NCBI GenBank assembly: GCA_014190235.1
Contig: BJGC01000009.1
Span: forward strand, 1-64,000
Direction: 5' to 3'
Source of the DNA: Actinomycetes bacterium
GTDB taxonomy: Bacteria; Actinomycetota; Acidimicrobiia; Acidimicrobiales; Ilumatobacteraceae
Length of the DNA: 64,000 bases
Both the position numbers and the translations under genes were made by a program. The notes under the pieces were generated by a model that saw nothing but the letters and a program-made list of their open reading frames with translations, ran no database searches and was not told the origin of the DNA. Positions 1-64,000 of the stretch are shown in pieces. Within the stretch, counting starts at the first letter, position 1. The number at the start of each line of letters is the position of its first letter.

Positions 1-794
1 AATGTCGTGCTGTATCCGAGTCGTCCCCCGCCCAAGTAGTGCTGAGCTCGTGACGCAATTATTTTGCCAGTTGTCGCACGCACCTCGATTGCAAGAAGCT
101 GTTCTTCGTTCGCGCCCTCTTTGCTCATGTCAAAACTTTTCACTGAGCGTGCTGGCATGATGAACCCTTGTAGTGCCGTCGGACGACGCTGACCATCGGC
201 AGTAGAAAACGACATGTTTACAACAGCACTTTCCGGAAACGGGTTAGCCAAGATCAATCTTTCTCGTGATCCCTCTAGCGTGAAACCATCCGCAAAAAAC
301 CACGATGATGATGTGGCCGTCACACACAGCGATGTGGTGTCGCCGGCTGCAAACTCGAGCTGTTGTTCGACAATTCCGTGTGATCCGATGACTTCGACTA
401 TCGGCACCACGACACCTTTGGTGCGACCACGCAAAAGATCGACACTATTTCGAGACCGTGCTGGCACGATCACGACCTGCTGTTCTGGATTGCCGTCACT
501 TAACAATGTGACTGCTGCAGTGATATCGACATCAGTGGGATTAGCAATCACCACGCGACCACTATCTACCCCATCACCTGCTGCAACACCTGGACAAAAC
601 CACGATGTACTTATTCGCGCTCGCATTGGGACTTGAGCAAACGCATCGAGTTCTGAATACGCAACCGATGCTCCCTCTGGCACGATAGGTCGCCGTGATT
701 CGACATAAATCAACGAGCCAATTGATGCCAGCACAAGACATGTCCCGAGAATTCTGCGCAACATGTGTGCACGCGGTGCCGCACTCAGATTCAT
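1..794 (-). CDS. DUF5719-like exported protein (partial, C-terminus off window)
   Basis: I translated this frame by hand; it is open from an ATG at 794 to the left edge, giving 264 codons. A hydrophobic stretch at about residues 13-30 looks like a signal peptide or membrane anchor, and the rest reads as a beta-rich exported domain with Cys at about 67 and 157. It follows the large glycosyltransferase with an ATGA overlap, so the two are translationally coupled. The pairing of a giant membrane GT2 with a DUF5719 protein is a conserved actinobacterial arrangement as I recall it; the family call is from that context plus sequence style. Its molecular role is unknown, presumably in cell-envelope assembly. 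Confidence 0.7.
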   Translation of the reverse strand, partial: MNLSAAPRAHMLRRILGTCLVLASIGSLIYVESRRPIVPEGASVAYSELDAFAQVPMRARISTSWFCPGVAAGDGVDSGRVVIANPTDVDITAAVTLLSDGNPEQQVVIVPARSRNSVDLLRGRTKGVVVPIVEVIGSHGIVEQQLEFAAGDTTSLCVTATSSSWFFADGFTLEGSRERLILANPFPESAVVNMSFSTADGQRRPTALQGFIMPARSVKSFDMSKEGANEEQLLAIEVRATTGKIIASRAQHYLGGGRLGYSTT

Positions 795-3700
795 TTCGTC
801 ATCTCCTCAAATGAGAGCACGGGCGAATCAATCTGCATCTGCCCTGTTGAAGTAGTAATTATTTCTTTTTTGCGCGCACGCGCGAGGGCTAGGAATACTG
901 TTGCTGCCCACAGACCCATCTCGGCCAAAATTGCAAGTAATCGCACAGCCGAAGATGAATACGTCAGAGTGGCAGTTCCAGCGGTTGGCACATCAAAAGC
1001 TGTCGTGATTCCAAAGGCTGTGCGCGAAGAGATCGATGTTTCGCCCACTTGAAGTTTCCAGCCGGGCGAGTACGGGACAGCCAGATGTAGCGTGCCCGCT
1101 TCAATTGGCGCCGTGGCTCCAAAATCTGGACGTGACGAAGAAAGAACTGGTGCCGCTCCTGCTAGATCTGCCACGATCGTTGATGTCGCTCCAGCCAACT
1201 TGCTGGCCTCTGCCCCAAGTGTTGACAAAGTCGAACGAACCGGAACCCATGCTGCGTTTTCAAAGATCACGAGATCAGGTGATGAATACCTTCTGCGCAG
1301 ATCCAACTGGTCCCCGAGCGCCGTCACTAAGCCTCGCGGTACTGGCAACGGTCTGTTGCGCGTGGATGCAGCGTCATCGATGATAGGAACAACAATGAAA
1401 CGCACTGCAAGAGGTGCAACGAGTCGACCTGCACGCGCAGTGTTTCCCCTAATAATGCCGCGAACTGCTTGGGCCAACTCATCGGTTGCTCGCGATCTCG
1501 GTGGTTCCCAAAGATCTACGGTCGACACTCGCGATCCAGTAATTACTGAATATGCCACTCCCCATCCAACATTGATTGGTGCACCCGGAAGTATGCGTGC
1601 ATCACCAAGAAAAACAGTGCGATACGAACCCGCATCAGACTCTGTTGGCAGTTGCTCCAATAAGTCCATAGTGGATGTCGACGTTTGATTCCATCGACCG
1701 TCAAGAGAACTCAATATTCCTGGCAACATTCCGATCAAGAAAGCAATACTCGCCAACGCACTCAGTGGCTGACGCCAACCGAATCGCGCGTGTCGAACAT
1801 CGACAGCCATTGATGCTCCCAACGATCCCGCCGCCACACTCAGTCCAAACGCAACGGGAACCAACATGATTGCTGGTTCTCCAAGATGAATCGGCAGGAT
1901 TGCACGATCGTCTAGTAGCGCAACAAGCAGCGCAGCGACCGCAAGTAAAGAACCTCGCAACGCCCACGGAGCACGACTACCCCGCACGATAAATAATGCG
2001 GCGACGGCGGGTACAAAAAGTAACACTGCGACTCTAGCGATTGGGACTGTTGCGATATCAAAAGAAGCGAGCCTCAACAGACCGATGTTTCGTCCGCCTT
2101 CAATGGGTGCACCCGATACTCTCGACCACCATCCTGTTGTCGTAAACCACTCCAGCCAGGGAGCATGTAATACGAGAGTGCCGAGCCCTGCTATCGCAAA
2201 CATCAGCGGCCACATCACCGCATCACGCAGTCGTGCTCCGTGTAGCCACGTCACCAAAAACCACACAATGACAAGTTCTGCTAGGACAATCAGCACTCCT
2301 ACTTCGAATGCCGTCACAACTGCGAGAATTAACGTCAGTGTTGCGACCCGTCGCGTAAAGACACGTTGATTGCGCTCGACAAAGTAATCCAAAGCGTCTT
2401 CACGAGATGAAGCAACCACTGGTCGATGTGCCACCAGCAGACGAGCGATGTGAGCGAGCCACGGAAATGCGGCGTACACAAGAAGTCCACCCCACCGCCC
2501 GATCGAGATGCATGCATACGGAAGAGGAACTGCTGCATACATCAATGCGGTGACAATGCGCGCTCGCCGCGTTGCGTATACCGACGCAAACTGCCACGCA
2601 CCGATATATCCGATAAACGGCAACGCCACAATGACCAATGTCTGCAACAGCCCGACCCGGCCAAATGACATGGCTGCAGCAAACGCACTCAGTGAGATTC
2701 CGGTGGGAGCACTCACTGCTTTACCAAATGCACTTGGCCACCAGCCAGATGCATACAGACTTGCCATCTGTCGTCCATTGCCTATAAACGGCACGAACTG
2801 ACCAACTCGCGTAACTCCATCAATGAGCAACGAACGCGATCCGACGAGGGTCAAAATAAACAGCGTCAGCCAAAACGCAACGGTTCCGCGTTGGCGAACT
2901 GCAACATCTCCGATTGAGGCACTGTTGTCCGCCTCAACTTTTCCGGTAACGCGAGCCTGCTTGCGCAGATAGGCAGAAAAACGCGCACTTCCGCGACTCT
3001 GCAACGCCCGAATTTCTCCATCATCGACAATGCGAGAATGACGCACCTTTTGCCTTCGAGCCCTGAGTGCTGGAATGTGGAGTGGACTCGTAACAAGTGA
3101 GGAGAGAGAGCTCCATGCGCGTGCTGGACTTCCGGCGAAGATTCCGATGACAAGCTGTGCAAAAGAGAGCACCAATAACTGCAACAGCACGAGAGGCAAA
3201 TAGATTCCTTGGGTCAGCGCGATTGTCGTATGAATTCGCTCTTTTTCAGCGCGTACAACTAGATCTCGTACTTGTTGAGGTGAATGGTTGCTGCTCTTAC
3301 TGCGATGGAGATGTTTTGCAACTGCTGCTGGCACCACAACAACTCGCGCGCCAATTGTGTGGGCGCGCCAACACAAGTCAAGGTCTGCACTTTCATGGCT
3401 AAGGGATGGTTCAAATCCATCAAGAGAGCGGAATAGATCGGCACGAATCAACATGCAAGTTGATGGCAACATAAATGTGTCTCGAACGGCATCGTGCTGT
3501 TCTTGGTCAATTTCGTCTGCGCTCACCACTGAATCACGCTCCCCAAAGCGGTCCACGGCAATGCCAACGCTTTGTAGTTGGCGAACATCGTCGCGTGACA
3601 CAATTTTTGGTCCTACGATTCCGGCATTCGATCGATACAACTCTTCAATGAGACGCGAGACTCCGTCTGCGGCCAGAACTGCATCATCATGAATAAATAG

Positions 3701-4033
3701 ATAGAAGCCGCTTTCTCCGTCCACCATCACCAACACGTTGTTGCATGCCGCACCAAAGCCGGGGTTGGAATCCATAAAGCGCAGCACGCTTGCGGGAGCA
3801 TTGTTGGCGCAGACATCAAGAATTGCAGTTGCGGCTTCACCTGTCTGTTGGCTCGTCGAAAGAACCAAAATCTGAAGATTCGGATAATCCTGAGTGGCCA
3901 AAGCAGCCAAACAGTCCGCTGTCCAGTCACCCAACTCATGGACCACGACCACCGCCACGACAGGCGGAACCCCGACTGGCTCTTGTGGAGCGATGAGTTC
4001 GCTAGGGGTATCGAAAAACTCAGTCACGCCCAT
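791..4033 (-). CDS. Large membrane glycosyltransferase, GT2 N-domain plus multi-TM C-domain
   Basis: At 1080 residues this is a cell-envelope glycosyltransferase. The N-terminal 25-240 or so is a GT-A fold domain: a VAVVVVHELGDW opening, a HDDAV metal-binding motif near residue 120, and a CWRAHTIGARVVVVP segment typical of GT2. From about residue 275 on there are a dozen or more hydrophobic segments, then an exported C-terminal domain rich in beta strands and one last TM segment near the end. The acceptor is unknown. An ATGA overlap links it to the DUF5719-like gene. A TAGCCT hexamer lies 9 nt before the GTG at 4027, so that codon is an alternative start. Confidence 0.82.
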   Translation of the reverse strand: MGVTEFFDTPSELIAPQEPVGVPPVVAVVVVHELGDWTADCLAALATQDYPNLQILVLSTSQQTGEAATAILDVCANNAPASVLRFMDSNPGFGAACNNVLVMVDGESGFYLFIHDDAVLAADGVSRLIEELYRSNAGIVGPKIVSRDDVRQLQSVGIAVDRFGERDSVVSADEIDQEQHDAVRDTFMLPSTCMLIRADLFRSLDGFEPSLSHESADLDLCWRAHTIGARVVVVPAAVAKHLHRSKSSNHSPQQVRDLVVRAEKERIHTTIALTQGIYLPLVLLQLLVLSFAQLVIGIFAGSPARAWSSLSSLVTSPLHIPALRARRQKVRHSRIVDDGEIRALQSRGSARFSAYLRKQARVTGKVEADNSASIGDVAVRQRGTVAFWLTLFILTLVGSRSLLIDGVTRVGQFVPFIGNGRQMASLYASGWWPSAFGKAVSAPTGISLSAFAAAMSFGRVGLLQTLVIVALPFIGYIGAWQFASVYATRRARIVTALMYAAVPLPYACISIGRWGGLLVYAAFPWLAHIARLLVAHRPVVASSREDALDYFVERNQRVFTRRVATLTLILAVVTAFEVGVLIVLAELVIVWFLVTWLHGARLRDAVMWPLMFAIAGLGTLVLHAPWLEWFTTTGWWSRVSGAPIEGGRNIGLLRLASFDIATVPIARVAVLLFVPAVAALFIVRGSRAPWALRGSLLAVAALLVALLDDRAILPIHLGEPAIMLVPVAFGLSVAAGSLGASMAVDVRHARFGWRQPLSALASIAFLIGMLPGILSSLDGRWNQTSTSTMDLLEQLPTESDAGSYRTVFLGDARILPGAPINVGWGVAYSVITGSRVSTVDLWEPPRSRATDELAQAVRGIIRGNTARAGRLVAPLAVRFIVVPIIDDAASTRNRPLPVPRGLVTALGDQLDLRRRYSSPDLVIFENAAWVPVRSTLSTLGAEASKLAGATSTIVADLAGAAPVLSSSRPDFGATAPIEAGTLHLAVPYSPGWKLQVGETSISSRTAFGITTAFDVPTAGTATLTYSSSAVRLLAILAEMGLWAATVFLALARARKKEIITTSTGQMQIDSPVLSFEEMTK

Positions 4034-4132
4034 ATCAGGCTAGTGGTGAGTGCTCAAATACATGGAAATGCAGGTTTCCAAAGATTGCAGCAGCACTTGC
4101 TAAAATTAGTACTAAAATATAGACTTTACGTG

Positions 4133-4354
4133 ATGAAATGTTCATTATTTTCTCAACTTCAAAAAATGAATCTCTCCAAGATGTCCTGTGACGACATCAA
4201 TCTGCAGGCAATCCGGGACTCAGATCTGACAAAACAGGCCACAGAAGTCGTCTACACAGCGGTCGGGTTTGGCGTTCTTGCATTTCAAAAGATTCAAGTA
4301 ATGCGCCAAGAAATGGCAACTGCGCGCAAGGCACACACCAACACCGCTCAATAA
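4133..4354 (+). CDS. Small hypothetical protein
   Basis: A 73-residue protein I do not recognise. The C-terminal half contains a hydrophobic helix (VVYTAVGFGVLAFQKIQ) followed by a basic, polar tail, so a small membrane-associated or helical protein is plausible. The start was chosen because TAGACT at 4120-4125 ends 7 nt before the ATG, the same spacing seen at other leaderless starts here; internal ATGs at 4166 and 4181 are alternatives. It lies 27 bp upstream of the flippase gene on the same strand but that gene has its own promoter-like hexamer. No function is proposed. Confidence 0.55.
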   Translation: MKCSLFSQLQKMNLSKMSCDDINLQAIRDSDLTKQATEVVYTAVGFGVLAFQKIQVMRQEMATARKAHTNTAQ

Positions 4355-4381
4355 CACTCAGCCTCCACTAACCTCACCAAG

Positions 4382-5719
4382 GTGTCAGACGAGCAACAGT
4401 TCGAACAGAAGAGCGAACAAAATTCTCGAACGCCTCTGCCAGAAGGAACCCTTCCTGTCGGAATTGGATTGCTTATTTCTGGCGTTGCAAGTTACGCATT
4501 TTTTAAAGTAGGTCAGCAAGCGCTCGGCAAAGAAGACTTCAAGCCAATCGTGGCTCTTTGGTTTGCAACTTTTGCTTTGGCTCCGGGCTTTTTTATGCCC
4601 GTCGAACAAGAAGTCGGTCGAGCACTCGCTCATCGCCGCGCACTTGGCCAAGGCGGCAAACCAGTGGTCAAGCGCATCATCCCGTTGGTGCTCGGGCTGC
4701 TCACCATTGTGAGTGTCCTTGTTCTCATCGCTGGCCCGTGGCTCACAGATGATCTGTTTGAAGGACACAACCTGATCATGTTCACATTGATCTTGGCATT
4801 TATTAGTTATGCACCAGTTCATTTGGCGCGCGGAATCTGTTCGGGTTCTGGAAGATTCACTGCGTACGGAATCATCATGGGAGCAGACGGCCTAGTGCGT
4901 ATTTTGGGTTGCATCGCTCTGTGGTTGCTTGGAGTTAAAGCGATCGGTGCATATGCGCTTGTTGTTGCACTCTCCCCTTCTGTTGGTGTGTTGATTGTTT
5001 GGTTGCGCGGAGATCTTGCAACGCAAGAAGGGCCACCAGCTGATTACTCAGAAATCACCCCAAATCTTGGTTGGCTACTCGGGGGTTCAATTCTTGGTGC
5101 TGCACTCGTTAATGCCGGACCACTCGGAATTGACATGCTGGCTCACGCAGATCAAGCAGAGCAAGTCACTGCTTTTGCCAATGGTGTGTTGTTATCGCGC
5201 GTGCCACTCTTTTTGTTTCAGGCTGTTCAAGCGGCCTTGCTGCCAAGACTTGCGCGACTTTCAGCGCGCGGTGACCTTGGCGACTTTGTCAAAGCATTTC
5301 GACAACTATTGATTGTTGTGGTCGGCGTTGGCGTCATTGGCACCGTAGGGTCATTTGCTCTTGGGCCATACATTCTTGACAAAATCTACGACGGCGGTCT
5401 CGATCGGCGCACACTGACATTATTGGCACTCGCAAGCGCGGTATACATGGTTGCCCTTGCCACAGCACAAGCCGTTATCGCACTTCACGGACACGCATTC
5501 GTCACGGTGGGCTGGGCAATCGGCATGGCCATGTTCCTGTTGGTTACTGCGTTTTCGAGTGACGACTTGTACCTGCGTGTTGAACTTGGTCTGGTAAGTG
5601 CGTCGGTTGCGTCATTGCTCTTGTTTGCTTATGCGCTTCGTCAAAGAGTGCGCACAGGAGTGCAGCCAGATCTTGACTGGGTGATTGATAGCGCCCTTGA
5701 CCACCCGCTAGAGGGGTAA
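4382..5719 (+). CDS. Polysaccharide flippase-like membrane protein (MOP/Wzx-type)
   Basis: This 445-residue integral membrane protein has about 12-14 hydrophobic segments spread through its length after a hydrophilic, Glu/Gln-rich N-terminus of about 25 residues. Pattern and length fit the MOP superfamily of lipid-linked sugar flippases, which move undecaprenyl-linked glycan units across the cytoplasmic membrane. It begins with GTG; TAACCT at 4369-4374 ends 7 nt before it, suggesting leaderless transcription. Its position next to GDP-mannose dehydratase and glycosyltransferases supports an envelope glycan role. The stop is directly abutted by the convergent gmd stop. Substrate cannot be read from sequence; MurJ-like lipid II transport is less likely. 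Confidence 0.75.
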   Translation: MSDEQQFEQKSEQNSRTPLPEGTLPVGIGLLISGVASYAFFKVGQQALGKEDFKPIVALWFATFALAPGFFMPVEQEVGRALAHRRALGQGGKPVVKRIIPLVLGLLTIVSVLVLIAGPWLTDDLFEGHNLIMFTLILAFISYAPVHLARGICSGSGRFTAYGIIMGADGLVRILGCIALWLLGVKAIGAYALVVALSPSVGVLIVWLRGDLATQEGPPADYSEITPNLGWLLGGSILGAALVNAGPLGIDMLAHADQAEQVTAFANGVLLSRVPLFLFQAVQAALLPRLARLSARGDLGDFVKAFRQLLIVVVGVGVIGTVGSFALGPYILDKIYDGGLDRRTLTLLALASAVYMVALATAQAVIALHGHAFVTVGWAIGMAMFLLVTAFSSDDLYLRVELGLVSASVASLLLFAYALRQRVRTGVQPDLDWVIDSALDHPLEG

Positions 5720-6706
5720 CTACTTACGAAGTTTGGCGGTTTCAAGTGCCAAATCATGTTGCACCATCATCGTGACAAGCGATGGGAAATCAACCTCGGG
5801 AGTCCATCCAAGGTTTTTGCGCGCTTTAGATGAATCACCAATCAGCAAATCAACTTCGGCAGGACGGAAAAATCGTGGATCTTGGCGCACAAACTGATGC
5901 CAGTCAGGTAAGCCCGCCTCATCAAATGCACGTGTCAAGAACTCTTCAATGGAATGTGTCTCGCCTGTAGAAATAACATAATCATCTGGTGAGTCCTGTT
6001 GCAGCATCATCCACATTGCTCGCACATAGTCTCCGGCATAGCCCCAATCTCGTTTGGCATCAAGATTGCCCATCACGATTTCTTGCTGAACTCCCAATTT
6101 GATTCGGGCAACCGCATTGCTCACTTTGCGAGTCACGAATTCAAGTCCCCGACGCGGACCTTCGTGATTAAACAAAATCCCAGAGCACGCGTAAATGCCG
6201 TAACTCTCGCGGTAGTTGACCGTGATGTTATGGCCAAACACCTTTGCACAGCCGTATGGTGAGCGCGGATGAAACGGAGTGAGTTCAGTTTGAGGCGTCT
6301 GGCGCACCTGTCCGAACATCTCTGACGATGATGCTTGATAAAAACGGATTGGATTATTTTGTACTCCGCCCACCATGCGAACGGCTTCAAGCATGCGCAA
6401 GACGCCAAGGCCAGTGATATTGCTTGTGAGTTCTGCTTGATTAAACGAGATAGCCACAAACGAAATTGCCCCGAGGTTATATACCTCATCCGGTTGAGCA
6501 TATTCAAGAGCCGACACAAGGCTTGTTAAGTCAGCAAGATCTCCTGGAATAAGTTCGACATAGGGGAACTCTTCTGCCAACTGGATCGCACGCGGATTGT
6601 TTTGGCCTTTTATCATGCCAAAAACTTGATACCCCTTGCCGTGCAAGAATTCCGCGAGATGCTGTCCGTCTTGACCTGTGATTCCGGTAATAAAAGCTCT
6701 CGGCAT
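5720..6706 (-). CDS. gmd: GDP-mannose 4,6-dehydratase
   Basis: Converts GDP-D-mannose to GDP-4-keto-6-deoxy-D-mannose, the first step to GDP-L-fucose and related deoxysugars. The N-terminus shows the GITGQDG NAD(P)-binding motif, followed by the SSSEMFG and SPYGCAK motifs that carry the catalytic Ser/Thr, Tyr and Lys of this SDR family, and by EGPRRG further on. Length of 328 residues is normal. I start at the ATG at 6706; TAGCGT at 6715-6720 lies 8 nt upstream. A GDP-fucose synthase homologue at 14715 would take the product onward. Confidence 0.93.
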
Positions 6707-6714
6707 ATCAGACA

Positions 6715-6754
6715 ACGCTAGCACCGAGGGACGAGTTTGATGGGCAAGTACGAT
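6715..6754. promoter_or_regulatory. Divergent leaderless promoter pair gmd / fbiA
   Basis: TAGCGT on the minus strand (6715-6720) ends 8 nt before the gmd ATG, and TACGAT on the plus strand (6749-6754) ends 6 nt before the fbiA ATG. Both fit a -10 element with transcription starting at or next to the start codon. No convincing -35 hexamers were identified. Confidence 0.6.
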
Positions 6755-6760
6755 GCCACC

Positions 6761-7744
6761 ATGATTAGCGTCCTTGCAGGTGGTGTTGGCGCAGCCAGAT
6801 TCTTGTCTGGCCTCGTTCGAATTGTCGATCCTCGGTCAGTGACAGCAATCGTCAACACAGCAGATGACACAGTTTTACACGGTCTCAATATTTCTCCAGA
6901 TATTGACACGGTGACATACACGCTTGCCAACGCCATCGATCCCGAACGCGGATGGGGATTACGCGACGAGACATGGCGAGCAATGCAATCTCTTGCCCGA
7001 TTCGAATCAATACGTCCGATTGGTTCGACTGCTGCTCCCACGTGGTTCAACTTGGGGGATGCAGATCTAGCGACTCACTTTTATCGAACCTCTCGCCTGC
7101 AAGAAGGTGCCTCACTGACCCAAGTCACCGACGAGATTAGGCGTGCATTCGATCTGCAAGTAAAAATCATTCCGATGTCTGATGACACTGTCAGCACTGA
7201 AGTCACTGTTGCAAATTGCGACTCAGTCGTTAGCGGACAGACGATTTCTTTTCAGGAATATTTCGTTCGCTATCGACACTCTGTTCCGGTGCAGTCTGTA
7301 CATTTCCGTGGAGCAGAAACAGCAGTATTCAGTGCGCTTAGTGAGTTGCAAACTTCTGATGTCATTGTCATCGCACCTTCTAATCCGATTGTGTCTATCG
7401 GTCCGTTGCGTGCGTTGGCGGGCGTTGACGCTGCCTTGTCTGCACGCCGCGAAAGCGTCGTTGCCATATCGCCTATCATCGCGGGTGCTGCTCTCAAAGG
7501 ACCGGCGGATCGTATGTTGGTAGAACTTGGCCACGAAGCCTCTGTCGTTGGAGTAGCACGGCTGTACTGCGACATCTGTGCAACATTGGTCATAGATACT
7601 GCCGACCAAGATCGAATGTCAGAAATTGAGGCCACTGGGATGCGTTGTATTGTCACGAACACTGTGATGTCAGATACTGCAATCGCCGATAATTTGGCTC
7701 GTGTCACTATTGAATCAGTCACAACCCGGAAGGAACCGAAATGA
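6761..7744 (+). CDS. fbiA: 2-phospho-L-lactate / phosphoenolpyruvyl transferase (F420 biosynthesis)
   Basis: Transfers the phospholactyl or phosphoenolpyruvyl group from its GDP-activated donor to Fo, making F420-0 or dehydro-F420-0. The start [18 protein letters not shown], the NTADDT motif and the later SNPIVSIGP motif are hallmark CofD/FbiA sequences. The start at 6761 is preferred to the upstream in-frame ATG because it gives the canonical N-terminus and because TACGAT ends 6 nt before it. It overlaps fbiB by 4 bp (ATGA). CofC/FbiD, which makes the donor, is at 28760; no FbiC (Fo synthase) lies in this window. Confidence 0.94.
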
Positions 7745-8451
7745 AAATTACTGCATGGGGTGTTAGCGGAATCGGTGAAATCGTGCCAGGACAACAACTT
7801 GGCGACATTATTTCTGAAGCATGCAGCGCCGAACCAAATGGACCACTACTCGACAATGATGTTTTAGTAGTCACGCAAAAGATTGTGTCTAAGGCAGAAG
7901 GTCGTCTGGTCCAAATCGACCCGAATGATCCACTCTCACACAAGGTTCTTGTCGAACAAGAAGCCACGCGCATTGTTCGACGTCGTGGTGATTTGATTAT
8001 TACAGAAACCAAACATGGTTTTGTCTGCGCCAACAGTGGCATTGACTTGTCTAACGTTGAACGCGGGTTCGCAGCGCTGTTGCCAATTGATAGCGATCGT
8101 TCAGCGCGACGTATTCGAGATATTGTTCGTGCCAAATTAGGCATCAATGTCGGTGTAATTATTAGTGACACGTTTGGGCGTCCGTGGCGCAAAGGCCTCA
8201 CCGATGTTGCCATTGGTGTCGCTGGCATTGCTGCCGTCGTTGACCTGCGCGGTACCGAGGATGCACTAGGTCGCATGATGCAAGTCACAGAGGTCTGTAT
8301 TGCAGACGAACTTGCTTGTGCAGCAGAACTCGTCATGGGTAAGTCCTCGGGTGTTCCGGTGGCCGTCATACGGGGCGCTGACGCTGATTGGTTTCGTGAT
8401 TCTTCGATGGATGAAATCGTGCGACCACCACAAGAAGATCTGTTTCGTTAG
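7741..8451 (+). CDS. fbiB: Coenzyme F420:L-glutamate ligase, single-domain
   Basis: Adds L-glutamate residues to F420-0 using GTP. Recognisable motifs are VVTQKIVSKAEGR near the start, ETKHGFVCANSGID and ISDTFGRPWRKG in the middle. The protein is 236 residues, matching archaeal CofE and the N-terminal half of mycobacterial FbiB. The mycobacterial C-terminal FMN-binding nitroreductase-like domain, which reduces dehydro-F420-0, is absent and the next gene is convergent and unrelated. Translation is coupled to fbiA through the ATGA overlap. The ligase assignment is firm; how the reductase step is done here is unknown. Confidence 0.92.
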   Translation: MKITAWGVSGIGEIVPGQQLGDIISEACSAEPNGPLLDNDVLVVTQKIVSKAEGRLVQIDPNDPLSHKVLVEQEATRIVRRRGDLIITETKHGFVCANSGIDLSNVERGFAALLPIDSDRSARRIRDIVRAKLGINVGVIISDTFGRPWRKGLTDVAIGVAGIAAVVDLRGTEDALGRMMQVTEVCIADELACAAELVMGKSSGVPVAVIRGADADWFRDSSMDEIVRPPQEDLFR

Positions 8452-8466
8452 TCCGGCTATCTGGAT

Positions 8467-9396
8467 TTACTCCGCAGAAGTCCAAGCTCCTCGCGTGGTG
8501 GCAAGACCATCCTCAAATGATGTAAATGGTGACCAACCCAACTGAATACGTGCTCGAACTGGTGAAACAGCAAGACGCACTATGTCACTTGGGCGTGCTG
8601 CACTGCTGCGGGGCGTCAAACCAGTTGAACCTGCGATTGCTTTCCAGACATCTCGGATGGTGAGTTGTTCTCCGGTACCAACATTGATTACCAAGCCACC
8701 AGCACGATCAATGGCACGCACTAGTGCGTCGACAACGTCATCAATAAAAATAAAATCACGAGTCTGTTTTCCGGTTCCGTGCAACACCGGAGCACGACCA
8801 TTCATGTGCGCATCAATAAATGCCGCCACAACTCCGTCACTTGCTCGCTGTCGTGGACCATATGTGTGACCAGTTGCAAGAACCGTATATTCAACGGCAG
8901 AGAGATCTCGATACACGCTATGCATATCTGCAATTGCACGAGCCACGATCTCAGGGACAGATCGCGACTCAGACATATGGCCTTCTTTAATTGGTAAGTC
9001 ACGTACTGCTACTTCTCCATATAAGAGTTTGGCCGGAAGTGTTGTGATAACTTTTGCAACACCTGCTATGCGCGCCGCCTCTAGCACGGCAATTGCACTT
9101 GCCATTGCAGTCATTGCACCAGTTGTTTGCGAGTTTGACGGCGCAAATGTATTTAGCAAGTACATCACATCGGGTCGGCGTAAACTCACGAGTTCAGCGA
9201 ATGAATCACCCAAGATGTCTACATGTTGGAACTTAAGTTTTCCGCCTGATTGTCGGGCATCTGCCAAATTGCTCAGTGACCCTGACGAAAGATTGTCAAC
9301 GACATCAATTTCGGCACCTTGTGCAAGAAGGCGATCAACGAGATGGGAGCCGACAAAGCCAGCGCCGCCACACACCATGATGCGAGATTGTGTCAT
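8467..9396 (-). CDS. NAD-dependent nucleotide-sugar epimerase/dehydratase
   Basis: An extended SDR of about 310 residues. The N-terminal GGAGFVGSHLVDRLL is a Rossmann GxxGxxG motif, followed by DNLSSGS, typical of UDP-sugar epimerases. The usual YxxxK catalytic motif is not obvious: at the expected region the protein reads LLYGEVAVRDLP and later TGHTYGPRQRA, so activity may be altered. Start at 9396 is chosen because it gives the canonical N-terminus and sits 10 bp after the upstream gene stop. It is the last gene of a six-gene glycan operon running on the minus strand from 14684. Substrate unknown. Confidence 0.78.
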   Translation of the reverse strand: MTQSRIMVCGGAGFVGSHLVDRLLAQGAEIDVVDNLSSGSLSNLADARQSGGKLKFQHVDILGDSFAELVSLRRPDVMYLLNTFAPSNSQTTGAMTAMASAIAVLEAARIAGVAKVITTLPAKLLYGEVAVRDLPIKEGHMSESRSVPEIVARAIADMHSVYRDLSAVEYTVLATGHTYGPRQRASDGVVAAFIDAHMNGRAPVLHGTGKQTRDFIFIDDVVDALVRAIDRAGGLVINVGTGEQLTIRDVWKAIAGSTGLTPRSSAARPSDIVRLAVSPVRARIQLGWSPFTSFEDGLATTRGAWTSAE

Positions 9397-9406
9397 GGCA
9401 CCATTC

Positions 9407-10408
9407 TCACAGAGTCGCAGGGTCTGGAATCTTCTCTCCAACATGTGTCGTGCGTGGATCAGCTCGTCCGTCGATTCCGATAACGCAATCTGTCACCGTG
9501 GCTCCCTGGCCAATGTGCCCCATCACAATGCTTGCCTCTACGCGTGCACCGCTGTCAACCACCGCACCAGGCAAAAGTACCGAGTCACTAATGATTGCTC
9601 CCCCACCGATCTGACAACCATCCCCCACCACTGAGTGCGTGATAACGGCCGTGCCGGCAATGTGGGCTTGAGCAGCAACTGAAGCGAGGATGCGTGAACG
9701 AGATCCGTCAATGAGGTCCAGGTTGGCTTTGAGATATGTCTCTGGACGACCAGTGTCGATCCAGTAATCATCCGTAGACATGGCAGAGAGTGAACCCGTC
9801 GCAACAAGGGCCGGAAAAACCACGCGTTCGATTGACAGCGACTGATCGATGGGAATGTGGTCAAGAATCGATGGTTCAAGGACGTATGTTCCGGCATTGA
9901 CGGCTCTACTTGTGGTCTCATGCGCTTGGGGCTTTTCTAGAAAACGCTGCACTACTCCGCTGTCGTTTGTTTCGACTACGCCGAATTGAGACGGATCTTC
10001 AACGGGCGTGAGATGCAGGGTTGCAACTGCGCGCTGCTGTCGATGAAAGTCCACGAGTGCACGAACATCAAGATCCGTCAGAATGTCTCCGTTCACGACA
10101 ATAAAAGTGTTATTGATTGCGGCGTAACGTGCAGCAAATCCGACTGCTCCCGCGGTGTCCATGGGATGTGGTTCGACGGCGTAACGAAGCGAAACACCAG
10201 CACACATGCCATCTGGAAATGCTGCCAGAAAAGGCTCCGGCTTGAATCCGAGTGCCAAAACAACTTCGGTGACATCAGCAGTACTGAGTGCGGCAATGAT
10301 GTGCTCGAGCAATGGCACGTTTGCAACTGGCAACAACGGCTTTGGCGTTGTATACGTCAACGGCCTCAGTCGGGTACCAAAACCACCGACCAAGATAACT
10401 GCTTGCAT
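9407..10408 (-). CDS. Sugar-1-phosphate nucleotidyltransferase (mannose-1-phosphate guanylyltransferase type)
   Basis: The N-terminus AVILVGGFGTRLRPLT and PKPLLPVANVP are the NTP- and sugar-phosphate-binding signatures; VNGDILTDLD holds the metal-binding Asp and FLEKP follows. After about residue 245 the repeats read as a left-handed beta helix, as in GDP-mannose pyrophosphorylases of this type. In mycobacteria the comparable gene (manB/rmlA2) lies near fbiAB, and that synteny is partly kept here. Likely supplies GDP-mannose for gmd and fcl, though a glucose-1-phosphate enzyme cannot be excluded. Its start codon overlaps the upstream stop by one base. Confidence 0.85.
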   Translation of the reverse strand: MQAVILVGGFGTRLRPLTYTTPKPLLPVANVPLLEHIIAALSTADVTEVVLALGFKPEPFLAAFPDGMCAGVSLRYAVEPHPMDTAGAVGFAARYAAINNTFIVVNGDILTDLDVRALVDFHRQQRAVATLHLTPVEDPSQFGVVETNDSGVVQRFLEKPQAHETTSRAVNAGTYVLEPSILDHIPIDQSLSIERVVFPALVATGSLSAMSTDDYWIDTGRPETYLKANLDLIDGSRSRILASVAAQAHIAGTAVITHSVVGDGCQIGGGAIISDSVLLPGAVVDSGARVEASIVMGHIGQGATVTDCVIGIDGRADPRTTHVGEKIPDPATL

Positions 10409-11223
10409 TATCCGTTCGAAGTCGTCGTAGCGCCAGCGATTGTTGTACTCGTAGCGCCAGCGATTGTTGTACTCGTAGCGCCAGCGATTGTTGTACTCGT
10501 GACTCCGCCTTGATCTTTTGCGCCGAGTTCGGGCAAGTTTGTGGCCGTAGGAGGAATCGGCACATCAGCGTCTGCGGCAACATAGGCGATGGTGATTGCT
10601 AGTCCATCTTTTTTAATTCGAATATTGTCAAAGTCTGTGATGAACAGTTTCTTTTGTGACGGATCGTCGTACTGATCCCAAACAACAACCTTGACGACAG
10701 CATCGACGGTCTTACCCTTGGAGTCCTTGCACTTATCTACTTTGACGTCATAGGTGACACCACCGTTTTGATCATCGGGGAATACGATTTTGTCTTTGGT
10801 GACAGAAATCCCGTACACATCAAAGAAGACACCAAGTTTTGCGCGATTTCCAGACGCTAAAGCCGATGGATGCCAATGCAGCACACCGTCATCGTGGCTA
10901 TGGATTCCGTACTTGATGAAGTTTGGATCAAGGGGCTCTTCTTTGTTGCCGACAAGATTGTCAAGAAATTTTCCATCGTTTGTGCTTGAAGATGGATCTG
11001 CACACCTGTAGAAACCGTAGGCAACATGCCAATGATCGTTGGCCGTTGGAGGTGTGTTTTTGCTTGGTGCAGACTCGCGTGCATATCCGATTAAGACGAT
11101 TCCGAGCACCACAATGATGGTCATGACAGCAGGAAACAGTGTTCCTCCCTGGAACCGGACTTTTTTGCCCTTGCCCTTTTGCGCTAGCCGCGCAACACGT
11201 TTTGCAGATGATCCATTAGCCAC
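10408..11223 (-). CDS. Actinobacterial membrane-anchored hypothetical protein with Thr/Ala repeat tail
   Basis: This 271-residue protein starts with a basic segment (KRVARLAQKGKGKKVRF) and a single TM helix at about 30-50, so the rest is probably outside the cell. The exported part is His- and Trp-rich around residues 62-125 (HWHVAYGFYRC, IHSHDDGVLHWHP), which could bind metal. The C-terminus consists of an 8-residue Ala-Gly-Ala-Thr-Ser-Thr-Thr-Ile unit repeated three times, encoded by a 24-bp DNA tandem repeat. It starts with GTG and overlaps both neighbours, inside the glycan operon. No function can be assigned. Confidence 0.72.
   Translation of the reverse strand: MANGSSAKRVARLAQKGKGKKVRFQGGTLFPAVMTIIVVLGIVLIGYARESAPSKNTPPTANDHWHVAYGFYRCADPSSSTNDGKFLDNLVGNKEEPLDPNFIKYGIHSHDDGVLHWHPSALASGNRAKLGVFFDVYGISVTKDKIVFPDDQNGGVTYDVKVDKCKDSKGKTVDAVVKVVVWDQYDDPSQKKLFITDFDNIRIKKDGLAITIAYVAADADVPIPPTATNLPELGAKDQGGVTSTTIAGATSTTIAGATSTTIAGATTTSNG
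10427..10500. repeat. 24-bp direct tandem repeat, three units
   Basis: Three perfect copies of a 24-bp unit at 10427-10450, 10451-10474 and 10475-10498 encode the Thr-rich tail of the protein above. In-frame length means copy number can vary without breaking the gene. Confidence 0.95.
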
Positions 11224-12490
11224 GAAGGAAAGAGGTTACAGGGCGATTCGTCACCATGCTGAGCAATTCGAGATACATCTTTGCCACAGCCTCGGCTGAG
11301 ACATGCGATTCCACCCACTCTCGACCTGATGTACCCATGCCTTGTGCCATCAACGGGTCGTCCACTAATTGCCTTAGAGCGCCGATAAAAGCCGACACAT
11401 CATCTGGGGGGCTGCTGAGTCCACCGCCACTTGTACGCAAAATTCGTGGCACTTCTGTGCCTGGATCAATCGCAGCAACCACAGGGCGTCCCGCGGCCAA
11501 GATGCTGTAGGTCTTGGACGGAACACTGACTGCACCAAGCCCGGCGCGAAGCGCGACCACATGGATGTCGGCACTTGCTAGGACTTCTGACAATCGATGA
11601 TGTGGCTGATATTGCCCAAAGCGAATATTTGAGATTCCGATGGCTTGTTGTTGCAACGCGTCTTTGGCACTTCCGCCACCATTAATCACAAATGTGACGT
11701 CAGGCATCTGGCGTGCTGCATCAATCAAAAGTTCGAGCGACTGCGAGAAACCAACATTGCCCGCATACATCACCACAGGCTCAGCGCCAATAGAAAGTTC
11801 TTGACGGTATGTAGTCATTCGATTCTGTGGCTTGATGGCTTGGACGTCAACAAAGTTAGGAATAACAACTACTCGGCTCGGTGCGCAATGTTTGATCTTT
11901 GCTTGAACATTGTTCTGTAAATCCTGGGACAACACCACGACCTTGCGCGCACGGCGATAACTCAATGACTCTAATTTTTTGGCGCACGTGATGATGGCTG
12001 GGTTTGTAATCGCACCAGTCGCTATTGCAGCATCCGGAAAAACATCTTGAATATTAAATACAAGCGGAGCGCGACGCAATAACCCTGCGAACCAGCCAGT
12101 TAGGCCAAGTGTGAGTGGTGGAGACATCGCAATAACAGCATGAATGCGCCGATGAATACCACCAGCGAACAACGCACTGACTCCGGCAAGCACGCTGAAT
12201 GCAATAAATCCAACCGCACGGCGCACAAGACTCTGCTTATTCTTTCCCGGAAACGGATGCACCCGAGTAATGGACCCCCATGAGGTGCGCTCATGACGAA
12301 TAAGCCGTCCGGTCCAACCAGATTCAATTTCATGATCGCGATACCACGGCAGCGCAGTAACAACATGCACTTCGATATTGAACTTTACGAGTTCTGCAAC
12401 GATCTGAGTCATGACGTCACCTGTCGGAGCAGTGTCTGGTGCAAAATGTGGACACAGAACAACCAGGCGCATGGCTGGTGATGTCTTCAT
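11216..12490 (-). CDS. Glycosyltransferase family 4 (WcaI/WbuB-like)
   Basis: A GT-B fold glycosyltransferase of 424 residues. The N-terminal LVVLCPHFAPDTAPTGDVM and the FNIQDVFPDAA segment match WbuB/WcaI-type enzymes that build colanic-acid and O-antigen-like glycans; the C-terminal half has VPSKTYSILAAGRPVVA, the nucleotide-sugar-binding EX7E-like region. The ATG at 12490 overlaps the upstream stop as ATGA, which fixes the start better than the longer frame. Sugar donor and acceptor are unknown. The operon context with gmd/fcl suggests it may add fucose-type or hexosamine residues. Confidence 0.85.
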   Translation of the reverse strand: MKTSPAMRLVVLCPHFAPDTAPTGDVMTQIVAELVKFNIEVHVVTALPWYRDHEIESGWTGRLIRHERTSWGSITRVHPFPGKNKQSLVRRAVGFIAFSVLAGVSALFAGGIHRRIHAVIAMSPPLTLGLTGWFAGLLRRAPLVFNIQDVFPDAAIATGAITNPAIITCAKKLESLSYRRARKVVVLSQDLQNNVQAKIKHCAPSRVVVIPNFVDVQAIKPQNRMTTYRQELSIGAEPVVMYAGNVGFSQSLELLIDAARQMPDVTFVINGGGSAKDALQQQAIGISNIRFGQYQPHHRLSEVLASADIHVVALRAGLGAVSVPSKTYSILAAGRPVVAAIDPGTEVPRILRTSGGGLSSPPDDVSAFIGALRQLVDDPLMAQGMGTSGREWVESHVSAEAVAKMYLELLSMVTNRPVTSFLRG

Positions 12491-13608
12491 GCCAATGCCT
12501 CGCGATAAACCTCTAGGAGCGCTGCTGCTGAGCGTTGGGCGGTAAACCACGCCGCGCGTGCTTGCCCCGCCGACGACAATTCAACACGTCGTGCGCGCAC
12601 CGCAACAAGAGCACCTTTCCAGGCCTGAATCTCAAGGGGCAACACGATCCCTGCGTCGCCAACGACTTCAGGCAAACTTGTTTTGTTGCTGCACACGACT
12701 GGCGTTCCAAGAGTCATTGCCTCGACAACAGGTGCTCCAAAGCCTTCGTACTCTGACGGAAATACCACGGCATCTGCCATGGCAATTATTCCGTCACGCT
12801 CGTTTGAAGTGATGTGGCCCGTGCGCACGACACGTTCTTCAAGACCCAGCGCTGACACCAGTTGCATCACCTCAGTTTCGGCGTGACCATGAGAACCTGT
12901 CAACACCAGTCGTAGCGTTGGATCAGCCCACGTCGCATCATCAGATGCGAGTAACTGCAGCAAAAACTCATGATTCTTGTGTGGGTGCGTGATGGCCGGG
13001 TACACGATGACAGGCCCTTTGCCAAGCGAATACTTTCTGCGCAACGTATCTGGTGAAGTTGCGTTGATACCAAGTTGTTTCTCCATCCCATGCGGAACAA
13101 CAAGAATTTTACTTGCTTCAATTCCTAAGTGCTGAACCAAACTATTGGCTACGAATTGTGAAGGAACTGCAATTCGTGTTGCCCGTTTGACCGATGACGG
13201 GACAACCATGCGCAAGTAGCGCAACTTCAGAGACTTGACATACTGCGGATACTCCACCCACTGAATATCGTGCACTGTCAAGACCGATGGTTTGCGCTGA
13301 GCGCGAGGCAACGTACCTCCACCATGGTGCATCAACTGCATCGATCTCGACACAATTGGCAACCATAAGTGCTCAAGCGCAACACGCACTGCCCGGGTTG
13401 TGCATTTTGATGGCGCCTCAACAACTTTGAATTCCTTGGCAATTTGAGGTTGTCGTGCGCTAAATCCACGCGGAGCAAAGACTCGTATCTCAAACTCATG
13501 ATTAATCTCACTCAGTCCTAGCAACTGTCGTACAAGATAATCCTCACTGCCACCTACTCCTGGTCTGCACCACAACAGATTCATTCCAACTGCGACGGAG
13601 TTCGTCAT
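12487..13608 (-). CDS. Glycosyltransferase family 4
   Basis: A 373-residue GT-B enzyme. It opens with NLLWCRPGVGGSEDYLVRQLL, a donor-side glycine-rich loop of GT4 mannosyl/rhamnosyl-transferases, carries STVHDIQW-like and VPHGMEK sequences mid-protein, and ends with the PSEYEGFGAPVVEAM motif (EX7E) that binds the nucleotide sugar. The start at 13608 is set by an ATGA overlap with the upstream gene. It resembles its upstream neighbour, suggesting the two arose by duplication or act in sequence on one glycan. Substrates unknown. Confidence 0.85.
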   Translation of the reverse strand: MTNSVAVGMNLLWCRPGVGGSEDYLVRQLLGLSEINHEFEIRVFAPRGFSARQPQIAKEFKVVEAPSKCTTRAVRVALEHLWLPIVSRSMQLMHHGGGTLPRAQRKPSVLTVHDIQWVEYPQYVKSLKLRYLRMVVPSSVKRATRIAVPSQFVANSLVQHLGIEASKILVVPHGMEKQLGINATSPDTLRRKYSLGKGPVIVYPAITHPHKNHEFLLQLLASDDATWADPTLRLVLTGSHGHAETEVMQLVSALGLEERVVRTGHITSNERDGIIAMADAVVFPSEYEGFGAPVVEAMTLGTPVVCSNKTSLPEVVGDAGIVLPLEIQAWKGALVAVRARRVELSSAGQARAAWFTAQRSAAALLEVYREALA

Positions 13609-14684
13609 GATGCACACACCTGTGAATACACACCATGCGTGAGAGCAGCAGTGCGTTGCCACGACATTGTTGTCGCGTGAACACGGCCAAGATGACTGAG
13701 TTCGTCGTGACGCGCAAGTACTTGATGCAAACCGTCGGCAATCGCGCCCACATCTAATGGATCAACCAAAACTGCAGCATTTCCGGCAACTTCTTCTGTG
13801 CTTGTTGCAAAAGATGTCAATACAGGAGTTCCTTGCACCATTGCTTCAAGAATCGGAAGTCCGAATCCTTCCAAAATTGATGGATAGCACAGTGCTTGAG
13901 CGGCTGCATATAACGCTGCGAGGTCTGCAGTTGGCACATGACCTAGAAAAATAATATTCTCGGATGCAATCGGAGTTCCATTCCCCCAACCCGGCGCACC
14001 CACAATGACAAGTGGCGGTGCATCAGCAATCAAGGCATGAGCCTGAACAAGTCGCGCCAAATTTTTACGGGGCTCAAGCGTGCCGACAAATAGTACATAT
14101 TCAGATGGCAACGAGTATGTACTGCGCACTCGTTGCACATCAGATGGCGTTACTCGGACATCGTTTACCCCGAGCGGAACATGGTGCAGTACCGACGCAC
14201 TAAAACCTGCGTCAACACAGTCAGTCATTGTTGCACGCGATGAACAGAGCACTGCCTGAGCATTTTTTTTCAGAATCTCTAAACTGCGCCGAAAGATCTT
14301 GTTCCCACGTGCCGTAAAAAACTCGGGGTGACGCAAGAACGCAAGATCGTGCAGCGTCACCACGAGTGGCCGTGTTGTTGCTGGCGCAATAATTGTGGTG
14401 GCATGCACAAGATCAGGAGCATTGACCACCGACTCCACTTTTGGCCATGACAGCCGCATCCATGATTCATACAAAACAGCTCCACCGAACGGCAAGTACC
14501 GCATCGGGATTGACGGCTCATATCCAACCGTTGGGGTGCCTCGATGTCGCCCAGCGACCCCAATCACATCAAGGTCTGCTCGCTCTTGAAGGGCCCGCGC
14601 AACCTCCAGGGCAGCCACCGCCGTGCCCCCGGGCACCCGGTGCCAACATTGCTCAAGGGTGTAGGCGACACGCACGGCTCTCAT
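13605..14684 (-). CDS. Glycosyltransferase family 4
   Basis: First gene of the minus-strand glycan operon, 359 residues. The N-terminus has HRVPGGTAVAALEVARAL; the middle reads VVTLHDLAFLRHPEFF and YVLFVGTLEPRKNL, the typical interdomain region of GT4 mannosyltransferases; the donor site is PSILEGFGLPILEAM. It diverges from fcl with 30 bp between start codons. No clear TANNNT hexamer sits 6-8 nt before this start, unlike fcl. Function is presumably transfer of a hexose onto a lipid- or polymer-linked glycan. Confidence 0.87.
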   Translation of the reverse strand: MRAVRVAYTLEQCWHRVPGGTAVAALEVARALQERADLDVIGVAGRHRGTPTVGYEPSIPMRYLPFGGAVLYESWMRLSWPKVESVVNAPDLVHATTIIAPATTRPLVVTLHDLAFLRHPEFFTARGNKIFRRSLEILKKNAQAVLCSSRATMTDCVDAGFSASVLHHVPLGVNDVRVTPSDVQRVRSTYSLPSEYVLFVGTLEPRKNLARLVQAHALIADAPPLVIVGAPGWGNGTPIASENIIFLGHVPTADLAALYAAAQALCYPSILEGFGLPILEAMVQGTPVLTSFATSTEEVAGNAAVLVDPLDVGAIADGLHQVLARHDELSHLGRVHATTMSWQRTAALTHGVYSQVCAS

Positions 14685-14701
14685 TCTGACCGCTTCCGAC
14701 C

Positions 14702-14707
14702 TACGCT
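14702..14707 (+). promoter_or_regulatory. Leaderless -10 element of fcl
   Basis: TACGCT ends 7 nt before the ATG at 14715 within the 30-bp divergent intergenic space. Confidence 0.55.
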
Positions 14708-14714
14708 TGCACTC

Positions 14715-15674
14715 ATGTCGTCATTCTGGACCAATCGCCCTGTTCTTGTTACTGGTGGACATGGGTTCTTGGGCCGTGTTGTGGTGCAACTTTTGGAGTC
14801 GGCCGGAGCCACGGTTTTTGCACCCACACATCAAGCCTATGACCTCACCGTGCCAGGTGTGTCAGAAAAAATGCTGGCCAAATATGCACCAACACACGTC
14901 ATCCATCTTGCGGCTCGCGTGGGCGGTATTGGCTACAACCAAGTGGCTCCCGCGCCGTTGTATTTCGACAACTTGATGATGGGCACTCATGTGATTGAGG
15001 CAGCACGCACATCTGGCGTAGAAAAAACTGTGTTGCTTGGAACAGTCTGCAGTTATCCCAAGTTCACACCAGTGCCCTTTACTGAAACATCGCTATGGGA
15101 TGGTTATCCAGAAGAAACAAATGCGCCCTACGGAATCGCTAAAAAAGCGCACCTCATCCACGCTCAAGTAAACGCACAGCAGTACGGACAAAAGTTCGCA
15201 TACTTAATCCCAACAAACCTCTACGGACCAGGCGATAAATTTCATCCATCTGTTTCACACGTCATTCCCGCGCTGATTAAAAAATGTGTCGAGGCGCGCG
15301 AATCTGGCTCCGCCACAATCGACGTCTGGGGAACAGGTGCCGCAAGTCGCGAGTATCTGTATGTTGTCGATGCAGCAGCAGCAATTCTTTTGGCTGCTGA
15401 AATCTACGACGGGACAGACCCGATCAATTTAGGAACAGACCACGAAATCACAATTCGTCAAACAGTCGAGACAATAAAAGCAATCTCGGGCTTTACTGGC
15501 GATGTGGTGTGGGATTCAAGTAAACCCGATGGTCAACCTCGTCGTCGCATCGACCCCACACGCGCCCACGACATACTTGGATGGCGCGCCACGATGGACT
15601 TCGAACAAGGTCTGCAAAATACTCTCGATTGGTTTCTTGCTCACCGGGACATCGCCGAAGCCGAACCGAGTTAG
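14715..15674 (+). CDS. fcl: GDP-L-fucose synthase
   Basis: An NADPH-dependent epimerase-reductase that converts GDP-4-keto-6-deoxymannose to GDP-L-fucose. Signatures include VTGGHGFLGR, HLAARVGGIGYN, the catalytic segment TVCSYPKF (Ser/Cys), and YGIAKKA (Tyr and Lys), then LIPTNLYGPGDKF, all standard for this enzyme. Length of 319 residues is normal. The ATG at 14715 is preferred over a longer frame because it gives the canonical N-terminus and follows TACGCT by 7 nt. It forms a pathway with gmd at 5720. Confidence 0.92.
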   Translation: MSSFWTNRPVLVTGGHGFLGRVVVQLLESAGATVFAPTHQAYDLTVPGVSEKMLAKYAPTHVIHLAARVGGIGYNQVAPAPLYFDNLMMGTHVIEAARTSGVEKTVLLGTVCSYPKFTPVPFTETSLWDGYPEETNAPYGIAKKAHLIHAQVNAQQYGQKFAYLIPTNLYGPGDKFHPSVSHVIPALIKKCVEARESGSATIDVWGTGAASREYLYVVDAAAAILLAAEIYDGTDPINLGTDHEITIRQTVETIKAISGFTGDVVWDSSKPDGQPRRRIDPTRAHDILGWRATMDFEQGLQNTLDWFLAHRDIAEAEPS

Positions 15675-15737
15675 TGCAGCCACATTTCTACTGACACGTC
15701 ACAGTGCTGCGAGTGGCATGCGTCCTACACTTGAGGC

Positions 15738-16577
15738 GTGTCGCTCCCCCCACCCACACTGCCTAGTTGTTATCGACACCCCAGTCGCACAACCGGAAGA
15801 CATTGCACTCGTTGCGGTCGACCTGCGTGCGGTGACTGCTTAGTGCAGGCCGATATCGGTTCTCGCTGTGTTGGTTGTGTGCGCGAACTACAACCAAATT
15901 TACGAACTCGTGCTCGGTTCTGGAACGCTGGCCAACAAGGCGTTGTCACTCGCATTCTGATCAGCATTAACGCACTTGTCTTCATGTGGATCATTGCTGG
16001 CGGATCACAGGGCTCACTCATGGGCGGCACCATTAATCAGCACCACGTTGATTTGGGACTTGCTGGTGTATTTTTGCGCCAAGGTGAGTGGTACCGCATG
16101 GTGTCAGCAGGATTTTTACATTTTGGGTTATTTCACATCGGCATGAATATGTTGTTGTTGTATCAACTCGGAAACCTGCTTGAACCAATTTTGGGTCGCG
16201 GCAAATTCACGCTGCTTTATTTTGCGGCATTGGTAGGAGGATCTGCGGGTGCAATTATCTCAAGCCCCAATGGTCTGACGGGTGGTGCTTCTGGGGCAGT
16301 GTTCGGGCTGATGACTGCGGCTGCGGTGGTCTTGCATCAACGCGGAATCAATCCGATGCAAACAGGTCTTGGCGCAACATTGGTGCTGAACTTGGTTATC
16401 ACTTTTGCCATTCCGGGTATTTCTGTTGGTGGCCACGTTGGTGGCGCACTCGTCGGCGCAGCCGTGAGTTGGGTCATGGTTGAACCAAACTGGAAACGCT
16501 CAATGCCATGGTTGTCCTGGGCTGCTCCGGTGATTGCCATCGTCGGCGCATTTTTTGTTGCCAACATGACGCTGTAG
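15738..16577 (+). CDS. Rhomboid-family intramembrane serine protease with N-terminal zinc finger
   Basis: A 279-residue protein. The first 55 residues form a Cys/His-rich B-box-like zinc finger (CYRHPSRTTGRHCTRCGRPAC, then CVGC). Six or so TM helices follow from about residue 75. Catalytic features are GGASGAVFG (Ser of GxSG) and the His in VGGHVGGALVG, plus HFGLFHIGMNML, giving the Ser-His dyad of rhomboids. Such proteins cleave membrane-embedded substrates. GTG start with TACACT at 15726-15731 ending 6 nt upstream. Substrates are unknown. Confidence 0.9.
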   Translation: MSLPPPTLPSCYRHPSRTTGRHCTRCGRPACGDCLVQADIGSRCVGCVRELQPNLRTRARFWNAGQQGVVTRILISINALVFMWIIAGGSQGSLMGGTINQHHVDLGLAGVFLRQGEWYRMVSAGFLHFGLFHIGMNMLLLYQLGNLLEPILGRGKFTLLYFAALVGGSAGAIISSPNGLTGGASGAVFGLMTAAAVVLHQRGINPMQTGLGATLVLNLVITFAIPGISVGGHVGGALVGAAVSWVMVEPNWKRSMPWLSWAAPVIAIVGAFFVANMTL

Positions 16578-16588
16578 CGCCGTCTCGT

Positions 16589-16813
16589 TTAAGAGTGACA
16601 GGATCCGCCGCAACAACCGCCGCCACTCGTGGGCATTGGTGCTGGCGTTGATGCGGTTGATGTCGAGGCTCCGACCGAGGCAAAGACACTCAGCAACCTC
16701 ACAGCATTGTCATGTCCGCTTGGACATGTCGCTGAACTATTGGCTTGTGCCATTGGTCGGCGTTCTTCAAAAGTGGTGTCACATGTACGGCAGCGAAATT
16801 CATATAAAGGCAT
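16589..16813 (-). CDS. FmdB-type zinc ribbon protein
   Basis: A 74-residue protein starting MPLYEFRCRTCDTTFEERRPM, the FmdB putative regulatory zinc-ribbon family, with a second CP pair (ATCPSGH) completing a four-ligand site. The C-terminus is low complexity (Ser/Thr/Ala/Pro) ending in a Gly/Cys cluster, GGGCCGGSCHS, often seen in this family. TACACT at 16820-16825 ends 6 nt before the ATG. Exact function is not known for the family. Confidence 0.88.
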   Translation of the reverse strand: MPLYEFRCRTCDTTFEERRPMAQANSSATCPSGHDNAVRLLSVFASVGASTSTASTPAPMPTSGGGCCGGSCHS

Positions 16814-16855
16814 ACCGCGAGTGTAGAGCAGATTCGGGGCTGGTTAACTAACTCT

Positions 16856-17158
16856 ATGTCGCAATCCGCATCTACTCCCCTGCAGACCAGGCCAGCACAG
16901 GCGGTGCCAGAGACAGAACTGACTCCCCAAACAGGTGAACCCGTTGTAGCTCATATCGTCAAAACAGAACCGGGTGAATCGGCTGCTGCAAAAGTGCTTG
17001 AAGCTCGAGTGTATGGCACGCCTCTCGAAGCGGTGTGTGGACACGTCTGGGTGCCGTCGCGTGATCCTCAACAACTACCGATGTGTCAAAAATGCAAAGA
17101 CATCTACGACACGTACCGCATGTTTAATGAGCACCTAGGTGACTCGCCGTCAGAATAA
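16856..17158 (+). CDS. DUF3039 family protein
   Basis: A 100-residue protein whose C-terminal half carries GTPLEAVCGHVWVPSRDP followed by MCQKCKDIY, the core of the actinobacterial DUF3039 family, with three Cys that may bind zinc. The N-terminal 50 residues are polar and unstructured. It ends 3 bp before the convergent dnaE2 stop. A TTAACT hexamer 6 nt before the ATG is a weak fit to the leaderless pattern seen elsewhere. Function unknown. Confidence 0.85.
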   Translation: MSQSASTPLQTRPAQAVPETELTPQTGEPVVAHIVKTEPGESAAAKVLEARVYGTPLEAVCGHVWVPSRDPQQLPMCQKCKDIYDTYRMFNEHLGDSPSE

Positions 17159-17161
17159 ATA

Positions 17162-20100
17162 TCACCGAAAATCCCGACTACCTGTTGATGTCACGGCATG
17201 CAACGGAGACAAAACCTCAGCAACAATGTTGATTGCTCCCTCAACATTTTCGATTCGTCCACGCACTAATAATGCTGGTGCGTTGCGTGCCACGCTGCGG
17301 TGCCGTGCCCAACACCCGATCGAGCACACCACATTGATGAGCCCTGTTTCGTCTTCAAGATTGATAAATGTTGCGCCGTTGGCAGTCATTGGTCGTTGTC
17401 GATGTGTGACGACTCCGGCCACCCATACTCGTTGCGTGTTTGAGACACGCCCAAGAGCATCAGCACACACCACCCCCAACGCAGATAATTGTTCACGCAC
17501 AAACTTTGTGGGATGTCCGTCGGGAGAGATTCCGGTTGCCCACAAATCTGCAATGGCTTCTTCAATGGGCTCCATGCCCGGTAGATGCGGTGTCGTTTGT
17601 ACGGCAGTTACTCCCGCCAATCGTTCTGCACTTCTGGACACATGTGAACCTGCGTTCCAAAGTGCACTTCGGCGACTGAGTCCAAAACTATTCTGAAATA
17701 CACCAGCAGTGGCCATCGCTTCTACATGGGCGCGTGATAGTCCACTCACTCGGCGGCTGAGGTCATCGATGCTGTGATAGGGCCTGCCTAGAGCAATACG
17801 TGTGGCTAATTCAGCACCGACTCCGCGCACCGAACCAATTCCCATTCGCACGGCAAGTTGACCATTTGACTCAGCACATGGCTCTAGTGTCGCGTTGTTT
17901 GATGACTCATTGATATCGGGTGAGCGCACTACCACTCCGTGGCGTCGTGCATCTTGGGCCAACGTATGTGGCGACCAGAATCCCATTGGTTGTGCGTTTA
18001 ACAATGCTGCACAAAATACTGCTGGCTCGTGCAGTTTGATCCATGACGATGAATACACCAGATACGCAAAACTGACTGCGTGACTTTCAGGAAATCCATA
18101 ATGAGCAAACGCCTTCATTTTGTCAAAAATCTCATCAGCGATTGCTCCCCTGATGTCGCGCTCTGCCATACCGGCATATAAACGCTCTCGCAACTGTTGC
18201 ATGCGCGCTCGAGATCGCTTTGAGCCCATTGCTTGGCGCAGTTGATCTGCTTCTGATGGCGTGAATCCGGCAACATCAATTGCCATTTGCATGAGTTGTT
18301 CTTGAAACAATGGCACGCCAAGTGTTTTTCCTAAACTGTTCTCAAGTAATGGATGTAAATACGTGACAGGTTCTTTGCCATTGCGCCGCCGAATGTAGGG
18401 ATGCACCGAACCGCCCTGAATGGGGCCTGGGCGAATGAGCGCAATTTCGACTACCAAATCATAAAATCGTCGAGGTTTGAGTCGCGGCAGTGTTGCCATT
18501 TGCGCCCGTGACTCAATCTGAAAAACACCAACCGTGTCTGCGCGACACAACATGGCGTATACATCGTCTTCTTGGGGCAGTGTTGCTAGGTCTAGTTCGT
18601 ATCCGCGGTGCTGCAAGATGAAGTCTGTGGCGTTGTGCAGTGCTGACAGCATTCCGAGCCCCAAGAGATCGAACTTGACGAGCCCAGCAGCAGCACAGTC
18701 ATCTTTATCCCACTGCAGCACACTTCGATTATGCATCCGACCCCACTCCACCGGACACACTTCAATGACAGGTCGATCACACATCACCATGCCCCCTGAG
18801 TGGATACCTAAATGGCGGGGCATGTCCTGGATGAGAGTCGCTAGTTCTTGCACTAATGGGTCGGTGTGCTCTTGATCGTGAGCAACGCCAAGCGCTCGCT
18901 CCATGTCACGCACTGCAGATTTGGCGCGATATGTAATGACGTTTGCTACTTGTGCAGCGTGGTGTCGTCCATGTCGCTGATAGACGTACTGAATCACTTC
19001 TTCGCGACGGCCACTTTCGATGTCGATATCAATATCGGGCGGGCCATCACGCTCTGGAGACAAAAACCTCTCAAACAACAAGCCCAGCGACACGGCATCT
19101 GCCTTGGTGATACCGATGGCATAACACACTGCGCTATTGGCTGCGCTACCGCGACCTTGACACAAAATATTTGAGCGCCGACAAAACTCAACGATGTCCC
19201 ACACCACCAGAAAATATCCGGCGAAACCAAGTGTTTCGATAACTTCAAGTTCGTGGTCAATAACTCGCCATGCCCTAGCACGAAGTGACAGGTCTTCTGC
19301 GCTGTGTGTGGGGCGTGTGCCGTAGCGATGTGTTGCGCCTTGTTCTGTCAAATATCGCAAATACGCAATCTCTGACATATTGTCTGGGCACGGAAACGGT
19401 GGGAGTCGTGGCGCCACGAGTGATAAATCAAACGCAGCAGCAGCACCGATACTGCCAGCCATCTCGACAACGCCCGGATAACGCGCAAAACGACGGTGCT
19501 GTTCTGTGGTGCTACGCAAATATGCAGTGGCTGCAGGCGCTAAAAGATAATCGACTGTATTTAGTGCAGAACGTTTGTGAATAGCAGAAAAAGCCGTCGC
19601 AACACGATGATGTGCAGGTACTGCGTAGGACACATCGTTGGTGGCAATGCACAACAAGTTGCGGCGCGCGGCAAGTTGCACAAGTGCATCATTGCGCGCA
19701 ACATCTAGTGGGTCACCATGATCCCATAATTCGACAAGAACATTTTGTGATCCGAATAACTCACAGAGTTGCGCCAGCACTCGATCTGCTGCGGCTGGTC
19801 CGAATTGCATTAATGCACGCACTACTGCACCACTTGATGAACCCGTCAACACCCAGCAATGATTGGCAACATGCGCAGCAAAAGTTCGTACCTCTGTGAG
19901 CGGTGCATTTTTGGCACCTGCTAGTTGGGCTTCGCTAATCGCTCGACATAACTGCCCATAAGCACCCACTCCTTTGGCCAAGAACACCACGTCGCCAGCC
20001 CCAACTGCTCCGCTAAAACCACTGCACCACATCTCTGCACCAAAGACAGTTGGCAGGCCTACTGCTCGTGCTGCTTGAGCAAACCGAACAACGCCATAAA

Positions 20101-20233
20101 ATCCGTTGCGATCGGTCAGGGCCAGCGCCCCTAGCCCAAGTTGGGCTGCACATTCAGCGAGTTGTTCGGGATGAGATGCCCCGGCTAAAAATGAAAAATT
20201 CGAGCGACAATGCAGCTCTGCGTATGCGACCAT
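17162..20233 (-). CDS. dnaE2: Error-prone DNA polymerase III alpha subunit
   Basis: The catalytic polymerase of the ImuA-ImuB-DnaE2 mutasome, which copies damaged DNA with reduced fidelity. The N-terminal PHP domain begins AELHCRSNFSFLAGASHP; the polymerase active site has GRGSAANSAVCYAIG and PDIDIDIESGRREEV with the catalytic Asp residues; DLLGLGMLSAL and the PGPIQGGSVHPYIRR segment follow; an OB-fold domain occupies the last 150 residues. At 1023 residues it is complete. An SOS box lies 14 nt upstream of the ATG, and TACGAT ends 6 nt before it, so it is probably leaderless and damage-inducible independently of the upstream nudix gene. Confidence 0.95.
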   Translation of the reverse strand: MVAYAELHCRSNFSFLAGASHPEQLAECAAQLGLGALALTDRNGFYGVVRFAQAARAVGLPTVFGAEMWCSGFSGAVGAGDVVFLAKGVGAYGQLCRAISEAQLAGAKNAPLTEVRTFAAHVANHCWVLTGSSSGAVVRALMQFGPAAADRVLAQLCELFGSQNVLVELWDHGDPLDVARNDALVQLAARRNLLCIATNDVSYAVPAHHRVATAFSAIHKRSALNTVDYLLAPAATAYLRSTTEQHRRFARYPGVVEMAGSIGAAAAFDLSLVAPRLPPFPCPDNMSEIAYLRYLTEQGATHRYGTRPTHSAEDLSLRARAWRVIDHELEVIETLGFAGYFLVVWDIVEFCRRSNILCQGRGSAANSAVCYAIGITKADAVSLGLLFERFLSPERDGPPDIDIDIESGRREEVIQYVYQRHGRHHAAQVANVITYRAKSAVRDMERALGVAHDQEHTDPLVQELATLIQDMPRHLGIHSGGMVMCDRPVIEVCPVEWGRMHNRSVLQWDKDDCAAAGLVKFDLLGLGMLSALHNATDFILQHRGYELDLATLPQEDDVYAMLCRADTVGVFQIESRAQMATLPRLKPRRFYDLVVEIALIRPGPIQGGSVHPYIRRRNGKEPVTYLHPLLENSLGKTLGVPLFQEQLMQMAIDVAGFTPSEADQLRQAMGSKRSRARMQQLRERLYAGMAERDIRGAIADEIFDKMKAFAHYGFPESHAVSFAYLVYSSSWIKLHEPAVFCAALLNAQPMGFWSPHTLAQDARRHGVVVRSPDINESSNNATLEPCAESNGQLAVRMGIGSVRGVGAELATRIALGRPYHSIDDLSRRVSGLSRAHVEAMATAGVFQNSFGLSRRSALWNAGSHVSRSAERLAGVTAVQTTPHLPGMEPIEEAIADLWATGISPDGHPTKFVREQLSALGVVCADALGRVSNTQRVWVAGVVTHRQRPMTANGATFINLEDETGLINVVCSIGCWARHRSVARNAPALLVRGRIENVEGAINIVAEVLSPLHAVTSTGSRDFR

Positions 20234-20234
20234 C

Positions 20235-20261
20235 TGGTCATCGTAGCGAACATATGTTCGT
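20235..20261 (-). promoter_or_regulatory. LexA-type SOS box and leaderless promoter of dnaE2
   Basis: The perfect palindrome CGAACATATGTTCG occupies 20247-20260, matching the actinobacterial LexA operator core GAAC-N4-GTTC. On the minus strand it is followed by CTACGATG, where TACGAT (20240-20245) is a -10 candidate ending 6 nt before the dnaE2 ATG. A bound repressor would cover the core promoter. The 23-bp block 20239-20261 is identical to 22967-22989 upstream of imuA. Confidence 0.9.
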
Positions 20262-20263
20262 TT

Positions 20264-20800
20264 CTAACCAGCGATCCCTGCCCGGCAGACCAGCAATGCG
20301 CCCCGTAATCCGTTATCAGCAATTGCTACGGCTTGCTCCCATGCGAACCACTTGACATCTTGGCTTTCTTCTGGCCCAGGTTTTGGGGTCTCGTACGGCG
20401 CTGTCACGACATAGCGCACATCAAAATGCGTATGACCACGTGGACCGGGATGCACATCAACATGAATGAAGCGTGCGCCCTCGATGGGATGCGCCACGAC
20501 AAGACCAGTTTCTTCGTGTGCTTCTCGAAGCGCTGCATCGGCAGGAGTTTCTCCGATCTCAATATGCCCGCCTGGCTGCAACCAGAGATTGAGACGTTTG
20601 TGCAAATGCAAGACAGTGGCCGTTGGATCGATGAACGAATCGACAACGATTGCCGAAGCTGTGACATGCAATGGTCCTGCGTCTTCATCACATGGGCGCA
20701 ACAAAGTGGGAACAACATCTAAAAAGTGCTGTACTGAATCGCGTTCTCGCTGATCGATTGCCTTGTGTGTACGCAACATACTGAGGAGTTGTTGCATCAT
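20264..20800 (-). CDS. Nudix hydrolase
   Basis: A 178-residue Nudix pyrophosphohydrolase. The Nudix box GHIEIGETPADAALREAHEETGL splits as G-x5-E-x7-RE-x2-EE-xG and is intact, with metal-binding Glu residues. It lies between imuB (11 bp upstream) and dnaE2, on the same strand, so it is probably co-transcribed with the SOS genes. Known Nudix enzymes sanitise oxidised nucleotides or hydrolyse NDP-linked compounds; the substrate cannot be told here. I chose the ATG at 20800 to avoid overlap with imuB; 20797 is equally possible. Confidence 0.88.
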   Translation of the reverse strand: MMQQLLSMLRTHKAIDQRERDSVQHFLDVVPTLLRPCDEDAGPLHVTASAIVVDSFIDPTATVLHLHKRLNLWLQPGGHIEIGETPADAALREAHEETGLVVAHPIEGARFIHVDVHPGPRGHTHFDVRYVVTAPYETPKPGPEESQDVKWFAWEQAVAIADNGLRGALLVCRAGIAG

Positions 20801-20810
20801 GCTCCCCACG

Positions 20811-22316
20811 CTAGTCGTATGACGCACTGATATACCACTGACGATTCTCAATCGTCAATAGCACTAGATACTGCACTTGTGTATAGGGATGCTGAACCAA
20901 TACTTGTAATCGCGCCAAACGGCGGCGGCGCATCGGATCCCACCATCGTTCTTCTATGGGCCACGGACCAGCGAATTGTTGTACTGCATAATTACCTACG
21001 TCTGCTGAGCGTGCACTGCCATCAAGCAATGTGCTCTGCACGCGCAGAACGCTTGGTGTTTGTAGTAGTTCGTGACGCCCGGTGATCACTACTATCGCTC
21101 CGTCCTTGTCTTGCAATTGCACTTTTTGTGGCTGTGAAAACACAATTGCTGGCCAAGGAGCAGGGACTGAACCTGTCCAGTGTTGCTCTGCTCCACGTCC
21201 GCTATTGACACGTTCTGAACATGCGACATGATCTCGAATATCGACACTACCTATTGGTACTTGCAAAAAAACTTGCGCGACATCACGTCCACCTTGCCAC
21301 TCTGGAACAGTTATTTCAACATCTGCATGGACAGAAACAGCAAGTGCAACACTTCGTAGTGCGCGTTCAACATGTTCTTGACGACCACCCCACAAGCTCT
21401 GCTGCTGGGCATCAATAGGACGCACATCCATGGGCGAAAGTTGCACTCGCACAATGCCAGCCGTTGCTGCTGTATCAGTGTCAGCGCCGAGCCAGCCATC
21501 TAGTTGCCACCGAATACGTTCTAAAATTGCTGCCTCACTGAACCCACGAGGCTGATGCCACATCCGCTCATTGTGCTCACCGTGGTCTGTCTCAAAAAGC
21601 ATGTGTAACCGAATGCACTGCACGGCATGGCGCTCAAGTACTTTGATGAGATCGTGCGATGGTTCACTCATCGCTGCCACCACTATGCCACTGGTCGCGA
21701 CTGGGTCTTCAAAGACATGCTGAATGACGTAATCAATTGGCGCAATGTCGGGCACCAACACGCTGATATCAAAACCGTGGACAATGCAATGCAAGCGTTC
21801 ACCAAGCAGGCCAAATCTGTCGATAAGTTCGCGTTCTGTTAGTCCAGCGACTGCTCGTATTGTTGTGAGGCCGAGCCGTTGCAATAAATCAATTGTGTCT
21901 GGGTCTATGTCGGCGCATATGCCAAGCACGCCAGTGGGTAGCAGACCAAGAAAAGTTTCTGATCCGCCAACTGAGACAACACAGGGTGAACCAGAAAAAC
22001 ATGATTGGTGTGCCGCCGCCAAGGCACCCACGCGACCATCAGCAATTCCGACGCCGTGAGACACTGTTAACGCTTGATCTGCACAGATCCCGTGTAATAA
22101 ATCCCCGAGAGCATCATCGCCGCCGAAATACGGCGAAGGGCCCCTCGTTGCAAGTAATGCAACACCAGCAGTATCTACATGAATAAGCGGAGCAACGCTA
22201 GACAGCGCACGAACGATGGGCTCAAAAGCGCGGTGTGCCCTATCTGAATCGTCATGACCAGGCAACTTGGTCCAGTTTGGAAAAATAATTGCTGCAGTGC
22301 GCGTGGCGCTCAACAT
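20811..22316 (-). CDS. imuB: ImuB, inactive Y-family polymerase hub of the mutasome
   Basis: A 501-residue Y-family polymerase homologue. Where active polymerases have a DxDxFF motif, the N-terminus reads AAIIFPNWTK, so the catalytic acidic residue is missing, as in known ImuB proteins, which act as adaptors linking DnaE2, ImuA and the beta clamp. A beta-clamp motif QQSLWG lies at about 305-310, matching the QxxLWG of mycobacterial ImuB. An HhH segment (LLQRLGLTTIRAVAGL) is present near 145-160. The start overlaps the imuA stop by 7 bp. The C-terminal 150 residues show little conservation that I can see. Confidence 0.9.
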   Translation of the reverse strand: MLSATRTAAIIFPNWTKLPGHDDSDRAHRAFEPIVRALSSVAPLIHVDTAGVALLATRGPSPYFGGDDALGDLLHGICADQALTVSHGVGIADGRVGALAAAHQSCFSGSPCVVSVGGSETFLGLLPTGVLGICADIDPDTIDLLQRLGLTTIRAVAGLTERELIDRFGLLGERLHCIVHGFDISVLVPDIAPIDYVIQHVFEDPVATSGIVVAAMSEPSHDLIKVLERHAVQCIRLHMLFETDHGEHNERMWHQPRGFSEAAILERIRWQLDGWLGADTDTAATAGIVRVQLSPMDVRPIDAQQQSLWGGRQEHVERALRSVALAVSVHADVEITVPEWQGGRDVAQVFLQVPIGSVDIRDHVACSERVNSGRGAEQHWTGSVPAPWPAIVFSQPQKVQLQDKDGAIVVITGRHELLQTPSVLRVQSTLLDGSARSADVGNYAVQQFAGPWPIEERWWDPMRRRRLARLQVLVQHPYTQVQYLVLLTIENRQWYISASYD

Positions 22317-22960
22317 GTGGTTTGCACAAGTTGTTCAGACGACTGCGGCAACAGCACAAGTTGTGGTTGCATGCCGTGTGCACGACGACCTTCGGTGACA
22401 ATGGTGACTTCACGCTGACGAGCGTGGCCACTAAATATCCATCGCAGTGATGCAATACGCAAAGTGATGTCGACCGGAAAATCATATGAATTACCAATCA
22501 CAATCATCACTGCAGATTGTGCTTTAACACGTGCCGAAAGTTTGCGTGCTTCTGCAGTGCTGCACCGTGGTGATGCAGTCACGACAACATCAATACCATC
22601 AACTAGTGCGCCCATCATGCGCGACCAATGCGCAGTTACCCGACTGGTGTCAATGCACAACAATCTTTCGAGCGCTATGCCGTATTCGCGAGCTGAAAGC
22701 AAACCTGCACGTGGCACGTCAACAAGCGCCAACCATGAACCCTCAGATACTGCCCGTGCAACGAGTGCCCACGCCAGTGACGAAGCACCAACACCAGTGC
22801 ATTGATACACGCAACCGCGCTCAAGTGCACCCCGCGGCAAGACCGCATGCAGCGCATTGTTGACGGGTAAGAGACCGTGCTCTGTGTTTCGTTCTGCCAG
22901 ATCACGCCCAGACATGAGATGGGGGCTTGTTGGTATGGCCGCCAAGCCGGGACGAATCAT
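22310..22960 (-). CDS. imuA: ImuA-like RecA-fold protein of the mutasome
   Basis: A 216-residue protein resembling ImuA/ImuA' (RecA-like but lacking a clear intact Walker A; the corresponding loop reads TGVGASSLAW). It is the partner of ImuB and DnaE2 in SOS mutagenesis. The longest frame starts at 22981, but that codon lies inside the SOS box. The ATG at 22960 is better: TACGAT at 22968-22973 ends 7 nt before it, mirroring dnaE2. Ile/Val-rich strands (IDVVVTAS, AVMIVIGNSYDFP) fit a RecA core. First gene of the imuA-imuB-nudix cluster. Confidence 0.85.
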   Translation of the reverse strand: MIRPGLAAIPTSPHLMSGRDLAERNTEHGLLPVNNALHAVLPRGALERGCVYQCTGVGASSLAWALVARAVSEGSWLALVDVPRAGLLSAREYGIALERLLCIDTSRVTAHWSRMMGALVDGIDVVVTASPRCSTAEARKLSARVKAQSAVMIVIGNSYDFPVDITLRIASLRWIFSGHARQREVTIVTEGRRAHGMQPQLVLLPQSSEQLVQTTC

Positions 22961-22966
22961 GTTCAC

Positions 22967-22989
22967 CATCGTAGCGAACATATGTTCGT
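22967..22989 (-). promoter_or_regulatory. LexA-type SOS box and leaderless promoter of imuA
   Basis: CGAACATATGTTCG at 22975-22988 is a perfect palindrome with the LexA core. The following TACGAT (22968-22973, minus strand) is a -10 candidate. The box lies 4 bp beyond the stop of the upstream CarH-like gene. Confidence 0.9.
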
Positions 22990-22991
22990 AT

Positions 22992-23891
22992 TTACGAAAT
23001 AGACCCCTGTGTTCTTCTTGCTTTATTTCGAGAACTCGCCACCAGATCTAGCGCCGCAACAAATGAACGAGCATCTGAGGCCCACTCATCTGCGCCCAGT
23101 TCATGTGCGGCTGCCTCAGAGGTGATTGCTCGACCTCCAAGAAACACGCAGGTGTCAACTGCCATGACATCTCGCAATTGCACGATTAAGTCACTCACCA
23201 ATACACAGGATTCAGCAGAAGTCGCACTGATTCCTACCGCCAGAACATCGTCGTAATGCCGCACAGCCGACACAAACGACTCAGCCGGTAGGTCTGCACC
23301 TAAATCGTGAACTTCAAAGCCTCCCAATCGAACGACATCTGCCAAAATCGCGATTGCCAATGAATGTCGTTCTCCGGGTGGAGCACCAAGCACTACGATT
23401 CCGCGTGTGCGCCCACGACGAGCAGTTTTAGCACCTAAGCGAGCAACAAGTCGAGTAGCAATAGTGGTGGCTCGATGTTCGACGTAGATATCAAGTTCAC
23501 CTCGGTGCCAACGCTCACCAATCGCTGCCATAGCCGGCGATAAGACATCGAGATACGCCTCTTCGAACTCCGTTCCTGAATCGATGGCTGCTTCTAGTAC
23601 CGACCATGCACCTGCGCCATCACCGGTCAACAAGCATGCTTCAAGGCGATCATGCCACGGTGCCTGACTTCTACTTTGATTTTTCTTCACCGTTTGCGAT
23701 GACGATTCTTTGCTTTCATTTTGCTCGGCCTGAAATCGCTGAAGTTCTACTTCTGCAACTTTCCAGACGCCACTTTCTTTTATGGCCGATAGTCGACCAT
23801 GTCTCATATATCGATATGCAGTCATGTAGTGAACGCCCAAAATGTCAGCGGCATCCTGCAGCGAGACATACCGCTGCTCAGACTCACTCAT
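22992..23891 (-). CDS. CarH-like B12-binding transcriptional regulator
   Basis: A 299-residue regulator. Residues 8-52 form a helix-turn-helix (LQDAADILGVHYMTAYRYM) closer to excisionase/HTH_17 than to classical MerR, with a polar linker to about 78. A four-helix bundle follows with W128-x9-E138-H139, the CarH/LitR signature that caps adenosylcobalamin. The Rossmann domain has GERH with His176 at the place of the cobalt-ligating His of CarH. CarH-family proteins are green-light sensors that release DNA on photolysis of AdoB12; by homology this may be one. TAATCT ends 6 nt before the ATG. It ends 4 bp before the imuA SOS box. Confidence 0.85.
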   Translation of the reverse strand: MSESEQRYVSLQDAADILGVHYMTAYRYMRHGRLSAIKESGVWKVAEVELQRFQAEQNESKESSSQTVKKNQSRSQAPWHDRLEACLLTGDGAGAWSVLEAAIDSGTEFEEAYLDVLSPAMAAIGERWHRGELDIYVEHRATTIATRLVARLGAKTARRGRTRGIVVLGAPPGERHSLAIAILADVVRLGGFEVHDLGADLPAESFVSAVRHYDDVLAVGISATSAESCVLVSDLIVQLRDVMAVDTCVFLGGRAITSEAAAHELGADEWASDARSFVAALDLVASSRNKARRTQGSIS

Positions 23892-23929
23892 ACAGGCAGA
23901 TTACGTTCAGTGTGAGCAACTGCTGCGAC

Positions 23930-23960
23930 TTTGCCCAAAATGTTCATCATGTTGGGCAAA
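23930..23960. promoter_or_regulatory. Inverted repeat upstream of the CarH-like gene
   Basis: TTTGCCCAA (23930-23938) and TTGGGCAAA (23952-23960) form perfect 9-bp arms 13 nt apart, 39 to 69 bp upstream of the regulator's start. No T-run follows in the direction of the upstream gene, so an operator is more likely than a terminator. The regulator itself may bind here. Confidence 0.5.
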
Positions 23961-23976
23961 ATTTTCCAAGATTTTG

Positions 23977-24426
23977 CTATGCCCCTGTCAATCGCGCACG
24001 AGCATCTTTACTGCGCTGAAAGAGATGCGGGGGCACGCGAGGATCAAGGACTGCACCATCCGAGGCAACCGTTGATGCTGCTTCAGCCGCAGGTGCTTCG
24101 ACCTGTGCCATGAGTGATTCGATACTCGGTGGCTCCATTCCGGGTTTCCAGTATTGATAGAGATCCCGCACAATGTCTGTCAAGCCCACTTGAGATGCGC
24201 CGCGCGCGAGCTGCACCGTGACGATATTGCTAAAGACATGAACAGATGCCACTTGCCCTGACTCTAAAAACCGCCTCGAGATAACTGCCGCAGGTCTGGT
24301 TCCTTTGCAGTCCTCGACGGTCGTGAAGTTCTCATGGCCCTGCCCTGTCAATGATCGATTGGTCTCAAATCGGACCATTCGTGCTGATGCACTGGCTTTT
24401 TCTTCAACGGCGACTGGCTGACCCAC
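23977..24426 (-). CDS. Conserved hypothetical protein with possible Nfu/NifU N-terminal-like fold
   Basis: A 149-residue protein. The block VRFETNRSLTGQGHE, then a segment running RRFLESGQVASVHVFSNIVTV, resembles the Nfu N-terminal domain, which helps carry Fe-S clusters, but I see no CxxC cluster-binding motif, so the relation is tentative. The C-terminal 50 residues are Ala/Glu-rich and end with PRVPPHLFQRSKDAR. The GTG at 24426 is chosen because TATCGT (24434-24439) ends 7 nt upstream; a TTG at 24444 is the alternative. Function unknown. Confidence 0.65.
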   Translation of the reverse strand: MGQPVAVEEKASASARMVRFETNRSLTGQGHENFTTVEDCKGTRPAAVISRRFLESGQVASVHVFSNIVTVQLARGASQVGLTDIVRDLYQYWKPGMEPPSIESLMAQVEAPAAEAASTVASDGAVLDPRVPPHLFQRSKDARARLTGA

Positions 24427-24524
24427 CCTCAAGACGATAGTCAATCACGACCTACGAGCACGGCTTCGCGGAGCAGATTGCTGGACAGTACGATAAAAGT
24501 GCACCGAACGAGATTCTTCTCGTC

Positions 24525-24540
24525 CAAATAAAGGGGTTTT
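24525..24540 (+). promoter_or_regulatory. Shine-Dalgarno sequence of acyl-CoA dehydrogenase gene
   Basis: AAAGGGG lies about 6 nt before the ATG at 24541, one of few strong ribosome binding sites in the window. The 114-bp intergenic space upstream probably holds the promoter. Confidence 0.6.
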
Positions 24541-25812
24541 ATGGCCGAGATCACGCTTGAAGATTTTGAAAAAGAAGCACGCAGTTTTTTGGATGCCAAC
24601 GCTGAGCGTCGCGAAGAAGAGAAGGCTTTTGTCTGGGGTGAAGGTGCAGACATGATGGGCGCGTTTGAGGAACGCTCGCGCGAATCCGAAGAACGCATTG
24701 TTGGTGATGCCAAGACCTGGCGCGGTAAAAAGTTTGCAGCCGGATTCGGTTGGATCACTGGTCCAAAAAAGTTTGGTGGACGCGAACTGCCCGGGTCGTT
24801 TGACAAGGCCTATGCCCGACTTGAGGCCCAATATCGCACGCCCAACGAGTCAATATTTGGAATCGGTTTAGGAATGGTTGCCCCAACAATTTTGGCTCAC
24901 GCCACAGAAGAAGCAAAGGAGCAATACCTCACCGCGATGTGGAGCGCCGACATTGTCGGTTGCCAATTATTTAGTGAGCCAGGTGCGGGTAGCGATCTTG
25001 CTTCTCTCAGCACAAAAGCACTTCGTGATGGCGAAGAATGGATCATCACAGGACAAAAAGTCTGGACCTCTGGAGCACAGTATTCAGACATCGGTGAGAT
25101 TATCTGTCGAACCAATCCTGACTTGCCAAAGCACAAGGGTCTCACGGGCTTCATTGTGGATATGCACGCACCTGGTATTGAGATTCGACCACTTCGTCAG
25201 ATGACAGGTGGCGCAAGTTTCAACGAAGTTTTCTTCAACGAAGTTCGTGTGCCAGATAGTCACCGACTGGGCGACGAAAACAATGGCTGGAACGTTGCAC
25301 TGACAACTCTCATGAACGAACGCGCATCCATCGGAGGCGGTGGCAGTACCGCATCAAACGCTGACAACCCACTTATCGTGCGCCTGATCGCAATGGTGCA
25401 ACACTTTGGATTAAATAATGACCCCCTCGTTCGAGATGAACTAGCCGCGCTCATCACTGGTTATCGCGTGGCGAGCTACAACAACCAACGAGCCATGGCC
25501 AAGATTCGGTCAGGGCAGACTCCTGGTCCAGAAATGTCCATCGCCAAGATGGCTCTCACGATCAACCAAACAAAACTCGGCAACTTTGCTGCTCGCGTGT
25601 TGGGCCCACGAATTCAAGCCGACACTGGCGAGTGGGGAACCTACTCGTGGGGATCTCTCCTGCTTGGCACACCAGGATTGCGAATCGCTGGCGGTTCTGA
25701 CGAAGTCATGCGCAATATCGTTGGTGAGCGCGTGCTTGGTTTGCCAAAAGAACCTGGCATCGACTCAGTCTCACCATTCCGAGATCTCAAAATTTCCGTG
25801 ACCCAGAAATAG
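24541..25812 (+). CDS. Acyl-CoA dehydrogenase family protein
   Basis: An FAD-dependent acyl-CoA dehydrogenase of 423 residues. Seen in the sequence: GCQLFSEPGAGSDLAS and ITGQKVWTSGAQYSD (FAD and substrate binding, middle beta domain), then the C-terminal helical domain ending in GGSDEVMRNIVGERVLGLP. It belongs to the longer type common in actinobacteria that handle steroid or branched acyl-CoA, but the substrate cannot be assigned. Where many ACADs have a catalytic Glu in the last helix region, GGSDEVMRN is present, consistent with an alternative active-site base. Stand-alone gene with a strong Shine-Dalgarno. Confidence 0.88.
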   Translation: MAEITLEDFEKEARSFLDANAERREEEKAFVWGEGADMMGAFEERSRESEERIVGDAKTWRGKKFAAGFGWITGPKKFGGRELPGSFDKAYARLEAQYRTPNESIFGIGLGMVAPTILAHATEEAKEQYLTAMWSADIVGCQLFSEPGAGSDLASLSTKALRDGEEWIITGQKVWTSGAQYSDIGEIICRTNPDLPKHKGLTGFIVDMHAPGIEIRPLRQMTGGASFNEVFFNEVRVPDSHRLGDENNGWNVALTTLMNERASIGGGGSTASNADNPLIVRLIAMVQHFGLNNDPLVRDELAALITGYRVASYNNQRAMAKIRSGQTPGPEMSIAKMALTINQTKLGNFAARVLGPRIQADTGEWGTYSWGSLLLGTPGLRIAGGSDEVMRNIVGERVLGLPKEPGIDSVSPFRDLKISVTQK

Positions 25813-25831
25813 ATTCGTTCGCCGCGCCCAA

Positions 25832-26506
25832 CTACTTGGATTTTCCGGTTAAGTTCCAGGAAAGACGATGATGGGGAGTTGGCCCATATTGTTTGATTGC
25901 ATCCGTATGAACACGGGCGCCGTATCCCTTATTTGATGCCCACTGATACACGGGATGTTGCTCATGCAAAGTGCGCATCAACGCATCGCGTTCGACCTTG
26001 GCAATGACACTCGCCGCCGCCACCGACGAACAATCACGATCTGCTTTTTGTCGCACAATAATGCGCGAGGTACACACTAATCCGTCGGCACATAGGGGTC
26101 GCTGTGGCCGCACAAGCCAGTTGTAATTGCCATCCAGAATCACAACGTCCGGAACTATTCCCAACGCCGCTAATGCTCGCTCTCCAGCCAAACGCAATCC
26201 AACAAGAATTCCGTATTCATCAATCTCTTGCGAGGTTCCGATTCCGATGGCACACGCCGTTGCCCATTGACGACTAGGTGCAACGAGTTCTTCGCGTTGA
26301 TTCGCCGTGAGTAATTTGCTGTCTGCAAGTCCCGCTGGTGGCTCAGCACACGTGCGTGTCATCGCCACGATGCCCACCATCACTGGACCAGCAAGTGCGC
26401 CTCTTCCTACTTCGTCAATACCGGCCACCACAGTGCGGTCTGAGACACACAGAGACTTCTCGAGTTCACACGTGGGATATATGCGCGTCAACGAAGACTT
26501 CGACAC
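25832..26506 (-). CDS. rnhB: Ribonuclease HII
   Basis: Removes ribonucleotides and RNA primers from DNA. The N-terminal GIDEVGRGALAGPVMVG holds catalytic Asp and Glu; VVILDGNYNW holds the third Asp; SVIAKVERDALM and GYGARVHTDAIKQYGP complete the family pattern. Length of 224 residues is typical. GTG start overlaps the upstream stop (TAGTG), so it is coupled to the unknown gene above it. Confidence 0.95.
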   Translation of the reverse strand: MSKSSLTRIYPTCELEKSLCVSDRTVVAGIDEVGRGALAGPVMVGIVAMTRTCAEPPAGLADSKLLTANQREELVAPSRQWATACAIGIGTSQEIDEYGILVGLRLAGERALAALGIVPDVVILDGNYNWLVRPQRPLCADGLVCTSRIIVRQKADRDCSSVAAASVIAKVERDALMRTLHEQHPVYQWASNKGYGARVHTDAIKQYGPTPHHRLSWNLTGKSK

Positions 26507-27702
26507 TACGGGGCGCCCATCGGCGCTTCAAGCAGCGCCTCCCCTGATGCTTCAGTCGACGACCAGGACGAGTCAGCGCGTCCACCGGTGACAACGAGGC
26601 CTGGTTCACCATGGACTTCCCACAACACTGCAGGTCGTGCGCCATGCCATCTGACTGCATACGACACATATCGATGTGCGTCGGCCACCAACCGGTGACA
26701 TTCAAAGTTTTGTCCCCACCACGGTTCTGGAATGCCTCTGGGGAACAACTTAACTATCCCACCGCTTGCTGATGGCTGCGCCAGTAAAGATTCGAGCCAC
26801 GCTGCCAGTAAATGATCTTCTGGTGCCTCGACTGGAATTGGTTCAACAGCATGATCAGCCAAGCGCAACCATGCACGCGCAATGTCATCAACTGCTGCAT
26901 CTTCGTGATGGCGTGCGCAGACACTTGCTGCAGTTGACAGCAAGTGTGCTGTGTCCCATGCCAACTGGGTTGTTTTGCGTTCACGCTTAAGGCGTTGTTC
27001 TACAACGCGCACAACATCTACAATACTGTCAGCACTAAAGTCGCCTAATCGGATGCGCTCAATAACTGCGTGCTCGGCTGCCATATTGAGATCGCCCTCA
27101 TCCAATAACAGACGACTACGCACCGCAGTAAGTCGAGAGCAGAGCGACTGATCAGGTAACACCATTCGCGACGCGACCTCACATGCTGTTTCCCATCCGT
27201 TTAAAACTTGCATGTATCCAGCAATTCCAGTCGGCAGTTGGCCGGCATGGGGCTTGTTGTGCAGTAAGGCAGTGCGAACGGTTGCCTGATGACCAAGCGG
27301 CAAAACGAGGCTATTGCTTGGCATCTCAATACCTTGTGGCACAACATCACTTGGTGGATGAGTTGTCAGCACATCGTTGCGACTAAGAGCAATTACCACT
27401 GGCAGAGTTGACTCGTTGACAAACTCCATCACCGTCATGCCGCCCATGTCCGCAACGCAAAAAATGCGCTGCACGATGTCACCTCCCGGCACATGCAGAC
27501 GAGTCTCGGCAACAGGCGTCCCGGCCAGCCACTTTTGTCGCAGCGTCGGCTCGTTTTCTGGAACATACCAACGATCATCGGCAGCAACTCGCCACAATAT
27601 CGGAGCCGAACCATCACATGGAATCAACATTCCGCTGTTGGTGACCTGAGTTCTCCAATGAGTTCCGCGCACACCAATCGTGTCATGGGAGTGCCCGCTC
27701 AT
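26506..27702 (-). CDS. Hypothetical protein
   Basis: A 398-residue soluble protein I do not recognise. The first 200 residues look beta-rich with Trp and Asp/Glu (ILWRVAADDRWYVPENEP), and contain HVPGGDIVQRIFCVADMGG. Residues about 200-320 are helical, with Arg/Leu-rich helices and several His. A beta-rich tail follows (SYAVRWHGARPAVLWEVHGEPG). It is translationally coupled on both sides, gpsA upstream (ATGA) and rnhB downstream, which suggests a housekeeping role. No catalytic motif was identified. Confidence 0.7.
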   Translation of the reverse strand: MSGHSHDTIGVRGTHWRTQVTNSGMLIPCDGSAPILWRVAADDRWYVPENEPTLRQKWLAGTPVAETRLHVPGGDIVQRIFCVADMGGMTVMEFVNESTLPVVIALSRNDVLTTHPPSDVVPQGIEMPSNSLVLPLGHQATVRTALLHNKPHAGQLPTGIAGYMQVLNGWETACEVASRMVLPDQSLCSRLTAVRSRLLLDEGDLNMAAEHAVIERIRLGDFSADSIVDVVRVVEQRLKRERKTTQLAWDTAHLLSTAASVCARHHEDAAVDDIARAWLRLADHAVEPIPVEAPEDHLLAAWLESLLAQPSASGGIVKLFPRGIPEPWWGQNFECHRLVADAHRYVSYAVRWHGARPAVLWEVHGEPGLVVTGGRADSSWSSTEASGEALLEAPMGAP

Positions 27703-28706
27703 ATTGTTTCTGATTTTGATGTACGTGACATCAGCGCAGTGAGCGCCTCCTTAGCAGTTGCTCCATCACGACACACTGCAACAACTTGTTCAGTGATTGG
27801 CATATCAACGCTATGACGTATGGCAAGTTCAAGAACCGACGGAGAACTCTTCACCCCTTCTGCGACCATTGACATTGAAGCCAAAATATCATCAAGTGAT
27901 TCTCCCTGACCCAATCGCACACCAACTGTGGTGTTGCGACTTTTCATTGATGAACATGTTGCAATCAGATCTCCCATACCTGCAAGCCCGGACAACGTCG
28001 GAGCGTTACCACCCATTGCCATGGCTAGCCGTGTCATTTCAGCCAATCCGCGAGTGATCAAGGTCGCCCTTGAGTTCTCCCCGAATCCCATCCCAGAAGC
28101 CATACCAGCCGCAATTGCAATAACATTTTTTACAACGCCAGCGATTTCGCATCCAACGACATCAGAATTCGTATACACGCGTAATGTTGCCGAAGACAAA
28201 ATACTCTGTAACTGAACAGCAACGTCTGCATCATTGACTGCTACCACGCATGCTGCTGGTTGACCAAGAGCGATTTCCGACGCCAAGTTTGGGCCTGTCA
28301 AAACTGCCACCGGATGTCCTGGCATGACATCATCAACAACTTGGCTCATTCGCGACAAAGTGCCACGCTCCAAACCTTTGGCCAAACTCACGATTGGCAC
28401 TTTGGCACTCATAAATGGCGCTGCTTGCTGTGCAACATTGCGAAATCCGTGTGACGGCACTGCCATCAAGACAAGGTCCGCCCCCCCGACGACTTCTGCG
28501 AGGTCTGAAGATGCCCGCAATGTTTGATGCAGCACGATGTCAGGTAAATACTCCTGATTGCAATGAGTCCGATTGATGCTCATTGCCACATCCGGTTGTC
28601 TGGCCCACAACATGACCGATGCGTTCGCCGCGCACAGTGATGCAACGGTAGTTCCCCATGATCCAGCTCCGACTACAGCAACGCGTAGACCAGTGGAATT
28701 CGTCAT
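27699..28706 (-). CDS. gpsA: Glycerol-3-phosphate dehydrogenase [NAD(P)+]
   Basis: Reduces dihydroxyacetone phosphate to sn-glycerol-3-phosphate for phospholipid synthesis. The NAD(P)-binding VVGAGSWGTTVASL motif opens the protein; VSLAKGLERGTL and TGPNLASEIA follow, then the catalytic Lys in VVKNVIAIAAGMASGMGFGEN and GLAGMGDLIATC. The start at 28706 gives the normal N-terminus; TATCCT at 28713-28718 ends 6 nt upstream. Length about 335 residues is standard. It diverges from cofC. Confidence 0.95.
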   Translation of the reverse strand: MTNSTGLRVAVVGAGSWGTTVASLCAANASVMLWARQPDVAMSINRTHCNQEYLPDIVLHQTLRASSDLAEVVGGADLVLMAVPSHGFRNVAQQAAPFMSAKVPIVSLAKGLERGTLSRMSQVVDDVMPGHPVAVLTGPNLASEIALGQPAACVVAVNDADVAVQLQSILSSATLRVYTNSDVVGCEIAGVVKNVIAIAAGMASGMGFGENSRATLITRGLAEMTRLAMAMGGNAPTLSGLAGMGDLIATCSSMKSRNTTVGVRLGQGESLDDILASMSMVAEGVKSSPSVLELAIRHSVDMPITEQVVAVCRDGATAKEALTALMSRTSKSETI

Positions 28707-28712
28707 GGCATC

Positions 28713-28753
28713 AGGATAACTGTCGGAGTACTCCCACTGCCTCCCTCTAGGCT
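28713..28753. promoter_or_regulatory. Divergent leaderless promoter pair gpsA / cofC
   Basis: TATCCT on the minus strand (28713-28718) ends 6 nt before gpsA and TAGGCT on the plus strand (28748-28753) ends 6 nt before the cofC GTG, within a 53-bp intergenic space. Confidence 0.6.
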
Positions 28754-28759
28754 GACGAG

Positions 28760-29323
28760 GTGCGAGTAGCGCTTGTTGTCCCAATGAAATCATTCAATGT
28801 TGCTAAGGGGCGACTCTCTGACGTGCTCGACACCAACGAGCGCCAACAACTCGCCCGTGATTGTGCGCGAGTAGTTCTTGGCGCAGCCGGAAACTGGCCC
28901 AAATACGTCGTTTGTGATGCTGATGACGTTGCGAATTGGGCAAAAGAAATAGGTGCGCACGTCGTGTCGTGCCCCACACCTGGACTTGATGAAGCAGTTG
29001 CCGCCGGAATAACCGCAGCAATCACAGATGGCGCACAACACATTGTGGTGGCGCACGCAGATCTTCCACTTGCTCACACGTATCAACATCTCGTCCTAGA
29101 CGCACAAGTGGCTTTGGTGCCAGACCGTCACATGGACGGCACGAACGTCTTGAGCTTTCCGGCCGATATGCGATTTGCAACTGCATACGGTCCCCAAAGT
29201 TTTATGCGCCATCAAGAAATTTTGACAACACTTGGACATCGATACGTTGTTGTCAATGATAACGAACTGTCACTCGATCTTGATACAGCCGATGATCTCA
29301 CCGAACTGAGGAAACGAACATGA
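28760..29323 (+). CDS. cofC: 2-phospho-L-lactate (or PEP) guanylyltransferase, F420 biosynthesis
   Basis: Activates 2-phospholactate or phosphoenolpyruvate with GTP for FbiA. The N-terminus VALVVPMKSFNVAKGRL, with PMKxxxxAKxRL nucleotide-binding pattern, and VVAHADLPLA, DRHMDGTNVL, and LDLDTADDL match CofC/FbiD. Length 187 is normal-short. Starts with GTG; overlaps the PIG-L gene by 4 bp, suggesting co-expression. This completes fbiA and fbiB at 6.7-8.5 kb. Confidence 0.92.
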   Translation: MRVALVVPMKSFNVAKGRLSDVLDTNERQQLARDCARVVLGAAGNWPKYVVCDADDVANWAKEIGAHVVSCPTPGLDEAVAAGITAAITDGAQHIVVAHADLPLAHTYQHLVLDAQVALVPDRHMDGTNVLSFPADMRFATAYGPQSFMRHQEILTTLGHRYVVVNDNELSLDLDTADDLTELRKRT

Positions 29324-30096
29324 ACGCCAACGATCCTGGCCAAACACCCCTGCAGTCCGTTGCTGCTTGGACCACCAACATCTCCGTTCCAAAAATAGTT
29401 CTGGCCATTGGAGCGCATCCAGATGATATTGAATTTGGATGCGGTGGAACACTTGCAAAATGGTCATCTGCAGGATCCATTGTGCATCACCTCGTGCTCA
29501 CCGACGGGTCCAAGGGCACCTGGAATCCCGATGCTGACATTGCGGCACTCGTCGCCCAGCGACAAATCGAGCAATCCAACGCCGCACGTGCTCTCGGAGC
29601 AACAGGCTCAGTCATATTTCTTGGTCACACTGACGGAGAACTTGTGCATTCCCCTGCCGTGGTTGAACAGATCTGTTTACATATTCGACAACTGAAGCCA
29701 GATGTTGTCCTGACCCATGATCCCTGGAAGCGATACCGCTTGCACCCAGATCATCGCAACGCCGGACTGAACTCCTGCGATGCGATTGTCGCTGCTCGCG
29801 ACCCGCATTTTTTGCGTCATCAAATTTTAGAACTTGGTGCTCAGCATCATCGTCCTGACGCATTGTTGCTATGGGAAGCAGATGCGGCGAATCACGCAGA
29901 AGACGTGTCGGCGTTCGTCGATATCAAACTTGATGCGTTACTCAAGCATGCCAGCCAATTTGAAAGCACAATGAAAGCCACCGATGATTCTGGAATACAG
30001 AAATTCCGCGAGCGTATTCAAGAACGCATGACCGAACTAGGCGTGCCCTATTCCTTTGAGGCTGCTGAGGTTTTTCATTACATGAATCGCCTCTAG
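29320..30096 (+). CDS. PIG-L/LmbE family deacetylase
   Basis: A zinc-dependent N-acetylglucosaminyl deacetylase-type enzyme of 258 residues. The AHPDDIEFGCGGTL motif supplies His and Asp zinc ligands and the catalytic Asp; HPDHRNAG supplies the second His ligand. Members include MshB (mycothiol synthesis), Mca and glycan deacetylases. The pairing with cofC is not enough to assign a substrate. Stop overlaps the convergent gene as CTAG. Confidence 0.88.
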   Translation: MNANDPGQTPLQSVAAWTTNISVPKIVLAIGAHPDDIEFGCGGTLAKWSSAGSIVHHLVLTDGSKGTWNPDADIAALVAQRQIEQSNAARALGATGSVIFLGHTDGELVHSPAVVEQICLHIRQLKPDVVLTHDPWKRYRLHPDHRNAGLNSCDAIVAARDPHFLRHQILELGAQHHRPDALLLWEADAANHAEDVSAFVDIKLDALLKHASQFESTMKATDDSGIQKFRERIQERMTELGVPYSFEAAEVFHYMNRL

Positions 30097-30875
30097 CGAC
30101 CAAACTGCCCAGGTTGTCGCCCTTCTCCGGGTGGTCCAGCAAAAGCTTGTGCGATATCCATCCAATCATGCGCCAAGTCGCCATGAATTTCAAGATGCAC
30201 ATCATTTATGTGACGGCGACGCGTCACCACTTGACAGAAGTCGAGTACGTCTCCGCTCACGCTGTGCGCTCCGTCGTCACCCCATCGCCATATTGTCCCA
30301 TCAGGTGCGCTCAATCGCACGCACACCTCACCGGCAGGTAATTCACGTTGATTCGCAGCGTATGAGAACGCACGTGCCCGCACGCCTATGTGAGCAATAT
30401 GACGCAAGCGCGGTGTTGATAGTACTTGCACGCTCAGCGCATCTGCCACGTCGTGCGCATGGGCCCATGTTTCCATGACACGTGCCGTCACCATTGATGC
30501 AACTGACATCGATGGACCGTACCATTGACACCGCGTCTCTGGTGACACTCCCTGCACTGCCGTGCACAGCGATGTGTTTGCATCTACCCACCACTTCACG
30601 ATATTCGCGTGGGAACGAAAACGTTCTTGTCGATGAATATCTACACCCGATGACCGAAGAATTTTAAGATCCTCAGAAAAACGTACCGCGTCTGTCATAG
30701 ACCAGAGAGCACGCTCGTCGAACAAAGCAAGATGAATAATTTGATCCGCGATACACCAACCGGGAGCAGGTGTTGACGTGAGCCAGTCATTGTCATCCAA
30801 TGGTTCGATCAATCTCAGGAGAGACTCTGCTTCGGCTCCAAGATCCTGCGCAAGTTGCACGATGTCGATGCCCAT
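30093..30875 (-). CDS. Maleylpyruvate-isomerase-fold protein (TIGR03084-like)
   Basis: A 260-residue DinB/MDMPI-fold protein. The N-terminal four-helix bundle carries LTSTPAPGWCIADQIIHLALFDERAL, with the His used as a metal ligand in the family, and later VMETWAHAHDVADAL with more His ligands. The C-terminal beta domain reads VRLSAPDGTIWRWGD. Related proteins are mycothiol-dependent isomerases or unknown metalloproteins. CACAAT ends 6 nt before the ATG. Substrate unknown. Confidence 0.85.
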   Translation of the reverse strand: MGIDIVQLAQDLGAEAESLLRLIEPLDDNDWLTSTPAPGWCIADQIIHLALFDERALWSMTDAVRFSEDLKILRSSGVDIHRQERFRSHANIVKWWVDANTSLCTAVQGVSPETRCQWYGPSMSVASMVTARVMETWAHAHDVADALSVQVLSTPRLRHIAHIGVRARAFSYAANQRELPAGEVCVRLSAPDGTIWRWGDDGAHSVSGDVLDFCQVVTRRRHINDVHLEIHGDLAHDWMDIAQAFAGPPGEGRQPGQFGR

Positions 30876-30911
30876 GTATTGATTGTGTCAAAGATGATCC
30901 CGAAAAGCAGA

Positions 30912-30935
30912 AACGAGGGGCTTTCGCCCCTCGTT
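30912..30935 (-). terminator. Intrinsic terminator of the hup operon
   Basis: A perfect 10-bp stem (AACGAGGGGC with GCCCCTCGTT) closes a GAAA tetraloop as read on the minus strand. It is followed by a modest T-rich run (TCTGCTTTT). It lies about 50 bp after the lysine-rich gene. Confidence 0.85.
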
Positions 30936-30985
30936 CCTTGACACTCTGAACCGATTGGTTCTGTGATGAAAACAGTAGAGAAGGA

Positions 30986-31210
30986 CTAAGCCTTCTTCTT
31001 TGCTGCTCTCTTCTTGCGCTTTGCAGGAGCCTTTTTCGCTGCTGCTTTCTTCTTGCGCTTTGCAGGAGCCTTCTTCGCTGCTGCTTTCTTCTTGCGCTTT
31101 GCAGGAGCCTTCTTCGCTGCTGCTTTCTTCTTGCGCTTTGCAGGAGCCTTCTTCGCTGCTGCTTTCTTCTTTGCTGGGGCCTTCTTACGGGCCTTCTTCT
31201 TTGCTGCCAC
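30986..31210 (-). CDS. Stand-alone lysine/alanine-rich histone-H1-like tail protein
   Basis: A 74-residue protein made almost only of Lys, Ala, Arg and Pro, with four 13-residue repeats AAAKKAPAKRKKK. It resembles the C-terminal tail of mycobacterial HupB but here is its own ORF, 28 bp downstream of the tail-less HU gene. It has a GTG start with AAGAGGA as ribosome binding site 6 nt away, so it is independently translated rather than a frameshift fragment. It probably neutralises DNA phosphates and aids nucleoid compaction. A perfect terminator hairpin follows. Confidence 0.85.
   Translation of the reverse strand: MAAKKKARKKAPAKKKAAAKKAPAKRKKKAAAKKAPAKRKKKAAAKKAPAKRKKKAAAKKAPAKRKKRAAKKKA
31011..31166. 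repeat. 39-bp tandem repeat, four units
   Basis: Units at 31011-31049, 31050-31088, 31089-31127 and 31128-31166 are near identical and encode the 13-residue basic repeats. Copy number could change in frame. Confidence 0.95.
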
Positions 31211-31238
31211 TTGAGTTTCCTCTCTTTGTGTAAGTGAT

Positions 31239-31523
31239 TTACTTACGGTTTGGGTTTAGCTCAGCCTTGAGCGTTGAGCTCGCTGAGAACTTCATCGCGG
31301 TTGAAGCAGGAACATTGACCGTGGCACCCGTTTGTGGGTTACGACCTGTCCGTGCCTTGCGTTGGGTTGCACTGAATGAGCCAAAGCCCGGCCATGCAAC
31401 CTTTCCGCCATTCTTAGTAGAAGCAACCACCAGTGCAAAGAACGCCGCAATTGTTCGTTCGGCATCTGCCTTGGAACAATCCGCTGCCTTTGCAACTTCT
31501 TCGATGAGCTCTGCTTTTGTCAT
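31239..31523 (-). CDS. hup: HU-family DNA-binding protein
   Basis: A 94-residue nucleoid protein. TKAELIEEVAKAADCSKADAERTI is the helical dimer body, GKVAWPGFGSFSATQRKARTGRNPQTG is the HU signature with the Pro-containing arm, and it ends at NPNRK without the Lys-rich tail that HupB has. The start at 31523 is set by GAGGAGGA (31533-31540), which is 9 nt upstream; the ATG at 31532 abuts that sequence and is too close. Operon with the tail protein. Confidence 0.95.
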   Translation of the reverse strand: MTKAELIEEVAKAADCSKADAERTIAAFFALVVASTKNGGKVAWPGFGSFSATQRKARTGRNPQTGATVNVPASTAMKFSASSTLKAELNPNRK

Positions 31524-31532
31524 TTTTTCCAT

Positions 31533-31540
31533 TCCTCCTC
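31533..31540 (-). promoter_or_regulatory. Strong Shine-Dalgarno of hup
   Basis: GAGGAGGA, 9 nt before the ATG at 31523. This argues that hup has a leader, unlike most genes in this window. Confidence 0.8.
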
Positions 31541-31640
31541 GGATCGGAGTGTCGGGAGTATCTGAATGGGTTTTTTTACTAAAAGCAAGCATTGAAGTAG
31601 TTGCATTTGCAACTAGAGCCTTTCTAGGTCTTCCTAGCAC

Positions 31641-32145
31641 TGTGATGCATCAAGGACATCCGAGGCAGTCGCTGACGATTCGACATACCAAAATGCTTTT
31701 GGACACTCATCGGATCTTGCGTTGAACGTCATCTTGCGACGCGCTGATTTCTGCCAGAAATCGCTATCTTTCCTATATTTTATATGGGTTTTAGCGAGTT
31801 GGCTCGTTCTCGCACTGGGGTCGAGAATGCGCAACATTTGCCAGTACACCATCGAAAAACCCGAATCGTCGTGGTCAGTACTGCCCACAAATGCCGGCAC
31901 AGAAATGTTTGTATTTTCTCACTCGCAAGTGCGCAAAATATTTTTTAAATTTTTTTAAAAAAATGCTGGATTTAGATCAATTTTTGTCGCAAGAGAGAAT
32001 TTTTTTGATTTTTCCGCGTCATCAAGTATTCATCTCCCTATCCACCACTTACCTCAGCGCAGCGATAAATATGACCGTGTTGAACATATGTCATGCTCCT
32101 CAGCAACACTTGGTGATTTGCCAGTGGGATTGAACTGACTCACCC
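31641..32145. other. Long AT-rich intergenic region between hup and phoH
   Basis: About 500 bp without a gene I can support. It contains long A/T runs (31935-31963), a short stem-loop CTAGG-TCTT-CCTAG at 31624-31637 in the hup leader, and presumably the hup and phoH promoters. Small frames here have unusual composition and no recognisable protein. Confidence 0.6.
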
Positions 32146-33543
32146 GTGACTGATGTTCTTGGCACAACTGCCGATGGAGCAGTTACTCCAGACCACCCAC
32201 CTGTCTCTCCAGGCACCGGACAAAGAACCCGCGTTGTATTAGATACCTCTGTCCTTGTTGCTGATCCATCAAGTCTTCGAGCGTTTCCGGGTTGTGAAGT
32301 AGTGATTCCGCTGACCGTGGTGGAAGAACTAGACGGATTGAAATCTCGCATGGATGATGTCGGTCGTGCGGCACGAACTGCGCTGCGAGCCATCGAAGAT
32401 ATGCGGCGGCGCGCTGGCGGTTCCATCCATCTTCCGGTTCCCGTTGAGTCCGACGCTTTGGGCGGGACTGTCCATATCGAGGTCAATGGCATTCAGCGAC
32501 ATCGCCTCATTGAGTTTGGCCTTGACCCCGAGATTCCCGATAACCGAATCATTGGTGCGGCACTTGGTCAAGCAGACCACGCCCCAACGCGCATTATCTC
32601 TAATGATGCTGGCCTGCGAATCAAAGCAGCCCACCTTGGTTTAACGGCTGAAGAATACATACCAACTGGTCGCAGTATGACTACTCGACCCGTTGGTTGG
32701 GTCACGATTGAGACAACCGCAGAGTGCATTGATCGTTTGTATTCCGACGGATCGATTCCGGCTGACATCATTCCTGGGGCAAGCAATCTTTTTCAAAATG
32801 AGTTCGCTGTTGTGCGCGCAGGTTCGCAGTCAGCACTTACGAGACGCACTAACGAAGATCTCACTGTGCTCTCTGCTTCTTCTGCAGAGCCATGGGGATT
32901 GCGCGCACGATCGAAAGAACAGCGCTTTGCTCTTGATCTCTTGATGGATCCAGATGTGAGTGTCTTGGCACTCGACGGACGTGCAGGCACTGGCAAAACA
33001 GTGATGGCAATTGCTGCAGGTTTAGAACAAGTTGTCGAACACAGACGCTACGAAAAACTTGCTGTGTATCGACCGCTTGTTCCCGTAGGACGCGCTGACG
33101 TTGGTTTCTTGCCGGGTGGTCTAGATGAAAAACTTGACCCCTGGATGTCGGCAATTCATGACGCCATCGTTGCATTGACAGATCAAAGATCTAGCAATGA
33201 TGCGCGACGACTCATCGAGGATCTCACAGCACGAAATCAATTATCTCTTGAGTCCGTGACTTTTTTGCGTGGACGCTCGCTGCATCGACAAATTGTTGTT
33301 GTTGACGAAGCACAGAATCTAGAGCCCACGACTCTTAAAACAATTCTGACTCGAATCGGCGAAGGAACAAAAGTGATCTTTACGGGAGATACCAGCCAAA
33401 TAGATGTGCCGTATATGGGCGAGTCCAATAACGCGCTTGCCGTCTTAATTCACGCCTTTGCCGACCAACGATGCTTCGGCCACATCACTCTGACTGCATG
33501 TGAACGAAGCGAAGTCGCCAGCCTGGCTGCCGAATTGTTGTAG
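32146..33543 (+). CDS. PIN-PhoH ATPase (PhoH2-like)
   Basis: A 465-residue fusion of a PIN ribonuclease domain (residues about 27-165, VVLDTSVLVADPSSL with the first catalytic Asp, PDNRIIGAAL, ISNDAGLRIKA) and a PhoH ATPase domain (Walker A DGRAGTGKTVMA, Walker B IVVVDEAQNL, and FTGDTSQID). PhoH2 enzymes are RNA helicase-nucleases. GTG start. The upstream TGAACT is 9 nt away, a poor fit. It is followed by a 162-bp gap then whiB. Confidence 0.93.
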   Translation: MTDVLGTTADGAVTPDHPPVSPGTGQRTRVVLDTSVLVADPSSLRAFPGCEVVIPLTVVEELDGLKSRMDDVGRAARTALRAIEDMRRRAGGSIHLPVPVESDALGGTVHIEVNGIQRHRLIEFGLDPEIPDNRIIGAALGQADHAPTRIISNDAGLRIKAAHLGLTAEEYIPTGRSMTTRPVGWVTIETTAECIDRLYSDGSIPADIIPGASNLFQNEFAVVRAGSQSALTRRTNEDLTVLSASSAEPWGLRARSKEQRFALDLLMDPDVSVLALDGRAGTGKTVMAIAAGLEQVVEHRRYEKLAVYRPLVPVGRADVGFLPGGLDEKLDPWMSAIHDAIVALTDQRSSNDARRLIEDLTARNQLSLESVTFLRGRSLHRQIVVVDEAQNLEPTTLKTILTRIGEGTKVIFTGDTSQIDVPYMGESNNALAVLIHAFADQRCFGHITLTACERSEVASLAAELL

Positions 33544-33705
33544 CCCCAGCCCACGTCAGGCGCTCTCACCCAATAAACATAAGGGAATCAGCCCGTTTAG
33601 TTTTAGTGCTAAATACTAGCATTTTCTTACGATACTGACTACACTAATCGATGAGGCGCTCAGCCTCACCTTGGACTTTTCAACCTGCGGAGGAGAAATA
33701 CAACC
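33544..33705. promoter_or_regulatory. whiB upstream region
   Basis: Contains a small palindrome TGCTA-AATAC-TAGCA at 33607-33621 and a strong Shine-Dalgarno GGAGGAG about 10 nt before the whiB ATG. Probable promoter region; the palindrome could be an operator but is short. Confidence 0.4.
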
Positions 33706-34035
33706 ATGGAATCCCAAAACATCAGCGCGTTAGACGAGATCGAAATGGTGACCGTGATGGTTCCAAGACCGTGGACATCGGACGCCTTATGTATCGGGAA
33801 AACTCGGTTGTTTTTTGCGCCGCGAGCCGAGCGGCCTCAAGCGCGCGAACGTCGCGAGGCGCGTGCGTTTCAGTTGTGCTCAAAATGCCCTGTTGCTAAA
33901 GAGTGCAGAGAGTCTGCGCGCGAAAATCATGAATACGGCTACTGGGGTGGAGAGAACGAAGAAGATCGTTATCTCGCTGGATACACGGTTGCGGCTCCGA
34001 TCGGAATCAGAACCCGTCTACCTCGGATTGCATAA
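33706..34035 (+). CDS. WhiB-family iron-sulfur transcription factor
   Basis: A 109-residue WhiB protein. Four cluster ligands are visible: one Cys in SDALCIGK, then LCSKCPVAKEC (CxxCx5C). The GYWGGENEEDR loop and following basic segment contact sigma factor and DNA. It has a [4Fe-4S] cluster by homology and regulates transcription through sigma-A. The N-terminus is long and acidic, so the subclass (WhiB1-like or other) is unsure. Confidence 0.95.
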   Translation: MESQNISALDEIEMVTVMVPRPWTSDALCIGKTRLFFAPRAERPQARERREARAFQLCSKCPVAKECRESARENHEYGYWGGENEEDRYLAGYTVAAPIGIRTRLPRIA

Positions 34036-34058
34036 CTACTGCATGGCACAATAGGGCC

Positions 34059-34457
34059 ATGACAACTTACGACTCACCCGGTGCACTTGTGCGGACCTTT
34101 ATTGACCTGTTGGTTGCCAATCAACCCGATGCCGCGTGCGCAATGGTGTCAGACGATTGCGAATACGACAATGTTCCGATGGGTAAAGTTTTCGGACCAT
34201 CCGGAATCACCGCAAGCCTTGCTCCATTTCTTGGCGGATGCACGGCAATCGAGTGGAACATCCATCGGCAAGTCGAAAGCGGAACCGTTGCTAATGGGAC
34301 TGTGTTTAACGAGCGAACAGATCGGTTTCAATTAGGTGGTCGTTGGGTTGAGGTTCCGGTGTGCGGAATCTTTGAAGTGCGCGATGGCAAAATTACGTTG
34401 TGGCGCGACTATTTTGACCAATCCACATTTAGAGATCAACTCACCCCTGGCGCATAG
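34059..34457 (+). CDS. Limonene-1,2-epoxide hydrolase-like (SnoaL fold) protein
   Basis: A 132-residue NTF2/SnoaL-fold protein. NERTDRF and LWRDYFDQ carry the Arg and two Asp that form the catalytic triad of limonene-1,2-epoxide hydrolases, and the length fits. It may open an epoxide ring in one step. CACAAT ends 6 nt before the ATG. It shares this region with no pathway gene that fixes its substrate. Confidence 0.78.
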   Translation: MTTYDSPGALVRTFIDLLVANQPDAACAMVSDDCEYDNVPMGKVFGPSGITASLAPFLGGCTAIEWNIHRQVESGTVANGTVFNERTDRFQLGGRWVEVPVCGIFEVRDGKITLWRDYFDQSTFRDQLTPGA

Positions 34458-34495
34458 GTTTTATCCTGGCAACACCCACGCCTTAGTCTAAGAAC

Positions 34496-35140
34496 ATGTC
34501 GCTATCTCCACCGAGTGAGTCATCTCGTACTCAACCCGCACAATCCGCCCAGAGCAGCCTTGCATTTGCAGATATTTTCGGCTCCAAATTGTTTGCTGTC
34601 ATTGACTTTGAAACAACTGGACTGAACCCTGCCACCGACAGAATTTTACAGATGGCTGCCGTGGTCGTTGACATCACCGGACATGTCATCGATTCCTTTG
34701 ACACCATTGTCAAACCCGAACAACCCAGCGAATACACACATGGAGCAGAACATGTTCACGGCATCAGCACAGACGACGTTGACGCTGGGATGCCGCTCGG
34801 ATTAGCAATGCGTCGTCTACAAGACATCAGTCAAAACGCTTTATTTACAGCCCACAACGCGCGCTTTGACCTCGGATTTTTACATGCTGAGTTAGCGCGC
34901 GTCGGACAATCCTGGAGCATCGATCAGTACGTCGACACACTTTTTTTATCTCGCAGCCTTGACCCCAATAAAGAGCATTCTCACACTCTCACGCACCTCA
35001 TCGACAAGTACGGAATCAAACGAGACGCGGCACACAACGCCCTTGCAGACGCCCAGGCAACGGCTCAGCTCCTCGCAGTACTGGTTGCGCAGGCACGCCA
35101 ACAACAGTCTCAATCGGCTAGTTCAGACACGTCCGAATAG
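34496..35140 (+). CDS. DnaQ-type 3'-5' exonuclease (DEDDh)
   Basis: A 214-residue exonuclease resembling the DNA polymerase III epsilon subunit. Motif I IDFETTGLNP, motif II HNARFDLGFL and motif III RDAAHNALADAQAT hold the DEDDh acidic residues and His. A Ser/Gln-rich N-terminus of 25 residues precedes it. TAGTCT (34484-34489) ends 6 nt before the ATG. Its last 31 bp overlap the 3' end of the convergent pafC. It may proofread or act in repair. Confidence 0.88.
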   Translation: MSLSPPSESSRTQPAQSAQSSLAFADIFGSKLFAVIDFETTGLNPATDRILQMAAVVVDITGHVIDSFDTIVKPEQPSEYTHGAEHVHGISTDDVDAGMPLGLAMRRLQDISQNALFTAHNARFDLGFLHAELARVGQSWSIDQYVDTLFLSRSLDPNKEHSHTLTHLIDKYGIKRDAAHNALADAQATAQLLAVLVAQARQQQSQSASSDTSE

Positions 35141-36099
35141 CGACGCAACACCGTTTGCGCTGTGCGCTGTGCGATGTCGATAAATTCAATCGGCTCAGTG
35201 ATCACAAAATTTCCACCTGCGCGCAAGGCCAGGCGACCAAGCCAATGCGCACTATTGACCACTATCGAAATATCAAACGAGTCGTCGTCGTTCTCCTGCA
35301 CATCACGGCATGGATACGTTTCAACCACCCACGCTGCGGCTGCCTTTACATGCGCGCGTACAACCGGAAGTGTTCCGTCGTCCGGAAACCAGCTCGGGGT
35401 CGTTGCTGTTGCCGCAACAATGTTCACTACTTGGCCTGTCGCACGCACCTCTTGAATGCGGTCAATGCGAAATATGCGCGACTCATTGCTCAAATCATCA
35501 TCAGCCGTTGTGTACCAGTGCCCAGCATCACCAAATACCGTTCGCGGAGTTATCGTTCGCTTTGTCGAAATATCTTTGCTAGGAGACAAGTATTCAATCT
35601 CTAGCTTTTCTCCTTTTTCGGCGGCTTCCCAAACAATGTCAAGATATGTTGCTTGCTCGGTTTCTACATCGACCACGTCTCCGCCCAGAAAATCACGGAG
35701 TTTTGCGATCGCAGACGCAAGTCTCTTGTCACGTTTCATGCCCGGCAATTGAGCAGCTGCATCTGCCAAAACGCTGAGTCCAAAAATCTCAACATATGTC
35801 AGTTCAAGAACACGATCAAAGGATTGTGATGGATGCGCTTCAACACTTCCGTCTTCGAATACGACAACACCAATCATGTCGCCGCCACAATAGGGCGGTA
35901 CTCCGCACACCATTGCAGTACTCAGATCTTCAAGAACTTCTTCTTTTGTGAGTCCAAACTGTTGTGCAATTTCTTCAACGGTTGAGCCGCCACGCTCCAT
36001 GACCCATGGCATGATGTGCAGCGCATTCTGCACGCGCACTTTTGCCGACCTTGGACCACGCTTTCCGATACGCCGTCTCCAACTGTTGCGCCCCCTCAT
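35110..36099 (-). CDS. pafC: PafC-like WYL-domain transcription regulator
   Basis: A 329-residue regulator with an N-terminal winged-helix-like segment (RVQNALHIMPWVMERGG and TVEEIAQQFGLTKEEVLEDLS) and a WYL domain in the middle (EIEYLSPSKDIS, VFGDAGHWYTTADD, FRIDRIQEVRATG). PafB and PafC together activate the LexA-independent DNA damage response in mycobacteria. Its start overlaps the pafB stop (TGATG), so expression is coupled. Confidence 0.88.
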   Translation of the reverse strand: MRGRNSWRRRIGKRGPRSAKVRVQNALHIMPWVMERGGSTVEEIAQQFGLTKEEVLEDLSTAMVCGVPPYCGGDMIGVVVFEDGSVEAHPSQSFDRVLELTYVEIFGLSVLADAAAQLPGMKRDKRLASAIAKLRDFLGGDVVDVETEQATYLDIVWEAAEKGEKLEIEYLSPSKDISTKRTITPRTVFGDAGHWYTTADDDLSNESRIFRIDRIQEVRATGQVVNIVAATATTPSWFPDDGTLPVVRAHVKAAAAWVVETYPCRDVQENDDDSFDISIVVNSAHWLGRLALRAGGNFVITEPIEFIDIAQRTAQTVLRRYSDVSELAD

Positions 36100-37049
36100 C
36101 AGATACCTGACGCAACTTCGTTGAGCCAACCAATGACTTCTTGTCGAACATTGGGTGGCGAGAGAACTTCTGCGCGATCAACCATGGCAAATAGCCAAGC
36201 CCTAAATGCGACTCGGTTAGCGCAAGACACACGAACATCGATATCGCCATTTTCGTGCGTCAAAATAACTCCGGATTGGCCAAGTTCTCGCGCAACTGTG
36301 AGAGCCAGTACTTTGTCAATGCGCACTACTGCCTGCTCGTCTGCGCCATCAAATAATTTGGCATCAGCAGGCATTGCGTCAGCAAGTTTGTAATCCGCTC
36401 GACGCACGAAGGCTTGTTGTGTTGCCCCAATCACGACGTCGCCTTGGATACGGTCAACTCGGAACACGACTTCTTCTTTGCGTGATAGATCGTATGCGCC
36501 CAAGTACCAATAGCCATCCCGGGAAAGCAATCCGTACGGATGCACAGTGCGATCCTTGGCGTTGTATCGCATCGACACAACACGGCACTCATTCGTGGCT
36601 CGCCACAGTTCGGGCAGTACCAGAGAGCCAGATTCAAGATGCATTGTTCCAAAGCCAACATGATCGTCAATCACGCCGCCCAGTCGCACTACCGCACGAC
36701 GTCCCCACTCGGTATCAATCTGCACCATTGCAGCGGCTTCTTGTAAGGCCTTGATTTCGTCGACGGTGAGTTGCGACGCCAACGTGCCGTATCCCTTTTT
36801 ATTGAGAAAATACGCCGTCTTGCCGGCGGCATCACCACGCAGCACGATATTTGAAATTGGAACGCCCATCTCGCGCAATGCCGCCTTGTCGCGCTCAAAT
36901 GATGTGCGACGACCTTCGTCGGAGGATCCGTATTCAGCACCCATCTGGTCCATGATCTGCTCAAGCGTCTGAGGCTGAGCGTTGTTGCCAAGCAACGCCA
37001 AAAGATTGAGCATGCGCTCTGCTGGATCGTGTTGCTTTGGCTTAGGCAT
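36099..37049 (-). CDS. pafB: PafB-like WYL-domain transcription regulator
   Basis: A 316-residue HTH-WYL regulator. RMLNLLALLGNNAQPQTLEQI is the winged helix; SMRYNAKDRTVHPYGLLSRDGYWYLGAYD and VFRVDRIQ form the WYL domain. TATCCT (37058-37063) ends 8 nt before the ATG. First gene of pafBC; in mycobacteria these two proteins drive damage-response genes such as recA and imuA-type genes, so a link to the SOS cluster at 17-23 kb is plausible but unproven. Confidence 0.88.
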   Translation of the reverse strand: MPKPKQHDPAERMLNLLALLGNNAQPQTLEQIMDQMGAEYGSSDEGRRTSFERDKAALREMGVPISNIVLRGDAAGKTAYFLNKKGYGTLASQLTVDEIKALQEAAAMVQIDTEWGRRAVVRLGGVIDDHVGFGTMHLESGSLVLPELWRATNECRVVSMRYNAKDRTVHPYGLLSRDGYWYLGAYDLSRKEEVVFRVDRIQGDVVIGATQQAFVRRADYKLADAMPADAKLFDGADEQAVVRIDKVLALTVARELGQSGVILTHENGDIDVRVSCANRVAFRAWLFAMVDRAEVLSPPNVRQEVIGWLNEVASGI

Positions 37050-37068
37050 TACTGTGCAGGATAGACGC

Positions 37069-37476
37069 TTATACGCGCCCTTGTGCGATGTGCTGATCGA
37101 TCACTTGGCGCACCATAGCGATGACTTCTTCTGCTGTCGAACCAGGCGTAATGACTCCTGCTACTCCAGCCTCAAGCAACTTAGCAACATCAGGCACAGG
37201 GATAATGCCACCAACAATCACCGGGATATCTGCCCCACGATCACGCAACTTCTGCACCACTCGCGGTGCAAGAGTCATGTGTGCCCCGGACAGCATGGAT
37301 AATCCAATTGCATCAACGTCTTCGTCTATTGCAGCCGCAGCCACTGTGTCAGGCGTCTGAAAAAGTCCGGTGTAGATCACTTCAAATCCGGCGTCACGCA
37401 ACATGCGCGCCACGACTTTGACTCCACGGTCATGCCCATCGAGTCCGACTTTTGCCACCAAAATACGTTGTGCCAT
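37069..37476 (-). CDS. B12-dependent acyl-CoA mutase, small cobalamin-binding subunit
   Basis: A 135-residue cobalamin-binding subunit. VGLDGHDRG holds the DxHxxG motif whose His ligates cobalt; LSMLSGAH and VGGIIP complete the site. Size and sequence match the small subunit of heteromeric isobutyryl-CoA mutase (IcmB) as I recall it. It has a Shine-Dalgarno (AGGGAGA). The large subunit is at 39111 with pgi in between. Confidence 0.9.
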   Translation of the reverse strand: MAQRILVAKVGLDGHDRGVKVVARMLRDAGFEVIYTGLFQTPDTVAAAAIDEDVDAIGLSMLSGAHMTLAPRVVQKLRDRGADIPVIVGGIIPVPDVAKLLEAGVAGVITPGSTAEEVIAMVRQVIDQHIAQGRV

Positions 37477-37532
37477 TGATATCTCCCTCTCATTAGTCTG
37501 CCACCCGTGTTGGCATCCTGCTACTCATCGAG

Positions 37533-39110
37533 CTAGTCCTGTTGGCGGTACCAGTCAGCCAGCATCGATGTACTCGAGTCAGTGTGGGCGGTTTTGTTCC
37601 CCGTCAACACTGGCTCAATCTTGACGGTCAATTCTTTGCCCAACTCGACTCCCCATTGATCAAAACTATTGATCTTCCAGATCCACCCCTGCACCGCGGC
37701 ACTATGTTCATAAAAAGCGATCAGTTGCCCCATCGTAAACGCATTCAGCGCCGGAATAACAATGCATGAACTCGGCTTATTGCCCACGAAAGTGCGATGT
37801 GCGACAAGAGATTCTGGCACTCCGTCGGCACGAACTTCTTGTGCGGTCTTGCCAAACGCAAGTGCTGCTGACTGAGCGAGCATGCTGGCAAACATTGTTC
37901 GCTGTCCACTCTCATCGTTTTGTGATGTTCGTTTTACTCCGATGAAATCTGTACAGATCTCATTTGTTCCTTGATGCATCATCTGAAAAAAAGAATGCTG
38001 TGCAGCTGGGCCTACGTCTCCCCACACCACCGGAGATGTTGCATACGTCACCTCGCGCCCGTCGACAGTGATGCTCTTGCCATTGCTTTCGGTGAGCAAC
38101 TGTTGCAAAAATGCCGGGAAACGACGCAAACCATGGCAGTACGGAATCACTGCGAGTGATGTTGACTGTCGCATCGAACTGTTCCAGACCCCAAGAAGAG
38201 CATGCAGCACGGGTGCATTTTGAGCAAGAGGTGTCGTGAGTACATGCTGATCAGTGGCGGACATACCGCGCAAGAATTCTCTAAAGATGTCTCCACCACA
38301 AGAAACAATTGTCGGAAATCCAATCACAGAACTCACCGAGAAACGGCCACCAGTCCAGTCAAAGAACTCCAAAATACGATCGCTCGAGATTCCCCAGTCG
38401 GCCGCAACTTTTGGCGCTGCTGTGGTTGCAACAAAATGGTCGCGCACTGCCTCTGCACCAAGCGCAACTGTTATCCACTCTCGTGCACGGCTGGCAATAT
38501 GCATTGTCTCTTGAGTTGTAAATGTTTTTGAAGCAACCACGAATAAGGTGGACTCTGGCGACAAATTGTTTCGTGCAAGAACAAGATCTAATTGCGTGGG
38601 GTCAATACTGGAAATAAAATAACAGTCGGGTCCGTTATGCCATGCCTCGAGCGCATCGGCAACAACCACATTGCCCAAGTCAGAACCACCAATACCGATG
38701 TTGACAATCGCTGTAAATGCGTGTCCCCCAAATCCAACGATTCGGCCAGCGCGTATTGCTTCTGCCAACTCGATGGCACGTTCTGTTTGTTCTTGCGCTG
38801 CCACAGTCATCGGAGAATTATCTTGTGACCGCATGAGCATGTGTCCAACCGAGCGATGTTCTGTGTTGTTAAGTTCTGCTCCGCTCATCATGCCTGCGAA
38901 GTGCTCTTGTACGCCTGCTTCGTGAGCGAGCCCGACTAAAGCATCTAACCCAGCACCCGAAAGAAGCTGTTTTGAGAAATCAAAAAATATGTCGTTACAG
39001 GGCAGTGAAAACTTTTGTCCACGCTCTGAATCGCTGGCAAATAACTGTCGCAGTGAGGCATCTGACTCGTCTTGGGCGATGCGTTCTACGACTTGCCATT
39101 GTCCTGCCAT
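37533..39110 (-). CDS. pgi: Glucose-6-phosphate isomerase
   Basis: Interconverts glucose-6-phosphate and fructose-6-phosphate. IVNIGIGGSDLGNVV is the family's phosphate-binding signature, SKTFTTQETM and SVSSVIGFP follow, and the C-terminus has WIWKINSFDQWGVELGKEL. Length 525 is typical. It starts immediately after the stop of the large mutase subunit, so it lies between the two mutase subunit genes in one operon. Confidence 0.95.
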   Translation of the reverse strand: MAGQWQVVERIAQDESDASLRQLFASDSERGQKFSLPCNDIFFDFSKQLLSGAGLDALVGLAHEAGVQEHFAGMMSGAELNNTEHRSVGHMLMRSQDNSPMTVAAQEQTERAIELAEAIRAGRIVGFGGHAFTAIVNIGIGGSDLGNVVVADALEAWHNGPDCYFISSIDPTQLDLVLARNNLSPESTLFVVASKTFTTQETMHIASRAREWITVALGAEAVRDHFVATTAAPKVAADWGISSDRILEFFDWTGGRFSVSSVIGFPTIVSCGGDIFREFLRGMSATDQHVLTTPLAQNAPVLHALLGVWNSSMRQSTSLAVIPYCHGLRRFPAFLQQLLTESNGKSITVDGREVTYATSPVVWGDVGPAAQHSFFQMMHQGTNEICTDFIGVKRTSQNDESGQRTMFASMLAQSAALAFGKTAQEVRADGVPESLVAHRTFVGNKPSSCIVIPALNAFTMGQLIAFYEHSAAVQGWIWKINSFDQWGVELGKELTVKIEPVLTGNKTAHTDSSTSMLADWYRQQD

Positions 39111-40754
39111 CTAGATTGTTGGAACTTCCACGTGTTTTCCGAACACCGACCCCAACGTATTCATGACCTCGCCAAGAGTTGCGTACACCGACACCGCATC
39201 AATGAGTGCTGGCATGACATTGAGTTCTGGATCGGCTGCAACCGTGCGCAAATAATCGAGGGCTTTTTGAACAGCATTGTCATCTCTTGACAACTTGACT
39301 GATTCAAGGCGTTTGTGTTGGCGAGCCTCATCTTCATTGGTGATTTGCAAAACGTCAATACTTGCTTCGTCATTGCCCTCAAGAAAACGCGTCACGCCCA
39401 CAACGGTGCGGTCGCCAGCGTTCAGCATCTTTTCTTGAATGTAGGCAGAGTCAGCAATGCGCCCCTGGAACCAGTTGTCTTCAATACCCTGAATAACTCC
39501 TTCGAGCATTGATCCAGCACCCAACGTATCAATCGTGGCAAAAATTGCTTCTGCTTGGCGCTCCATCTCGTCTGTCAAAGACTCAACAAACCACGAACCG
39601 CCAAGTGGGTCTGCCACATTTGTGACATTTGTTTCGTAGGCCAAAACTTGCTGCGTGCGCAACGCAATACGCGCCGCCTTCTCTGTTGGTAACGCAAGGG
39701 CTTCATCCATTGAGTTTGTGTGCAGACTTTGTGTGCCACCCAAGACCCCGGCCAATGCCTCGATTGCAGTTCGCACAATATTGACCTCTGGCTGCTGCGC
39801 GGTGAGAGAAACTCCGGCTGTCTGCGTATGGAAACGCAACTGCATCGAGCGCTCTGATGTTGCGCCATAGCGTTCTTTGGTCCAACGCGCCCAGATTCGT
39901 CGTGCTGCGCGATACTTGGCAATTTCTTCAAAGAAGTCAATATGTGCATTGAAGAAAAATGACAGGCGTGGCGCAAAAGCATCAATGGGCAACCCGGCTT
40001 GCATCGCAAGTTCAATATAGGCAAAACCATTGGCCAGCGTAAACGCCAGTTCTTCGGCAGCAGTCGCTCCCGCCTCACGAATGTGGTATCCAGAGATTGA
40101 AATTGAGTGCCAACGTGGCATTTCATTTGTCGCGAATGCGATCGTGTCCCGTACTAAGCGCATGCTGTGACGCGGAGGAAACACAAATTCTTTTTGTGCT
40201 TGGTATTCCTTCAAGATGTCGTTTTGAAGTGTTCCGCCCAATTTTGCGCGCGGGACTCCTGCTCGCTCAGCCTGAGCAATAAACATGGCAAAAATAACTG
40301 CGGCCGGAGAATTAATTGTCATTGATGTGGTGATCTCTGAAAGATCGATTCCGTCATACAGATCTTCCATGTCTGCCAAGGTGTCAATGGCAACACCACA
40401 TCGACCAACTTCGCCGTCGCTCATCTCATGATCAGAGTCGAGCCCAAGCAGAGTTGGCATATCAAAGGCAGTCGACAGGCCGTCACCACCAGCGCGAATG
40501 ATTTCTTTAAACCGCCAGTTCGTATCTTGGGCAGTGCCAAAGCCCGCGAACATACGCATTGTCCAAAGTTTGGAACGATACATCGAGGCGTATGGTCCGC
40601 GCGTGTACGGATACACACCAGGTTGTTCTGCATCATCTGGTCCGTACACCGGCTCGAGTGCAATTCCTGACATCGTGGTAAAGGGTTCGTCGCGAACCTT
40701 GCTCGCGGCAAACGCCGCTTCCCATTCTTTGCGTGGATTCATTTCTGCTGCCAT
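39111..40754 (-). CDS. B12-dependent acyl-CoA mutase large subunit, isobutyryl-CoA mutase-like
   Basis: A 547-residue TIM-barrel catalytic subunit of the methylmalonyl-CoA mutase family (YPYTRGPYASMY, SISISGYHIREAGATA, FFNAHIDFFEE). The substrate-determining pair differs from methylmalonyl-CoA mutase: WTMRMFAGF has Phe69 where that enzyme has Tyr, and LKEYQAQKEF has Gln187 where it has Arg. Phe/Gln is the pair in isobutyryl-CoA mutase IcmA, which interconverts isobutyryl- and n-butyryl-CoA; spacing of the two residues (118) is also identical. The cobalamin domain is on a separate subunit (37069). AAGGAA precedes the ATG at 40754. Confidence 0.88.
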   Translation of the reverse strand: MAAEMNPRKEWEAAFAASKVRDEPFTTMSGIALEPVYGPDDAEQPGVYPYTRGPYASMYRSKLWTMRMFAGFGTAQDTNWRFKEIIRAGGDGLSTAFDMPTLLGLDSDHEMSDGEVGRCGVAIDTLADMEDLYDGIDLSEITTSMTINSPAAVIFAMFIAQAERAGVPRAKLGGTLQNDILKEYQAQKEFVFPPRHSMRLVRDTIAFATNEMPRWHSISISGYHIREAGATAAEELAFTLANGFAYIELAMQAGLPIDAFAPRLSFFFNAHIDFFEEIAKYRAARRIWARWTKERYGATSERSMQLRFHTQTAGVSLTAQQPEVNIVRTAIEALAGVLGGTQSLHTNSMDEALALPTEKAARIALRTQQVLAYETNVTNVADPLGGSWFVESLTDEMERQAEAIFATIDTLGAGSMLEGVIQGIEDNWFQGRIADSAYIQEKMLNAGDRTVVGVTRFLEGNDEASIDVLQITNEDEARQHKRLESVKLSRDDNAVQKALDYLRTVAADPELNVMPALIDAVSVYATLGEVMNTLGSVFGKHVEVPTI

Positions 40755-40764
40755 CTGCGATTCC

Positions 40765-41376
40765 TTACTTTTTGCTGCGACCAAGAATCGCCCAAGCAGT
40801 TGGAGCAATTGCACCTGCAAGAAGCATCTTCAAAAGGTCACCGACAAGAAACGGAGTCACGCCATAAGCAATTGCGTTAGCGTCTCCGGTGGCAATTGGA
40901 ATATGCAAGTGATGCGCAAGCCATCCAGCACCAAAAACATAAATCACAACAGTGCCCATTGCCATCGCCGAAAAAGACGAGGCGTAATTGCGGTCCCCGC
41001 GCATCTCGGACAAATATCCGATTAGTGCTGCCGCCAGAATAAATCCGACAAGATATCCCATCGTTGATCCAGTTCCGGCTGACCACCCACCGTCACCGCC
41101 AGAATAAAACGGAAGTCCGATAAGCCCCATCGCCCAGTACACACCCTGCGACAGCGCACCACGTCGCCATCCCAACACGCTCCCGCTCACCAACACAGCA
41201 AATGTCTGTCCAGTAATAGGAACAGGCGTAAAGCCAAGATGAATCGTAATCTGTGCGGCCAATGCAGTGAACAGTGCAAAACCAACAACTAAGACGGCAT
41301 CACGGCCGATAGCGCGAGAACGAACGGTCGGTACTGCAAGTAGATCAACAAGAACTGCTGGAGAGGTGGTAGTCAT
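40765..41376 (-). CDS. bioY: Biotin transporter substrate-binding component
   Basis: The ECF-type biotin transporter S component, 203 residues, with about six TM helices. TPVPITGQTFAVLVSG and YWAMGLIGLPFYSGG... GYLVGFILAAALIGYL are BioY signatures. The start at 41376 follows TAGTCT by 7 nt; the longer frame has an unrelated N-terminus. It diverges from the DUF305 gene and precedes the mutase operon. No EcfA/EcfT genes are near. Confidence 0.92.
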   Translation of the reverse strand: MTTTSPAVLVDLLAVPTVRSRAIGRDAVLVVGFALFTALAAQITIHLGFTPVPITGQTFAVLVSGSVLGWRRGALSQGVYWAMGLIGLPFYSGGDGGWSAGTGSTMGYLVGFILAAALIGYLSEMRGDRNYASSFSAMAMGTVVIYVFGAGWLAHHLHIPIATGDANAIAYGVTPFLVGDLLKMLLAGAIAPTAWAILGRSKK

Positions 41377-41383
41377 GGGGTTC

Positions 41384-41396
41384 AGACTACTACCGT
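41384..41396. promoter_or_regulatory. Divergent leaderless promoter pair bioY / DUF305
   Basis: TAGTCT (41384-41389, minus) ends 7 nt before the bioY ATG; TACCGT (41391-41396, plus) ends 7 nt before the DUF305 ATG. The whole intergenic space is 27 bp, so the two promoters must overlap, with each -35 inside the other's gene. Confidence 0.65.
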
Positions 41397-41403
41397 TACA
41401 CGA

Positions 41404-42057
41404 ATGAATACAGAGTCCGATGCCATCCTGCTGCCGTGGTGGAAAAATCCTGCAAATATCCTTATTGGGGTCGTCGTAGTGGCAATTTTTCTTGGTTCTG
41501 TGGGCTATTCCGTCGGCAACCGTGCCGGACGCGTTCAGCATAATTCTGTCGATGTCGGCTTCTTGCAAGATATGCGTGTTCACCACGAACAAGCAGTCGC
41601 CATAGCCTCTGTGTATCTCGATATTTGGACAGACGGCAATGCGGTGGAGCGCACAATTGCCCGTGAAATTCAGTTTGACCAATCTTTTGAGTCAGGGCGA
41701 ATGGTGCAACTCTTGCGCATTTTTGGAGCATCCGAAGTCAACGAAACAGATCAGGCGATGACATGGATGAACGAAACACACGATGCGATGTCATCGATGC
41801 ATGATCCAGTGCCACTTGAGCGCATGCCGGGACTCGCCACTGACGAACAATTGCAAGAGTTGCGTAGAGCAAAGGGTGTCGAGGCCGACAAGTTATTTGC
41901 CCAACTGATGATTGCCCATCACAACGGTGGACTCGACATGGCGGAGTATGCAGTTGAGCACGGCAAAAATAATGAGGTGCTCGGCCTTGCGGCCGCAATG
42001 GTTGCCGCTCAAACAAGTGAACTCGCCGAACTCAATCGGATACTCTCATCCTTGTGA
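41404..42057 (+). CDS. DUF305 domain protein
   Basis: A 217-residue protein with one N-terminal TM anchor (about 20-38) and an exported ferritin-like helical domain. HHEQAVAIA and AHHNGGLDMA are the paired His motifs of DUF305, which binds metals in some members. It overlaps ppx by 4 bp (GTGA), so the two genes are co-transcribed. Function unknown. Confidence 0.88.
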   Translation: MNTESDAILLPWWKNPANILIGVVVVAIFLGSVGYSVGNRAGRVQHNSVDVGFLQDMRVHHEQAVAIASVYLDIWTDGNAVERTIAREIQFDQSFESGRMVQLLRIFGASEVNETDQAMTWMNETHDAMSSMHDPVPLERMPGLATDEQLQELRRAKGVEADKLFAQLMIAHHNGGLDMAEYAVEHGKNNEVLGLAAAMVAAQTSELAELNRILSSL

Positions 42058-43613
42058 CCGAGTCATCTGGCGTTATTGGCGCACTTGATATCGGAACAAA
42101 TAGTTTCCATCTCGTGATCGCACGCGCAACCCACTCGGGCTTCGAAGTGATTGCACGAGAAAAAGAAATGGTCCGACTTGGCGAAGGCTCTGGCGACATG
42201 AAACTGCTGAGCCCAGAAGCAATTGAACGTGGTGTCATTGCACTTCGCAACATGCGACGAATAGCAGATGTCCACGGAGCAGAACTGCGAGCTATCGCCA
42301 CAAGTGCCGTTCGAGAAGCCACAAACGCGGATGTCTTTATAAATCGGGCGCTCAAAGAAGCATCTATTGTTATTGAAGTTATCTCGGGAGTAGAAGAAGC
42401 TCGGCTCATCCACCTAGGCGTCATGCAAGCGATTCCACTCATGGATACTCGTTCAATTGTTATTGACATCGGTGGGGGCAGCACGGAGGTTGTCATTGCC
42501 GATGGACTGTCCCAGCATTTCGTTCGAAGTTTCAAACTCGGAGCAATTCGCTTAACAACTCGATTTTTTTCTTCAACTTCACTACACCCCTCTGCAACAT
42601 CTGCATGTCGCAAATTTCTCCATTCAACTCTGTCGCCATCACGCAAAGAGATCGTTCAGTTAGCACCCAAAATTGCCGTTGTTTCATCCGGAACGGCAGA
42701 AGCCCTTGCAAGCATGGTGAGAATTTTGCGGGATGAATCTGAGCCAAAATCAATGAACGGCTTCAAATTCACGATCAAAGAACTAGAGGTTGTCGTCGAT
42801 CTTCTGGCTCAATCTCCAACAGTTGAGATGCGTCGTCAGTTACGAGGTGTCGACGCCTCTCGCGCAGACATTATCTTGGCGGGTGCACTTATTTTGGACA
42901 CGATTGCCCATGAGTTTGAGTTGCAGAATTTTATTTTCAGTGATTTCGCTTTGCGGGAGGGAATTATTCTCGATACTTTGCAGCGAACAGAACACTTAGA
43001 CCATCAACATCTGCACCAGGTTTCATTAAACAGCGTTATGGGACTTGTTGAACGTTGCGATGACGACGTTGCGCACAGTAAAAACGTAGCGAGACTCGCG
43101 CTTGAACTCTATGATTCGCTCGAAAAGGAATACGATTTCAGTCCCGAGTGGCGGGTTCTTTTAGAAGCCGCATCCTTGCTCGCCAATGTCGGGCTCATTG
43201 TCTCGCACAGCAAACACCACCTGCACTCGTATTACGTCATCAGAAACTCAGATCTTGTCGGATTCACCGACCATGAAATCGAGCTCATTGCGTTGATCGC
43301 TCGCTATCACAGAAAAGGCCCACCAAAGCCGTCGCACAATGATTTTGCCAACCTTTCTGAGGCAGAACAGCAACTCATCATATTTTTGGCAGGCATCTTG
43401 CGCGTTGCTATTGGTCTTGATCGTTCACATGACGGACGAGTCACACGCCTTGACGTTGAGATCAAAAAAAGTTCAGTAGATATCACTGTCAACACTTCTA
43501 TGACTCAGATAGATGCACTCGAAATGAACTTATACGCAGCGCGCGAGCGTCAACAACTGCTCGAGACAGCACTTGGCGTACCCATCATGTTTGTGGCTGG
43601 CTCAGACGATTAA
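42054..43613 (+). CDS. Ppx/GppA-family exopolyphosphatase
   Basis: A 519-residue protein. GALDIGTNSFHLVIA and SIVIDIGGGSTEVVI are the ASKHA phosphate-binding motifs; the C-terminal HD-like region reads HSKNVARLALELYD and SHSKHHLHSYYVIRNSDLVGF, followed by RYHRKGPP, as in E. coli Ppx, though the usual LH(D/E) is LLANVG, so the metal site may be altered. It degrades polyphosphate or pppGpp. GTG start; convergent overlap with the next gene. Confidence 0.9.
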   Translation: MTESSGVIGALDIGTNSFHLVIARATHSGFEVIAREKEMVRLGEGSGDMKLLSPEAIERGVIALRNMRRIADVHGAELRAIATSAVREATNADVFINRALKEASIVIEVISGVEEARLIHLGVMQAIPLMDTRSIVIDIGGGSTEVVIADGLSQHFVRSFKLGAIRLTTRFFSSTSLHPSATSACRKFLHSTLSPSRKEIVQLAPKIAVVSSGTAEALASMVRILRDESEPKSMNGFKFTIKELEVVVDLLAQSPTVEMRRQLRGVDASRADIILAGALILDTIAHEFELQNFIFSDFALREGIILDTLQRTEHLDHQHLHQVSLNSVMGLVERCDDDVAHSKNVARLALELYDSLEKEYDFSPEWRVLLEAASLLANVGLIVSHSKHHLHSYYVIRNSDLVGFTDHEIELIALIARYHRKGPPKPSHNDFANLSEAEQQLIIFLAGILRVAIGLDRSHDGRVTRLDVEIKKSSVDITVNTSMTQIDALEMNLYAARERQQLLETALGVPIMFVAGSDD

Positions 43614-44713
43614 CCAACAACTGTCGTCGTAGTGATTGCGACAACAGGAATCGTAGTAGTAGATGGTCTTACTGGAGGTCGCACAATTGTCGTTGACGTT
43701 GTAGATGTGCTAGTTGTTGTGGAGGTACTTGACGTAGACGACGTTGTTGTCGTGTATTCAGGCCATGGACGATTGAAATACGGTGTCGGAGATCCGTAGG
43801 CTTCGGGCTCTTTGATGCCATCAAAGACAAAAACTCTGTCGCTGTATTGCACCATCGCCGGAAAATATTCAGAGATAAAAATAGGGATACGAATACACCC
43901 ATGTGACGCTGGATATTTTGGCACTTGCATCGCACCGTGAATTGCAATGCCGTAGTTGAAATACACGGGATTCCACATTGTTCCGAGTTGACTCTCACGC
44001 AGACCACTTTTACGCATATAAAAGGCATAGACACCGCCTGGGGTGATTGATTTACCGCAAGCGCCATCAGTTATCCGCCCGACTCCTGTGTTTCCTTCTT
44101 CGCCCGGATCAATAACGACTTCTTCACACCAATCAAGATTAGATCCAGATGAAATATGAGTAATTAGTATCGGCGCATCATTCTTGAAGACCACCATTGC
44201 TTGTTCTGGTAAATAAATCTCAACATGTGTTGGTGATGACTCAGTTCTGCGCGGAGTGATCACAACCGACCCACGCATTGTGTCCCACAATATGGGCGTG
44301 ACAAAGTCAGTAATCGTGTCACGAGTCATCTTCATAACAAGTGCCTGAAACGCCCAGATAGCCGTAATGGTGTCACCTCCATATACGCCGTCAATAGGAC
44401 CTGGATCGAAATGCAAATCCTTGAGTCTCTGTTGCACTCGACGTACATCTTCACCACGCATTCCCTTTTTTAGAGTGCGTGTGAGCACAGCATTGGTGAT
44501 GTCGAGCCCCGACACAGTGGTCGATGTTGCAGGCAATGTTGTGGTTGCAATCGGAGTCTCAGATTGGCGCGAGACCGTGACGATTCCGATCACTATTCCC
44601 AAGATCGCCAAAGTCACGAGAGAAGAGCGCCATTGCGCCCACCACGACACGTGTACGGCAGGGGTCAATGAGTCCTGGTCGTGTGGGGGGAAAGCATCAT
44701 TTGGCGAGTTCAC
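43610..44713 (-). CDS. L,D-transpeptidase (YkuD) with peptidoglycan-binding domain
   Basis: A 367-residue cell-wall cross-linking enzyme. One TM helix at about 30-50; a PG_binding_1 domain at about 85-150 (RRVQQRLKDLHFDPG); the YkuD domain at about 160-310 with HGAMQVPKYPASHGCIRIP, including the catalytic Cys and His. The C-terminal 50 residues are nearly all Thr/Ser. GTG start; TAGCGT is 9 nt upstream. It forms 3-3 cross-links in peptidoglycan. Confidence 0.92.
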   Translation of the reverse strand: MNSPNDAFPPHDQDSLTPAVHVSWWAQWRSSLVTLAILGIVIGIVTVSRQSETPIATTTLPATSTTVSGLDITNAVLTRTLKKGMRGEDVRRVQQRLKDLHFDPGPIDGVYGGDTITAIWAFQALVMKMTRDTITDFVTPILWDTMRGSVVITPRRTESSPTHVEIYLPEQAMVVFKNDAPILITHISSGSNLDWCEEVVIDPGEEGNTGVGRITDGACGKSITPGGVYAFYMRKSGLRESQLGTMWNPVYFNYGIAIHGAMQVPKYPASHGCIRIPIFISEYFPAMVQYSDRVFVFDGIKEPEAYGSPTPYFNRPWPEYTTTTSSTSSTSTTTSTSTTSTTIVRPPVRPSTTTIPVVAITTTTVVG

Positions 44714-44758
44714 AGCACTGAAACGCTACCAACGAGAGCGCCTTCAGACTGAGCGCAC

Positions 44759-45502
44759 TTACTGAACAGGCGAAATATTACGGATCTCCTTGCGCAAAGT
44801 TCGGGCTTCTTTAAGAATCTTTCGAATGACCGCAGGTGAACTGAGCGTGGATACTCCCCTCGTGCGCGGAAAATAATCGACCCCAAATTGCACCACGGTG
44901 AATCCCAATTTTTGAGCTCGAACAACAAGTTCGGCATCGATAAAGGAGCCTTCGCTTTTGAGTTCGATGTGTTCAAAAATGCGCGTTCGACATAACTTGA
45001 ATGCGAAATTGATATCTCTCATTCGGGTACCAAATAGCACGCGGACCAACATGTTGTACAAAGCAGAGTACACCGTACGCACGTATCCTTCGCCGGTGCG
45101 ATCAAACCGATACGCACTCACCACGTCTGCATCGTAATACCGCAACAGTCGCACAGCCTTGTGAACATCGTGCATGTCAAACGGAAGATCGGCATCGGTA
45201 TACAACACAAGATCACCGGTGGCTGCTGCATAACCAGACTTCATTGATCCGCCCAATTTTCTGTTCTGAGCATGGTGCACAACTCGAACACGGGGATCCG
45301 CAGCGGCGGCGGCATCGGCGAGTTCTCCGGTGCGATCTGTTGATGCATCATTGACAATGATGAGTTCGTAGTCGGCGATATCACCCTGCTCAATCAGTTC
45401 TTCACACTCTTCACGAGCGGCATCAAGAGCCCGAACGAGATAATCCTGTTCGTTCCACATTGGGAAAAACACCGACAACTTAGAAAATTTTGCGTGGTCC
45501 AC
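44759..45502 (-). CDS. Dolichol-phosphate-mannose-synthase-like GT2
   Basis: A glycosyltransferase of 247 residues. LSVFFPMWNEQDYL, IIVNDASTDRTGEL and LYTDADLPF (DxD metal site) and FKLCRTRIFEH are typical of DPMS/ArnC-type GT2 enzymes that load a sugar on a polyprenyl phosphate. A longer frame starts with TTG at 45529; the GTG at 45502 is preferred because TAATGT (45510-45515) ends 7 nt upstream. No long TM extension. Confidence 0.85.
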   Translation of the reverse strand: MDHAKFSKLSVFFPMWNEQDYLVRALDAAREECEELIEQGDIADYELIIVNDASTDRTGELADAAAAADPRVRVVHHAQNRKLGGSMKSGYAAATGDLVLYTDADLPFDMHDVHKAVRLLRYYDADVVSAYRFDRTGEGYVRTVYSALYNMLVRVLFGTRMRDINFAFKLCRTRIFEHIELKSEGSFIDAELVVRAQKLGFTVVQFGVDYFPRTRGVSTLSSPAVIRKILKEARTLRKEIRNISPVQ

Positions 45503-45551
45503 GAACAAGACATTAGTAGTGATCTGCAAATTATGCTGTACGGTTTGAGTC

Positions 45552-45953
45552 GTGAATCAGACAGCTAAAGACTCTCGCCGGATCCTCGCATCGGGGTGGG
45601 CCGTAGTCGGAACCGCCACCTGGGTCGCCACTCTGTTCGCCGTGGTCGCAATTGCTATTTCATCTCGAACAATTAGTCGACCGCCATGGTGGCTTGGTCC
45701 AAGCACCGATCCTGCAACACCATTTGCTCTCATCATCTTGGCGATCGTTATTACTTTCACCGCCGTGACGTATCTTGGCTCGTACTCCGTTGCCCCGTGG
45801 ATAGGTGTGTTCTCCAGTGGGTTCTTGGGGATCTATGCCATCGTCGATCTTGGCTCCACCATTGGAGTCGCCGTCGCTCAAATCGTCGTTGCCGTCGCCG
45901 CCCTCGCGGGCTCTCTTGCCACCTTCGCTGGACTTCATCGGGTAACCCCGTAA
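45552..45953 (+). CDS. Small four-helix membrane protein, hypothetical
   Basis: A 133-residue protein with four predicted TM segments (about 16-36, 55-72, 78-100, 105-125). No motif is recognised. The GTG start follows TACGGT by 7 nt. It diverges from the GT2 gene and lies 42 bp before argG. Confidence 0.68.
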   Translation: MNQTAKDSRRILASGWAVVGTATWVATLFAVVAIAISSRTISRPPWWLGPSTDPATPFALIILAIVITFTAVTYLGSYSVAPWIGVFSSGFLGIYAIVDLGSTIGVAVAQIVVAVAALAGSLATFAGLHRVTP

Positions 45954-45968
45954 TAGACCACCGTCTGA

Positions 45969-48412
<2,444 letters not shown>

Positions 48413-48478
48413 TGCCTATACACCGTAGTAGTGGTGCCTTGCGATTGCTCGCACAGATAAAGCAATTGTCAACCGTTG

Positions 48479-48562
48479 TGCCCGGAGTGGGAATTGAACC
48501 CACAAGAAGTTGCCTTCCGGGGGGTTTAAGCCCCCTGCGTCTGCCAGTTCCGCCATCCGGGC
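48479..48562 (-). tRNA. tRNA-Leu (anticodon UAA)
   Basis: Read on the minus strand the acceptor GCCCGGA pairs with TCCGGGC, the anticodon loop is CTTAAAC (anticodon TAA) on a GGGGG/CCCCC stem, a long variable arm GAAG-GCAA-CTTC identifies a class II tRNA, and the T-arm GTGGG/CCCAC is perfect. CCA is not encoded. It decodes UUA. Confidence 0.96.
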
Positions 48563-48577
48563 AAAGAACATGAAGTG

Positions 48578-48943
48578 TCAGGCTACGCGCGAGACAGTGC
48601 GCTCACCTACATCGCCAGCCTGAGAAGTTGTCTGGGTCTGAACGGTAAAACTGAGCATGACACGCCACAGCTCGGCGCGAAGTCGGTCTGCCTCAGGGGC
48701 GATAAGTGCATTCAGCACAATGACACCCTCGATCATGTCGGCGATAGACGCCGTAAAGGGCCTACCAGCAACCCGCACCGCCACAATGCCACCCGTGCCA
48801 TCTGTTGTGCGTCGAATTGCACGGTCAAGCCCGATGGTGCGTGGAGGACTGCGAAAGCCCGGCGCGACCAAGCCCTGAGATGCAAGATGCTGTGACAACA
48901 CTCGTGCTGCTGAAGCAAATTTGGCTGTTAGCGGCGTTGTCAT
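48578..48943 (-). CDS. Hypothetical protein
   Basis: A 121-residue protein of unknown function, helical in the second half with Arg-rich segments (RRTTDGTGGIVAVRVAGRP, then DMIEGVIVLNAL). No domain recognised. A TATGGT hexamer is only 3 nt upstream of the ATG, so the start is uncertain; the frame is open and coding-like. Confidence 0.55.
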   Translation of the reverse strand: MTTPLTAKFASAARVLSQHLASQGLVAPGFRSPPRTIGLDRAIRRTTDGTGGIVAVRVAGRPFTASIADMIEGVIVLNALIAPEADRLRAELWRVMLSFTVQTQTTSQAGDVGERTVSRVA

Positions 48944-49025
48944 GTGACCATACTGTCAAAGGGGTGTGGCGCAGTCAGAGTTGCTGGCGTGGGCTCGTGC
49001 AACACATACCTCGTAGTCTGCGGAG

Positions 49026-49964
49026 ATGTCTGAGGACCCGCTTAATCCACTTCAGCAAGAGGTCATGGACTCGCTCAAAATCCCAGACGACTGGACGCCA
49101 CTTCCGGCGACGGTTGTGACTGACGTAGAAGCACAATTACTCGAAGAACTTGCAGATCTCTCGGATTGGTTTACTGCAGAACAACCGTTGCGAGTGAGTA
49201 AACATTTGCTGACAACTATTCACGGGTGTGAGGCGCATCACATGGCTCAACGCGCCGAAGCATTTTCTTGGAACATCAATACCGTTCGCGGAACCATGGT
49301 GCACAAAGCTGTCGAGTTATTGCTCAACTGGAAATCAGAACAACTCCCGAGTCATATTGTTGACGCGGCCATTGCTAGTGTCATCAATAATCCCCGTGAG
49401 AGTGCCTCTGACTTCGTTGCCAGTCTCTCCGAACCAGAACTCGCCGAGTTGCGTGGTGCTGTCGTCGGGTCGCTCACTAATTTTCTTGAATGTTTTCCGC
49501 CACTCAAACCACAATGGCGGCCAGTTGTCGAACACTCCGCTCGCTATGCCATTCATCACGATTCCATCGTGTTTACTGCACGCATGGACCTCGTCATTGG
49601 CCTTCCTGGGCGCAAAGTCATCATCGATCTCAAGACTGGGCGTATAACTGCGACACACCGTGATGATTTACGTTTTTATGCACTCTTGGACACACTTCGT
49701 TCGCGTCAACCACCAAGACGTTTGGCCACATACTCGCTTGATGCTGCGCGTCTTGACACTGAAGACGTTTCAGAAGGTGCACTACAGGCCGCAGTACGTC
49801 GCACATCACACGGCGTGCGCGCAATGGCAGAACTTGTCACAAAAAAACGAGAACCATTAAAGCGCACCGGAATGCAATGTAAGTGGTGTCCGTTATTGGA
49901 CACCTGTGAAGAGGGCGCTCAGTTTGTTCGGCAACTCAGTGGTATTGACGATGACGATCTGTAA
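49026..49964 (+). CDS. RecB-family PD-(D/E)XK nuclease
   Basis: A 312-residue nuclease. The catalytic core shows RGTMVHKAVELLL (His motif), ARMDLVIGLPG and IIDLKTGR (Asp, Lys of the PD-(D/E)XK site), followed by four Cys (HGCEAHH early and CKWCPLLDTC near the C-terminus) that would bind an Fe-S cluster as in AddB/Cas4-type nucleases. TAGTCT ends 6 nt before the ATG. Probably in DNA repair; no Cas genes nearby. Confidence 0.9.
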   Translation: MSEDPLNPLQQEVMDSLKIPDDWTPLPATVVTDVEAQLLEELADLSDWFTAEQPLRVSKHLLTTIHGCEAHHMAQRAEAFSWNINTVRGTMVHKAVELLLNWKSEQLPSHIVDAAIASVINNPRESASDFVASLSEPELAELRGAVVGSLTNFLECFPPLKPQWRPVVEHSARYAIHHDSIVFTARMDLVIGLPGRKVIIDLKTGRITATHRDDLRFYALLDTLRSRQPPRRLATYSLDAARLDTEDVSEGALQAAVRRTSHGVRAMAELVTKKREPLKRTGMQCKWCPLLDTCEEGAQFVRQLSGIDDDDL

Positions 49965-49971
49965 CAAAACA

Positions 49972-50598
49972 TCACTTGTTGTGCGGAGTCATCATTGCAA
50001 GCGGTACACCAATTCCTGCTGCACTGCGAATAGTTGAAATAAATCTTCCTTTTTGTGTTGCAGGCTTTGGTCGTGAAGCAAGGTCCCCCAGATCAGCAGC
50101 CAGTCCGTAAAGATCCTCGATACTTATTGCGATACCCCATAGTTGGGCCGTCTCTGAAGAAATATGTGGACCAGACACAACCTCAATGATTGTGTTTTCA
50201 AGACGGTGAAATGCTTGCATGACTCCGTTGCCAGCATCACGCACGCGGCGCACCTGGGCCCCACACGCATCTTCAATTGCCTTACTCGTGCGTTCAATGT
50301 CTGATGTATTCACAACTATGTGATCAAGCAATACGACTTCGGTGTCGCCAATCGCTGACCGCAATGGTGACTGTGGCGCTTGTGCGACGAAAGTGGTAGC
50401 GATGCCATCGATACTGCCTTGAGTTGTTGGCGTATCGGGATCATCAAGCGCAATTGTCCAACTGTGGATTCCGGGCGCGCCGTTATTGCAACGGATCTTT
50501 ACATTCGAAAGTGCGAATGATTCCTGCTCAGTGTCAATACCGAGGTTCTGCCACGGTTGCGTGGTTCCGCCAATAACGAGTTCGACGAGACGAGCCAC
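49972..50598 (-). CDS. Glyoxalase/VOC-family protein
   Basis: A 208-residue protein with a VOC domain in the second half: VVLLDHIVVNTSDIERT and AFHRLENTIIEVVSGP give the paired metal ligands His and Glu expected for the fold. The N-terminal half is a likely degenerate copy. It starts with GTG, 21 bp after the bL37 stop. Substrate unknown. Confidence 0.8.
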   Translation of the reverse strand: MARLVELVIGGTTQPWQNLGIDTEQESFALSNVKIRCNNGAPGIHSWTIALDDPDTPTTQGSIDGIATTFVAQAPQSPLRSAIGDTEVVLLDHIVVNTSDIERTSKAIEDACGAQVRRVRDAGNGVMQAFHRLENTIIEVVSGPHISSETAQLWGIAISIEDLYGLAADLGDLASRPKPATQKGRFISTIRSAAGIGVPLAMMTPHNK

Positions 50599-50619
50599 GA
50601 CGAACAGAGGGTCTATCGA

Positions 50620-50706
50620 CTAGCCGCGACCCATGTTTGGTCGTTTGCCATGATTTGCTTTGGAACGACGCATGCGCGCCTTTTTCTTCTTCGTCTTCTT
50701 CGACAT
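50620..50706 (-). CDS. bL37: Ribosomal protein bL37
   Basis: A 28-residue basic ORF too short for usual callers, reading MSKKTKKKKARMRRSKAN then HGKRPN. It matches the small bL37 protein seen on the mycobacterial large ribosomal subunit (basic N-terminus plus SKANHGKRPN as I recall). TAGCCT lies 9 nt upstream of the ATG. It precedes the VOC gene by 21 bp. Confidence 0.85.
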   Translation of the reverse strand: MSKKTKKKKARMRRSKANHGKRPNMGRG

Positions 50707-50775
50707 AAGTCCCTGAGGCTATCGGCTGAGATCGCCTTTCGCCCAAGGCGCAGAAGGCTTTGTCAATCCTGACCC

Positions 50776-51708
50776 CTAGCCCAGCCTCCAGCGGGCTCGG
50801 TTGTCCTTGTAGCGAACGCCCCTGGTGCTTAACCGTGAGCACGTATAGGAGCGGCCATTTTTGATGCCGCGTAAACCTGCTGGGGAACAAAAGTCTCCAA
50901 CTTTGACCACCACCAGAGGGGTGTTTCGAATTTTTAGCGTTGTTGTGGTCGGGGCCACTGTGGATGTTGTGGTTGTAGAAGTTGTGGTTGTTGGAGTCGT
51001 CACGATGAAGCCCATGATCCCCCCGGGAGCAACTGGCCATGCCGCAACACGCAGACCCGCACATGATGCTGCCAACAAATTGCGCACCCGACCAGCCTCG
51101 CTTTGATCCATGCTCAAACCCCATCGAGCCTTAATCGAAATCCAATCCCCGAGATACGTGCAGAGATACGAGTCGAGTGGCGGCAACCAATTGGATGGGT
51201 CTTTGTCTCCCTTGGATTGGTTCACATTATCCGTGACTGCTAACAGCGTGCGTGAGTCAGATGTGTCGTTGGCGTACAACTGACGTTGCGCAGTCGTCCA
51301 GTTCCATGCTCCACTGTCCCAGGTTTCTTTTAATGCAACGACATGATCAATGTCGAGGTCGAGTGGATCAGTCCATTTCCCGCCGTCATATGGCGACACC
51401 CAGTCACCCTCGATGACTTTGCATTTATACGGATCTACTTGGGGCAACGAAACGCTGTCACGTTTGAGAACTTGCTGCCGTGAGTCACATCTGTCACCAT
51501 CAATATCTTTCCAGTGCGGAAATAGATCGCGGTCGTATCCATTTGGATATTCATTTTGCACAGCAATAGCCCGTACTACATCGATTGCATCAAATGCGTT
51601 GTTGGCCTGCACGCTTGTGCCTGCCGAAGCACAGACAATTATCCCAGCAAGAGGAAGAATCAATAGTGCGACTCGTCCCGAAAATCCCGAGAATTTACTC
51701 ACGTTCAT
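50776..51708 (-). CDS. Secreted HNH nuclease of the DUF1524 family
   Basis: A 310-residue exported protein: signal peptide at 10-35; nuclease domain at about 40-215 with DIDHVVALKETWDSG and NQSKGDKDPSNWLPP, the His-Asn-metal core of DUF1524/HNH enzymes. A Thr-rich linker at about 235-258 leads to a C-terminal basic domain with two Cys. It likely degrades extracellular nucleic acid for nutrients or acts on neighbours. Confidence 0.88.
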   Translation of the reverse strand: MNVSKFSGFSGRVALLILPLAGIIVCASAGTSVQANNAFDAIDVVRAIAVQNEYPNGYDRDLFPHWKDIDGDRCDSRQQVLKRDSVSLPQVDPYKCKVIEGDWVSPYDGGKWTDPLDLDIDHVVALKETWDSGAWNWTTAQRQLYANDTSDSRTLLAVTDNVNQSKGDKDPSNWLPPLDSYLCTYLGDWISIKARWGLSMDQSEAGRVRNLLAASCAGLRVAAWPVAPGGIMGFIVTTPTTTTSTTTTSTVAPTTTTLKIRNTPLVVVKVGDFCSPAGLRGIKNGRSYTCSRLSTRGVRYKDNRARWRLG

Positions 51709-51718
51709 GACCTTATCG

Positions 51719-52237
51719 CTATTTTTGTGTTGACCCGTTCGTGGGGTCCATCAGTTTTTCGTGAGAGGAATCCCATCCGGTGTGACCGCCCCAGCGTGGA
51801 CCTCGCTCTAATGATAAATCGTTGATCCCAGTTACAGCCTCGTTGCAGTGCTGACACACCATCACTGGAACAAAGTCCTCTCCACAGTTGCCGTGAGTCA
51901 AGGAGACTGCTTGTCCATCATCCATGAGCCATTTGTCTCCCCATTTTTTGATCATGCTCATCATCGCAAAAAGATCTTCACCTTTTTCAGTGAGATGGTA
52001 TTCAAAGCGTTCTGGTTTTTGGTTATAGACAATTTTTTCGAGCACGTCTGCCTCAATCAGTGTGGACAGCCTGTCGGTCAAAATATTTCGCGCTATACGA
52101 AGGTCAGATTGCAAACCTTCAAACCTGGTCACCCCCATGAAGACCGCACGAATGATCAAAAGATTCCAGAACTCGCCAACAACATCGATGGCCTTTGCCG
52201 AGGCGCTGTTGAGATGAGCCACGCTCGTACGTTTCAT
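51719..52237 (-). CDS. HxlR-family winged-helix regulator
   Basis: A 172-residue regulator. The HxlR winged-helix core (EFWNLLIIRAVFMGVTRFEGLQ, then NILTDRLSTLIEADVL) precedes a C-terminal zinc-ribbon-like tail (VCQHCNEAV). TAGGGT ends 8 nt before the ATG at 52237. Its targets are unknown; HxlR proteins often sense quinones or aldehydes. Confidence 0.82.
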   Translation of the reverse strand: MKRTSVAHLNSASAKAIDVVGEFWNLLIIRAVFMGVTRFEGLQSDLRIARNILTDRLSTLIEADVLEKIVYNQKPERFEYHLTEKGEDLFAMMSMIKKWGDKWLMDDGQAVSLTHGNCGEDFVPVMVCQHCNEAVTGINDLSLERGPRWGGHTGWDSSHEKLMDPTNGSTQK

Positions 52238-52284
52238 TCCTGGCAACCCTATTGCATTTGATTCACGGGGGGTGACCGCTCGCT

Positions 52285-52572
52285 CTACTGAATTCTTGTT
52301 GAGTCAAGCAATCGCTGGGGAGGCGCCCCCATTTCGGCATCAATCTCAACAAAAATACATTCCCCTGGGCACATCTCCGCCGCCTGCACCACGGCGTTCA
52401 TGAGATTCCATGGCACCTCTGCCAACGACCCAGAGCCGCCGGGATCATTGAGACTTTTCCCGACATTGGCTACATATGCAATCCCATCTTCGAGTTGCAC
52501 AAAGACATCGGGGCAATGGTCGACGCATAATCCATCTCCGGTGCAGAGATCTTGGTCAATCCACACGCGCAC
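52285..52572 (-). CDS. Single-cluster ferredoxin
   Basis: A 95-residue ferredoxin. LCTGDGLCVDHCPD gives Cys at 10, 16 and 20 (Cx5Cx3CP), and MCPGEC the fourth ligand. A residue where bacterial 4Fe ferredoxins have a Cys is Gly, so a [3Fe-4S] cluster, as in P450-reducing ferredoxins, is likely. TATCGT ends 7 nt before the GTG. No P450 is in this window. Confidence 0.88.
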   Translation of the reverse strand: MRVWIDQDLCTGDGLCVDHCPDVFVQLEDGIAYVANVGKSLNDPGGSGSLAEVPWNLMNAVVQAAEMCPGECIFVEIDAEMGAPPQRLLDSTRIQ

Positions 52573-52644
52573 GATTTCTACGATACTTGCGAAGACAAGA
52601 TTCTGTCACCTTGTGCGAGCAACTACAGGTCATAGCCTGCAGAT

Positions 52645-54666
52645 ATGACTACGCCTCCCGTTGCCCCTCGTCGGCCCCATCAGCATGCTCGTATCACGGG
52701 TGATATCAGCGATCCATATGCATGGCTCGTCAATAAAGATGACCCCGCAACGATTTCATATTTAGAAGTGGAGAATACATTTGCCGACAGGTGGTTTGCG
52801 CCACATCAGGCGACAGTCGATGCAATCTTTGCCGAAATCAAAGCCCGCACAAAAGAGGATGACTCTGCTCCCCCTGTACAAAAAGGAAAGTACTGGTACA
52901 CCACCAGAACTGTCGCCGGAAGCGCATACGCCATTCATTCACGAGGACTCACAAGAGACACCGCCGAAGCAATACTTTTGCTCGATGAAAACGTAGAAGC
53001 GGACGGGCACGACTATTTCTCATTGAATGCATTCGACATCAGCACGGATGAGAAATCGCTGGCGTGGTCAAGCGACACTGATGGTAGTGAACGCTATACG
53101 TTGCGCTTTCGCGACATTTCATCACAGACAGATCTTCCTGACGTCTTGACTGACACCACATGGGGCGGAACTGCTTGGTCAAGTGACTCCCAATATTTGT
53201 TTTATGTCACCCCTGACGAGGCAATGCGCCCACACCAGGTGTGGCGACATGCAATTGGCACGAATCAGTCGGCGGATGTTTTGGTATTTACAGAGCCAGA
53301 CGAAAGATTTTTTGTTGGCATAGAGTTGTCGCGTTCTGAGCAGTGGATCATCATCGAAAGTGCCAGCAAGACATCTAGCGAATCTTGGCTTATTGATGCA
53401 AGTGAACCGATATCAGAAATGCAACTTGTTGCCGAGCGTCAAGATGATGTGGAATACACAGTCGATCATTGGGGAGACAGTTTTGCCATAGTTACCAACC
53501 TTGATGCTCATGATTTTCAGGTCTGTACGGCCCCGACTAAAGAGCCTTCAGTGTGGACGACATTTATTTCACACACAACCGGAAATCGCATCGTGCATTT
53601 TGATTGTTTTGCTGATTTTGGAGTGATGCAACGCTGGGTAGACGGCCAGCAACAACTTTATATTGTGCAGCGCAACGGTGAAGTGAAAAATATCGTTGTT
53701 GCATCGGAGCCACACGAAGTTGAAATGGACTCTAACCCAGAGTTCAAGTGTTCAAGTGTTCGCATCAATATGCAGTCGCTTGTGACGCCACCAACAATTC
53801 TTGATTACACGGTGGCAGATTCCGGCATGGCTGTGCTCAAGTGCGTCGACGTTCCAGATGTGGATCTCCGTAACTACGTTGCCACTCGGTCTTGGGCTAT
53901 TGCCTCTGACGGCACTCGTATTCCCCTTGACATCGTGCGGCACCGAGACACGCCGGCCGATGGCACTGCTCCGGCATTGCTCTACGCATATGGGTCATAC
54001 GAGTTGTCAACGCCGCCGTGGTTTTCGACGGCGCGATTGTCGCTCCTTGATCGCGGATGGGTGTGGGCTCTCGCTCACCCTCGCGGCGGCGGCGAGATGG
54101 GCCGAGGGTGGTATTTAGACGGCAAACTCCTCAACAAGCGAAACACATTTACTGACACAATCGCATGCGCGCGTTCACTTGTTGCCACCAAGATCTGTGG
54201 TGAAAAAATTGTTCTACGTGGTGGTAGTGCCGGTGGATTACTCGTAGGTGCGTGTATCAACTTTGAACCGACGCTGTTTCATGCAGCCGTTGCCGAAGTT
54301 CCCTTCGTCGATGTTGTGTCTTCGATGAGTGACCCTGATTTGCCGCTGACAATTACTGAGTGGGAAGAATGGGGAGACCCGCGTGTTGAACCGTGGGCAA
54401 GTTACATGCTGTCGTATTCGCCGTATGACAATGTTCAGCCCGTCAAATATCCAGCGCTCTATGTCACTGCTGGGCTCAACGACCCGCGAGTGAGTTATCA
54501 CGAACCTGCAAAATGGGTGGCGCGACTGCGGCATGATTCACCAACAACGCTTGTCATTATGAAATGTGAAATGGGTGCAGGACACGGCGGTCCAACCGGT
54601 CGATATGAGCGCTGGCGTGACGAAGCGCGCACGCTGACTTTTGTTCTTGTTGCAACTAGCCAATGA
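52645..54666 (+). CDS. ptrB: Oligopeptidase B (S9A prolyl oligopeptidase family)
   Basis: A 673-residue serine peptidase. N-terminal beta-propeller to about 400, then the alpha/beta hydrolase domain: GGSAGGLLVGACIN (catalytic Ser), with DPRVSYHEPAKW and GAGHGGPTGR carrying the Asp and His. Cleaves after Arg/Lys in short peptides. TAGCCT ends 6 nt before the ATG. Confidence 0.93.
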   Translation: MTTPPVAPRRPHQHARITGDISDPYAWLVNKDDPATISYLEVENTFADRWFAPHQATVDAIFAEIKARTKEDDSAPPVQKGKYWYTTRTVAGSAYAIHSRGLTRDTAEAILLLDENVEADGHDYFSLNAFDISTDEKSLAWSSDTDGSERYTLRFRDISSQTDLPDVLTDTTWGGTAWSSDSQYLFYVTPDEAMRPHQVWRHAIGTNQSADVLVFTEPDERFFVGIELSRSEQWIIIESASKTSSESWLIDASEPISEMQLVAERQDDVEYTVDHWGDSFAIVTNLDAHDFQVCTAPTKEPSVWTTFISHTTGNRIVHFDCFADFGVMQRWVDGQQQLYIVQRNGEVKNIVVASEPHEVEMDSNPEFKCSSVRINMQSLVTPPTILDYTVADSGMAVLKCVDVPDVDLRNYVATRSWAIASDGTRIPLDIVRHRDTPADGTAPALLYAYGSYELSTPPWFSTARLSLLDRGWVWALAHPRGGGEMGRGWYLDGKLLNKRNTFTDTIACARSLVATKICGEKIVLRGGSAGGLLVGACINFEPTLFHAAVAEVPFVDVVSSMSDPDLPLTITEWEEWGDPRVEPWASYMLSYSPYDNVQPVKYPALYVTAGLNDPRVSYHEPAKWVARLRHDSPTTLVIMKCEMGAGHGGPTGRYERWRDEARTLTFVLVATSQ

Positions 54667-55030
54667 CTGCGGCAGCAGCCAATAAACCCATCAGAACAAT
54701 ATTTCGCCCTAGATCTTTTACCGATGGTGGACGACGCGCACGCGAACCAAAACAGGCGCATGGCTGTTGGCTTCCGCTACGAATACTGACGGCCAAAAAT
54801 ATTGTAAACACCATTAGCAATGCTGTTGAGATACCTAGCACCAGACTGGAGAGTCCAAAGGCGGTGAGCAAAATTCCAAGCACAAGTTCAAGAATTGGAA
54901 TTCCTGCAGCCAAAAAGCGTCTGACTCCCTGCGCACGCGCATCAGCAATCCATTGATCCCAACCCAAGATTTTTTGAGCACCTGCGACCGCGAATACTGC
55001 GCCAACGACCGCTGCGAATATTCTGCCCAT
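54656..55030 (-). CDS. MauE/DoxX-like membrane protein
   Basis: A 124-residue protein with four TM helices. LGWDQWIADAR follows the first and QPCACFGS, the CxCFG motif of MauE-type proteins involved in disulfide or redox handling, precedes the last. Overlaps the 3' end of ptrB by 11 bp convergently. Upstream gene is 8 bp away. Confidence 0.82.
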   Translation of the reverse strand: MGRIFAAVVGAVFAVAGAQKILGWDQWIADARAQGVRRFLAAGIPILELVLGILLTAFGLSSLVLGISTALLMVFTIFLAVSIRSGSQQPCACFGSRARRPPSVKDLGRNIVLMGLLAAAAVIG

Positions 55031-55038
55031 GAGCGCGC

Positions 55039-55578
55039 TTATTCGGATTGACCGACGCTGGTGACTTTGCCCCCAAAAAAAACCATCGCATCTGCCGTGG
55101 GGTCTGTGCTGATGAGATGTTCAACACGACCCACCACAAAATAATGATCGCCAACTTCGGTGACAGAATGAATCGTGCAGTCAATCCACGCTAGACAGCC
55201 ACCAAGAATGGGAGACCCGCTCGGAGCCGCGCTCCAATCGATTCCGGCAAAGCGATCATCTGCTTCTTTGGCAAATTTCCAGCACAACTCAGATTGCGCA
55301 CTTGACAAAACATTGACACAAAATGAACCACCGGCCTCGATGAGTGGCCACGATGTCGAATTTAGTCCCGGGAAAAAGCCAACAAGAGGCGGGTCAAGTG
55401 AAACAGAAGTAAACGAGCCGATCGTGATGCCGTGTGGCTCTGAGTGGGCGTCTAATCCTGTGACCACCACGACAGACGTCGGCACATGGGCAAGCACGGC
55501 GCGAAAGTGGGCGCTATCAAATGAACTCACCTTGCCACAATAGACAAACGCATCGCGTTCGTGCTGAATCCGACCCAC
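55039..55578 (-). CDS. Flavin reductase-domain protein
   Basis: A 179-residue FMN-binding flavin reductase-like protein. VVVVTGLDA, ITIGSFTSVSLDPPLVGFFPG and FCVNVLSS are the family core and the FMN phosphate site. It reduces flavin for a partner monooxygenase, not seen here. Adjacent to the MBL gene (1 bp gap). Confidence 0.88.
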   Translation of the reverse strand: MGRIQHERDAFVYCGKVSSFDSAHFRAVLAHVPTSVVVVTGLDAHSEPHGITIGSFTSVSLDPPLVGFFPGLNSTSWPLIEAGGSFCVNVLSSAQSELCWKFAKEADDRFAGIDWSAAPSGSPILGGCLAWIDCTIHSVTEVGDHYFVVGRVEHLISTDPTADAMVFFGGKVTSVGQSE

Positions 55579-55579
55579 A

Positions 55580-56422
55580 TCACTGCAAAGTCAGAGTCAT
55601 TCCCTCGGCGGCCACAATGACTTCAAGGCCCCCAGAAACTGGCGTTTTGGCAAGAGCATCAAGCGCGGAGTCGTGACGCAACGGATCATGATGAAACATC
55701 GCTAGTCGTTTGGCGCGACATTCTGTTGCCACCGTTATCGCAAAATCGGGTGTGCAGTGACCCCAATTGAACTTGCGCTGAAACTCCTCAGGGGTGTACT
55801 GCGAGTCGTGAATCAAAAGATCGCAATCGTCAACAAGTTCATGTACTGCTTTGATGACGGTGTGCGAACCATCGTACGGTTGCTGATGATCTGACAGATA
55901 AGCGACACTGATGCCACCGATCTCTACCCGAAAACCAAGTGTGTTTCCGACGTGGGGAATTTGTCGTGAGCGAACCTTGAACTCCCCGACCGAAAAATCA
56001 TTGTCGGCAAGATCGATGAATCGAAATGTGCCCGGAAAATTCATGATGCTTAGTGGGAACATCGGAGGTCGGATCATTTCGCCAATCGCAGTGTGCAGAG
56101 GAACGCCATCTTCTTGGGCGGGTCCATACACATCCAAGATGGCATCATCACGCATCATCGGCGCAAAAAATGGCAAGCCCTGCACATGGTCCCAATGCAG
56201 ATGTGATAACAGAGCGGTTCCGTGAAACGGCACTTGGTTCTGGCTGATCTCTTGACCAAAATATTGCAAGCCAGTTCCGAGATCAAGAATCAGAGGTTGC
56301 TGACCTGCAACGTGTAGTGAAACACACGATGTGTTTCCGCCGTAGCGGGCTGTCTCTGGACAATGACAAGGCGTTGAACCACGAACGCCACGAAACGTCA
56401 CATCCATGCTCATTGCCCCCAT
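55580..56422 (-). CDS. MBL-fold metallohydrolase
   Basis: A 280-residue zinc hydrolase. LSHLHWDHVQGLPFF is the HxHxDH motif; DSQYTPEE and the later HHDP supply the other ligands. It resembles RNase Z-like/PhnP phosphodiesterases. The ATG at 56422 follows TAGCGT by 8 nt; the longer frame would overlap the divergent hydrolase start. Confidence 0.85.
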   Translation of the reverse strand: MGAMSMDVTFRGVRGSTPCHCPETARYGGNTSCVSLHVAGQQPLILDLGTGLQYFGQEISQNQVPFHGTALLSHLHWDHVQGLPFFAPMMRDDAILDVYGPAQEDGVPLHTAIGEMIRPPMFPLSIMNFPGTFRFIDLADNDFSVGEFKVRSRQIPHVGNTLGFRVEIGGISVAYLSDHQQPYDGSHTVIKAVHELVDDCDLLIHDSQYTPEEFQRKFNWGHCTPDFAITVATECRAKRLAMFHHDPLRHDSALDALAKTPVSGGLEVIVAAEGMTLTLQ

Positions 56423-56525
56423 AGGATCCCACGCTAGACGGAGATCTCCTGTTATCGCTAGTGGATCATGGCGTGACGTGCGTCGCACTGATTGAGATGC
56501 TCGGGGGCTGAAGTACTCTTGCCCC

Positions 56526-57401
56526 ATGAACTCAATAAAGACAGGAGTTGTCTCAACTCGAGGTGTGGACTTTAGTTATCTCGAGTGCGGCAATGGCCCG
56601 CTTGCTCTGTGCCTTCATGGATTCCCTGACAGCGCCCACACCTGGAGATACCTGTTGCCAGAGCTTGCCGCTGCCGGGTTTCGTGCCGTTGCGCCGTTTA
56701 CTCGCGGTTACGCCCCAACGAGTATTCCAGCCGACGGCTACTACCAAACAGGTGCTCTCTCGGCTGATGCAAATGCTCTTCACGAAGTACTTGGCGCAAA
56801 CTCAGATGCGGTCATCATCGGACATGACTGGGGTGCAATGACCGTCTTTGGTGCTGCTGTGCACGAGCCACAACGCTGGCGCAGTGTCGTCGGAATGGCA
56901 GTGCCGCCAGGACCAACCGTCGGAGTTGCATTCATGAACAATCTTGCTCAAGTGAAACGCAGTTGGTACATGTTCTTTTTTCAACACGCTCTTTCAGACA
57001 TTGTTGTCACGGCAAACGACTCAGCATTTATTGACATGTTGTGGGAAGACTGGTCACCAGGATTTGATGGAAGCGCTGATATCGCCCACGTCAAAGATTG
57101 TTTGCGCGATCCGGCCAATCTCTCAGCAGCACTCGGGTATTACCGCGCCACACTTGGCGACGCAAAACATGATCCAGCACTCGAGGACATCCAAAATGCA
57201 ACATCACAAGTTCCTACGCAACCGACGCTCTATCTGCACGGAGTAAACGACGGATGCATGGGTGCAGAAGTTGCTGAATCAACACGATTGTTCTGTCCAA
57301 CTGTTACCACTCACCTCGTCGAAGATGCTGGCCACTTCTTGCAACTCGAACAACCTGTCGTTGTCAACAAGTTAATTGTTGATTGGGTTACGGCAAAGTA
57401 A
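56526..57401 (+). CDS. Alpha/beta hydrolase, epoxide hydrolase-like
   Basis: A 291-residue hydrolase with an Asp nucleophile in GHDWGAMTV, the HGFPDS oxyanion loop, an acid Asp in HGVNDGC and His in AGHFLQLEQP. The Asp nucleophile fits epoxide hydrolases or dehalogenases, not esterases. TACTCT ends 6 nt before the ATG. Convergent 14-bp overlap with mutY. A second epoxide-type enzyme is at 34059. Confidence 0.85.
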   Translation: MNSIKTGVVSTRGVDFSYLECGNGPLALCLHGFPDSAHTWRYLLPELAAAGFRAVAPFTRGYAPTSIPADGYYQTGALSADANALHEVLGANSDAVIIGHDWGAMTVFGAAVHEPQRWRSVVGMAVPPGPTVGVAFMNNLAQVKRSWYMFFFQHALSDIVVTANDSAFIDMLWEDWSPGFDGSADIAHVKDCLRDPANLSAALGYYRATLGDAKHDPALEDIQNATSQVPTQPTLYLHGVNDGCMGAEVAESTRLFCPTVTTHLVEDAGHFLQLEQPVVVNKLIVDWVTAK

Positions 57402-58296
57402 ATAACCCTTTGTCATGACTCAATAAACCATCCGAAAGAAGAGATTCGATCAATCGCTGAGCGCGCGCAGGATCGTGTTCGAGTTGCATTGCCTCAACGA
57501 CGTCTGCATGCGATAATTCGTTCTTAATCGCGGCCTTCATTGCTCGCCCGCGCGCTTGTCGATCTGATCCTTCGAATCGCGATTGAGGTTTCGAGGTGCC
57601 TGCAGTTGCGGGCGCCGGATCCGGAGAGTCTGGCCCTCCGCGCCACACGCAAATATCTTGCACCACACACTGCGAACACTTTGGCGAACGGGCTACACAA
57701 ACGTGCGCGCCAAAATCCATCATCACTTGGTTCCACTCCCACGACAATCCCATGGGCAGAAGTTCATCAGCGCGTTCTTGTAACTCACGTGCTTTTAATG
57801 GCACGCCTTTTATTCGAGCGATAATACGAGCAACATTGGTGTCAACGACGGCTACATCTTGACGGTATGCAAACGACAACACTGCCCGCGCTGTATACGC
57901 GCCAACTCCTGGCAACGCCAACATCGCTTCAAGCGTGTCGGGTACTTCGCCGCCATGATGTGTATAAATTATTTGCGCAGATGCTTGCAAATTGCGACAG
58001 CGCCGCGGATATCCCAACCCGTGCCATAATGCGAGTGCGTCACCTAACGATGCCTCTGCTAGCGATTGTGGCGTTGGAAAGCGTTCGATAAATGCTTCAT
58101 ACTTGGGTAAGACGCGTGCCACCGAAGTCTGCTGCAACATCACTTCACTCACAAATACACACCACGCATTATTTGTTCTGCGCCACGGTAGATCGCGTAG
58201 TTCGCTACTTCCCCACCGCAAAAGAGCAGTGGTGATTTGGTCGTTTAGAGACTCGTTTGACAAATGTTTAAGAAGACCACACGTCTTGGCCGTCAT
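57388..58296 (-). CDS. mutY: A/G-specific adenine glycosylase
   Basis: Removes adenine mispaired with 8-oxoguanine. SEVMLQQTSV holds the catalytic Glu, PGVGAYTARAVLSFA the HhH and Lys-type region with VDTNVARI the Asp, and CVARSPKCSQCVVQDIC (Cx6Cx2Cx5C) the 4Fe-4S cluster. At 302 residues the usual Nudix-like C-terminal lesion-recognition domain is absent; the tail is a short helical segment. Start overlaps the MaoC gene by 29 bp. Confidence 0.92.
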   Translation of the reverse strand: MTAKTCGLLKHLSNESLNDQITTALLRWGSSELRDLPWRRTNNAWCVFVSEVMLQQTSVARVLPKYEAFIERFPTPQSLAEASLGDALALWHGLGYPRRCRNLQASAQIIYTHHGGEVPDTLEAMLALPGVGAYTARAVLSFAYRQDVAVVDTNVARIIARIKGVPLKARELQERADELLPMGLSWEWNQVMMDFGAHVCVARSPKCSQCVVQDICVWRGGPDSPDPAPATAGTSKPQSRFEGSDRQARGRAMKAAIKNELSHADVVEAMQLEHDPARAQRLIESLLSDGLLSHDKGLFTLP

Positions 58297-58783
58297 GAGG
58301 TCGACGACGCTGCGGGGCAAACTCTCGTTTCCAGACCATCACACGACGACGGAAATAACAGACTTCCTTGCCTTCTTGGTTGAATCCTTTTGTTTCGACA
58401 GTCACGATTCCGCGATCATTTTTTGATTTGCTTTCTTGTACCTCAAGTACTCGCGTTTCTGCGTGAATAGTGTCGCCATGAAAAGTTGGAAACTTGTGCT
58501 GCAAGGTCTCTACTTCAAGATTGGCAATTGCCGCACCGCTGACGTCAGGAACGCTCATGCCCAAGACAAGTGAATACACTAAATTTCCGACAACCACGTT
58601 TTTACCCTGCACGCTTTGAGCAGCGAACCAATCGTTGGTGTGTAGCGGATGATGATTCATCGTTATCATGCAAAAGAGATGATCGTCGTATTCTGTAATG
58701 GTCTTACCTGGCCAGTGTCGATACACATCACCGACTACAAAGTCTTCTAGGCATCGACCAAAGGGGCGTTCGTATGTTGTCAC
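58268..58783 (-). CDS. MaoC-family hydratase, mesaconyl-CoA hydratase-like
   Basis: A 171-residue hot-dog hydratase. TEYDDHLFCMITMNHHPLHTND has the Asp and His of the MaoC active site, and NLVYSLVLGMSVPDVSG follows. In the ethylmalonyl-CoA clusters of actinobacteria a MaoC of this clade sits beside methylsuccinyl-CoA dehydrogenase and a CoA-ester lyase, both found at 61-64 kb. Coupled to the upstream gene by GTGA; TATCGT ends 7 nt before its GTG. Confidence 0.88.
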   Translation of the reverse strand: MTTYERPFGRCLEDFVVGDVYRHWPGKTITEYDDHLFCMITMNHHPLHTNDWFAAQSVQGKNVVVGNLVYSLVLGMSVPDVSGAAIANLEVETLQHKFPTFHGDTIHAETRVLEVQESKSKNDRGIVTVETKGFNQEGKEVCYFRRRVMVWKREFAPQRRRPHDGQDVWSS

Positions 58784-59979
58784 GACTCTGACGATAGTTC
58801 AGGAGACTCGACACCCCCTGAGTCATCCCCTGAATACTCCAACTCGTCCTTGCTTACCGTTGGTCGCACGAACTGCCCTGTGCGATCTTTGGGCGCAAAA
58901 CGCTCAACCCAGTCAACATTGCTCACCCCTCGGGCAACCTCACGTTTGAGCAGCGCGGGCATAGGTCCTAGCCTCTTCATTCGCTCAATAGAAAACGGCC
59001 CAACTCGGAGTGACAAATAGCAAAGCCATCCCACAAGAATGGGTAACCAGAACTGCGCCACTCGATATGACAATACGCTCACGGTGGCAATGGTTCTTGT
59101 CAGCCCAAAGCCCACCAATGTAGGAATGTAGATACCTTCCACAATGCCAAGACCACCTGGTGTTATCGGAATCACTGCCATCACATTGGCTAAACCAAAA
59201 GCCACGATGAGACCATCAAAGCGAAGCGAACCACCAAACGCATTAATCATCACCCACAGCGACGCACCGTCAAGAATCCAATTGACTGTCGCCCATCCAA
59301 CAACTCGAATCAACAATTTGTGATCAGCAGCAAGAAGTTCAATACGCATTCCAAGATGTTGCAAAACATCAGCGACACGCTCTTCGTCATAACGCACTCT
59401 GCGCGCCATTTTGCGAACCATTCGCTCGGAGCGACCTTGTCCTTCGACTAAACCAAATACTAAGAAGGCAGCAAATGCCATCAATAGAACACCGATAATT
59501 GCAGCGGTGCCGTAGATCGGGTTTACTCCCCGACCAGGAATTGAAATGATAAGACCTAGCCACAAGATGACATTGAGCATTAGTGCAGAACCAATACCTG
59601 CCGTTGCTAGAGCAAATCCGGCATCTGGTCCTGCGATTCCACAGGTCGTGAGCAGGCGGTATCCCAGTGCAGAACTCGCAGCACTGCCGCCAGGCATTAT
59701 GTTGCCGAGCGCTTTTGTGCTGAGCTGAATTCGAAACAAACGAGTTGTGCTTATTTTTGATGATTCATGGCCTAAGGCAGCGCGAGTAAGAAGTGTGTAT
59801 GCCAACAGTGAAAAACCCTGTAAGCCGATTCCAACGAACAACATTCCTGGATCAACTTCAGACAACTGATCGATTGCCGCACGAAAACCCGGAACGAGTG
59901 GCAACACAAAGAAATAGATCACCGCAAAGAGCGAGACCATCTTGGCCGTGCGTAAATACTTCAGTCTTTGCCTAGGCAC
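58780..59979 (-). CDS. Lysylphosphatidylglycerol-synthetase-TM (UPF0104) family protein
   Basis: A 399-residue membrane protein with about eight TM helices, including the LPG_synthase_TM features FRIQLSTKALGNIMPGG and ITPGGLGIVEGIY. Proteins of this family are flippase- or synthase-like and act on membrane lipids or glycans. GTG start overlaps the upstream stop; the Asp/Glu-rich tail is cytosolic. Substrate unknown. Confidence 0.85.
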   Translation of the reverse strand: MPRQRLKYLRTAKMVSLFAVIYFFVLPLVPGFRAAIDQLSEVDPGMLFVGIGLQGFSLLAYTLLTRAALGHESSKISTTRLFRIQLSTKALGNIMPGGSAASSALGYRLLTTCGIAGPDAGFALATAGIGSALMLNVILWLGLIISIPGRGVNPIYGTAAIIGVLLMAFAAFLVFGLVEGQGRSERMVRKMARRVRYDEERVADVLQHLGMRIELLAADHKLLIRVVGWATVNWILDGASLWVMINAFGGSLRFDGLIVAFGLANVMAVIPITPGGLGIVEGIYIPTLVGFGLTRTIATVSVLSYRVAQFWLPILVGWLCYLSLRVGPFSIERMKRLGPMPALLKREVARGVSNVDWVERFAPKDRTGQFVRPTVSKDELEYSGDDSGGVESPELSSES

Positions 59980-61024
59980 GCTCTCTACTTTTACCTACGC
60001 GGGGTGTCGAAATAGGGAATGCCCCAATAACAGACAGTAAATGTTGCGTGAGCGCATCGCGTTTCGCTGCATCTGTTTTGCCGAGGCGCACTAACACAAG
60101 GTCTCGATTTGGAATCACCCATGTGTATTGTCCTTCATATCCCAGCGCAACAAGGCTGTCTGGCTCACTTGGCCATGTCCACCAATGCGATCCGTAACAA
60201 AAACCATTGTCTGGATCATAGGCGCTGAAGTTTCTTGCGTGATTCACCCAATTGACTGGCAAGATGCGTTTATCATCAACCATTCCGTCGTTGAGATACA
60301 AGTGCCCAAATTTGGCAAAGTCTCGCGCACTGGCAAAGACATACGAAGAGCCAACAAACGTTCCGGCTAAATCAAACCTCGCTGTCGCAGTGCTCATTCC
60401 CAAGACATCAAATAACCTTTGCTGCAAGAGTTTCGTCATTTGATCGGTGCTACCAGTAGTTTCACCAATTGCACGTGCCAATATGTGCGTGACGATATTT
60501 GTTGTTCCAGAGGAGTACAACCAGTGTGATCCTGGTTCATGCTCAAGCAACTTCGCTCTTGCGAATGCCGCATTATTGTCACTGCCACTACCAAATAACA
60601 TGTCAATGACATCGGACGATGTGTCGTCAACGTAATCTTCAATCCACGACAAACCCGAGCGCATTTCTAAGAGATGCTGTGTTGTGATTCGGCACCGGTC
60701 ATCGCGTGACCACTCTGGCAATGCAGTTGGCGCATCAACATCAAGCAGGCCGTCACCCACTGTTATGCCCACGAGTGCATGAGTGATGCTCTTGGCCATC
60801 GACCATGAGATGAGAGTGCTGTCAGCATCGACTCCCGGCCCATACGCCTCTGCCACGACCTTGCCCCGATGCACTGCGACGATGGCCTGCGTTTCGCCGA
60901 GGGCTTCTGGCTGACTCAAGAGGTGCGCTATTTGGGCATCAAGTATTCGTCGATCGACGTCGGCGTCAGGCGCACTCGTGGCCCACTCAAACGATGTTGC
61001 GTCGCCACTGGACGATTCAGGCAT
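59972..61024 (-). CDS. Serine hydrolase of the beta-lactamase class C family
   Basis: A 350-residue hydrolase. SWSMAKSITHAL carries SxxK and WLYSSGTTN the YxN/YSS motif; WTWPSEP and GYEGQYTWV follow. No signal peptide is evident, so it is probably a cytosolic esterase/6-aminohexanoate-hydrolase type rather than a secreted beta-lactamase. TAGTCT ends 6 nt before the ATG. Confidence 0.9.
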   Translation of the reverse strand: MPESSSGDATSFEWATSAPDADVDRRILDAQIAHLLSQPEALGETQAIVAVHRGKVVAEAYGPGVDADSTLISWSMAKSITHALVGITVGDGLLDVDAPTALPEWSRDDRCRITTQHLLEMRSGLSWIEDYVDDTSSDVIDMLFGSGSDNNAAFARAKLLEHEPGSHWLYSSGTTNIVTHILARAIGETTGSTDQMTKLLQQRLFDVLGMSTATARFDLAGTFVGSSYVFASARDFAKFGHLYLNDGMVDDKRILPVNWVNHARNFSAYDPDNGFCYGSHWWTWPSEPDSLVALGYEGQYTWVIPNRDLVLVRLGKTDAAKRDALTQHLLSVIGAFPISTPRVGKSRERA

Positions 61025-61122
61025 ACTTTCAGACTAGGCGCGACCATCGTCACGCCTGTCCATCAGAGAAAATCCCATGAGAGTGCTAGTTCTTGCGCGT
61101 CCCCTCACTAGCGTTTAGTGCC

Positions 61123-62730
61123 ATGACAACTGTGCAACCTCCCGACCTACAAGGCGCCGCTCAGGCAATTGCTATCGCGAAAGAAATGGTCGCAACTGCA
61201 ATCACCACGCTCTCTTTGGCAGGCGGCCCAGACAGCAATCAAACACTTGCCTATGATCTCGCCCACACGGCAGCAGCAGTTGAAACTGCGCGATCAATGC
61301 TTGACTACGGTGCAAAAGGAGACCTCGAAGGTCGCATCACATGTGCGTTCACCGCCGACATGGTGCATGAACTTGTGTCTCGACTTATTGGTCGCGAAAA
61401 AATGTGGGGCGTCGACCCCGCTGCTATTGCTAGTACTCATGATTTTGTTGCCACATATCGTGCACCAGAGTTCTTGGCGACTCTTGCAGACACACCGGGA
61501 CCTCGTCATCTTGATAGTGATTTCGAAATGGTACAAGACACTTTCCGACTATTTGCTAACAAAGTAATTGCCCCAGAAGCAGAGCATGTACACCGATTCA
61601 ACGGTGATGTTCCAGAACACATCATCTCTGGACTTGCAGATATCGGAGCCTTCGGATTGAGCGTGCCATCTGAATACGGTGGCTTTAGCGAAGGTGGCGA
61701 AGGCGAATACATGGCATCAGTCATTGCAACAGAAGAACTCTCACGGGCATCATTAGGAATTGGTGGTTCGCTCATCACGCGACCAGAAATTTTGACACGA
61801 GCCCTTGTCAAAGGCGGAACAGAAGAACAAAAACATGAGTGGTTGCCAAAGTTGGCAACTGCAGAAGTCATGGCGGCAGTCGCAGTGACCGAACCCGACT
61901 ACGGAAGCGATGTTGCCGGAATTAAAACCACTGGTGCACCTGCAAAGAACTCTGCTGGTGAAGACGGCTGGGTGATTAATGGCGTCAAGACATGGTGCAC
62001 ATTTGCGGCACGTGCAAACGTGCTGATGCTCCTTGCGCGTACGAACCCCGATCGATCACTCACCCATCGCGGACTGAGTCTGTTCATTGTTCCAAAGCCA
62101 CAAGGTGATTCGCACGGTTTTGTCTTTCATCAAGATGGTGGCGGACGCATGGAGGGTCGCCCAATTGACACCATCGGATACCGCGGCATGCATTCATATG
62201 AAATCGCAATTGAAAATTGGTGGGTTCCTGCTGACAATTTAATTGGTGGTGAAGCAGGGCTAGGCAAAGGGTTTTATTTGCAAATGGAAGGTTTCGAAAA
62301 CGGTCGACTTCAAACAGCAGCGCGTGCTGTCGGAGTCATGCAAGCCGCATACGAAGCCGCACTTGATTACGCAAATAACCGCGCCGTATTTGGTGAGAAC
62401 ATCTTTAACTTCGAACTCACAAAAGTAAAACTTGGACGCATGGCGATGGTGATTCAAGGGTCACGTCAATTTTCTTACTCTGTTGCCAGCCTCATGGGCA
62501 AAGGCGAAGGCGCGATGGAAGCCAGCATGGTCAAGGCCTACGTATGTAAAGCAGCCGAATGGGTGACGCGCGAAGCGCTACAGATTCACGGTGGCTATGG
62601 CTATGCAGAGGAATACTCTGTGAGTCGTCTCTATGTAGACGCTCGAGTGTTGTCGATTTTTGAAGGCGCAGACGAAACACTGTGTCTGAAAGTTATTGCA
62701 CGCCGTTTAATCGAGTCACAAAACAAGTAA
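61123..62730 (+). CDS. mcd: (2S)-methylsuccinyl-CoA dehydrogenase-like
   Basis: An acyl-CoA dehydrogenase of 535 residues, with a roughly 150-residue N-terminal helical extension absent from ordinary ACADs but present in Mcd. GVKTWCTFAARANVLML, YRGMHSYEIAIENWWVPADN and GFYLQMEGFENGRLQTAARA, then ASMVKAYVCKAAEWVTREALQIHGGYGYAEEY, match Rhodobacter Mcd closely from memory. It oxidises methylsuccinyl-CoA to mesaconyl-CoA in the ethylmalonyl-CoA pathway. TAGCGT ends 8 nt before the ATG. Its 3' end overlaps the HAD gene by 15 bp. Confidence 0.88.
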   Translation: MTTVQPPDLQGAAQAIAIAKEMVATAITTLSLAGGPDSNQTLAYDLAHTAAAVETARSMLDYGAKGDLEGRITCAFTADMVHELVSRLIGREKMWGVDPAAIASTHDFVATYRAPEFLATLADTPGPRHLDSDFEMVQDTFRLFANKVIAPEAEHVHRFNGDVPEHIISGLADIGAFGLSVPSEYGGFSEGGEGEYMASVIATEELSRASLGIGGSLITRPEILTRALVKGGTEEQKHEWLPKLATAEVMAAVAVTEPDYGSDVAGIKTTGAPAKNSAGEDGWVINGVKTWCTFAARANVLMLLARTNPDRSLTHRGLSLFIVPKPQGDSHGFVFHQDGGGRMEGRPIDTIGYRGMHSYEIAIENWWVPADNLIGGEAGLGKGFYLQMEGFENGRLQTAARAVGVMQAAYEAALDYANNRAVFGENIFNFELTKVKLGRMAMVIQGSRQFSYSVASLMGKGEGAMEASMVKAYVCKAAEWVTREALQIHGGYGYAEEYSVSRLYVDARVLSIFEGADETLCLKVIARRLIESQNK

Positions 62731-63399
62731 CTCGGTTAGCGAGCTAATCACTGTCGCATTGCACGCCGGAGAGTCACCATCTGGGTCTACTAAATACGGC
62801 ATGAGTCCTGCTGCTAACGAGCCTTCGACGTCCATCATCACGGAGTCACCCACATAGGCGATGTTGGCTCGTTCGATTCCTGGAAAAAATGGCAATGCGA
62901 AATCAAATATTTTGGGATCTGGTTTTGCAACGCCAACAATATGACTGTCAATAATGCACCGCATTGGAGCGCCACGACCTGCACCGACTTGACACACGCC
63001 ACTTCGCAATAATATTTCCTCGATCTGTCCACTCGCATTGCTCACTACTCCAATGGGCATTCCGGCATCGTGTAATGCCATCAACGCTGACGCACTGTGA
63101 GCTATCGGATAGCGCCACAAATATGCACTTCTGGTTCGAGCAAGGACAGCACTCGCAACTGCACAATCTGCTTCGGGTACTCCGACATGTCGAACATAGG
63201 CCTCGTTATACGTCGACCAATCAGACTCAAGGGATCGTGTTCGGGATTTGGCAGCCATGCCCACGTAGTGCGCCCTCACATACTGCTCAATGGGCGCTGT
63301 CGCGCCATAAAACTCAAGGAGCGGAGCCAGTACGGTTGGGTCTGGCAGCACAAGCACGCCTCCGGCGTCAAACAAAATTGCCTCAATTTGCGATCCCAT
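62716..63399 (-). CDS. HAD-superfamily hydrolase
   Basis: A 227-residue phosphatase-like protein. ILFDAGGVLVLPD has the nucleophile Asp but Ala where the acid/base Asp (DxDxT/V) is expected, IGVVSNASG is motif II, GVAKPDPKIFDFAL motif III and YVGDSVMMDVEG motif IV. The DAG variant is known in some HADs, but catalysis may be reduced. TATCCT ends 7 nt before the ATG. Confidence 0.88.
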   Translation of the reverse strand: MGSQIEAILFDAGGVLVLPDPTVLAPLLEFYGATAPIEQYVRAHYVGMAAKSRTRSLESDWSTYNEAYVRHVGVPEADCAVASAVLARTRSAYLWRYPIAHSASALMALHDAGMPIGVVSNASGQIEEILLRSGVCQVGAGRGAPMRCIIDSHIVGVAKPDPKIFDFALPFFPGIERANIAYVGDSVMMDVEGSLAAGLMPYLVDPDGDSPACNATVISSLTELLVL

Positions 63400-63446
63400 C
63401 TACATCAGGATAGGTCCACTGCCTCGCAAAGACCGCTGATTCCTTC

Positions 63447-63452
63447 TACGCT
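63447..63452 (+). promoter_or_regulatory. Leaderless -10 element of the CoA-ester lyase gene
   Basis: TACGCT ends 6 nt before the GTG at 63459 and decides that start over an in-place GTG at 63457 in another frame. Confidence 0.55.
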
Positions 63453-63458
63453 CTAGGT

Positions 63459-64000
63459 GTGCGCCCTCCACGTGATTTCTTTAAACCCCTTGCCGCTGGA
63501 GCTCCAGCACCCCTTCACGAGATTCCGTTGCGCCCCAGTCGAGTGATTCATTTCTTCCCGCCACAACTTGAAAAAGTTGTCGCCAAGTTGCCAGAGGTCG
63601 TGTCGACCGTTGACATCTTGCTCGGCAATCTTGAAGACGCTATTCCGATGGCCGACAAAGAAGCGGCGCGACAAGGATTCATCAATGTTGCAAAGAATCT
63701 CACAATGGGTGACACACAATTGTGGACTCGGGTGAACAGTTTGGATTCTCCATGGTTCCTTGAAGACGTCACACGAATTGTTTCTGAAGTTGGTGACAAA
63801 GTTGATGTCATCATGATCCCAAAAGTAGAAGGCCCTGAAGACATCCATTACGTTGATCGTCTTCTGGCTCAACTCGAAGCGCGCGCGCATGTGAAGCGCC
63901 CCATCCTTGTTCATGCACTTTTAGAAACTGCACGTGGAGTTGCCAGCGTCGAAGAAATCTGCGGTGCATCTCCGCGCATGCAGGGTCTCTCACTTGGGCC
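63459..64000 (+). CDS. HpcH/HpaI-family CoA-ester lyase, malyl-CoA/methylmalyl-CoA lyase-like (partial)
   Basis: The first 180 residues of a CoA-ester lyase running off the right edge. [20 protein letters not shown] opens it; [21 protein letters not shown] holds the acidic metal ligand, [15 protein letters not shown] and [18 protein letters not shown] complete the barrel motifs. In ethylmalonyl-CoA clusters such a lyase cleaves beta-methylmalyl-CoA to glyoxylate and propionyl-CoA. Next to mcd here. Confidence 0.87.

Follow-up and report, generated by a model that had tools for sequence, protein, structure and literature searches.

In mycobacteria, HU and its Lys/Ala-rich, histone H1-like tail are part of the same protein (HupB). 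In M. smegmatis, HupB lacking this C-terminal domain (CTD) is reported to be mostly mobile and off the nucleoid, the tail being needed for stable DNA binding (PMC5676037). The Acidimicrobiia are described as containing only HU of the HU_acti_0 clade, of which the Streptomyces member is tail-less (PMC5683647). Outside the actinobacteria, Hc2 is presented as a free, Lys-rich protein that varies in length through its repeat units (PMC2848022), and AlgP, which has H1-like K/P/A repeats, as an organizer of polyphosphate granules in Pseudomonas (PMC9239181).

In the current study, HU and a Lys/Ala-rich, histone H1-like tail were found to be encoded by two adjoining genes in a freshwater actinobacterium (genome of 2.02 Mb in 55 contigs). 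No published report of a separate HU tail gene was found in the open-licence PMC literature. The window referred to below is the whole stretch of 64,000 nucleotides that was analyzed.

Two genes for HU and its tail

31239..31523, minus strand: HU-family protein, 94 aa, without C-terminal tail (PF00216 and full-length relatives)
31229..31245, minus strand: inverted repeat GTAAGT...ACTTAC spanning the HU stop codon (genus comparison, folds)
31216..31226, minus strand: Shine-Dalgarno (SD)-like site of the tail gene (such a motif precedes the tail in 34 of 41 family loci; alignment of 7)
30986..31210, minus strand: Lys/Ala/Pro tail protein, GTG start, 74 aa, about 7.9 kDa (ORF, family conservation, codon-position mismatch)
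30989..31171, minus strand: 39-bp tandem repeats coding KAAAKKAPAKRKK (TRF, 4.7 copies, 96% matches)
30909..30938, minus strand: 13-bp GAAA-loop hairpin, where the HU-tail transcript probably ends (fold; kept in the genus)
28760..29323, plus strand: cofC, positional marker (TIGR03552 above cut-off; also near the HupB-type HU in L313)
27699..28793, minus strand: gpsA, positional marker common to hupB/hupS loci (NCBIfam, synteny)

The HU protein matched the HU fold profile PF00216 over residues 1–90 of 94 (E 1.8e-29) and ends in ELNPNRK, followed by a TAA stop. The covalent C-terminal PAKK/KAAK tail characteristic of HupB and HupS is absent from it, and the tail is a separate ORF, whose GTG lies 28 nt beyond the HU stop and out of frame with HU. 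The AGAGAGGA ahead of this GTG is a plausible SD sequence. The tail protein is made of four exact 13-residue KAAAKKAPAKRKK units and a partial unit. Basic residues account for 40 of its 74 positions (34 Lys, 6 Arg) and Asp and Glu for none; together with 28 Ala and 5 Pro, K, A, R and P make up 99% of the protein, with a pI of about 12. It had no match at E 1 among the Pfam and NCBIfam models. The layout given in the original prediction (HU ending at NPNRK, 28 nt, a GTG ORF with its own SD-like site and four 13-residue repeats) was confirmed. A promoter scan found no promoter-like site upstream on the minus strand.

The downstream neighbor of the tail gene starts at 30875. Between the two genes lies the GAAA hairpin, and the 96-nt stretch containing it folded with a z of -3.8. 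A hairpin of 12–13 bp was present 3' of the tail stop in all 22 genus loci tested, the window included, at a distance of 47–50 nt in 20 of them (21 nt in L014, 68 nt in L022), and stem substitutions between genus loci preserve pairing. A terminator had been predicted here; the U-run is weak, and a simple terminator scan did not pick up the site. All 26 genus loci with data had the inverted repeat around the HU stop, and none of the 16 other family loci tested did; it was part of the lowest-energy fold in 19 of the 26.

Low complexity, a length varying from about 20 to 170 aa across the family, and loss in a few genomes could be taken to mean that the tail is a repetitive ORF without function. 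Selection was assessed from DNA alignments of the 22 genus loci whose tail is complete and free of masking, with tail lengths of 54 to 122 residues; L006, L009, L025 and L028, which are truncated or masked, were excluded. The 17 pairs in which the HU genes differed by less than 2% were dropped, leaving 214 of 231 pairs. Mismatch at codon positions 1, 2 and 3 of the tail gene was 0.041, 0.025 and 0.237, and pN/pS was 0.14 in the real frame versus 3.71 and 6.55 in the other two, as low as that of HU (0.21). A pN/pS of 0.22 from protein-guided alignments was discarded because such alignment favors matches, and the DNA-aligned test with shifted frames was used instead. The pattern of substitution indicates that the tail ORF is under purifying selection, which contradicts the non-functional reading; as start and SD-like site are conserved as well, this reading is hardly credible.

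Other features of the window were also recorded. A mutasome-like cluster (17162–22981) holds a DnaE2-type error-prone polymerase and ImuA', and the 501-aa ORF between these two genes, which had no NCBIfam match, may be ImuB. Methylmalonyl-CoA mutase is present as two genes, one for the N-terminal domain (39111–40820) and one for the B12 domain (37069–37476), with glucose-6-phosphate isomerase between them.

Conservation in the family and distribution in the class

Named near relatives include metagenome-assembled genomes (MAGs) of the Ilumatobacteraceae, a family of the class Acidimicrobiia. For the family, 45 HU loci were read from 53 listed genomes, 3 of them running off the contig; among the remaining genomes, 4 had no match, 2 had fragments only and 2 a weak match only. 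One of the two listings of family genomes left out 11 genomes that had no match. The tails of L009 and L033 were partly masked. A separate tail start was present in 41 of the 42 readable loci, the exception being L137, which has no tail. Relatives assembled independently thus carry the same two-ORF layout, and indels between species in the spacer disrupt neither ORF, so that a sequencing error splitting a single frame, for which a check had been proposed, was ruled out. Nor is the layout a peculiarity of this genome, as could have been supposed: it is an old layout of the family, and it occurs in other families of the class too.

Spacers between HU and tail ranged from 4 to 56 nt over the 41 family loci, with 20 in frame 0, 15 in frame 1 and 6 in frame 2; the 25 genus loci that have a tail start all show 27 or 28 nt. 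An SD-like motif precedes the tail in 34 of the 41, and the other seven have spacers of 4–8 nt, which would fit coupled re-initiation. These data also bear on whether the cell makes HU and tail as one protein by stop read-through or frameshifting. Although 20 of 41 spacers are in frame with HU, and one natural fusion (L161, see below) runs through an SD and an ATG, the spacers fall in all three frames, the window's own spacer of 28 nt does not keep the frame of HU, and 34 of 41 loci retain an SD-like site. A read-through or frameshift fusion cannot therefore be general, and we consider it very improbable.

The tail gene can also be lost. It is absent after HU in L137 and L076, and about 20 residues are left in L078 (L076 and L078 belong to the named loci, among which many are duplicates from the same genomes). 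The contigs of L027, L028, L034, L035 and L036 stop just past HU or within the tail repeats, suggesting that the tail gene is likely to be cut or missed in some assemblies. Two records titled as Bifidobacterium breve MAGs (L059 and L065) contain an Ilumatobacteraceae-like locus, and their names look wrong.

Beyond the family, the loci were the best-scoring ones and not a random sample, and tails were called by a Lys-based rule. A looser detector was dropped, as it scored Arg/Gly-rich frames of GC-rich genomes as tails; the Lys-based rule missed L142, which was corrected by eye. Within the Acidimicrobiia, tails were fused, separate or both, and the separate form occurred in several other families. 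Ten class loci (L046–L055) comprised 6 separate, 1 fused, 2 without tail and 1 unreadable. Among 20 order loci (L137 of which belongs to the family), 12 had no tail, 3 a fused one and 5 both forms after rereading of L142, the rule alone giving 4 fused and 4 both; one of the five is L138, for which the start of the separate tail is uncertain. In a further 60 order and class loci, the tail was separate in 18, fused in 10 (one truncated by the contig end), present in both forms in 2, absent from 29 and unreadable in 1. Many of the rows without tail fall in other, tail-less HU clades. The separate tail of one set of families starts with VPPAKK behind a GAAAGG-like site, 44–101 nt from HU for the start as chosen by script. 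In L200, a single open frame seems to carry two tandem HU domains and then a short Lys tail.

A separate Lys-rich ORF was found in 0 of 76 loci of other actinobacterial classes (18 fused, 57 without tail, 1 unreadable), and none was listed for L091–L135, mostly from other phyla.

Position, phylogeny and origin of the tail gene

The HU tree had 206 rows after removal of named duplicates, 17 rows of the genus and 3 poor ones and addition of 4 outgroup rows; the HU trees rest on 89 columns, with 105 of their 202 inner branches open. The window HU fell in a tail-associated clade (SH-aLRT 90) of 69 rows, with 47 separate, 10 fused, 6 both, 4 unreadable and 2 without tail. In this clade, which was chosen post hoc, a K-rich tail was thus fused to or adjoining HU in 63 of 65 readable rows. 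In a second HU tree, HupB/HupS-type rows formed a clade of their own (100/98 support) with the window HU outside, and the window HU core was 31–32% identical to mycobacterial-type proteins. Constraining HupB/HupS and the tail-associated rows as one clade gave a p of 0.063, by which this grouping is neither supported nor rejected. In the same second tree, the tail-associated rows were themselves not monophyletic, and constraining them together gave a p of 0.27. From their HU architecture and neighboring genes, we infer that f92 is mycobacterial and f87 Streptomyces-like.

The neighborhood was compared in wide loci. In 15 class loci with tail-associated HU and a separate tail, a fused one or both (L304–L308, L310–L312, L323–L329), cofC was near HU in 13 and gpsA in 11, in the window's orientation. 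Neither gene was nearby in L306 (HU 67% identical, fused tail) or in L307 (separate tail, from the family). Outside the class, gpsA was at most 7 kb from HU in seven of seven tailed-HU loci (L313–L316, L319–L321), versus none of four tail-less-HU loci (L309 and L322 of the class, L317 and L318). The order in L313, according to NCBIfam, was leuC-leuD-HU-(MutT1-like, below cut-off)-ppk-cofC. An NCBIfam scan of 27 window ORFs revealed neither leuC nor leuD; the gpsA/cofC side is shared. Judged by position on this side (HU, cofC, gpsA), the window locus matches hupB/hupS. The idea of a HupB split in two is therefore upheld in that a separate, selected tail gene lies at the hupB/hupS position, but not as regards the HU core, which lies outside the HupB/HupS clade.

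It was also found that the split applies to this locus and not to the whole genome, since a second HU (L002, 143 aa) retains a fused Lys/Ala tail; together with seven family counterparts, it forms a clade (99). Further Lys/Ala stretches were seen in the same genome. A topoisomerase-like ORF (L332, 1480–3117; identity inferred) ends in a Lys/Ala C-terminal tail, and a Lys/Ala repeat ORF (L330, 1495–2336) scored above the HC2 cut-off. The latter seems to run on in another frame into a second ORF, possibly through a frame break in the repeats or an assembly fault. This second ORF may resemble DksA/TraR. With these further tails, the tail is a common module in this genome, the stand-alone gene behind HU being the special part.

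Alignment had been proposed as a way to decide whether fission or fusion came first, and the outcome depended on the root. With HupB/HupS as root, parsimony favored an ancestor with a fused tail in 198 of 200 bootstrap trees and one lacking the separate gene in 170 of 200; the best tree of that run did not recover this outgroup as monophyletic. After L138 and L187 were dropped, the lean was small (3 versus 4 changes for the fused tail, 5 versus 7 for the separate gene). With tail-less HUs as root, the ancestral state was tied. A single switch between fused and not fused (fused versus rest partition) was marginally rejected (p 0.0445). The AU rejection of a single clade of all separate rows (p 3e-5) was dismissed as trivial because rows cut by contig ends stood outside.

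The opposite of a HupB fission has to be considered as well: an independent H1-like gene may have joined the hup operon, the fused tails being later fusions. The coexistence of fused and separate tails in six loci (L140, L142, L143, L146, L170 and L172) is in keeping with this, as is the tie under tail-less-HU rooting. So is L161 (1480–1889), where HU stays in frame across AAGGAGG and ATG and continues as the tail (LNPK-EEVP-MAVSKAPAKK) until the contig ends inside the latter. On its reading frame, L161 is a natural intermediate between the fused and separate forms, indicating that the switch takes little; as the frame crosses an intact SD and ATG, both products may be made. The HupB/HupS rooting speaks against later fusion, with the caveat that its preference for a fused ancestor is reduced to the small lean noted above. 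We regard later fusion as possible, if rather doubtful, the trees leaning to fission.

Proposed function and comparison with known systems

It is probable that the locus is an operon of HU and an H1-like protein in which the tail is supplied in trans. The two genes would form a nucleoid operon at the position of actinobacterial hupB/hupS, transcribed as one mRNA from which tail-less HU and, at a ribosome site of its own, a free polycation of the H1 type would be made. The tail protein, predicted from its composition to be disordered, would bind and neutralize DNA non-specifically and would aid HU in nucleoid compaction in trans, replacing the covalent C-terminal tail of HupB. Separate translation would allow the HU:tail ratio to depart from 1:1, and the repeats would allow tail length to drift. 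Since HupB of M. smegmatis leaves the nucleoid without its CTD, the tail-less HU studied here plausibly needs a tail from elsewhere. Against an operon with a trans-acting tail, the second HU with its fused tail could cover the function, the tail gene can be lost, as in L137 and L076 (with a remnant in L078), the window protein matches no profile, and the promoter scan came back empty on the minus strand upstream.

Alternatively, as with AlgP and polyphosphate granules, the tail could bind polyanions in general (polyphosphate, RNA or ribosomes) and have only the transcript in common with HU. A KPAA fragment of AlgP is reported to bind DNA, and the domain to be needed for granule spacing (PMC9239181). 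In addition, ppk is close to the HupB-type gene in L313, and the window contains an exopolyphosphatase (42054–43613). However, the NCBIfam scan of 27 window ORFs revealed no ppk, and the tail lies on or beside HU in nearly all readable rows of the tail-associated clade, showing that it is tied to HU. A polyanion binder of this kind is unlikely.

Extending the operon of HU and trans-acting tail, we tentatively suggest a core/linker type of chromatin, which is conceivable but goes further: a tail-less HU core and a free, trans-acting H1-like linker from one operon, in adjustable ratio, with lineages within one bacterial class shifting between fused, separate and double (fused plus free) forms. 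As tail and core are uncoupled at the same locus, covalent attachment, cellular ratio and lineage switching become questions that can be asked directly, and the genus offers a natural series of tail lengths (54–122 residues).

Several known systems resemble parts of this locus. HupB (Mycobacterium) and HupS (Streptomyces), of the HU_acti_C group, are likewise actinobacterial HUs with an H1-like PAKK/KAAK tail and gpsA nearby (cofC in L313). They differ in that the window tail is a separate gene, the window HU core lies outside their clade, and leuC/leuD are not among the 27 scanned ORFs. Tail-less actinobacterial HUs (HupA, HU_acti_0) are similar in having no C-terminal extension, but the HupA-type locus L317 is without the hupB/hupS neighborhood, which the window HU has, together with an adjoining tail gene.

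Hc2 and AlgP may be seen as relatives in kind of the free tail. Chlamydial Hc2 (Pfam HC2, histone H1-like nucleoprotein, PF07382) is, as described, also a free Lys-rich protein with its length set by repeats; the window tail differs in being encoded in tandem with HU, and the window protein was unmatched at E 1 by HC2, for which the gathering score served as cut-off. Of four relatives' tails, the longer one of L032 passed (47.8 versus a cut-off of 40), while those of L044, L049 and L140 did not. The model is prone to composition, with weak matches in 4 of 14 control genomes, none over the cut-off. As the L140 tail passed a Mucin-like model and the HC2 results were mixed, matches of this sort owe as much to composition as to kinship. 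The C-terminal domains of AlgP and PhaF share H1-like K/P/A repeats with the window tail, but in the published descriptions these repeats are fused to other N-terminal domains, whereas the window tail stands alone beside HU.
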